Source: Sulfurovum sp. (lineage in GTDB: Bacteria > Campylobacterota > Campylobacteria > Campylobacterales > Sulfurovaceae). Taken from it: a DNA stretch of 32,406 bases. Made by a program: the position numbers and the translations under genes. Location: positions 1-32,406 of the forward strand of contig JAAXPZ010000076.1 in NCBI GenBank assembly GCA_012329065.1. Direction: 5' to 3'. Under the pieces are notes generated by a model. That model was given only the letters and a program-made list of their open reading frames with translations, did not search any database and was not told where the DNA came from. Positions 1-32,406 of the stretch are shown here, one piece after another; position 1 is the stretch's first letter, and every line of letters starts with the position of its first letter.

Positions 1-20
1 ATCAATATGAATCTGATATG

Positions 21-56
21 AATATATTTTATAATATTAATATTATAAAATATATT
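21..56. repeat. 36-bp perfect A/T-only palindrome
   Basis: Every base from 21 to 56 pairs with its mirror position, and the sequence has no G or C. It ends on the first base of the complement of the tetR stop codon, so it lies directly behind the TetR gene. It lacks the GC stem of a normal intrinsic terminator. It could be a weak bidirectional terminator, a binding site for the next gene to the left, or a cruciform-prone sequence. Its function is not known from the sequence. Confidence 0.8.
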
Positions 57-685
57 TAGAAGAGTGTTTCCTGCTGGTGCTTGTCTATTCTTATACTCCC
101 CCAGAAAAAATCTACATGTTTCTCAAATAAGGTAACAGCAGAAGAGGTGGATCTGCCATCTATTTTAAGCAAAGCTACCTGGCTTTGGTAGAAAAATAAC
201 GGTGATAAAAACTCATTGGCAAGCATCAGAGGATCTGAAGATATGATTTTTTCCTCTTGCATCATCATAAAAAGTGCTGAAGAAAGCTTCTTGATGTTTT
301 GCTGATAGAAATATTCTAGATATAAATCCCTTATGGCACTGTTTTTGTATATTTCCTGCATCAAAAGCTTAAAAAGTGCCTCATTTTTGCTGTCAAAGCT
401 CAAAAGCTTGAATGTTGTAGCTATATTCGACAAAAGTGATTTACCGCGTTTAGAGAGCTCCTGAGGGTCTTTATCTTCAAATATTGTAACTATAGCTGAC
501 TCCATAAGTGACGCCACTAGCGATTCTAGTATCTGATCCTTGCCTTTGAAGTGATTATACAGTGCTCCTGCCTGTATGCCAACAGCTTTTGCTATATCCC
601 GTACAGATGTATCAGCAAAACCCTCTTTGGCAAACAGCTTAAGTGATTCGCTCAATATCTTCTCTTTAGTGCTTATCTTTTTCAT
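56..685 (-). CDS. TetR/AcrR-family transcriptional repressor
   Basis: A 209-aa protein. The N-terminal DNA-binding domain (about residues 5-55) has the classic TetR layout: KEKIL, then the helix-turn-helix SVRDIAKAVGIQAGALYNHF and the following GKDQILESL. The rest is a helical ligand-binding and dimerisation domain with no recognisable ligand signature. The start is supported by an AGAGGAG ribosome site just upstream. Its promoter contains an imperfect palindrome that recurs twice further upstream, so autorepression is likely. TetR repressors in this phylum often control RND efflux pumps. If that holds here, the target would lie left of the window, since no gene is read away from the operator region to the right. 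Confidence 0.9.
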   Translation of the reverse strand: MKKISTKEKILSESLKLFAKEGFADTSVRDIAKAVGIQAGALYNHFKGKDQILESLVASLMESAIVTIFEDKDPQELSKRGKSLLSNIATTFKLLSFDSKNEALFKLLMQEIYKNSAIRDLYLEYFYQQNIKKLSSALFMMMQEEKIISSDPLMLANEFLSPLFFYQSQVALLKIDGRSTSSAVTLFEKHVDFFWGSIRIDKHQQETLF

Positions 686-725
686 AGTTATCTCCTCTGA
701 ATGCTACCAGTAGGGCACAAAACAT

Positions 726-754
726 ATTATAGTGAACGATTGTTTATAAGTCAA
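726..754 (-). promoter_or_regulatory. tetR promoter with operator in its spacer
   Basis: On the minus strand, a -35 box TTGACT (749-754) and a -10 box TATAAT (726-731) are separated by exactly 17 bp. The motif TGAACGATTGTTTATA fills positions 733-748 of that spacer. A repressor bound there would block polymerase, which fits autoregulation by the TetR protein. Confidence 0.75.
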
Positions 755-832
755 GTGTTATTCATTAACAAATATAAACAACCGTTCATATTCCAACTTT
801 ACGGCACTCTTTTAAATGAACGATTGTTTATA
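733..832. promoter_or_regulatory. Three TetR-type operator copies
   Basis: The 16-bp motif TGAACGATTGTTTATA occurs at 733-748 and 817-832 in the same orientation. It occurs once inverted at 773-788 as TATAAACAACCGTTCA, with one mismatch. Its core AAC-N4-GTT is itself a palindrome, as expected for a TetR dimer site. Centre-to-centre spacings are 40 and 44 bp. The first copy lies inside the tetR promoter. The other two have no obvious dependent gene in the window. Confidence 0.7.
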
Positions 833-1103
833 TACATATGGTGAAAATGCCATTATATGGTTCTGCAGGCTGCACTTGTAATGCACGAAACCTAAGATAT
901 ATAGATATTAATTAATATTCATATTGTTTAGTATTGATATAGCCCATAAGTGGTATAACTGTGTTAGTTCAGATCTAAGTTATTGCTGTATCTATGGGAA
1001 TCGCACGCTAGCGTAAAGTTATTAGAATTAGTACATCTAAATTAAGTATTTGGATATTCCGAGGAGGCAGTAATATAGTTTGGTTAACATAATATACATT
1101 ATA
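833..1103. other. Gene-free stretch
   Basis: Together with the operator region this makes about 415 bases without a convincing gene. It is A/T rich and has an isolated GAGGAGG purine run (1060-1066) not followed by a usable start codon. I see no RNA gene or recognisable relic here. It could hold the 3' tail of the deacetylase transcript or an unrecognised small RNA. Confidence 0.5.
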
Positions 1104-2333
1104 TTAAAAATGTATTTTTATTATACTCTCATCCTTTGTTGTGTCAGTATTTTCCAAGGATGCTGTTCTTAGACTTTTGTCACTTAATACCAATGCTTGT
1201 ATAGTAAGATCCACACCTTTTTGTGCGGTGACAATGCTAGCATTTCCATCTTTATTCATCAAGTTGATATTTTTTGCACGCAGTATATCAAGTGGTGATT
1301 TTCTTCTTTTCTTCTTTTCTTCTTTTTTTATCTTAGGTATACTTTTGTTGTATTTATCGATAGTATGAAATTTCCAGCCATTTGAACGAAGTGTGTGAAT
1401 AAGTTTTCTGAGCTTATTAACTCTAGTCTTGCCCCTAAACATATAATCATGAGCTAGAAGTACTATTTTTCCACTTTTTGCCATGTTCCGACTTTTATAT
1501 AAGGCTTCTATTCTATTTGACATCTGCCTTGCATCATAGCTTGGATTGCCTGTAACATGCTTAGAATTCCACTCTATATCCCATCCATAGATTTGATATC
1601 CTTTTTTGGCTACGGCATTATATTTTGGGCTTTCTGTTAATCTTCTTGCTTTACTTATGCCATAATCATTTTTATGTATATTTGGTAATCGCCATACATT
1701 TCTGCCAGCTAAGCGTAAAAGCTTTCTGCCTCCGATAATTTTTTGTGCTCTATTTATATCATTGACAACACCTTGTTTACTATTATAAAACGCTTCATAT
1801 TTTCCATTTGCATGAGAGTATGTATGGTTAGCAATCAGAAGATTTGGCATAGAAGATGCTTTGTTGTAAAGTACTCTATTTTTTTCAACATGGCTTCCCA
1901 CGAAAAACATAGTGGCATTCACGCCCTCTTCTTTGAGTACACGAATAATATTTTCTGTGCCTTTCATAGGACCATCATCAAAAGTAAGATATATGATCTT
2001 CGACCTACTCTTGGTAGTGGCATACCTCTTGTTGGTGGTTTTCTTTTTATATTTTTTCTTCTTTTTCTTTACAGGATGGAAATCTGCAATATCAATATTG
2101 TTTGGTGTTATTTTTTGTATGGTAGCATTTGTCTCTTTTTGTACCTTGTTGACACTCTCCTGTTCTGGTCTTTGCTTGTTGACAGTAGGCTTTCTTTTTA
2201 AGCTAAAAATATCCAATGGATTAGGTCTGGATCTCTCTTTGGCTTCAGTCTCTACAATATTATACTCTGCAGTAATTGGCTGTGCTCCAGCTATCACAAA
2301 TGAAGAGAGTATGATTATCTTGTGAAATTTCAT
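1104..2333 (-). CDS. Secreted NodB-type polysaccharide deacetylase
   Basis: A 409-aa protein with an N-terminal signal peptide (about residues 1-22). The carbohydrate esterase 4 (NodB) domain shows TFDDGP at 117-122, the metal-binding HTYSH at 170-174, and a late LLAHDY motif that matches the catalytic histidine region. Such enzymes remove acetyl groups from N-acetylated sugars in peptidoglycan or extracellular polysaccharide; the substrate here is not determined. A lysine-rich linker (about 89-99) precedes the domain and a second basic stretch follows it. The two low-complexity flanks share a PLDI-based motif (39-42 and 347-350). It is transcribed divergently from the helicase gene. Confidence 0.85.
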   Translation of the reverse strand: MKFHKIIILSSFVIAGAQPITAEYNIVETEAKERSRPNPLDIFSLKRKPTVNKQRPEQESVNKVQKETNATIQKITPNNIDIADFHPVKKKKKKYKKKTTNKRYATTKSRSKIIYLTFDDGPMKGTENIIRVLKEEGVNATMFFVGSHVEKNRVLYNKASSMPNLLIANHTYSHANGKYEAFYNSKQGVVNDINRAQKIIGGRKLLRLAGRNVWRLPNIHKNDYGISKARRLTESPKYNAVAKKGYQIYGWDIEWNSKHVTGNPSYDARQMSNRIEALYKSRNMAKSGKIVLLAHDYMFRGKTRVNKLRKLIHTLRSNGWKFHTIDKYNKSIPKIKKEEKKKRRKSPLDILRAKNINLMNKDGNASIVTAQKGVDLTIQALVLSDKSLRTASLENTDTTKDESIIKIHF

Positions 2334-2406
2334 CTGTCTTGTGCCCCCGCATTAGTTTCATTTTGAGAGATTATATCAAAATAATACTATAGTTTACAGT
2401 ATTTGG

Positions 2407-2412
2407 TATAAT
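2407..2412 (+). promoter_or_regulatory. -10 box for the helicase gene
   Basis: A perfect TATAAT ends 11 bases before the ATG at 2424. Transcription would be expected to start at about 2418-2420, which leaves a leader of only about five bases. No Shine-Dalgarno sequence lies upstream of the start, consistent with a nearly leaderless mRNA. Confidence 0.5.
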
Positions 2413-2423
2413 GCTATCTAAAT

Positions 2424-5243
2424 ATGTCAAAGAAAAAAAGAAAACATTTTATCAAACTGAACAATAAGATACGAGAGCTTTTTGCTTCAATGCCTTTTGA
2501 TGAGGGTTTAGCCACCCTGTCTGATGATGAGCTTTTGGAGCTAGTGCTGCTGCTAGAGCTAGATACACCATCTTTAAATAGAGATGATAGTATTCGTACT
2601 CTGCGTCGAGTCTGGAGTGAGGGGGATTATGGCTATAGAAAAGCTATCGTAGACCATCTTTCAGGCAAAAAAATACTATCTAAGCCCAAAACAAAGCATA
2701 GCCCCAGTAAGCCTATAGATAAAGTAGACAAAATACTAGAGTTATTGCACCCATTAGAGCATAGTAGAGATGAAGAGCATATCATATTGAAAAGCTTTAT
2801 GGGGCTAAGAGCCGCCAAAATCACAGCAGAAAAGATAGAAAGCAAGCTTATGTATATAAGGTTGAGACAACGCATAGATAGCTTACAGGATAGTCTGGGT
2901 GTGGCATTCAATACCAGTAGTATTATGGAGTTTTATTGGCAGTATAGTTTCGATTTTACAAATGAAAGTTTCACTAAAACACTACTCACATATTCACATG
3001 AGTTAGATATAACAGCCCTACTCAAGCAGTCCGATGAGCAGATAAGCGAAGTACTGACAAGCTTAAAGCAAACACTGATAGAGAAGAAGATTCAAGAGAT
3101 AAATGAGTTTATAGTCTTTACTCGTGAACATAGATATATGACAGAGGGGGAGATTTGTCACTCCATGAGACAACTTCCTGTAGAGGGTGACCTGTACCAT
3201 AGTCCGATAGACTATGGAATTATAGAGATGATATTGCATGCTATAGACAAAGATTATTATCTGATAGATAGTGCTGAGCACTTTATAGTAGAAAAAGTAA
3301 GATCCGCCACCTTGTTTGATGTGCAGGTTACATACAGACTATCAGTTTCATATGCCAAAAGCTACACATATGCTACTATCTGGAAAGGTGAAAATTTGCC
3401 TGTACAGGACGATATGCAAAACAAGAATGAAACTACAATAAGTCATTTTCATTCTACAGTTGCTTCTTTAGAAGAAGAGCTTCGTCAGATGTCAGAATAT
3501 TTAAAAGTAGATCAAAAAACTATACAAAAATACATTAAACAATTTCTTGAACCACAACTAGCAAGCTCTGGAAACCTAACAATCAAAGAAAAGAGTCGCA
3601 GAAGAATATTGTATCACTTTTCTGAATACCTAAAGCCTCTCAAGGAACAACACATGAGAGAGGTGCTTCTGGCAAAAACCATTCGTGACTTTAAACAACT
3701 CTTCCCTCTTGCTCGCTCGCTGAAGAGAAAAATAATTTTTCATGCAGGTCCTACAAATAGTGGAAAAACATATACAGCTATGCAAAAACTCTCAGCCTCA
3801 ACCACTGGCTATTATCTAGCTCCATTGAGACTTTTAGCACTGGAAGGATATGAGAGCCTAAAAGAGAGAACTGTGCCCTGCTCTCTTGTTACGGGCGAAG
3901 AGGAGATTATCGATGAGGGATCAACCCATGTCAGCTCCACCATAGAAATGTTAAATCCATCCATAGAGGTAGATGTGTGTGTGATTGATGAGATACAGAT
4001 GATAAACGATAGAGATCGTGGCTGGGCATGGGCAAATGCACTTATTGGTGTGCCAGCAAAAGAAGTGATACTTACTGGTTCAGAAAATACTATATCAGCT
4101 GTCAAACAAATAGCAGAATACCTAGGAGAAGAATTAGAGTTAGTTCACTTTGAGCGTAAAAATCCTCTTGAAATGATGCAGAAACATACTCCAATCAAAC
4201 ATATTGAACCCAAGACGGCCATTGTTGCATTTTCTAGAAAAGAGGTGCTGTCCTATAAGCAGAGGCTCTCTAGTAAATATAAGGTATCCGTCATTTATGG
4301 AAATCTATCTCCAGAAGTTCGTCGTGAAGAGGCTAGAAAATTTAGAGAAGCAGAAAGTGACATTCTGATTGCTACAGATGCTATAGCTATGGGACTTAAT
4401 CTTCCTATTAAAACTCTACTTTTCGCAAGGGGCAACAAATTTGATGGACTGCGACGCAGAGAGCTTACCACTACAGAGGTACTCCAGATTTCTGGTCGTG
4501 CTGGTAGATATGGGATAGAAGAGCATGGTTTTGTGGGTGCATTGGATACAGGTACGCTTCAAACTATTTCAGACCGCTTTCATTCATCCTTACCTGATAT
4601 AGAGCTGCCCTGCTCTATTATGGCTGGCATGGATCATGTGCTACTTATAAGTGAAATATTGGAGACCGAAGACCTACTGGAAATACTTGAGTTTTTTGTA
4701 ACCAATATGGAGTTTGATGGTCCTTTTGTGGCTGCCAACATAGATTCTATGTTAGAAATTGCTACAGTAGTAGGAGAATATGACCTAAGTCTCAAGGATA
4801 AATACCATCTCTCATGTGCTCCTGTCAGCATTCGTTCACCATATATAGAGTCTGTTTTTCATAGATATCTTACTCTTCTTGAAAAAGAGAAAGAAGTATC
4901 ATATATTCCCCCTAGGGATCTTCCATCTTATGCACATACCAATGATGAGCTTCTCAATGCAGAAGACAGAGTCAAGGAGGTATCTCTTTATCTTTGGCTC
5001 TCCTTTAAGTTTGATCTTTTTAAGGAAACTACTGAGGCAATGGAAGCAAGAATAAGGCTCAATCGTTTTATAGAAACTTCGCTGCAAAAAGGTGCGTTTA
5101 CAAAAAAGTGTCACAAGTGTGGTAAGATATTGGACTTTTCATATCGATACTCTATTTGCGAGAGTTGTCACAATAAAGGAAAAAGAGGTGGTAGAGCCAA
5201 AATAGGTACATATAAAAAGAAAAGAAGGAGACAAACAACATAA
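2424..5243 (+). CDS. Suv3-like ATP-dependent RNA helicase
   Basis: A 939-aa superfamily 2 helicase. The conserved core starts near residue 435 with the Walker A motif GPTNSGKT (about 443-450). It continues with DEIQM (about 522-526), an ILTGSE motif III, and GRAGRYG (about 690-697). These signatures, especially the DEIQ box and the NSGKT P-loop, match the Suv3 family known from the mitochondrial RNA degradosome. The first 430 or so residues form a long helical region without a motif I recognise. The tail has two CxxC pairs (CHKC and CESC, about 895-920) that could bind zinc, followed by a very basic end. A role in RNA turnover is inferred from the family. The promoter implies a nearly leaderless transcript; a start at an internal ATG (2490) is the alternative. 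Confidence 0.85.
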   Translation: MSKKKRKHFIKLNNKIRELFASMPFDEGLATLSDDELLELVLLLELDTPSLNRDDSIRTLRRVWSEGDYGYRKAIVDHLSGKKILSKPKTKHSPSKPIDKVDKILELLHPLEHSRDEEHIILKSFMGLRAAKITAEKIESKLMYIRLRQRIDSLQDSLGVAFNTSSIMEFYWQYSFDFTNESFTKTLLTYSHELDITALLKQSDEQISEVLTSLKQTLIEKKIQEINEFIVFTREHRYMTEGEICHSMRQLPVEGDLYHSPIDYGIIEMILHAIDKDYYLIDSAEHFIVEKVRSATLFDVQVTYRLSVSYAKSYTYATIWKGENLPVQDDMQNKNETTISHFHSTVASLEEELRQMSEYLKVDQKTIQKYIKQFLEPQLASSGNLTIKEKSRRRILYHFSEYLKPLKEQHMREVLLAKTIRDFKQLFPLARSLKRKIIFHAGPTNSGKTYTAMQKLSASTTGYYLAPLRLLALEGYESLKERTVPCSLVTGEEEIIDEGSTHVSSTIEMLNPSIEVDVCVIDEIQMINDRDRGWAWANALIGVPAKEVILTGSENTISAVKQIAEYLGEELELVHFERKNPLEMMQKHTPIKHIEPKTAIVAFSRKEVLSYKQRLSSKYKVSVIYGNLSPEVRREEARKFREAESDILIATDAIAMGLNLPIKTLLFARGNKFDGLRRRELTTTEVLQISGRAGRYGIEEHGFVGALDTGTLQTISDRFHSSLPDIELPCSIMAGMDHVLLISEILETEDLLEILEFFVTNMEFDGPFVAANIDSMLEIATVVGEYDLSLKDKYHLSCAPVSIRSPYIESVFHRYLTLLEKEKEVSYIPPRDLPSYAHTNDELLNAEDRVKEVSLYLWLSFKFDLFKETTEAMEARIRLNRFIETSLQKGAFTKKCHKCGKILDFSYRYSICESCHNKGKRGGRAKIGTYKKKRRRQTT

Positions 5244-5429
5244 ATTTACTACGGTAAACGAAATATGACCAAAGTGAGAAAAAAGGTAACAGTTCAAAGA
5301 TTAAACGCTATTATGAATATAAATTCACTTTTTTTAATAGTACAATAAAAATAATTGCAATAGACTAACTAGATGGTGTCAATATAGATAAAATGTGCGT
5401 TTACTTAAAAATGCTTATCATTTACATTA

Positions 5430-5436
5430 AAGGAGG
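5430..5436 (+). promoter_or_regulatory. Strong ribosome binding site deciding the frdC start
   Basis: AAGGAGG lies 9 bases before the ATG at 5446. A closer out-of-frame ATG at 5439 is only 2 bases away and stops after seven codons, so 5446 is the start. Confidence 0.8.
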
Positions 5437-5445
5437 TTATGGCGT

Positions 5446-6237
5446 ATGAGCAATATCATTGAGGGGTATCTTGGAGTCACTCCAGATACAAGGAAAAGTA
5501 GACTGCCTGCTAGGTTGGATTGGTGGCAGAGTGCTACTGGGCTTTTTTTGGGTTTGTTCATGTGGGGGCATATGTTTTTTGTTTCTACTATTCTTATAAG
5601 TAAAGACTTTATGTATCAGGTTACTAGATTTTTTGAGGGTAGTTTTATCTTTGATGAGCCAAAGCCTATACTTGTGAGCATGATCGTCTTTATTGTATTT
5701 GCTATATTTATTGTACATGCTGCACTGGCACTTCGAAAGTTTCCGACTAATTACAGACAGTATAAAATTATGAAAACGCATACTGTTGTACTCAATCACG
5801 ACGATACCAAGCTTTGGTTTGTGCAAGCTTATACTGGTTTTGCTATGTTCTTTTTGGGTTCTATTCATCTCTATACTGTGATGACGCAAGCGGACAAAAT
5901 AGGACCCTACGCTTCAGCAGATAGAGTGGTGAGCGACTGGATGTGGCCTTTATATATCCTGTTGCTGTTGGCAGTTGAGTTGCATGGTTCTATAGGACTC
6001 TATAGATTGGCAGTCAAATGGGGATGGTTTGATGGGAAAAATCCCAAAGCAGCAAGAAAGAGACTCAAAAAAATCAAATGGGCAGTAACAGTATTTTTCC
6101 TAACACTAGGATTTGTAACGCTAGCAGCATATATCAAGATAGGAATAGAGCATAAAGATAATTATGGAGAGAGATATCATCCCTCAAAGATTGTTAAGAT
6201 GCCGTCCTGTTGTCTACACCAAGGAGGTGTAGTATGA
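5446..6237 (+). CDS. frdC: Fumarate reductase cytochrome b subunit
   Basis: The di-heme membrane anchor that transfers electrons between menaquinol and the fumarate reductase catalytic subunits. It has 263 aa and five hydrophobic helices. Histidines at 42, 91, 141 and 180 match the four heme ligands of Wolinella succinogenes FrdC (44, 93, 143, 182) with a constant offset of two. Glutamates 64 and 178 likewise match the Wolinella residues Glu66 and Glu180, implicated in quinol oxidation and transmembrane proton transfer. Quinol-linked fumarate reduction of the Wolinella type is therefore well supported. The gene order C-A-B and the ATGA overlap with frdA show one operon. Transcription probably starts in the A/T-rich 200 bases upstream. 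Confidence 0.95.
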
Positions 6238-8225
6238 AAATCATATATTGTGATGCATTGGTTATAGGTGGTGGATTGGCAGGATTGCGAGCGGCGGTGG
6301 CAACACAGACTAGTGGACTCAACACGATTGTTCTTTCGCTTGTGCCAGTAAAGAGATCTCACTCAGCAGCAGCCCAAGGAGGCATGCAAGCAAGCTTAGG
6401 CAATGCCAAGATGAGTCAAGGAGACAGTGAGGATGTACATTTTATAGATACGGTCAAAGGTAGTGACTGGGGATGTGATCAGGATGTTGCTAGAATGTTT
6501 GTCAATACTGCTCCAAAAGCCATCAGGGAGCTTGCCAGCTGGGGTGTGCCTTGGACAAGAGTACGAAAAGGTGTCCATGAAGCAGTTATCAATACTGAAA
6601 AAACTACAATTGTTGAGGACGATGAGGCACATGGGCTTATCACCTCTAGGGACTTTGGTGGTACGAAGAAATGGCGTACTTGCTATACAGCTGATGCAAC
6701 AGGTCATACTATGCTCTTTGGGGTTGCCAATGAAGCAATGAAACATAAAGTGGACATAAGAGATAGAAAAGAAGCACTCTCTCTTATCCACGAAAACTCT
6801 GTCTGTTATGGTGCTATTGTGAGAGATCTTATCACGGGTGAGCTTGAAGCATATGTTGCCAAAGGCACCTTAATCTCCACTGGAGGCTACGGTAGACTCT
6901 ATCAAACAACAACCAATGCAGTGATATGTGAAGGCACAGGTCAGGCAGCTGCACTAGAAACTGGTATCGCAACACTAGGCAATATGGAAGCAGTACAGTT
7001 CCACCCTACTCCGATTGTGCCATCAGGTATCCTGCTCACAGAAGGTTGTCGTGGAGATGGTGGAGTACTGAGGGATGTTGACGGCTATCGCTTTATGCCT
7101 GACTATGAACCAGAAAAAAAAGACCTTGCATCTAGAGATGTTGTAAGTCGTCGCATGATGGAGCATATCCGTAAAGGCAAAGGTGTACCATCTGAGTTTG
7201 GTGATCATCTCTGGCTGGATATATCTATATTAGGCAGAGAACACATCGAGAAGAATCTAAGAGATGTTCAAGAGATTGCAGAGCAATTTAATGGCATAGA
7301 CCCAGCTGATGAAGGTGCTGCTGGTTGGTTGCCAGTTAGACCTGCACAGCACTACTCTATGGGTGGTATTAGAACCAATGCTACTGGTGAATCTCAAACT
7401 TTATCTGGACTCTTCTCGTGTGGAGAAGCAGCATGCTGGGATATGCATGGATTTAACAGACTGGGTGGAAACTCAGTCTCAGAGACAGTGGTGGCTGGTA
7501 TGATAGTAGGTAGTTATTTTGCTGATTATTGCGATACGCACGATACTGTGATAAGCACAAAAACAGTTCACAAAGAGCTAAAAAAGCAGGACTCTTATCT
7601 AGACGAAATACTCTCTAGGGCAGATGGTGAAGATATCTTTCCTATCAAAAAACGCATGCAAGAGATTATGGACGAAGATGTTGGAATATTTAGAAATGGA
7701 GATGGGCTCAAAAACGCTGTAGATGAGTTGCAAGAATTACTCACTAGAAGTAAAAAAGCTGTTGTCAAAAGCAAAGCAAGAGCTGGAAACCCAGAGCTAG
7801 AAGAGGCATACAGAGTGCCAAGAATGCTCAAACTAGCTCTTTGTGTTGCTTATGGAGGATTGTTAAGGACAGAATCCCGAGGTGCTCATTATAGAGAAGA
7901 CTATCTAAAAAGAGATGATAAAAATTGGCTCAATAGAACTTTAACTACATGGGCTGATGAGGATGCTACACTACCAGAGGTAAACTATGAGGAGCTGGAT
8001 ATCATGAAGATGGAGATACCTCCAGCATTCCGTGGATATGGAGCCAAGGGTATGACCGTTGAACATGAGTTGTCTGAAAAAAGACAAGAAGAAGTAGATG
8101 CCCTAAAAGAGAAATTTGAAGCTGAAGGCAAAGATAGATTTGAGATACAGGACGCACTGATGGAATATGGGCTTCCAAAGAACTATAAAGATACAAATGA
8201 ACGCTTAGGAGTTGGTCGTGAGTAA
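6234..8225 (+). CDS. frdA: Fumarate reductase flavoprotein subunit
   Basis: The catalytic FAD subunit that reduces fumarate to succinate. The FAD-binding GGGLAG motif opens the protein. The segment [10 protein letters not shown] carries the histidine that binds FAD covalently in this family. The active-site region reads HPTPIVPSG, then TEGCRGDGG, and later the HYSMGGI signature. I chose the ATG at 6234 because it overlaps the frdC stop as ATGA and has AGGAGGTG 3 bases upstream. The longer reading from 6210 adds eight residues and lies inside frdC. The resulting 663 aa is close to the 656 aa of Wolinella FrdA. It acts with FrdB on the cytoplasmic face of the membrane. Confidence 0.95.
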
Positions 8226-8952
8226 TATAACAAAAGGAAGAGAACTTACTTTCTCTATACTAAAATATAATCCAAGAGATCCTGAGTCTAGACCAAGATT
8301 TGTAGAGTTTAAAATGTATGAGACTACAGGCATGACCCTCTTTATAGTTTTGAGTAAGATTAGAGAAGAGATGGATGCAGATTTGAGCTTTGACTTTGTC
8401 TGTCGAGCTGGTATCTGTGGTTCTTGTGGTATGCTGGTCAATGGCAAGCCACTACTCGCATGCCGTACGCTTACAGCAGACTATCCAGATGGCAATATAC
8501 AAATCATGCCAATGCCTGCCTTTGAGTTGATCAAAGACCTATCAGTCAATACAGGCAAATGGATGGATGCCATGAGTATGAGAGTGGAATCATGGATCCA
8601 CACAAATGAGGTGCACGATATTTCTGCCCTAGAAGACAAGGTTGATCCTGATATTGCTGATGAAACTTTTGAGCTTGATCGCTGCATAGAGTGTGGTCTT
8701 TGTATCACATCCTGCGGTACTGCATTGATGAGACCAGACTTCATAGGTCCTGCTGGACTCAACCGTGTAGCTAGGTTTCAGATAGATCCACATGACAACC
8801 GAACAAATGAGGATTTTTATGAGTTGGTTGGTGATGATGATGGCATATTTGGATGCATGACTCTTCTAGCCTGTGAAGATCATTGCCCTAAACATCTACC
8901 GCTTCAGCAGAAAATTGCTTATATGAGACGCAAACTAGTATCGGTGAAGTAG
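8218..8952 (+). CDS. frdB: Fumarate reductase iron-sulfur subunit
   Basis: Carries electrons from the FrdC hemes to the FrdA flavin. The [2Fe-2S] site is CRAGICGSC followed by a cysteine 12 residues on. The [4Fe-4S] ligands are in [11 protein letters not shown], and the third cluster uses [14 protein letters not shown] place the start at GTG 8218: AGGAG at 8207-8211 is 6 bases upstream of it, but has no spacing to the alternative TTG at 8212. The gene overlaps frdA by 8 bases. The protein is 244 aa, normal for the family. Confidence 0.95.
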
Positions 8953-8968
8953 CTTCATGCTGCTCACC
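8943..8968 (+). terminator. Possible weak terminator hairpin after frdB
   Basis: GGTGA (8943-8947) pairs with TCACC (8964-8968), with further pairing of AGC and GCT inside. The hairpin spans the frdB stop codon. No run of T follows, so it may only stabilise the 3' end or aid Rho-dependent termination. Confidence 0.3.
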
Positions 8969-9385
8969 TATACAAAATACCTTGTTTCTCAGTAAAATAT
9001 TCAACTTAATCCCAAATCAACTCAAGCGTTTCACAAGCTCAAACTTTAAAAGCGATAGAAGATACTGAAACCTTTGAAGGGACTTTGTTGTTTATCGTGC
9101 ATTCTCCTTGTGTCTCTAGTAGGATTAAAGGGTGACATATAGGGCAGTCTGGTAATCAAAGACAGCTTGTCTGAAATTAGAGTAGCGCATCATAGGGCAA
9201 TTACGGTTATTCTGTGATTGGGTATGGATTTTTTAAGGTTAATCTCCCATTATTAAACTTATACTATATTTATCACATAGAAATATAACATCTTGATTAC
9301 ATTTGCTCCCCTCGTGCATGAATACTAGAGGTACTCTTAAGTGTTATTTCTATAAAATAATAAACTTTTAAAAGGGGTCACTCTA
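8953..9385. other. 433-bp gene-free spacer between frdB and ctpA
   Basis: No convincing gene, RNA gene or transposon relic is visible on either strand; the open stretches are short and lack ribosome sites. The last 60 bases are A/T rich and probably hold the ctpA promoter. AAAAGGGG at 9369-9376 is a plausible ribosome site for the ATG at 9386. Confidence 0.5.
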
Positions 9386-10744
9386 ATGATCAAAAGAAAC
9401 AACAAAATCATCATGCTTGGATTTGTCTTTACTATGCTAATTGGTATCACCATCAGCTCATCCTCTCTTTATGCCAAAGAATCATCTAAACAGCAACGAG
9501 AAAGTAAGCTAGATTCTTACATTAAGTTTACGCAAATACTAAACCTTGTAGAAAATCAGTATGTAGATGAAGTAAATACTTCTGCTCTAGTAACCAAAGC
9601 CCTAAAGGGGATGATGACCAACCTAGATGCACACTCTGTATATATGGATGAAAAGAGCTTCAGTGATCTCGATGTGCAAACCAAGGGTGAGTTTGGTGGA
9701 CTCGGTATAGTGGTAGGCATAAGAGATGGTGCACTCACCATCATAGCACCTATTGACGATACTCCCGCATACAAAGCAGGCGTAAAAGCGGGAGATATTA
9801 TACTCAAAATTGATGAAAAAGCCACGATCAACATGACTATAGACGAAGCAGTCAAGCTCATGAGAGGTAAGCCCAAGACACCTATAAAACTTATACTGAT
9901 CAGAAAAGGTGAAATAAAGCCCATAGTTGTCCACATTATACGGGATATAATCAAAATTGAATCAGTGAAAATCAGAACGATAAATACAGATATTTTACAT
10001 ATCGATATCTCTTCTTTTGATGCAAAGGTGACAAGAGAGGTTAGAGAAGCTGTAGTATCACACCCAGAATCTAAAGGAATTATTCTAGATCTTCGAAACA
10101 ATCCTGGCGGACTACTCAATCAGGCCATCGGTGTACTTGATCTATTTATAGATGAGGGTATTCTCGTAAGCCAAAAAGGAAGAGACAAAAAAGATGATTC
10201 CCACTTCATAGCAAAAAAGAAAAATACCATTAATAAAGATATTCCAATAGTGATATTGGTGAATGGTGGATCCGCCAGTGCCAGCGAGATTGTAAGTGGT
10301 GCTATGCAGGATAGAAAAAGGGCTATAGTAGTCGGTAAAAAGACATTTGGCAAAGGCAGTGTGCAGGTAGTGATACCCATAAGCAACAAAGAAGGCATCA
10401 AGCTAACAGTAGCAAGATACTATCTCCCTAGTGGCAGAACCATACAAAATAAAGGCGTCACTCCTGATATTAGCATAGAGGCAGGAACGGTCAAACAGGA
10501 AAGCAATAACAGCCTTTCTATTAAAGAAAAGGATCTCAAAAGGCATCTAGAAGTAGAGCTAGGGAAGATTAACCAAAAGACTTCTGTAAATATAAAAGAT
10601 ATAAATAGTAGTGAAGCAAATAGTAGCAAAGAAGATAAAACTATTATTTCCAGAGATAAGTTATATAAAGATGCACAGCTCAAAAGTGCTACGGATATAC
10701 TCAAGGTACTGATCATTACAGGCAATCGGAAGGAAGCAAAATGA
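9386..10744 (+). CDS. ctpA: Carboxyl-terminal processing serine protease (S41)
   Basis: A secreted or membrane-tethered protease of 452 aa with a signal peptide or anchor at about residues 8-30. A PDZ domain (about 95-175) contains the FGGLGIVVG start. The S41 protease core has the SASASE motif with Ser298. Lys323 in TFGKG lies 25 residues later, the same Ser-Lys spacing as in E. coli Prc. Such enzymes trim C-termini of periplasmic proteins and often control peptidoglycan hydrolases. It is the first gene of a chain in which every gene overlaps the next; its TGA stop overlaps the purC ATG. Confidence 0.92.
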
Positions 10745-11466
10745 TCAAAACTACCCTACTCTATGAGGGTAAGGCAAAAAAAGTATGGAACACGCAAGAT
10801 CCTGACCTGCTTGTCTCTGAATTCAAAGACAGCTTGACAGCGTTTAATGGAGAGAAGAAATCCACAGAGGCTGGCAAAGGTGAATTGAACAACAAGATAT
10901 CTACTGAACTTTTCAAATACCTAAATGAAAAAGGTATATCCACCCACTTCGTAGACATGCTAGATGCAAATCATATGCTTCATAGAAGAGCTGAAGTCAT
11001 CATGATAGAAGTGATAGTTAGAAATATTGCTACAGGCAGTTTAAGTCGTAAGCTTGATATAAAAGAGAAAACGGTTTTACCATTTACCTTAGTAGAATTT
11101 GACTACAAAAATGATGCACTCGGAGACCCCAAGATAAATGATCAGCATTGTATGATATTGAATCTAGTCAAAGATGAAGCTGACTTGGAATACATTCGGT
11201 ATATGGCAAGACGCATCAATAATATACTTAGTGATTTTTATGCCGGGGTTGACATCAAAGTTGTCGATTTCAAACTAGAGTTTGGCTATGATAAGAATGA
11301 TAATATCATACTCATAGATGAGCTAAGCCCAGATAATTTTAGATTGTGGGATGCTGATACAAATGAAAAACTCGATAAAGACAGATTTAGAGATGGGATA
11401 GGTGGGCTCACCGATGCGTACAGTCTTGTATTAGAAAGAATTCAAAGCAGACAAGGAAAAGTATGA
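10741..11466 (+). CDS. purC: SAICAR synthetase (purine biosynthesis)
   Basis: Joins aspartate to CAIR in de novo purine synthesis, making SAICAR. The 241-aa protein has the family opening [11 protein letters not shown], the [11 protein letters not shown] segment and the VDFKLEFG...LIDELSPD block. Start and stop both lie in ATGA overlaps with ctpA and purS, so translation is probably coupled. Confidence 0.97.
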
Positions 11467-11702
11467 AAGCAGTAATAAATATATATCTAAAAGAGGGTGT
11501 ACTGGATCCACAAGGAAAGGCGACACACCATGCACTTGGCTCACTAGGATTTAATGGGGTCTCAGATGTTAGAATAGGTAAACAAATTGTTCTACAGTTG
11601 GATGCAAAAGGTAAAACTGAAGCAGAAGAAAAAGTCAGGGAGATGACTGAGACACTATTGGCCAATACTGTGATTGAAGACTACACAATAGAGATACTCT
11701 GA
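11463..11702 (+). CDS. purS: FGAM synthase subunit PurS
   Basis: A 79-aa small subunit of the multi-subunit phosphoribosylformylglycinamidine synthase, which bridges PurL and PurQ. The family motifs [11 protein letters not shown] and [10 protein letters not shown] are clear. It overlaps purC by four bases and purQ by one base (TGATG). The large subunit purL is not in this window. Confidence 0.95.
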
Positions 11703-12385
11703 TGAAAAAACTACTCGTATCCATATTGCAGTTTCCTGGAACCAACTGTGAATACGATACTGTCTATGCTGTAGAAAAATTAGGTCACGATACTCGAGTC
11801 GTATGGCACAAGGAAAATAAGCTTCCAGTAAACACTGACCTTGTCATTATTCCTGGTGGTTTTAGCTACGGGGATTATCTCCGTTCAGGCTCTATAGCAC
11901 GCTTTTCTCCGATAATGAATGCAATAAAAGAGTATGCGGCAAGTGGTGGCAGAGTGCTTGGTATCTGTAACGGATTTCAGATACTTACTGAGATGGGTCT
12001 ACTACCAGGTGCACTCAAGAGAAATAACAATCTTCACTTTGTCTCCAAAAAGCAGACTATCAAAGTGATCAATAATGACAACGCTTTTCTAAATCAATGC
12101 AAAAAAGGAGACATACTCAACATCCCTGTAGCTCATGCTGACGGTAATTATTATATTGATGACTGGGGTTATGAAGAGCTAGTGAAAAATGGGCAGATAC
12201 TCTTAAGGTATTGTGATAATAACGGTGAGTCAAAGGTCCTAAACGGATCAGTGCAACAGATCGCAGGTATTTGCAATAGTGAAAAAAATATCTTTGGATT
12301 GATGCCTCATCCTGAGAGAGCTATGGAGCTTATATTGGGCTCCGAGGATGGCATTCGTATGCTCAAAGGCTTCCAAAACAGATGA
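11702..12385 (+). CDS. purQ: FGAM synthase glutaminase subunit PurQ
   Basis: A class I glutamine amidotransferase of 227 aa that releases ammonia from glutamine for PurL. The nucleophile is Cys89 in GICNGFQ, and the rest of the triad is His203 and Glu205 in MPHPERAME. The PGGFSYGDYLR segment is typical of PurQ. The last codons overlap the start of the next gene by four bases, which ties purine synthesis to an envelope-protein gene. Confidence 0.97.
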   Translation: MKKLLVSILQFPGTNCEYDTVYAVEKLGHDTRVVWHKENKLPVNTDLVIIPGGFSYGDYLRSGSIARFSPIMNAIKEYAASGGRVLGICNGFQILTEMGLLPGALKRNNNLHFVSKKQTIKVINNDNAFLNQCKKGDILNIPVAHADGNYYIDDWGYEELVKNGQILLRYCDNNGESKVLNGSVQQIAGICNSEKNIFGLMPHPERAMELILGSEDGIRMLKGFQNR

Positions 12386-13428
12386 GAAGCCATAGGCTCA
12401 GTACAATTCTCCTAATGTTTATCTTTTGGGTAAGCGGTATTGCTGCTCAAGCACAATATGCCTATAGTTATATCCCAAAAAAAGTTTTTGCTACACAAGT
12501 CTTCCCCGTTACTGTTCTTGCGAACACTGATACAAATGACAGCCCTCCATCTTTCACTTTCGATCCACAGAGTCCTACTCAGCCAATCAGTGATGAACCT
12601 CTAAAAGATAAAAATGCTGGAAACACTTTTTACACTTTTTATTTCAAGGCAGGAAAAAATGATATCAAAATCCCAGAACTTAGTATCGTTGATAAAAAAG
12701 GAACTACTAAACTGGTGAGTCGATATGTCCCTATACAAGAGCTTGATAGTACAAAAGAGGAGGCTTTTTGTGGACTCATTGCAACTTCGTGCAAGATTAT
12801 TACTTCACAGGTATCTGAATTCGATGCTCATAACAATATAGTATCACTCACGATTAAAACCACAGAAGCAAACCCAGAAGATATACAGATGCCTACAAGT
12901 ATAGAGTCAGGCATAGAAAAAATTACAAAATCAGAATCAGAAACAATTATAGAATATTATTTTGTTATACCTTCTTCTGTCAAAAGTATAACGCTCAGCT
13001 ACTACAATACTTTAAAAAATAGATTTATAGCCAAGAGTATTTCTACTGACTATAAAGACAAGCCTGTGGCTGCACAAGAGAGTCTTAACCCCACAGATAG
13101 CAGCTTTGACAAGCTAAAAAAATATGGACTTTCTTTTCTTTCTCTCTTTTTCCTATGGATGTTCTGGAAGAAGAAGGAGATTTTCTTTTTAGTATTGTTG
13201 TCTATCTGTGTAATTATTCTTTTTACTATTTTCACTCCTCATGAAAAAGTATGTATTCAGGAGGGAGCAGCACTTTATATCTTGCCTACAGAGACCAGCA
13301 CAACTGGTGGTCAAATTGACAGAGAGTTAAGCACGGATATACTTAACAAAAGAGGAGACTACTATAAAATAGAATACGATGGTGGAATTATAGGATGGAT
13401 CAAAAATGAAGATACTTGCAAAGATTAG
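12382..13428 (+). CDS. BatD-like membrane protein with SH3-like tail
   Basis: A 348-aa protein with a signal peptide (about 1-24), a beta-rich exported region resembling BatD-type proteins (early YIPKKVFATQVFPVTV; about 25-220), and two adjacent hydrophobic segments (about 250-285). A short C-terminal domain with GDYYKIEYDGGIIGWI reads like a bacterial SH3 repeat. BatD proteins are linked to aerotolerance and envelope stress in other phyla, but I cannot assign a function from sequence alone. The usual BatA/B partners are absent here. It starts inside purQ and ends inside plsC, so it is made from the same transcript. Confidence 0.6.
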   Translation: MRSHRLSTILLMFIFWVSGIAAQAQYAYSYIPKKVFATQVFPVTVLANTDTNDSPPSFTFDPQSPTQPISDEPLKDKNAGNTFYTFYFKAGKNDIKIPELSIVDKKGTTKLVSRYVPIQELDSTKEEAFCGLIATSCKIITSQVSEFDAHNNIVSLTIKTTEANPEDIQMPTSIESGIEKITKSESETIIEYYFVIPSSVKSITLSYYNTLKNRFIAKSISTDYKDKPVAAQESLNPTDSSFDKLKKYGLSFLSLFFLWMFWKKKEIFFLVLLSICVIILFTIFTPHEKVCIQEGAALYILPTETSTTGGQIDRELSTDILNKRGDYYKIEYDGGIIGWIKNEDTCKD

Positions 13429-14113
13429 ATACTATATTGGTGCATTTATTATCTCTAGCATAGTAGCACTAATCATGATCCCCTTACTCTTTGTTGCTCC
13501 AAAGCACAGCTCTAAGATTTTGCACCACTTCAATAAACTTATTGTATTTCTTCTTGGCGGCAAAGTGGAAGAGATAGGTCGGCTAGATCCTGATTGTGAT
13601 ATGGTACTGATAAACCATCAGGGTATTATCGATATCATTGCCATGGAGTCCGTAGAGTGTATTGACTTTAGGTGGGTGGCGAAAAAAGAGCTTTTTGATA
13701 CACCATGGTTTGGTTATCTACTGAAGCATTCAGATATGATATGTATAGATAGAGACGATAAAAGAGGACTACTCAAGCTACTCAAAGATGCCAAAGAGAC
13801 AAGTGAGTATAATCGCATAATTGCGATATTTCCAGAGGGTACTAGATCCAGTGATCAAAATCTATTGCCATTTAAAGCAGGTGCAGCAATGGTCGCAAAA
13901 AGACTCAAGCTAAAAGTGCAGCCCATAGTCATCACAGGCAGTAAACGACTATTAAATGAGCACAACTACACAGCCCACAACTCTACTGTCAAAATCATAT
14001 ACCTTGACCCAATCAATGTTGCTGGTAATAACAAAGAGTGGTATTCACAGCTATCAATACAGATGCAAAATGCTATTGACGAAGAGTATAATATACACAG
14101 TAGAGAGAGATAG
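13406..14113 (+). CDS. plsC: 1-acylglycerol-3-phosphate acyltransferase
   Basis: Adds the second fatty acid to lysophosphatidic acid in membrane lipid synthesis. The 235-aa protein has one N-terminal membrane segment (about 8-30), the catalytic NHxxxxD motif as NHQGIID, and the glycerol-phosphate site FPEGTRS. PFKAGAAMVA follows, as in PlsC. It overlaps the preceding gene by 23 bases and is the last gene of the ctpA-pur chain. An integrase relic follows immediately. Confidence 0.9.
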   Translation: MKILAKIRYYIGAFIISSIVALIMIPLLFVAPKHSSKILHHFNKLIVFLLGGKVEEIGRLDPDCDMVLINHQGIIDIIAMESVECIDFRWVAKKELFDTPWFGYLLKHSDMICIDRDDKRGLLKLLKDAKETSEYNRIIAIFPEGTRSSDQNLLPFKAGAAMVAKRLKLKVQPIVITGSKRLLNEHNYTAHNSTVKIIYLDPINVAGNNKEWYSQLSIQMQNAIDEEYNIHSRER

Positions 14114-14160
14114 AAGGGAGATTATGCTATCTGTCTATCATTTAAAATACAGATGGATAT

Positions 14161-14382
14161 ATGAAAAACTTTATCAAGTTCATGCATGCAACTGGTATAA
14201 GACCTGGAGAGATTATCGCTTTACAATGGGATAATACAGATTTTGATCGCAAAATTATTAAAATCTATAAAACTCGTATGTGTAACCAATAGGGAGATAC
14301 AAAGTTTATAGAAGAGAATATTGAAAAGCGATTTAAGAAAATAGAAAAAATGGGCACGATTTTGGGCACGGTGATTATTTAA
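14161..14382 (+). pseudogene. Decayed tyrosine recombinase (integrase) fragment
   Basis: The frame from the ATG at 14161 reads FMHATGIRPGEIIALQW, a match to the catalytic-arginine box of phage and island integrases. DNTDFDRKIIKIYKTR follows, as in the next strand of that fold. A TAG at 14290-14292 interrupts it. The same frame then continues with GDTKFIEENI and ends in MGTILGTVII before TAA at 14382. About 120 residues that should hold the other catalytic residues are missing. It is a relic of an inserted element between plsC and the thioesterase gene. No tRNA or att repeat is visible beside it. Confidence 0.7.
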
Positions 14383-14383
14383 C

Positions 14384-14411
14384 ACCTCTCAAAAGCCCTA
14401 TACATAGAGGT
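14384..14411 (+). promoter_or_regulatory. Inverted repeat covering the thioesterase ribosome site
   Basis: ACCTCT (14384-14389) pairs with AGAGGT (14406-14411). The second arm contains AGAGG, the only plausible Shine-Dalgarno sequence for the ATG at 14418, so the hairpin could hide the ribosome site. The stem is only six base pairs and may be chance. Confidence 0.3.
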
Positions 14412-14417
14412 TAACAG

Positions 14418-14792
14418 ATGAAGATAAGAGTATATTATGAGGACACAGACGCAGGTGGGATTGTCTACCATACCAACTATATCAAATATTGTGAAAGAGC
14501 ACGATCTGAAGTGTTTTTTTTGCATGGTTTAAAACCTCTTGAGGGAGATGTTAGTGGGTTTGTTGTGCACCATATCTCTGCGGACTTTATCTCTACTGCT
14601 TCTTTGGGTGACATACTGGAGGTCAAAAGCAAAGTGCTTGCTCTCAAGCGAACCTACATGATTTTACAACAAAATATACATAAAAATGGGCAAAAAATAT
14701 TTTCTATGGAGATAAAACTAGCCTATTTATCACATGCCAAAATCAGCCGTATTCCTAAACATTTTTTGACGATATTAGAAAACATGTTATAA
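14418..14792 (+). CDS. ybgC: YbgC-family acyl-CoA thioesterase
   Basis: A 124-aa hotdog-fold thioesterase. The opening YYEDTDAGGIVYHTNY is the family signature; Asp11 matches the catalytic Asp18 of E. coli YbgC, and ERARSE follows. These enzymes hydrolyse acyl-CoA or acyl-ACP and are often linked to envelope or lipid functions. The usual tol-pal neighbours are absent here. A -10-like TATAAT overlaps its stop codon and probably serves the next gene. Confidence 0.9.
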   Translation: MKIRVYYEDTDAGGIVYHTNYIKYCERARSEVFFLHGLKPLEGDVSGFVVHHISADFISTASLGDILEVKSKVLALKRTYMILQQNIHKNGQKIFSMEIKLAYLSHAKISRIPKHFLTILENML

Positions 14793-14793
14793 T
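14788..14793 (+). promoter_or_regulatory. Extended -10 box upstream of the 14820 gene
   Basis: TATAAT preceded by TG (TGTTATAAT), overlapping the ybgC stop codon. The start codon of the next gene is 27 bases downstream, so this is a likely separate promoter for it. Confidence 0.45.
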
Positions 14794-14819
14794 AACAGTA
14801 AAAAAGTAGAGCTAAACAT

Positions 14820-15929
14820 ATGAAAAAGATTATACTATTACTTTCTTTGCTGTCTTTCTTTGCTCTACAGCTTCATGCCAAGAGTGTATTTAAGCGTTAC
14901 CCTATTAAGTCAGGGATGATACTTTATGATATCAATATTACTGGCACCAGTACAGGTCTGACTACACAGACAGTTGGTATATCAAGACTTGTCTTTGATG
15001 ACTGGGGAGCCAAAGAATTGAGAGAAGACGACTATACAGAAGTCCAGCAAGGCGACTTCGACGACAAAAGAACACGCCGCACCATGAGCATGATGGATTA
15101 TGGCACTATATACACAGTAGATTTTGATGAAAATGTCACCTATCAAACTAGGGATAGAAATATTGATATGGCTATTGCTCAGGGTGCTGACATGTCCAAT
15201 GAGAGCCTTGAGATACTCAAAGATATGAATGCAACAAATATAGGTACAGAGACTATAGCAGGATACACTTGTGACATATGGCAGACCAAGGATCAAAGTA
15301 TCTGCATATACAAAGGTATCCCACTTAAAATCACCGTAACTGCCCCTGGGTTTATATCTTCGCGTACCGCACAAGCTGCTATACTTGATAAAGCTATCTC
15401 AAACAGTGAGTTTACTCTACCTGGTTTTGCAGTCATGGTAGATAAGGGCTACACTAGCAATCTTTCAGCCTCTGTCAATACTGCGGACTATATGGCAGCT
15501 ATTGACGACTTGCAACAAAAAATGAAAACCATGGGTGTAAACCTAAATGACGCAAATATCAGCTTAACAAAAGAACAGGAAATAGTAGTAATAAACACTT
15601 TAGGAGCTCGATATCTAGCAAAACAAAAACGATTACTTCCTAAGCTGATGGTAGTTCTAAAGGGAGCTAGAGATTGCATAAATCACTCAGAAAATGCCAA
15701 TGCAGCTTCTGATTGCATCAAGCCAGTAAACAGAATCAGTGAAGAGCTGGGAGACCAGACTTCTCATTATGATTTTAGCAATTGGGACAAGGGTAAAAGA
15801 GAGACAACAGTTAAAGACATAGACAAAGAGATAAAAGATCTAAATGTAACCATAGACTGCGTTAAAAAATACAACAAAACTACAGATGTCATAGAGTGTA
15901 CAGAGGGAAGCTTAGAGCCAAAAATCTAA
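14820..15929 (+). CDS. Secreted protein of unknown function
   Basis: A 369-aa protein with a clear signal peptide (about residues 1-20, ending LHA). I do not recognise the family with confidence. The middle (about 135-175) reads IGTETIAGYTCDIWQTK and then CIYKGIPLKI, which resembles small beta-rich periplasmic domains such as DUF4412. The C-terminal half is mostly helical and has several cysteines (in RDCIN, SDCIKP, IDCVKK and IECTE) that could form disulfides in the periplasm. It has its own likely promoter and lies upstream of the ABC importer operon. No functional link to either neighbour can be shown. Confidence 0.7.
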   Translation: MKKIILLLSLLSFFALQLHAKSVFKRYPIKSGMILYDINITGTSTGLTTQTVGISRLVFDDWGAKELREDDYTEVQQGDFDDKRTRRTMSMMDYGTIYTVDFDENVTYQTRDRNIDMAIAQGADMSNESLEILKDMNATNIGTETIAGYTCDIWQTKDQSICIYKGIPLKITVTAPGFISSRTAQAAILDKAISNSEFTLPGFAVMVDKGYTSNLSASVNTADYMAAIDDLQQKMKTMGVNLNDANISLTKEQEIVVINTLGARYLAKQKRLLPKLMVVLKGARDCINHSENANAASDCIKPVNRISEELGDQTSHYDFSNWDKGKRETTVKDIDKEIKDLNVTIDCVKKYNKTTDVIECTEGSLEPKI

Positions 15930-15968
15930 GATATCTTTAGAGCAAATCCTAACAAAGTCTCATTAAAG

Positions 15969-15997
15969 TATAATAACAATTATTAAAATCATAGGAG
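15969..15997 (+). promoter_or_regulatory. Promoter and ribosome site of the ABC importer operon
   Basis: TATAAT at 15969-15974 and AGGAG at 15993-15997 precede the ATG at 16004 with usual spacings. No NikR-type operator or other metal-responsive site is obvious. Confidence 0.5.
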
Positions 15998-16003
15998 AAA
16001 TAA

Positions 16004-17513
16004 ATGAATATTTTGAAAAAGGCTGTACTGTTGGCAACGGTTGCTATTGTGCCGATAGTATCTGTGCAAGCTGAGGACAAAACCTTAAATGTTGGATTGT
16101 TTTGGATGCCGTCCAATATCGATCCAGCTGTTAAATGGAATGGATGGATGCTGCCAAGAATTGGTATTGGCGAAAACCTTATAAGAGTCAATGAAAAGCT
16201 TGAGTTTGAACCATCTATTGCAAAGTCTTGGAAAATTATAGATGACAAGACAGTCACCTTTGAAATAAGAGATGGTGTAGTTTTTCATGATGGAAAAACT
16301 CTTACGGCTGAAGATGTTAAGAAGTCTATAGAAAGAGCTATAAAAACTACGGGTAGAAAAGATGTCAAGTTCCCACTAGAGTCTATCACTATAGAGGGCA
16401 ATAAAATGACAATAAAAACATCTGAGCCCTTCCCTACTCTTGTAAATGTGCTAGCTGAATCCTGTCTATACCATAGTATCGGGATATAGTGCTGAGGGTT
16501 TTGCAAACAAGCCTATTGCTACAGGCCCGTTTAAAGTAGTCACATATGATGCTAAAAAAGGTGTCTCTCTTGTCAAACATGAAAAGTACTGGCGTGGAAA
16601 AGTTGGGATAGACAAAATCGATGGACTACTTATGAAAGATGGCAGTGCTAGAGCAATGGCCATGCAGTCTGGTGAGCTTCAACTTACAACACAACTATCT
16701 CATGCTGATCTTGAAATGCTTGAAAAGTCAGGCAAGTTCAATGTTCAAAAAGGTCCCAATGTAAGAATTTTCATGGCGAGATTTAACCTTGAGAAGGAAT
16801 ACATGAAAAATCCTGAATTCAGAAAAGCTTTGGTGCATGCCACAAATAAAGATGCTATAGTAAAAGATGTCGTCAAGGGCTTTGTGGCAAAAGGCCCCTT
16901 TCCTCCTACATTTGACTTCGCGTACAAAGGAGAAGAGACATATGGTTACGATGCAGAAAAAGCCAAAAAAATACTCGATGCTGCAAAAATAATAGATGGT
17001 GATGGTGATGGTATCAGAGAATATAATGGCAAGAACATCGTTTTAGAATTCTATGCAAGGACTGGGCATGGAGCAAATGCTAAAAATTCGGGTATTGCTA
17101 TGCAGTCTATGCTAAAAAAAGTCGGTATCGGAATGAAAATCAATCAGGTCAAAAGTTTCGGTGATATACTCAAAAAAGGTGATTACGATATCGTTTGGGA
17201 GAGATGGACAGCTGCTCCTACGCTTGATCCTCTTTATTTCCTTCAGTCATCATTTGGTAAAGATGCAACTGGAAATAGAAGTGGGTACAGTAACCCTGAG
17301 TATAATAAAACAATAATGAACCTCAGAAAAGAGAGTGACAAAACAAAAAGGAATGAACTTGCACAAAAAGCGATTTCTATTCTACTCAACGACGCACCCG
17401 CAATGTTTATCTATCATGGGCTAGGCAGTATTGTAACAAGCAAGAATGTGGATGGCATATATAGATTTCCAACAGAAATCATTTATATCGACCATAGAAC
17501 ACAAATAAAATAG
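16004..17513 (+). pseudogene. Frameshifted nickel/peptide ABC binding protein
   Basis: A periplasmic solute-binding protein of family 5 (NikA/OppA/DppA type). The first part (16004-16489) has a signal peptide ending VQA, then LNVGLFWMPSNIDP, and FEIRDGVVFHDGKTLTAEDV, which is diagnostic for the family. It runs into TAG at 16487-16489. The second part is in the +1 frame and resumes with AEGFANKPIATGPFKVV, continuing to 17513. Joined, the protein would be about 500 aa, the normal size. The shift falls between 16455 and 16489 and needs one base removed (or two added). No long homopolymer or slippery heptamer is there. It may be a true inactivating mutation or an assembly error. Confidence 0.85.
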
Positions 17514-17540
17514 CTTATCGAAATAATCAAGGTGTTACTA

Positions 17541-18305
17541 TTGAGGATAGAGGCTCTTACTGTCGTTGACGACAACAAGAATAAAATCCTAGACAACATC
17601 AATCTTGATGTGCAAGAGGGTTCTATAGTGGCAATTGTTGGAGAGAGTGGAAGTGGCAAAACTACTTTGGCAAATGTTATACTTGGCACCTTGCCAAGTA
17701 TGCTCAAGATTGAATCTGGAACTATAGTTTACAAAAACCATTATCTTGAAGACTTGGATAACAAGGTATATGAGAAGTTATATGGCAGTGAGCTTACTGC
17801 CATCTTTCAAAACCCAAGTTCCTGTCTAAATCCTATCATAAAAATAGGCAAACAATTTGTAGAGACTATATCTTCAAATATATATGTCGACAAGACTAAC
17901 GCGATATCAATAGCCAAAAAAATGCTCAAGAAGACAAATCTTCATAATACAGAAAAAATCCTAGATTCTTATCCTTTTGAACTAAGTAGAGGAATGCTCC
18001 AGAGGGTCAATATCGCTATTATGTTTGCTCTGAATCCTACACTAGTAATCGCTGATGAGCCAACAAGCTCACTAGATGTTTTGTCTCAAAAACAGGTACT
18101 TGATGAGATGCTACATTTAAGTTCTGAGTCCAAAAATACCATGATTATCATCACTCATAGCCTCAGTGTCGCCTCTTATATTGCAGACTCCATAGTGGTT
18201 CTTTGTAAGGGTAATATCGTGGAGTATGGAGCTAAAAATCAAGTGCTTAACTCTCCTCAACATGGCTATACTCAAGAGTTGTTATCTAGTGCAATGTATC
18301 TATAA
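17541..18305 (+). CDS. Nickel/peptide ABC transporter ATPase (NikD/DppD type)
   Basis: First ATPase of the importer, 254 aa. It has Walker A GESGSGKTT, Q-loop IFQNPSS, Walker B LVIADEPTS and a switch histidine in IITHS. The ABC signature reads LSRGML instead of LSGGxQ, with arginine replacing a glycine. It lacks the C-terminal extension seen in many Opp/Dpp ATPases. I prefer the TTG at 17541 because AAGG lies 8 bases upstream; GTG at 17532 overlaps that purine run. It pairs with the ATPase encoded next. Confidence 0.9.
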   Translation: MRIEALTVVDDNKNKILDNINLDVQEGSIVAIVGESGSGKTTLANVILGTLPSMLKIESGTIVYKNHYLEDLDNKVYEKLYGSELTAIFQNPSSCLNPIIKIGKQFVETISSNIYVDKTNAISIAKKMLKKTNLHNTEKILDSYPFELSRGMLQRVNIAIMFALNPTLVIADEPTSSLDVLSQKQVLDEMLHLSSESKNTMIIITHSLSVASYIADSIVVLCKGNIVEYGAKNQVLNSPQHGYTQELLSSAMYL

Positions 18306-18316
18306 AGGCTACTGTT

Positions 18317-19084
18317 GTGATATTGGAAATTGACCGCTTAAGTAAAAGCTTTAACACTGATATCAAAAAAGAGCCTATAAGGGTATTGGACTGTGCAAGC
18401 ATAACTCTAGATGCCAATGAATGGGTAGGGGTTGTGGGTGAGAGCGGATGTGGCAAGAGTACTTTAGCCAAAATTATAATGCAGGCACTCTCCTCCGATA
18501 ATGGTGAGATAAAATTTGATAACAAAAGCATAAAAAACCTAAACAAGCAGGAGCTTCGTAATTACTACAAGGGTGTACAAATGGTATTTCAAGACCCACT
18601 AAGCTCTTTTAGCCCTAGAGTCAAAATAGCAACACATCTTAGTGAAGCTCTGATAAATTTTGGCATATGTAGTAAAAAAAAGAGCCTAAATATGTCCAAA
18701 AAACTTCTTGAGGATGTAGGTCTGAGTGTAGACAAGCTACACAGGTATCCTAGCGAGCTAAGTGGTGGCGAATTACAAAGAGTTGCCATAGCTAGAGCTA
18801 TCAGTGTCAGTCCAAAAATTATCATTTTTGATGAAGCGACATCAGCCTTAGATGTAAGGACAGAAGCTCAAATTATCAAACTTCTGCATGACATGAAGCA
18901 AACTAAAAACTTTTCAGCTATCTTTATCTCTCATAATATTGCACTTGTACACAACATCGCAAGCAGGATATATGTAATGAAAGACGGTAAAATAGTAGAA
19001 GAGTACCTTAGTAAAGACATACACTCTCCAAACAGAAGAGAATATACCAAATTATTGATAGAAGCAGCAAGTTTAAAAATATGA
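18317..19084 (+). CDS. Nickel/peptide ABC transporter ATPase (NikE/DppF type)
   Basis: Second ATPase, 255 aa. It has Walker A GESGCGKST, Q-loop VFQDPLSSFSP, a consensus signature LSGGELQRVAIARA, and Walker B IIIFDEATSALD with ISHN. The GTG start at 18317 is supported by AAAGG 8 bases upstream. The stop overlaps the ATG of the ATP-grasp gene by four bases, so the next gene is probably translated by re-initiating ribosomes. Confidence 0.92.
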   Translation: MILEIDRLSKSFNTDIKKEPIRVLDCASITLDANEWVGVVGESGCGKSTLAKIIMQALSSDNGEIKFDNKSIKNLNKQELRNYYKGVQMVFQDPLSSFSPRVKIATHLSEALINFGICSKKKSLNMSKKLLEDVGLSVDKLHRYPSELSGGELQRVAIARAISVSPKIIIFDEATSALDVRTEAQIIKLLHDMKQTKNFSAIFISHNIALVHNIASRIYVMKDGKIVEEYLSKDIHSPNRREYTKLLIEAASLKI

Positions 19085-19962
19085 AACAACCTATTATAGC
19101 TATACTTGTTAGTAAAAAATATCAAGAGACTCCATATGAGGATGACCTGCTCCTAAAATACAGACTTGAAAGCTTTGGCTATAGTGTGGATATTGTTGAC
19201 TGGAACAGCGATAGATATCATTTTCATCAGGCGATTATTTGCATAGTAAGATCATGTTGGAATTATCATATTTATAAATATGACTATCTTAAAAAGCTAT
19301 TGCTAGTCTCTAGACAATCAATGCTCATCAACACTCATGCCATAATTGAAAAATACTTTAGCAAGCAGTATCTATTAGATACCAATAAACTTGGCATCAA
19401 CACTATACCTACCCGCTTAGCAAAAAACACTGCAGAAGTACTCAGTGCAATCAAGCATCTAAAATCAGATCAAATTATCTTAAAGCCTGATATCAGTGCA
19501 TCTGGCAACAATACATACAAAATAGACTCTTGTAATAAACAGAAAATCATAGAAAAATCTAAAGTCATACTGTCTAGCGGAAAAGTAATCGTGCAGGACT
19601 ATATCGATACCGTTATAACTCACGGTGAACTCTCCACGGTAGTTATCGCTGGCAAGATAACCTTTACTATGCACAAGAGACCAGCCTCTCACTGCTTTCT
19701 TGTGCATGAACACCATGGTGGGTGCTATACTCCTACAAAAATAGATGAAAAATGCACAAGCTTCGTTTATAGTGTATTGGGATTATTTGAAAACATACCC
19801 ACTTACACAAGAATAGACTATCTCATAAGTGAAGATGGAAATCCAATATTACTAGAACTGGAAGTAAATGAACCAAATCTATATCTATCAAAAAGTGAAG
19901 AGACGCTAAATAGTCTCTGCCAAGAAATACACAATATTTCCAATCTAAGGGTGCAAAAGTGA
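19081..19962 (+). CDS. DcsG-like ATP-grasp ligase in the importer operon
   Basis: A 293-aa ATP-grasp enzyme, a family that joins a carboxylate to an amine through an acyl phosphate. VRSCWNYH (about 58-65) and the later KQYLLDTNKLGINTIPT match the N-terminal part of the DcsG (O-ureido-D-serine cyclo-ligase)-like group. Lys135 in KPDISASGNN is the likely ATP-binding lysine. Asp246 in RIDYL, Glu259, Glu261 and Asn263-Glu264 fit the Mg-ATP site. No transmembrane segment or signal peptide is present. Both ends overlap neighbours by four bases (ATGA with the ATPase gene, GTGA with the permease gene), so it belongs to the transporter operon. Its substrate is unknown. It could build or modify a small ligand that the importer carries. 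Confidence 0.8.
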   Translation: MKQPIIAILVSKKYQETPYEDDLLLKYRLESFGYSVDIVDWNSDRYHFHQAIICIVRSCWNYHIYKYDYLKKLLLVSRQSMLINTHAIIEKYFSKQYLLDTNKLGINTIPTRLAKNTAEVLSAIKHLKSDQIILKPDISASGNNTYKIDSCNKQKIIEKSKVILSSGKVIVQDYIDTVITHGELSTVVIAGKITFTMHKRPASHCFLVHEHHGGCYTPTKIDEKCTSFVYSVLGLFENIPTYTRIDYLISEDGNPILLELEVNEPNLYLSKSEETLNSLCQEIHNISNLRVQK

Positions 19963-20906
19963 AAACAGTCCTCATGGAAATATCTAGATTGCTACTTGTA
20001 CTTTTTATAGCTACTTTTGCTACTTTTGCCATGCTTTATACTGAGTCTGACACCGTAGCAGAAGATATTCTTGTGATGCAAGATCTTATACCGACCAAAG
20101 AAGCTATAGAAGGGATAAAAAAGGAGTATGGACTAGATAAGCCATTTGTACTACAGTATGCCAACTGGATACAAGGTGTGACGAAAGGAGAACTTGGATA
20201 CTCCCATAGTCTAGACAAGCCTGTGCTAGATGAGTTTGTGCATAGACTGCCAAACACACTGATACTGACTGGCTATTCTACAGCTTTTATCCTAATTTTT
20301 TCTCTGCTATTTGGTCTGCTTGGTGCTATGCATAAAAATAAGTTTATTGATAAGATTATTGCCCTCTTCTCTTCTTTTGCTATTGCTATGCCAGCATTTT
20401 GGATTGGGCTAATACTTATAGTTATATTTATAGTTAAACTAAGATTTTTTGAGCTTACCAATATGAATAATCCTAAAAATATGCTTCTTCCTGCTATATC
20501 TTTGGCACTGCCGTTGATTGGGCGATATGCTATGCTTATTAGAGCATCTATGCTAGATCAAGTATCAGCCAACTATGTTACAAGTGCAAGAACAAGAGGC
20601 ATACCACAACGAAATATAATACTAAGACATATACTACCAAATGCTATTGTCTCTATACTTCCACTTTTGGGGATAAGCATAGGTGCGATTCTAGGAGGAA
20701 CTGTGATTATCGAGACTGTATTTGGTATCCATGGTATAGGTAGCATGGTGATTTCTGGTATAAATCACAGTGATTATCCCCTGATTCAGTCATTTGTATT
20801 ATTTATGACTACTGTCTATATAGCTATTAGCTTTGCTGTTGATTGGCTCTGTAAACTTATAGATCCTAGATTAAGACACAAAAATAGCACAAGGATCGAA
20901 ATATGA
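19959..20906 (+). CDS. Nickel/peptide ABC transporter permease (NikB/DppB type)
   Basis: A 315-aa inner-membrane permease with about six membrane helices and the ABC-coupling EAA loop TSARTRGIPQRNIILRHILP. The N-terminal region, with a large periplasmic segment after the first helix, is typical of DppB/NikB. The GTG start overlaps the stop of the ATP-grasp gene, and the stop overlaps the start of the second permease gene. Confidence 0.92.
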   Translation: MKTVLMEISRLLLVLFIATFATFAMLYTESDTVAEDILVMQDLIPTKEAIEGIKKEYGLDKPFVLQYANWIQGVTKGELGYSHSLDKPVLDEFVHRLPNTLILTGYSTAFILIFSLLFGLLGAMHKNKFIDKIIALFSSFAIAMPAFWIGLILIVIFIVKLRFFELTNMNNPKNMLLPAISLALPLIGRYAMLIRASMLDQVSANYVTSARTRGIPQRNIILRHILPNAIVSILPLLGISIGAILGGTVIIETVFGIHGIGSMVISGINHSDYPLIQSFVLFMTTVYIAISFAVDWLCKLIDPRLRHKNSTRIEI

Positions 20907-21682
20907 AAAAACTCTATATATTGATATCCATTTCTATTTTTTTGATTCTACTCTCTATCGTAGCACCATATCTTGCACCCAACGATCCTCTTGAGATAGA
21001 CTTTAGCAGGATATTGGCTCCACCTGATGAAATATATTGGCTAGGTGGAGATCATCTAGGTAGATATATTTTCTCAAGACTTCTGCATGGAGCTAGGGCT
21101 ACGCTGGCAACAGCTTTTTTGATGATAGCTGGCATGAGCATCTTGGGCATCATCATGGGTGCAGTAGCTGGATTTAGAGGTGGGGCAAGTGATACTCTCA
21201 TAATGAGAATTGGGGATATGCTCTTGGCGTTTCCTGAGATAGTTTTTGTGATAGTGGTAGTTGGCATGCTCGGAGTTGGTATATTCAACACCATCATAGC
21301 ACTATCTTTGATATGGTGGGTAAAGTACTCTAGGATTACTAGAGTGCTAGTAAAAAAAGAGTTGAGTAATAACTATATCCATGCAGCTAGAATGTCAGGT
21401 GCAAGCGACACAAGGATACTAATCCGCTATATCATGCCTGTTCTAATCGTACAGGTATGCCTAAATATAGGCACTATTATTATAGCATTAGCTGGCTTTT
21501 CATTTTTAGGACTAGGCGTACAGCCTCCCGCTCCTGAGTGGGGCAATATGCTTAGCGAATCTAGAATATATATACAGACAGCTCCACACCTGATGATATA
21601 TCCAGGATTAGCGATATTTTTAGTGGTTGTTTTGTTTAATTATTTTGGCGAAACACTTAGGGATATGCTTACAGCAAAATAA
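20903..21682 (+). CDS. Nickel/peptide ABC transporter permease (NikC/DppC type)
   Basis: Second permease, 259 aa, with LAPNDPLEIDF and GGDHLGRYIFSRLLHGAR at the start as in DppC/NikC. Helices and the EAA loop YIHAARMSGASDTRILIRY follow. It closes the operon; valS follows after 130 bases with its own promoter. Whether the substrate is nickel chelate, peptide or something else cannot be told from the permeases. Confidence 0.92.
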   Translation: MKKLYILISISIFLILLSIVAPYLAPNDPLEIDFSRILAPPDEIYWLGGDHLGRYIFSRLLHGARATLATAFLMIAGMSILGIIMGAVAGFRGGASDTLIMRIGDMLLAFPEIVFVIVVVGMLGVGIFNTIIALSLIWWVKYSRITRVLVKKELSNNYIHAARMSGASDTRILIRYIMPVLIVQVCLNIGTIIIALAGFSFLGLGVQPPAPEWGNMLSESRIYIQTAPHLMIYPGLAIFLVVVLFNYFGETLRDMLTAK

Positions 21683-21749
21683 CAACAATCCTAGCAGCAA
21701 TCCATTGCTATCTAGACTATAGATTTATAGAAAATCAGCACCTTTCTGC

Positions 21750-21755
21750 TATAAT
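21750..21755 (+). promoter_or_regulatory. Extended -10 box for valS
   Basis: TATAAT preceded by TGC, 57 bases before the valS start. It is the best promoter candidate in the 130-base gap after the importer operon. Confidence 0.5.
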
Positions 21756-21812
21756 CGCGACAATATATCAAGGGTACCACTAATAATAGTTATCCTAAAC
21801 AGCGAGGCATAA

Positions 21813-24446
21813 ATGGGCGATAGTGTAAAAAAAGTATATGATCCAAAATCATTAGAAAGCAGCTATTACAAGCTATGGGAAGAGCGAGGATACTTTGAAG
21901 TAGACGGAAACAGAGATATACAACAAAATGGAAAAACATTTTGTATCTCTATGCCTCCACCTAATGTTACTGGCAGTCTACATATCGGACATGGGCTTAC
22001 ATTTACTATACAAGATATCATAATCCGATACAAGAGAATGGATGGATATAAAACCCTTTGGCAGCCAGGAACCGATCATGCGGGTATCGCTACACAAAAT
22101 GTAGTTGAAAAACAGCTCATAAGTGAGGGGACTAGCAAAGATGAGATAGGTAGAGAGGCATTTTTGCAGAGAGCTTGGCAGCAAAAAAACAACTCAGGTA
22201 ACACCATCACTAAACAACTCCGTCACTTAGGAGTTTCTCCTGCTTGGAGTCGTGAACGATTTACAATGGACGAGGGACTTGCCAGTGCAGTCAAAAAAGC
22301 ATTTAAAACCATGTATGATGAGGGCTATATAGTTCAAGACAATTATATGATAAACTGGTGCACTCATGATGGCGCATTGAGTGATATAGAGGTAGAGCAC
22401 GAGGATCATTTGGGTAAGCTTTATCATATACGATATCCGCTCACGGATGGCTCTGGTGATGTAGTTGTAGCAACTACTCGACCAGAGACTTATTTTGGTG
22501 ATACGGCGGTCATGGTGCATCCAGATGATAAACGACACAAGCACCTCATAGGCAAAACAGTTACCTTGCCCCTAATAGATAGAAAGATAGAAATCATCGC
22601 TGATGAATATGTAGATATGGAGTTTGGAACTGGCTTTGTCAAGGTTACCCCTGCTCATGACCCCAATGACTACGAGGTCGGCAAACGGCATGATCTGGAG
22701 TTTATTACAATCTTTGATGAAAATGGAATCCTCAATGAATACTGCGGAGAGTTTCAAGGTAGAGAGAGACTGGAAGCTAGAGATGAACTAGTGTCTAGAC
22801 TTGATATAGAAGGTTGTATAGAAAAAATTGAAGATCACTCTCATCAGGTAGGACACTGCTATAGATGTAAAAATATAGTAGAGCCGTATATCTCCAAACA
22901 GTGGTTTATCAAAAAAGAGTTTGCCAAGGGTGCCATAGATAGAGTCAACGCAGGTGAAGCCAAATTTTTCCCAAAGCACTGGATAAATAGCTACAATGCA
23001 TGGATGGGTGAGCTTCGTGACTGGTGCATATCAAGACAGCTATGGTGGGGACATCAAATACCTGTTATGCATTGTGCTAGTTGTGATGATCATTTTGCTT
23101 TTGATGGTGAAATTCCAAGTTCATGCGAAAAATGTGGAAGCAAGGAGATAGAGCAAGACCCCGATGTGCTAGATACTTGGTTTAGCTCTGGGCTTTGGCC
23201 ATTTTCTACACTTGGCTGGGGCAATGGTGATGTACTCAAGGGTAAAACATGGAACGAATCAGACATGGCTGACTTTTATCCTAACTCTCTAATGGTTACT
23301 GGCTTTGACATTCTATTTTTCTGGGTTGCGAGGATGCTGATGATGGGAGAAAAGCTTACAGGTGAGCTACCATTTAGCGATATTTATCTACACGCACTTG
23401 TCAAAGACGACAAAGGCGAGAAGATGTCCAAGTCCAAAGGCAATGTCATAGATCCACTAGTCATGATAGACAAGTACTCTGCTGATGCCTTGCGTTTCAC
23501 TCTGGCTGTGCTTGCCGTACAAGGACGAGATATCAAACTAAGTGAAGAGAAGCTAGAGCAGAGTCGTAACTTCACCAATAAGCTATTTAACGCTACAAAC
23601 TACCTGCATCTTAATCAAGATAAGTTCGATGATCTAGACGCTAGCAATATCATAACTCCACTTGGTAGATATATGCTCTCTAGGTTTTATCTGGCAACTA
23701 GTGAGACTAGAGACTATATAGACAGCTATAGATTCAATGACGCTGCTACTACTCTATATCGTTTTCTTTGGGGTGAGTTTTGTGACTGGGGTATCGAGCT
23801 TAGTAAAGCTAGCAAAGAGAGCATAGCAGAGCTTGGAAGCATATTCAAAGAGTCCATGAAGCTTCTGCATCCTTTTATGCCTTTTATCACAGACAATCTA
23901 TACCATAGGCTCAGTGGCACAGAATTGGAAACATCTAGTTCTATCATGATCTCCTCCTATCCCGTAGCAGGAGAGATTGATGTGGAAATCATAGAAGAGT
24001 TTACATTGGCGATTGAGGCTATAGTGTCTGTTCGTCGCTGTAAGACTATCATTGACAAAGGCAACCAACGCATAGAAAAAGCATTTGTTAAGCTCTCTAA
24101 AGCTGTAGATGAAGATATGCTTTCAGCCTTCATCCAGAGACTGGGCAAGGTTGACGACATAGAGTTTGTATCTACCAAGCCTGATAATGCTGTGACAGAT
24201 GTGAGTGACAACCTAGAGACTTTTATCTCTACAGATGATATAGATATGAGTGATGTGACAGATAAACTAGGAAAACAGAAAGATAAGCTCCAAAAAGAGA
24301 TAGATAAGCTACATGGCATGCTATCAAATGAAAGATTTGTAGCCAACGCCCCAGAAGCCGTCATTACTCAAAACCGCCAAGCCTTAGAAGAAGCGGAGCA
24401 GAAGATGAGCAAGATCACAGGGGAGCTTGAAGCGTTAGGAAGCTAA
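21813..24446 (+). CDS. valS: Valyl-tRNA synthetase
   Basis: Charges tRNA-Val. It has 877 aa, normal for the bacterial enzyme. The class I signatures are HIGH at 57-60 and KMSKS at 537-541. The editing domain lies between them, with TTRPETYFGDTAVMVHP. The C-terminal helical hairpin (from about 805), with repeated Lys/Glu, is the tRNA-binding coiled coil typical of ValRS. A cysteine cluster (CASC and CEKC, about 425-443) marks the zinc-ribbon insert near the active site. Confidence 0.97.
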   Translation: MGDSVKKVYDPKSLESSYYKLWEERGYFEVDGNRDIQQNGKTFCISMPPPNVTGSLHIGHGLTFTIQDIIIRYKRMDGYKTLWQPGTDHAGIATQNVVEKQLISEGTSKDEIGREAFLQRAWQQKNNSGNTITKQLRHLGVSPAWSRERFTMDEGLASAVKKAFKTMYDEGYIVQDNYMINWCTHDGALSDIEVEHEDHLGKLYHIRYPLTDGSGDVVVATTRPETYFGDTAVMVHPDDKRHKHLIGKTVTLPLIDRKIEIIADEYVDMEFGTGFVKVTPAHDPNDYEVGKRHDLEFITIFDENGILNEYCGEFQGRERLEARDELVSRLDIEGCIEKIEDHSHQVGHCYRCKNIVEPYISKQWFIKKEFAKGAIDRVNAGEAKFFPKHWINSYNAWMGELRDWCISRQLWWGHQIPVMHCASCDDHFAFDGEIPSSCEKCGSKEIEQDPDVLDTWFSSGLWPFSTLGWGNGDVLKGKTWNESDMADFYPNSLMVTGFDILFFWVARMLMMGEKLTGELPFSDIYLHALVKDDKGEKMSKSKGNVIDPLVMIDKYSADALRFTLAVLAVQGRDIKLSEEKLEQSRNFTNKLFNATNYLHLNQDKFDDLDASNIITPLGRYMLSRFYLATSETRDYIDSYRFNDAATTLYRFLWGEFCDWGIELSKASKESIAELGSIFKESMKLLHPFMPFITDNLYHRLSGTELETSSSIMISSYPVAGEIDVEIIEEFTLAIEAIVSVRRCKTIIDKGNQRIEKAFVKLSKAVDEDMLSAFIQRLGKVDDIEFVSTKPDNAVTDVSDNLETFISTDDIDMSDVTDKLGKQKDKLQKEIDKLHGMLSNERFVANAPEAVITQNRQALEEAEQKMSKITGELEALGS

Positions 24447-24472
24447 AGGACACCTATTTTTAGAGATGCCCT
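24447..24472. terminator. Possible hairpin between converging genes
   Basis: AGGACACCT and the arm ending GATGCCCT can form an imperfect stem around a T-rich loop directly after the valS stop, in the gap before the converging DUF3597 gene. Two mismatches and no clear T run make this weak. The right arm shares 13 of 14 bases with the complement of 28180-28193. Confidence 0.3.
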
Positions 24473-24499
24473 AAAAGACCTCCTATACTTTTTGTGAGC

Positions 24500-24925
24500 C
24501 TACGCTATAAGATCAGCTGGTACTTTACCGCCATTTTCGGCTAATCTAATCATGACTCTTTTATGCAGCCAAATATTCATCTGAGCTGAGTCAGCCATTA
24601 GGACATCTGGACAGCCAAGCTCATCTGCCAGCTCTTTTCGGCTACCATAGGAACTATCTAGATCCAATAGCTTCATTAAGTCCACTATAGAGACTTTCCA
24701 GTCTAGTTTCTGAGAACTTTTGTCTGATAGTTCTGTCAATATCTGTGCCACATCCACAACTGTCATATCACCCTCTATAACCGCCGCTAAAGCCTCTTTG
24801 GTCTCTTCTTGCTCCTCTATCATAGCAGATTCTACCTCCTTGGCAACATTTACCTGTCCAGCAGCCTGTTCCTTCTCATCATCACCAAAGCCAAGCTTGT
24901 TCAAAATCGAATCAAATATACCCAT
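24500..24925 (-). CDS. DUF3597 protein of unknown function
   Basis: A 141-aa protein. The C-terminal half matches DUF3597: QKLDWKVSIVDLMKLLDLD, then SRKELADELGC, and NIWLHKRVMIRLAENGGKVP at the end. The N-terminus MGIFDSILNKLGFG is also typical. A charged, Glu/Ala-rich linker (about 17-55) joins them. The fold resembles LysM-adjacent helical domains in some bacteria, but no function is known to me. AAGGAT upstream of the start is its ribosome site. It converges with valS and follows pntAB in the same direction. Confidence 0.85.
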   Translation of the reverse strand: MGIFDSILNKLGFGDDEKEQAAGQVNVAKEVESAMIEEQEETKEALAAVIEGDMTVVDVAQILTELSDKSSQKLDWKVSIVDLMKLLDLDSSYGSRKELADELGCPDVLMADSAQMNIWLHKRVMIRLAENGGKVPADLIA

Positions 24926-25050
24926 TTCTTATCCTTTTTGTTTATCCCAAATTTTAGCAATCCTATTGCATAATTTGGGTTTATATACCATTATAGCATC
25001 TAAAGCATTTTATACACTTTCTTTTTCTACTAAAAAGAATATCTATATAT

Positions 25051-26451
25051 CTAAAGTTCAGATAAAATACCCTCTACACTCTCTTTGGCATCACCAAACA
25101 ATAGCTTTGTATTTTCTTTATAAAATAGAGGGTTATCTATGCCAGAATATCCTGCTGCCATGGATCTCTTCATAACTATAACATGTGTAGCATCCCACAC
25201 TTCGAGTACTGGCATACCAGCAATAGGGCTAGTCGGATCATCAAGTGCACCTGGATTTACGATATCGTTAGCTCCAATGACTAAGACAACATCTGTTTTA
25301 GGGAAGTCCTCATTTATCTCATCCATTTCTAGCACTATGTCATATGCTACTTTTGCTTCTGCTAACAGTACATTCATATGTCCTGGCAAGCGTCCTGCAA
25401 CTGGATGGATAGCAAATCTCACATTTACGCCTTGTCCTTGAAGTTTTTTTACGATCTCTGAAACGATATGTTGGGCTCTGGCTACTGCCATGCCGTATCC
25501 TGGGACTATAACTACATTTTTTGCCTCTGCAAATAGCATGGCAGTATCTGCCGTGGTTATAGATATGACTTCTCCTTGCTCCTCGTCACCAGTAGTTTTG
25601 GCTACAGCCATGCCCTCAGATGCCCCAAAGCCGCCTGCTATAACTGAAATAAAACTACGATTCATCGCACGGCACATGATATATGATAGGATAGCACCAC
25701 TACTTCCTACCAAAGCGCCTGTTATGATAAGTAGGTCATTGGACAACATAAACCCTGTAGCTGCTGCTGCCCATCCAGAGTAACTGTTGAGCATAGAAAC
25801 AACTACTGGCATATCAGCACCACCGACAGACATCACCATATGTACACCAAATACAAAAGCGATGATTGTCATGATAATCAAAGGTGTGATGCCTGATGAG
25901 ATGCTCTGAGCATCTACAAAAATAAATAATAATAAGACAGATAGCAATATCATGCTGAGATTAAGCCAATGTTTTGCAGGTAACAAAAGTGGTTTACCGT
26001 CTATCACTCCCTGTAGTTTTCCAAAAGCGATTAATGATCCAGTAAAAGTAACTGCACCTATAAATACTCCTAAATATATCTCTACATCATGAATGGTTTT
26101 TGCAACTCCTTCATAATGTGATGCGGGATCGATATAAGTCGCAAATCCTATAAGTACAGCAGCAAGACCTACAAAACTATGCAGCATTGCTACAAGTTGT
26201 GGCATGCCAGTCATCTCTATTTTTCTAGCCACATACAAGCCTATAAATATACCAACGATCATAGTAGAAAAAATAACAGCATATGATGTGACTTGACTAG
26301 CAAGTATTGTTGCTACTATAGCAATAAGCATTCCGATCATCGCGTATATGTTACCACGGCGAGCACTCTCTTGACGGCTAAGCCCTGCAAGTCCTAAAAT
26401 AAACAGAACGCTTGCTATAATATATGCAGCGGTTATGATACCTTCAGTCAT
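25051..26451 (-). CDS. pntB: NAD(P) transhydrogenase beta subunit
   Basis: Membrane and NADP(H)-binding subunit of the proton-translocating transhydrogenase, which uses the proton gradient to drive hydride transfer from NADH to NADP+. The 466-aa protein has eight or nine hydrophobic segments (about 1-265). The NADP domain carries [11 protein letters not shown] and [16 protein letters not shown], with [16 protein letters not shown] near the end. The ATG overlaps the pntA stop by one base (TAATG). Confidence 0.97.
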
Positions 26452-28052
26452 TATTTTGCCCCCCTATCTGGCTGTTGGAACATTTTTAGCATTCTTTGCG
26501 TAACAAAGAAGCCACCACTGATATTGATCGTGGCTACAAATACAGCTATTGCTGAAAGTACAACCACAGTGCCTGATAGTTCATTAGAGACTTGCAATAA
26601 AGCACCTAGCACAATAATGCCACTGATGGCATTCGTAACAGACATAAGCGGCGTATGAAGTGCGGGTGTTACATTCCACACAACATAATAGCCCACAAAG
26701 CAACCTAGCACAAAGACAGTGAGGTCAGCCATAAAATCAGGTGGTGCTACTCTGCCGAGTGCTGCGAGTAAAATAGCAACAATAAACATAAATGCTACGC
26801 TCATCCATCCCGAAGACTTCTTTTCCTGAACTTTTGCTATTGATTTTTCGGCAATGGGGGGAGATTTGACTGCTAGTTTTGGTGGTCTTGCTATTGCTTG
26901 TACTTTTGGTGCTGGCGGAGGCCATGTAATCTCACCTTCTTTGATAACTGTTGCACCCCGCATGACATCATCTTCCATGTCTACAAAGATCTGACCATCT
27001 TTATTTTTACACATATCACTGAGCAAATAGCGTAAATTTGTACCATAAAGTTGACTAGACTGCGACGGTAGTCTGCTTGGCATATCGGTGTACCCTATGA
27101 GTGTGACACCATGCCTTACCAGCACTTTTCCTGGCTCTGTTAGTGTACAGTTTCCTCCTTGTTCAGCTGCGAGATCAACTACTATACTTCCTTCACGCAT
27201 AGACTCTATCATCCCTGCTGTTATAAGTTCTGGAGCCTTTTTGCCTGGTATAAGTGCTGTAGTAATGATGATATCTACCTCCATTGCCTGCCTAGCAAAA
27301 AGCTCCATTTCAGCCTTGATAAACTCAGGACTCATTGTTTTGGCATAGCCGTCAGTACCACTTCCATCTTCATCTGTTTCTATCCAGAGAAATTCTGCAC
27401 CAAGGCTTTCTATTTGTTCACTAACTTCAGGACGAGTATCAAAAGCGCGGACAATTGCCCCAAGACTAGCTGCCGTAGCAATAGCCGCCAAACCTGCTAC
27501 CCCAGCTCCTATTACTAAAACTTTTGCAGGCGGCACTTTACCTGCAGCTGTCATCTGTCCTGTAAAAAATCTTCCAAAACAGTTTGCTGCTTCTATGACT
27601 GCACGATATCCAGCTATGTTTGCCATAGAGCTCAGTGCATCATACTTCTGTGCACGAGATATCCTAGGGATGCTGTCCATAGCAAGAACAGTGGCTTTTT
27701 TGTCTACTAGCATCTGCATTAGTTCGGGATTGATGGATGGCCAAATAAACGATATGAGATGAGTGCCCTCCTCCATAAGATCCACCTCATGTACAGCTAA
27801 AAAAGGGTTTAATTCTGGAGAACGAACCTTTAGTATAATATCTGATTGAGACCATAACTTTTTGGTATCTTTTACTATCTCTACACCCATTTCTTTATAT
27901 GAGTCATCAGAAAAATACGCATTTTTACCTGCTCCAGACTCTATAGAGACAGAGAAGCCAAGCTCTTTTAGCCATTTTGTCGTCTCTGGTGTTGCTGCTA
28001 CGCGATTCTCCCCTTCATGAACCTCTTTTGGAACTCCTATTTTTAAAGACAT
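26451..28052 (-). CDS. pntA: NAD(P) transhydrogenase alpha subunit
   Basis: NAD(H)-binding subunit, with both the soluble dI domain and the membrane dII helices in one chain, as in E. coli. The opening [19 protein letters not shown] and the NAD site [21 protein letters not shown] are diagnostic. Four membrane helices occupy about the last 110 residues. I take the ATG at 28052 because AAAGGAG lies 8 bases upstream; the longer reading starts at a GTG that overlaps the ribosome site. The protein is 533 aa. An operon with pntB is clear. Confidence 0.96.
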
Positions 28053-28080
28053 ATAATACACTCCTTTATGATATAGTTAT

Positions 28081-28134
28081 TGCTTATATGTAAAAATTAT
28101 ATATTCATATTATATAAGCATTAAATACATTATA
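28081..28134 (-). promoter_or_regulatory. pntA promoter with inverted repeat
   Basis: On the minus strand a TATAAT (28129-28134) lies about 75 bases before the pntA start. Just downstream, TGCTTATAT (28081-28089) and ATATAAGCA (28112-28120) form a 9-bp inverted repeat around 22 bases. It could be an operator at the transcription start or a leader hairpin. Confidence 0.35.
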
Positions 28135-28204
28135 TCTAAAATTTGATAAGTATTATCACTTAGAGCATTATTATACTAAAGGGCACCTCTAAAGATAAAA
28201 ATCA

Positions 28205-28493
28205 TCAAGAAGTGAATTCGCATTTGCTTCCAAAACCTAAGTTATTGTCTATAAATTTGATATGTTTGATTTGTAAAGACCCAAGAGTGTGATTTAGTGC
28301 TACAGATTCCCTCGAAGAGGCATGCTCTCTATGCTCATTCGGATACATACCCTGCCAGAGCCAAAGAAGCAGAAGTATACTTGAGGAAGATATGGACTGT
28401 ACCAGCATGTATGTCTGCTATGTCATCACCTAATGCATCTTGTATCTCATCATCTATGAGGTGAAAGCCTCTTTGTTTGGTTTCTATTCGGTA
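28205..28493 (-). pseudogene. yjbQ: Truncated, internally deleted yjbQ-family gene
   Basis: The frame from 28493 reads YRIETKQRGFHLIDDEI and later GTVHIFLKYTSASL, the start of the YjbQ/UPF0047 family including its TSAS motif. It then hits a stop. A second frame picks up with LWLWQGMYPNEHREH, which matches the GTWQGIYxxEHR end of the same family, and runs to 28205. About 60 residues that normally lie between these parts are gone, with a frameshift at the junction. The first dozen residues are also missing. The homology stops 2-7 bases from the palindromic element that ends hsdR, so the restriction island probably truncated this gene. Confidence 0.7.
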
Positions 28494-28500
28494 TCAAATT

Positions 28501-28529
28501 AAAGGGTACCCACAAAGGGGCACCCCTAC
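28501..28529 (-). repeat. 29-bp palindromic element, copy at hsdR end
   Basis: Read on the minus strand: GTAG, then stem GGGTGCCC, loop CTTTGT, stem GGGTACCC, then TTT. One G-U pair lies in the 8-bp stem. The TAG in its first four bases is the stop codon of hsdR (28526-28528). The hairpin plus TTT could terminate hsdR transcription. Confidence 0.75.
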
Positions 28530-31459
28530 TCTTTCCCATACCTCACCTTAGGCTCCGCAGCCATAAGCATCTCATCTTCACTATTGCCTATCTGTCCTTC
28601 ATCATTGACATAGGCACCAGCATCAGAACCAAACCCGCTTCCGTCATAAAACTTCTCTACAAAAGCCACTACTTTTTCTAACACTCTTGGCACTACTCTT
28701 TTTCGTTCTAGTAATTTGGGCTTCACTGTAAGTGTTTTGGCTATGTCGTCGTTGAGTGGTTTTCTTTGGTCATATATATAGGTGTCTATGACCTTTCGTA
28801 TCTTCCTCTCATCTAGCTTCTCGTCTTCACATATCTGCGTAAATGCCTTGTCTTTTTGCTCATCCCAGTACTTCTCAAAGGCTTCGTCTACAAGGTCTGC
28901 GTCGCTTATGTCTTGCAAGTACCCATCTATAAACTGTTCTATGAGTTCTTTTTTACTTCGTAGTTGTGGGTTGTTGTTGATGATGTTTGAGATGTTCTGC
29001 TTTTGCTTCGCTTTCTCTTCTTCTGGTGCGTCTATGAGTTTGGCTAGCAGTCTGAGTATGTAGCTTACATTTATCTCGTCTTTTTGTATGAGTTCTAGCT
29101 CAAAATCCACATCGTCTAGTATGGAAACTTTTTCTACTTCTGTACGTGCAGGTTTCATGTCTAGGTACTTGCTCGTGTAGTCGGCAAACTCTTGCTCGCT
29201 CATGCCTGTCTGGGAGAAGTCAAACTCTGCAAAAGACTCCAACACATTTTTCACACGCATCAAGGCTCTAAATGCCTGTACAAATGCCAACTTCTCTTCC
29301 TCTCCATACAAGTCATTTACACTGTCCACTGTAGGCACTAGCTCTTTTAGATGCTCCAATGCCTCTGTAAACTTGTCTAGGTAGTCTTCATACGGTTCCA
29401 TGAGTATGGTATCTATGGCATCTTTGTTAGAAAACAGCGTGATGGCTTCGTCTGTAGCATTCTTCAAGTTTCTAAAACTGACGATATTCCCCTGACTCTT
29501 TTTTTCGTCTAGTATTCTGTTGGTGCGTGAAAACGCTTGTATCAGCCCATGGTAGCATAGGTTTTTGTCTACGTACAATGTGTTTAGAGGCTTGCTGTCA
29601 AAGCCTGTCAAGAACATATTGACCACCAAAAGTATGTCTATCTCTTTTCTTTTGACTCTTTGGCTGATGTTGTTGTAGTAGTTGTAGTAAGACTGTGAGT
29701 CTTTGGTGCTGTATGCTGTGCCGTACATGCTGTTGTAGTCGCTTATGAACTCGTCTAGCTTCTCACGGCTGTGTTTGTTGATGTGGGCTTCGTCTACAGA
29801 TGCACCGTCGCCCTCGTCTAGGCTTGTCATACCTGTGGCATCTTTGTCGTCTTCATTGGCTGAGTAGCTAAAGATGGTGGCTATTTTGAGTCTATGCTTC
29901 CCTGCTTCTTTCTTCTGTCTAAACATCTCATAGTACTTGATGAGCATATCGACAGACCCCACCGCCATCATGGCTGTAAAGGTTTTGCTATGCGTCTTTC
30001 GTGCATGGTTGGCTATGATGTAGTCTGTGATTTTGTCTAGTCTGTCTTCACTTTCTAGTAGCTCTTTGGTGTCAATGGCTTCAACATCTATGTCTAAGCT
30101 GTTCACACCCTCTTTTTCTTTATATCTGCCCACATACTCTATGCTAAACTTCAGTACATTTTCGTCGTTTATGGCATCGGTGATGACATACTTGTGCAAA
30201 GCAGGAGAAGAAAAAAGGTCTGCTGTGGTGCGTTTGCCTATGGCATTTTCAGCAAAGATGGGTGTGCCTGTAAAACCTATCATCTGGTTGTTGGTAAAAA
30301 ACTTGTTTATCTTTGTATGTGTTTCGCCAAACTGGCTTCTATGACACTCGTCAAATATAAACACCACCCTAGCCTCTCTCAACTTTTCCATACTTGAGAG
30401 GTACTTAGGCTTGCTTATGGCGGTGTTGAGTTTTTGTATGGTAGTCACGATGAGAGGTGTGTCATCTCCAAACTGCTTGACCAAGGCTTTCGTGTTGTCC
30501 GTACCGTCTACTGAGCCGTCTGAAAAGCTGTTAAACTCCTTGGTCGTCTGAAAGTCCAGGTCTTTTCTGTCTACCACAAAGATAACTTTGTCCACAGAGG
30601 GCATATCCATGAGTATCTGTGCTGTCTTAAATGATGTGAGCGTTTTACCGCTTCCTGTGGTGTGCCAGATGTAGCCGTTTTTGCTAGAGTTCTCTACCCT
30701 GTCTACTATGGCTTCGGTGGCATGGTACTGGTAGGGGCGTAAGACCATGAGTATCTTGGGTACAACTGCTAGCACGATGTACTTGCATATCATCTTCGAG
30801 AGGTGGCACTTTTCTAAAAACACTTCAGCAAAGGCTTCGAGGTTTGTGATGTTCTTGTTCTCTTTGTCTGCCCAGTAAAAGGTCTGTTTCATGCTCATAG
30901 ACTCTAGTCTGGAGTTGGCGTAGTACTTGGTGTTTACGCCGTTACTTATGACAAAGAGTTGCACGTACCCAAAGAGTCCTTTGCCATGTGAGAGTGTGTG
31001 TCTTTTGTAGCGTAGCGTCTGGTTAAAGGCTTCTTTGAGTTCTAGCCCTCTGCGTTTGAGTTCTACCTGTACGAGGGGTAGCCCGTTGATGAGTATGGTC
31101 ACATCATAACGGTTTTTGTACGTACCTTCCATGGTCACTTGGCTCGTCACTTGAAAGCGGTTCTGACACCAATGCACCGAGTCCAAAAATCTCACATAAA
31201 ACTGAGACCCATCATCACGCTGTAGCACAAACTTATCACGAAGTGTCTTCGCTTTCTCAAAGATGTTGCCTTTACCTAAGAAGTTCATCACCTTTTTAAA
31301 CTCATCATCGCTAAAGCTAGTGTGGTTGTGTTTTTCTAGCTGTGTTTTGAGGTTTGCCACCAAGGCATCTTCATCAGGTATGGCTACACTTTCGTAGCCG
31401 TCTTTTGAGAGTTGTACGAGTAGGTTTTCTTCTAAGATTGCTTCGCTTTGTATGCTCAT
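28526..31459 (-). CDS. hsdR: Type I restriction enzyme R subunit (HsdR)
   Basis: Motor and nuclease subunit of a type I restriction-modification system, 977 aa. The N-terminal nuclease (about 115-135) has YDVTILINGLP followed by QVELKRRG, the PD-(D/E)xK arrangement. The SF2 motor has HTTGSGKT at 266-273, DECH at 370-373 and GFTGTP shortly after. A helical C-terminal region assembles the subunit with HsdM and HsdS in this family. Its ATG overlaps the toxin stop by four bases. Its stop TAG lies in a palindromic repeat. HsdS is at the right edge and hsdM is presumably beyond it. Confidence 0.95.
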   Translation of the reverse strand: MSIQSEAILEENLLVQLSKDGYESVAIPDEDALVANLKTQLEKHNHTSFSDDEFKKVMNFLGKGNIFEKAKTLRDKFVLQRDDGSQFYVRFLDSVHWCQNRFQVTSQVTMEGTYKNRYDVTILINGLPLVQVELKRRGLELKEAFNQTLRYKRHTLSHGKGLFGYVQLFVISNGVNTKYYANSRLESMSMKQTFYWADKENKNITNLEAFAEVFLEKCHLSKMICKYIVLAVVPKILMVLRPYQYHATEAIVDRVENSSKNGYIWHTTGSGKTLTSFKTAQILMDMPSVDKVIFVVDRKDLDFQTTKEFNSFSDGSVDGTDNTKALVKQFGDDTPLIVTTIQKLNTAISKPKYLSSMEKLREARVVFIFDECHRSQFGETHTKINKFFTNNQMIGFTGTPIFAENAIGKRTTADLFSSPALHKYVITDAINDENVLKFSIEYVGRYKEKEGVNSLDIDVEAIDTKELLESEDRLDKITDYIIANHARKTHSKTFTAMMAVGSVDMLIKYYEMFRQKKEAGKHRLKIATIFSYSANEDDKDATGMTSLDEGDGASVDEAHINKHSREKLDEFISDYNSMYGTAYSTKDSQSYYNYYNNISQRVKRKEIDILLVVNMFLTGFDSKPLNTLYVDKNLCYHGLIQAFSRTNRILDEKKSQGNIVSFRNLKNATDEAITLFSNKDAIDTILMEPYEDYLDKFTEALEHLKELVPTVDSVNDLYGEEEKLAFVQAFRALMRVKNVLESFAEFDFSQTGMSEQEFADYTSKYLDMKPARTEVEKVSILDDVDFELELIQKDEINVSYILRLLAKLIDAPEEEKAKQKQNISNIINNNPQLRSKKELIEQFIDGYLQDISDADLVDEAFEKYWDEQKDKAFTQICEDEKLDERKIRKVIDTYIYDQRKPLNDDIAKTLTVKPKLLERKRVVPRVLEKVVAFVEKFYDGSGFGSDAGAYVNDEGQIGNSEDEMLMAAEPKVRYGKE

Positions 31460-31785
31460 AGGTTTTCTACCTTCTCCAGTAGTGGCTTTAGTTTAGACAT
31501 ATCTATGTTTTCTTTTTGTGTCTTGGAGTACATGGTTATCAAGTAGACTTTGTCCTGTGATGTTTTAGTATAGTACACGACTCTATAGCCACCACTATTG
31601 CCACCTGTATCAGAATTTTTCACTCTAATTTTATAAAGATTATTACCCAAATGTATACCGATGTCGAATGCTATTTCAAGTTTTTCTACGAGTTCGAGTA
31701 TATCGTCTTTTATGTGTCTGTATTTTTTATGGAGTTTCTTAACATCTCTCTGAAACTCCTCTAAGGCAATGACCTCATAGTTCAT
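31456..31785 (-). CDS. RelE/ParE-superfamily toxin
   Basis: A 109-aa protein of the RelE fold, which typically cleaves mRNA on the ribosome. LEEFQRDVKKLHKKY is the N-terminal helix, NNLYKIRVKNSD the central strands with basic residues, and GGYRVVYYTK plus DKVYLITMYSKTQKENI the C-terminal strands. It overlaps the upstream antitoxin gene by 11 bases and hsdR by four bases, so the toxin is translationally tied to both. This places a toxin-antitoxin module inside a restriction operon. Confidence 0.88.
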   Translation of the reverse strand: MNYEVIALEEFQRDVKKLHKKYRHIKDDILELVEKLEIAFDIGIHLGNNLYKIRVKNSDTGGNSGGYRVVYYTKTSQDKVYLITMYSKTQKENIDMSKLKPLLEKVENL

Positions 31786-32008
31786 TTAAAAAGTCTCTGG
31801 CTCTCTTTTCTTGTTTTCCTCCACTTATAGACAGAGATATATCTTCCAACGCTAACCTTACTGTACCTGTCAAATCTTTTCTACCATTTCTATACATCAA
31901 GTCTTCTATGATGAGTTCAGAAAGATAATTCTTCATCTCTTCAACTGTCTTAAACTGGGAGTTCAATGTCTTCTCTAGGTCTGGATTGTTTATCTGTATT
32001 GCTAGCAT
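31775..32008 (-). CDS. Antitoxin of the RelE-type pair
   Basis: A 77-aa protein, by size and position the antitoxin. The N-terminal half (INNPDLEKTL, then TVEEMKNYLSELIIEDL) resembles short helical antitoxins of RelB/ParD/Phd-associated type; I cannot name the exact family. The C-terminal half (about 50-77) is the likely toxin-binding tail. AAAGGAGC lies 7 bases upstream of the ATG, and a TATAAT on the minus strand is at 32038-32043, so the pair has its own promoter. Confidence 0.8.
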   Translation of the reverse strand: MLAIQINNPDLEKTLNSQFKTVEEMKNYLSELIIEDLMYRNGRKDLTGTVRLALEDISLSISGGKQEKRARDFLNEL

Positions 32009-32037
32009 TTTTGCTCCTTTGTATTATGTTTGATATT

Positions 32038-32043
32038 ATTATA
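32038..32043 (-). promoter_or_regulatory. -10 box of the antitoxin-toxin-hsdR transcript
   Basis: TATAAT on the minus strand, 30 bases before the antitoxin start and downstream of the three palindromes. The surrounding TATAATAATAT is partly self-complementary, as often seen where antitoxins bind their own promoter. Confidence 0.5.
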
Positions 32044-32070
32044 CCATATTCAAAATATACACATGTCAAC

Positions 32071-32099
32071 GTAGGGGCAATCCCTTGTGGTTGCCCTTT
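32071..32099 (+). repeat. 29-bp palindromic element, spacer copy 1
   Basis: GTAG, stem GGGCAATC, loop CCTTGT, stem GGTTGCCC, TTT. Seven Watson-Crick pairs and one G-U pair. It is one of three copies between hsdS and the antitoxin gene. Confidence 0.8.
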
Positions 32100-32134
32100 G
32101 AAATCCCATGTGCAAATAATTTACCATGAATGAC

Positions 32135-32163
32135 GTAGGGGCGAACCTGTGTGTTCGCCCTTT
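32135..32163 (+). repeat. 29-bp palindromic element, spacer copy 2
   Basis: GTAG, stem GGGCGAAC, loop CTGTGT, stem GTTCGCCC, TTT. All eight pairs are Watson-Crick. Same orientation as the copy 64 bases to the left. Confidence 0.85.
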
Positions 32164-32192
32164 GCTTGTAATCCAAAATAAATATGCAATCC

Positions 32193-32221
32193 AAAGGGCA
32201 GACACATAGGTCTGCCCCTAC
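32193..32221 (-). repeat. 29-bp palindromic element, copy at hsdS end
   Basis: On the minus strand: GTAG, stem GGGCAGAC, loop CTATGT, stem GTCTGCCC, TTT. All eight pairs form. The TAG of the element is the hsdS stop codon (32218-32220). The hairpin followed by TTT is a plausible intrinsic terminator for hsdS. Confidence 0.85.
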
Positions 32222-32406
32222 GCAAACATTTGTTGCAACAACCCTCTCTTAAATGTCTTCATCTTCTCTAGGCTTTGGGTATTTTGTGCTATCTTGGTGT
32301 CGATGGCGGAAAGGAAGTTGGCGATTTTTGTTTGTTCTGGGAGGGATGGGAGGTTGATTTTTATTTTTTTTAAATCATTTGAGTTAATAGCTGGGTAACT
32401 TGTTCC
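32218..32406 (-). CDS. hsdS: Type I restriction specificity subunit, 3' end (HsdS)
   Basis: The last 62 codons of a gene that enters from the right edge. The reading INLPSLPEQTKIANFLSAID, then KMKTFKRGLLQQMFA, is the conserved C-terminal spacer helix and tail of HsdS, which selects the DNA target. The end is fixed by a TAG supplied by a palindromic repeat. It is in the same direction as the toxin-antitoxin pair and hsdR. Confidence 0.88.
   Translation of the reverse strand, partial: GTSYPAINSNDLKKIKINLPSLPEQTKIANFLSAIDTKIAQNTQSLEKMKTFKRGLLQQMFA

Follow-up and report, generated by a model that had tools for sequence, protein, structure and literature searches.

ABC importers for nickel and cobalt of the NikABCDE, NikZYXWV and Opp types consist of a substrate-binding protein (SBP), two permeases and two ATPases. 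Importers of metal complexes are known alongside reductases, esterases or chelator-synthesis genes. In the cnt systems, which serve staphylopine and related opine metallophores, a small-molecule enzyme adjoins an Opp-family metal importer, and the genes for chelator synthesis lie beside the cognate importer. The Sulfurovum sp. locus described here belongs to a stretch of 32,406 nucleotides, which as a whole is referred to as the window. It shares the five importer parts with the NikABCDE-type systems and, like the cnt systems, combines an importer of the Opp family with an enzyme for small molecules. In contrast to the NikABCDE-type importers, an ATP-grasp ligase is encoded within the operon, giving the gene order A-D-E-ligase-B-C. 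Where cnt has a nicotianamine-synthase-like enzyme and an opine dehydrogenase, the locus has this ligase instead; neither of the two families was present among the window proteins scanned, and an exporter was not seen in the window.

All genes of the run are on the + strand. The SBP gene, counted here as an importer part though it is frameshifted, is followed by genes for a NikD-like ATPase (17532..18305), a NikE-like ATPase (18317..19084), the DcsG-like ATP-grasp ligase (19081..19962), a NikB-like permease (19959..20906) and a NikC-like permease (20903..21682). A preliminary description of this DNA had placed the ATP-grasp gene between NikDE-like and NikBC-like genes, with four-base overlaps on both sides. 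Inspection of the sequence bore out both points. The open reading frame 19081-19962 is intact; ATGA at 19081-19084 contains the stop codon of the NikE-like gene and the ATP-grasp start codon, and GTGA at 19959-19962 contains the ATP-grasp stop and the NikB start. The NikB and NikC genes likewise overlap by four bases (ATGA, 20903-20906). Elsewhere in the window, a gene at 2424-5243 encodes a helicase of 939 residues; its SUV3-type domains mark a family that is more familiar from mitochondria. A type I restriction subunit R gene (28526-31785), overlapped by a RelE-like ORF by four bases, has a third-position G+C content of 0.52 as compared to about 0.3-0.4 in the other measured genes.

Pfam and NCBIfam searches assigned the importer to the Opp/Nik family, and nickel models ranked first or near the top for each subunit. 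The best NCBIfam models were nickel_nikD (232 bits, cut-off 319) and nickel_nikE (212 bits, cut-off 333) for the two ABC_tran ATPases, Opp2B (299 bits, cut-off 350) for the NikB-like BPD_transp_1 permease and nickel_nikC (281 bits, cut-off 358) for the NikC-like protein. Models of CntD and CntF were among the best matches of the ATPases. With the nickel NikB model, the NikB-like protein reached 261 bits (cut-off 447). The NikD-, NikE-, NikB- and NikC-like subunits thus all stay below the curated nickel equivalog cut-offs, which sets them apart from the NikABCDE-type importers, and none of the importer proteins scores to the cut-off of a metal-specific model.

The first gene of the run, starting at 16004, is broken by a frameshift that had been missed in the preliminary description. 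Both the shortened N-terminal part of the SBP (16004..16489) and the C-terminal part (16632..17513) matched Opp5A_nikA below its cut-off, with E-values of 4e-30 and 8e-39, respectively. Frame translations and two overlapping frame matches of an intact clostridial SBP (locus L175, 3657-5216) place the break at approximately 16449..16460, the second frame being open from about 16450 to 17513. The N-terminal part is 51% identical to residues 40-168 of the L175 protein and the C-terminal part 49% identical to it. The frameshift is either a true mutation or an error of this assembly. By sequence, the SBP is nearest to nickel-binding proteins, and its closest solved relatives, SaNikA included, are annotated as nickel-binding.

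The ATP-grasp protein was assigned to the DcsG family of NCBIfam (NF058666, E 3e-26) as its best family with 92 bits, about one quarter of the curated cut-off of 360 bits. The best PDB match by sequence was DcsG, the D-cycloserine synthetase (6jil, E 6e-13). AlphaFold2 gave a confident model of the ATP-grasp fold (pLDDT 96.4), which again matched DcsG best in the PDB, with a TM score of 0.86 and 20% sequence identity over the structural alignment; LysX/ArgX and RimK ligases came next. Almost every near-invariant family residue is present. It is very likely that the window enzyme is active as a carboxylate-amine ligase. The substrate loop has a signature of its own. Leu207, His209 and His211 occur in 8/8 members of the Nik-linked clade (FLVHxHxGG), whereas the positions are mostly Arg, Gln and Glu in stand-alone relatives and Arg, Ala and Asp in DcsG in this alignment. 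Comparison of the substrate pocket with that of DcsG, a check proposed earlier, was made by sequence motif and fold score. The name DcsG-like given in the preliminary description is appropriate for the fold and for the nearest named family, but it does not extend to the substrate, which would differ from that of DcsG. Other cycloserine-synthesis genes were not found among the window proteins scanned.

In three genomes of the same genus (G001, G002 and G003), the upstream gene (14820-15929 in the window) and valS are adjacent with a gap of about 90-120 bp. The window carries the segment 15930..21735 at this otherwise empty site, between the upstream gene and the valS promoter region, and has retained a valS promoter-like sequence at about 21739-21760. 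In a set of 387 genomes from the phylum, the SBP subfamily was confined to the window genome, and none of 119 relatives carries a close relative of the window ligase. The empty site in same-genus genomes together with the absence of the SBP subfamily from the rest of the phylum indicates that the cassette is a horizontally acquired segment of about 5.8 kb. These two observations carry the claim, because the base composition of the cassette is unremarkable compared with its surroundings. A survey had been expected to find the ligase in NikDE/NikBC operons across Campylobacterota; this genome turned out to be the sole case in the sample, by way of horizontal transfer. Transfer as such has a precedent in this phylum, where Helicobacter is known to have gained nickel importers horizontally (PMC5140060); the novelty lies in the ligase gene within the operon. 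Replacement of a native nickel importer by the cassette was considered and dropped. Importers of the same genus, with about 42% NikC identity, initially looked like native Nik-type systems; the SBP of the one inspected (L070) looks by eye like the dipeptide type, and its gene adjoins an epimerase-like gene.

A contig search with the single window ligase sequence returned zero relatives, and an alignment of 18 sequences was too divergent as a query; relatives in other genomes were found with a three-sequence ligase alignment. The nearest ones belong to the clostridial order containing Alkaliphilus and to one Bipolaricaulota contig (L076) with a run of N immediately before the ligase. This contig may be chimeric, so that its taxonomy carries no weight. 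In the ligase family tree, the window enzyme and these nearest relatives form one clade (100/99). In genome G557 (L175), a co-directional ligase-B-C-A-D-E cluster opens with the ligase gene; the SBP of this cluster shares 49% and its NikC 51% identity with the window counterparts. In G464 (L177), the ligase gene and the B-C-A-D-E genes point away from each other, about 520 bp apart. A concatenated importer tree joined the window, L175 and L177 (91/90), and six ligase-free members of the subfamily were placed apart (100/98). This grouping, which gives moderate support, suggests that the ligase-bearing importers are probably of one origin and that the ligase was kept through a change in gene order and a move between phyla. 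Six loci of the ligase clade had usable flanks; at three of them (G459, G487 and G628), the ligase is not beside an importer of this subfamily, though the G459 contig ends about 1 kb upstream. In G628, the clade member adjoins genes for an MntR/DtxR-like regulator and a FeoB-like protein. In the region L174:3894-12154, genes of these two kinds accompany a ligase-clade member together with an LCM-type methyltransferase gene and two genes for fused-domain ABC transporters, which by eye resemble a siderophore-type pair.

A phylum-wide search with the DcsG model detected the family in 18/397 genomes. Apart from the window and a broken fragment in G106, all intact Campylobacterota copies (16/16) terminate a FecBCD-type importer operon, which is composed of genes for a FecB-type SBP, a FecCD-type permease, an ATPase and mostly a pseudoazurin-like protein, followed by the ligase. 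The coupling of ligase and importer proposed in the preliminary description recurs with the same importer subfamily in Clostridia and, independently, with FecBCD-type importers in these copies. Like the window, the FecBCD-pseudoazurin operons tie a DcsG-like ligase to a metal-chelate-type ABC importer. They differ in importer class, in the loop, which is of the RANS type, and in the ligase, which forms a separate clade in the tree (100/94). The arrangement was seen in 16 Campylobacterota genomes and on a plasmid of Vibrio coralliilyticus (L051-L066, L075), and no description of it was met in the open literature searched. It is possibly a copper-ligand system. A fragment of a TonB-dependent receptor (L051:14292-15302) lies a few kb from one of these operons; the model nearest to it is the copper-receptor model TIGR01778 (163 bits, cut-off 472). 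Weak ATP-grasp matches in G017 and G106 (L067, L068) showed no importer association, and the G106 match has two stops.

From 482 relatives in other genomes, 80 loci were kept, and none of them has such a FecBCD-type importer beside the ligase gene. Relatives sampled in other phyla are mostly stand-alone genes. They had no recurrent functional neighbour; the neighbours that did recur are mostly common to Alteromonadales and suggest no function. With one Nik-linked and one separate FecBCD-linked clade, a mostly stand-alone ligase family thus seems to have been tied at least twice to metal-chelate-type importers.

Genes beside related importers bear on the role of the ligase. Ligase-free clostridial members of the importer subfamily are accompanied by a GNAT acetyltransferase (L202-L205) and, in the same neighbourhood, by a MATE exporter that adjoins permease B (L199, L202-L205); the same MATE gene is also near the L175 cluster. 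AstE-type deacylase genes are located near the related importers L200, L201 and L209. The host genome encodes [NiFe] hydrogenases, and a urease alpha subunit was not found in it. Nickel or cobalt is tentatively favoured as the metal because of the nearest solved relatives of the SBP and the hydrogenases of the host.

The enzyme most likely modifies or makes a small ligand handled by the importer. That the two constitute one functional module is well supported, the translational-coupling overlaps at both ends of the ligase gene counting in its favour. The best explanation overall, which we put forward tentatively, is an acquired Nik-type cassette with its own cytoplasmic ATP-grasp ligase, ligase and importer acting on the same small ligand. 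Whether this ligand is a metal chelate is an evenly balanced question. The binding protein would capture a small compound, most probably a metal-ligand complex, which NikBCDE would carry into the cell. There, the ATP-grasp enzyme would use ATP to activate a carboxylate group on the ligand and couple it to an amine, thereby capping a metal-binding group. The capped ligand may then let go of the metal, and the spent ligand would be used or expelled. In a scheme shared with the ligase-free importers, the metal-binding group would be altered either by acetylation of an amine (GNAT) or by amide formation at a carboxylate (ATP-grasp), and the ligand could leave through the MATE exporter once the metal is freed. 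Modification and expulsion of the ligand fit the GNAT and MATE genes beside related importers. That capping takes place after import rather than before export is a somewhat doubtful part of this explanation, favoured because ligase-free importer relatives carry an acetyltransferase and a MATE exporter. Counted against the best explanation are the ligase-clade loci away from this importer subfamily, the SBP frameshift, the sub-threshold scores with metal models and the lack of an exporter in the window.

Alternatively, the ligase might synthesize a metallophore, an amide or dipeptide-like chelator made from common metabolites, which is exported, binds nickel or cobalt and is re-imported as a complex. 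Such a role is possible, if on the unlikely side. It has a precedent in the opine metallophores, one ATP-grasp ligase could link two amino acids, and the product could leave through the MATE protein encoded near related importers. However, a further biosynthetic gene or exporter is absent from the window and from the FecBCD operons read, and at most loci MATE accompanies GNAT and not the ligase. If the ligand is instead altered once inside the cell, the genes accompanying related importers are accounted for no less well. Slightly less probable is the import of a metal-free peptide-, opine- or amino-acid-like compound, which the ligase or acetyltransferase would convert for use or detoxification. 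SBPs of the Opp/Dpp family bind many such ligands, and the low nickel-model scores and the AstE-type deacylase genes point in the same direction; the nickel-binding annotation of the nearest solved SBP relatives and the link of the other ligase clade to a siderophore-type importer with pseudoazurin argue against it. Coincidence, by which the ligase gene landed in the operon with no functional tie to the importer, is very improbable: relatives elsewhere mostly stand alone and only one genome of the phylum has the Nik arrangement, but the four-base overlaps, the pairing of the same ligase clade with the same importer subfamily, differently ordered, in a second phylum, and the independent linkage of a second clade to FecBCD importers (16/16) all contradict it.

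In the open literature searched, most subscription papers lying outside it, there was no report of a link between ATP-grasp enzymes and nickel importers, metallophores or pseudoazurin. We tentatively propose that metal-chelate importers of the Nik and FecBCD types repeatedly have a DcsG-like ATP-grasp ligase as a so far undescribed partner. The ligase would synthesize or cap a small chelator as part of a metal uptake cycle coupled to it. The pairs of enzyme and binding protein would offer a route to new nickel, cobalt or copper ligands. The importer-attached ligase family suggests an undescribed step in the bacterial handling of imported metal-binding molecules, and two ligase clades on two unrelated importer classes would indicate that this is a general chemical step in metal-chelator handling.
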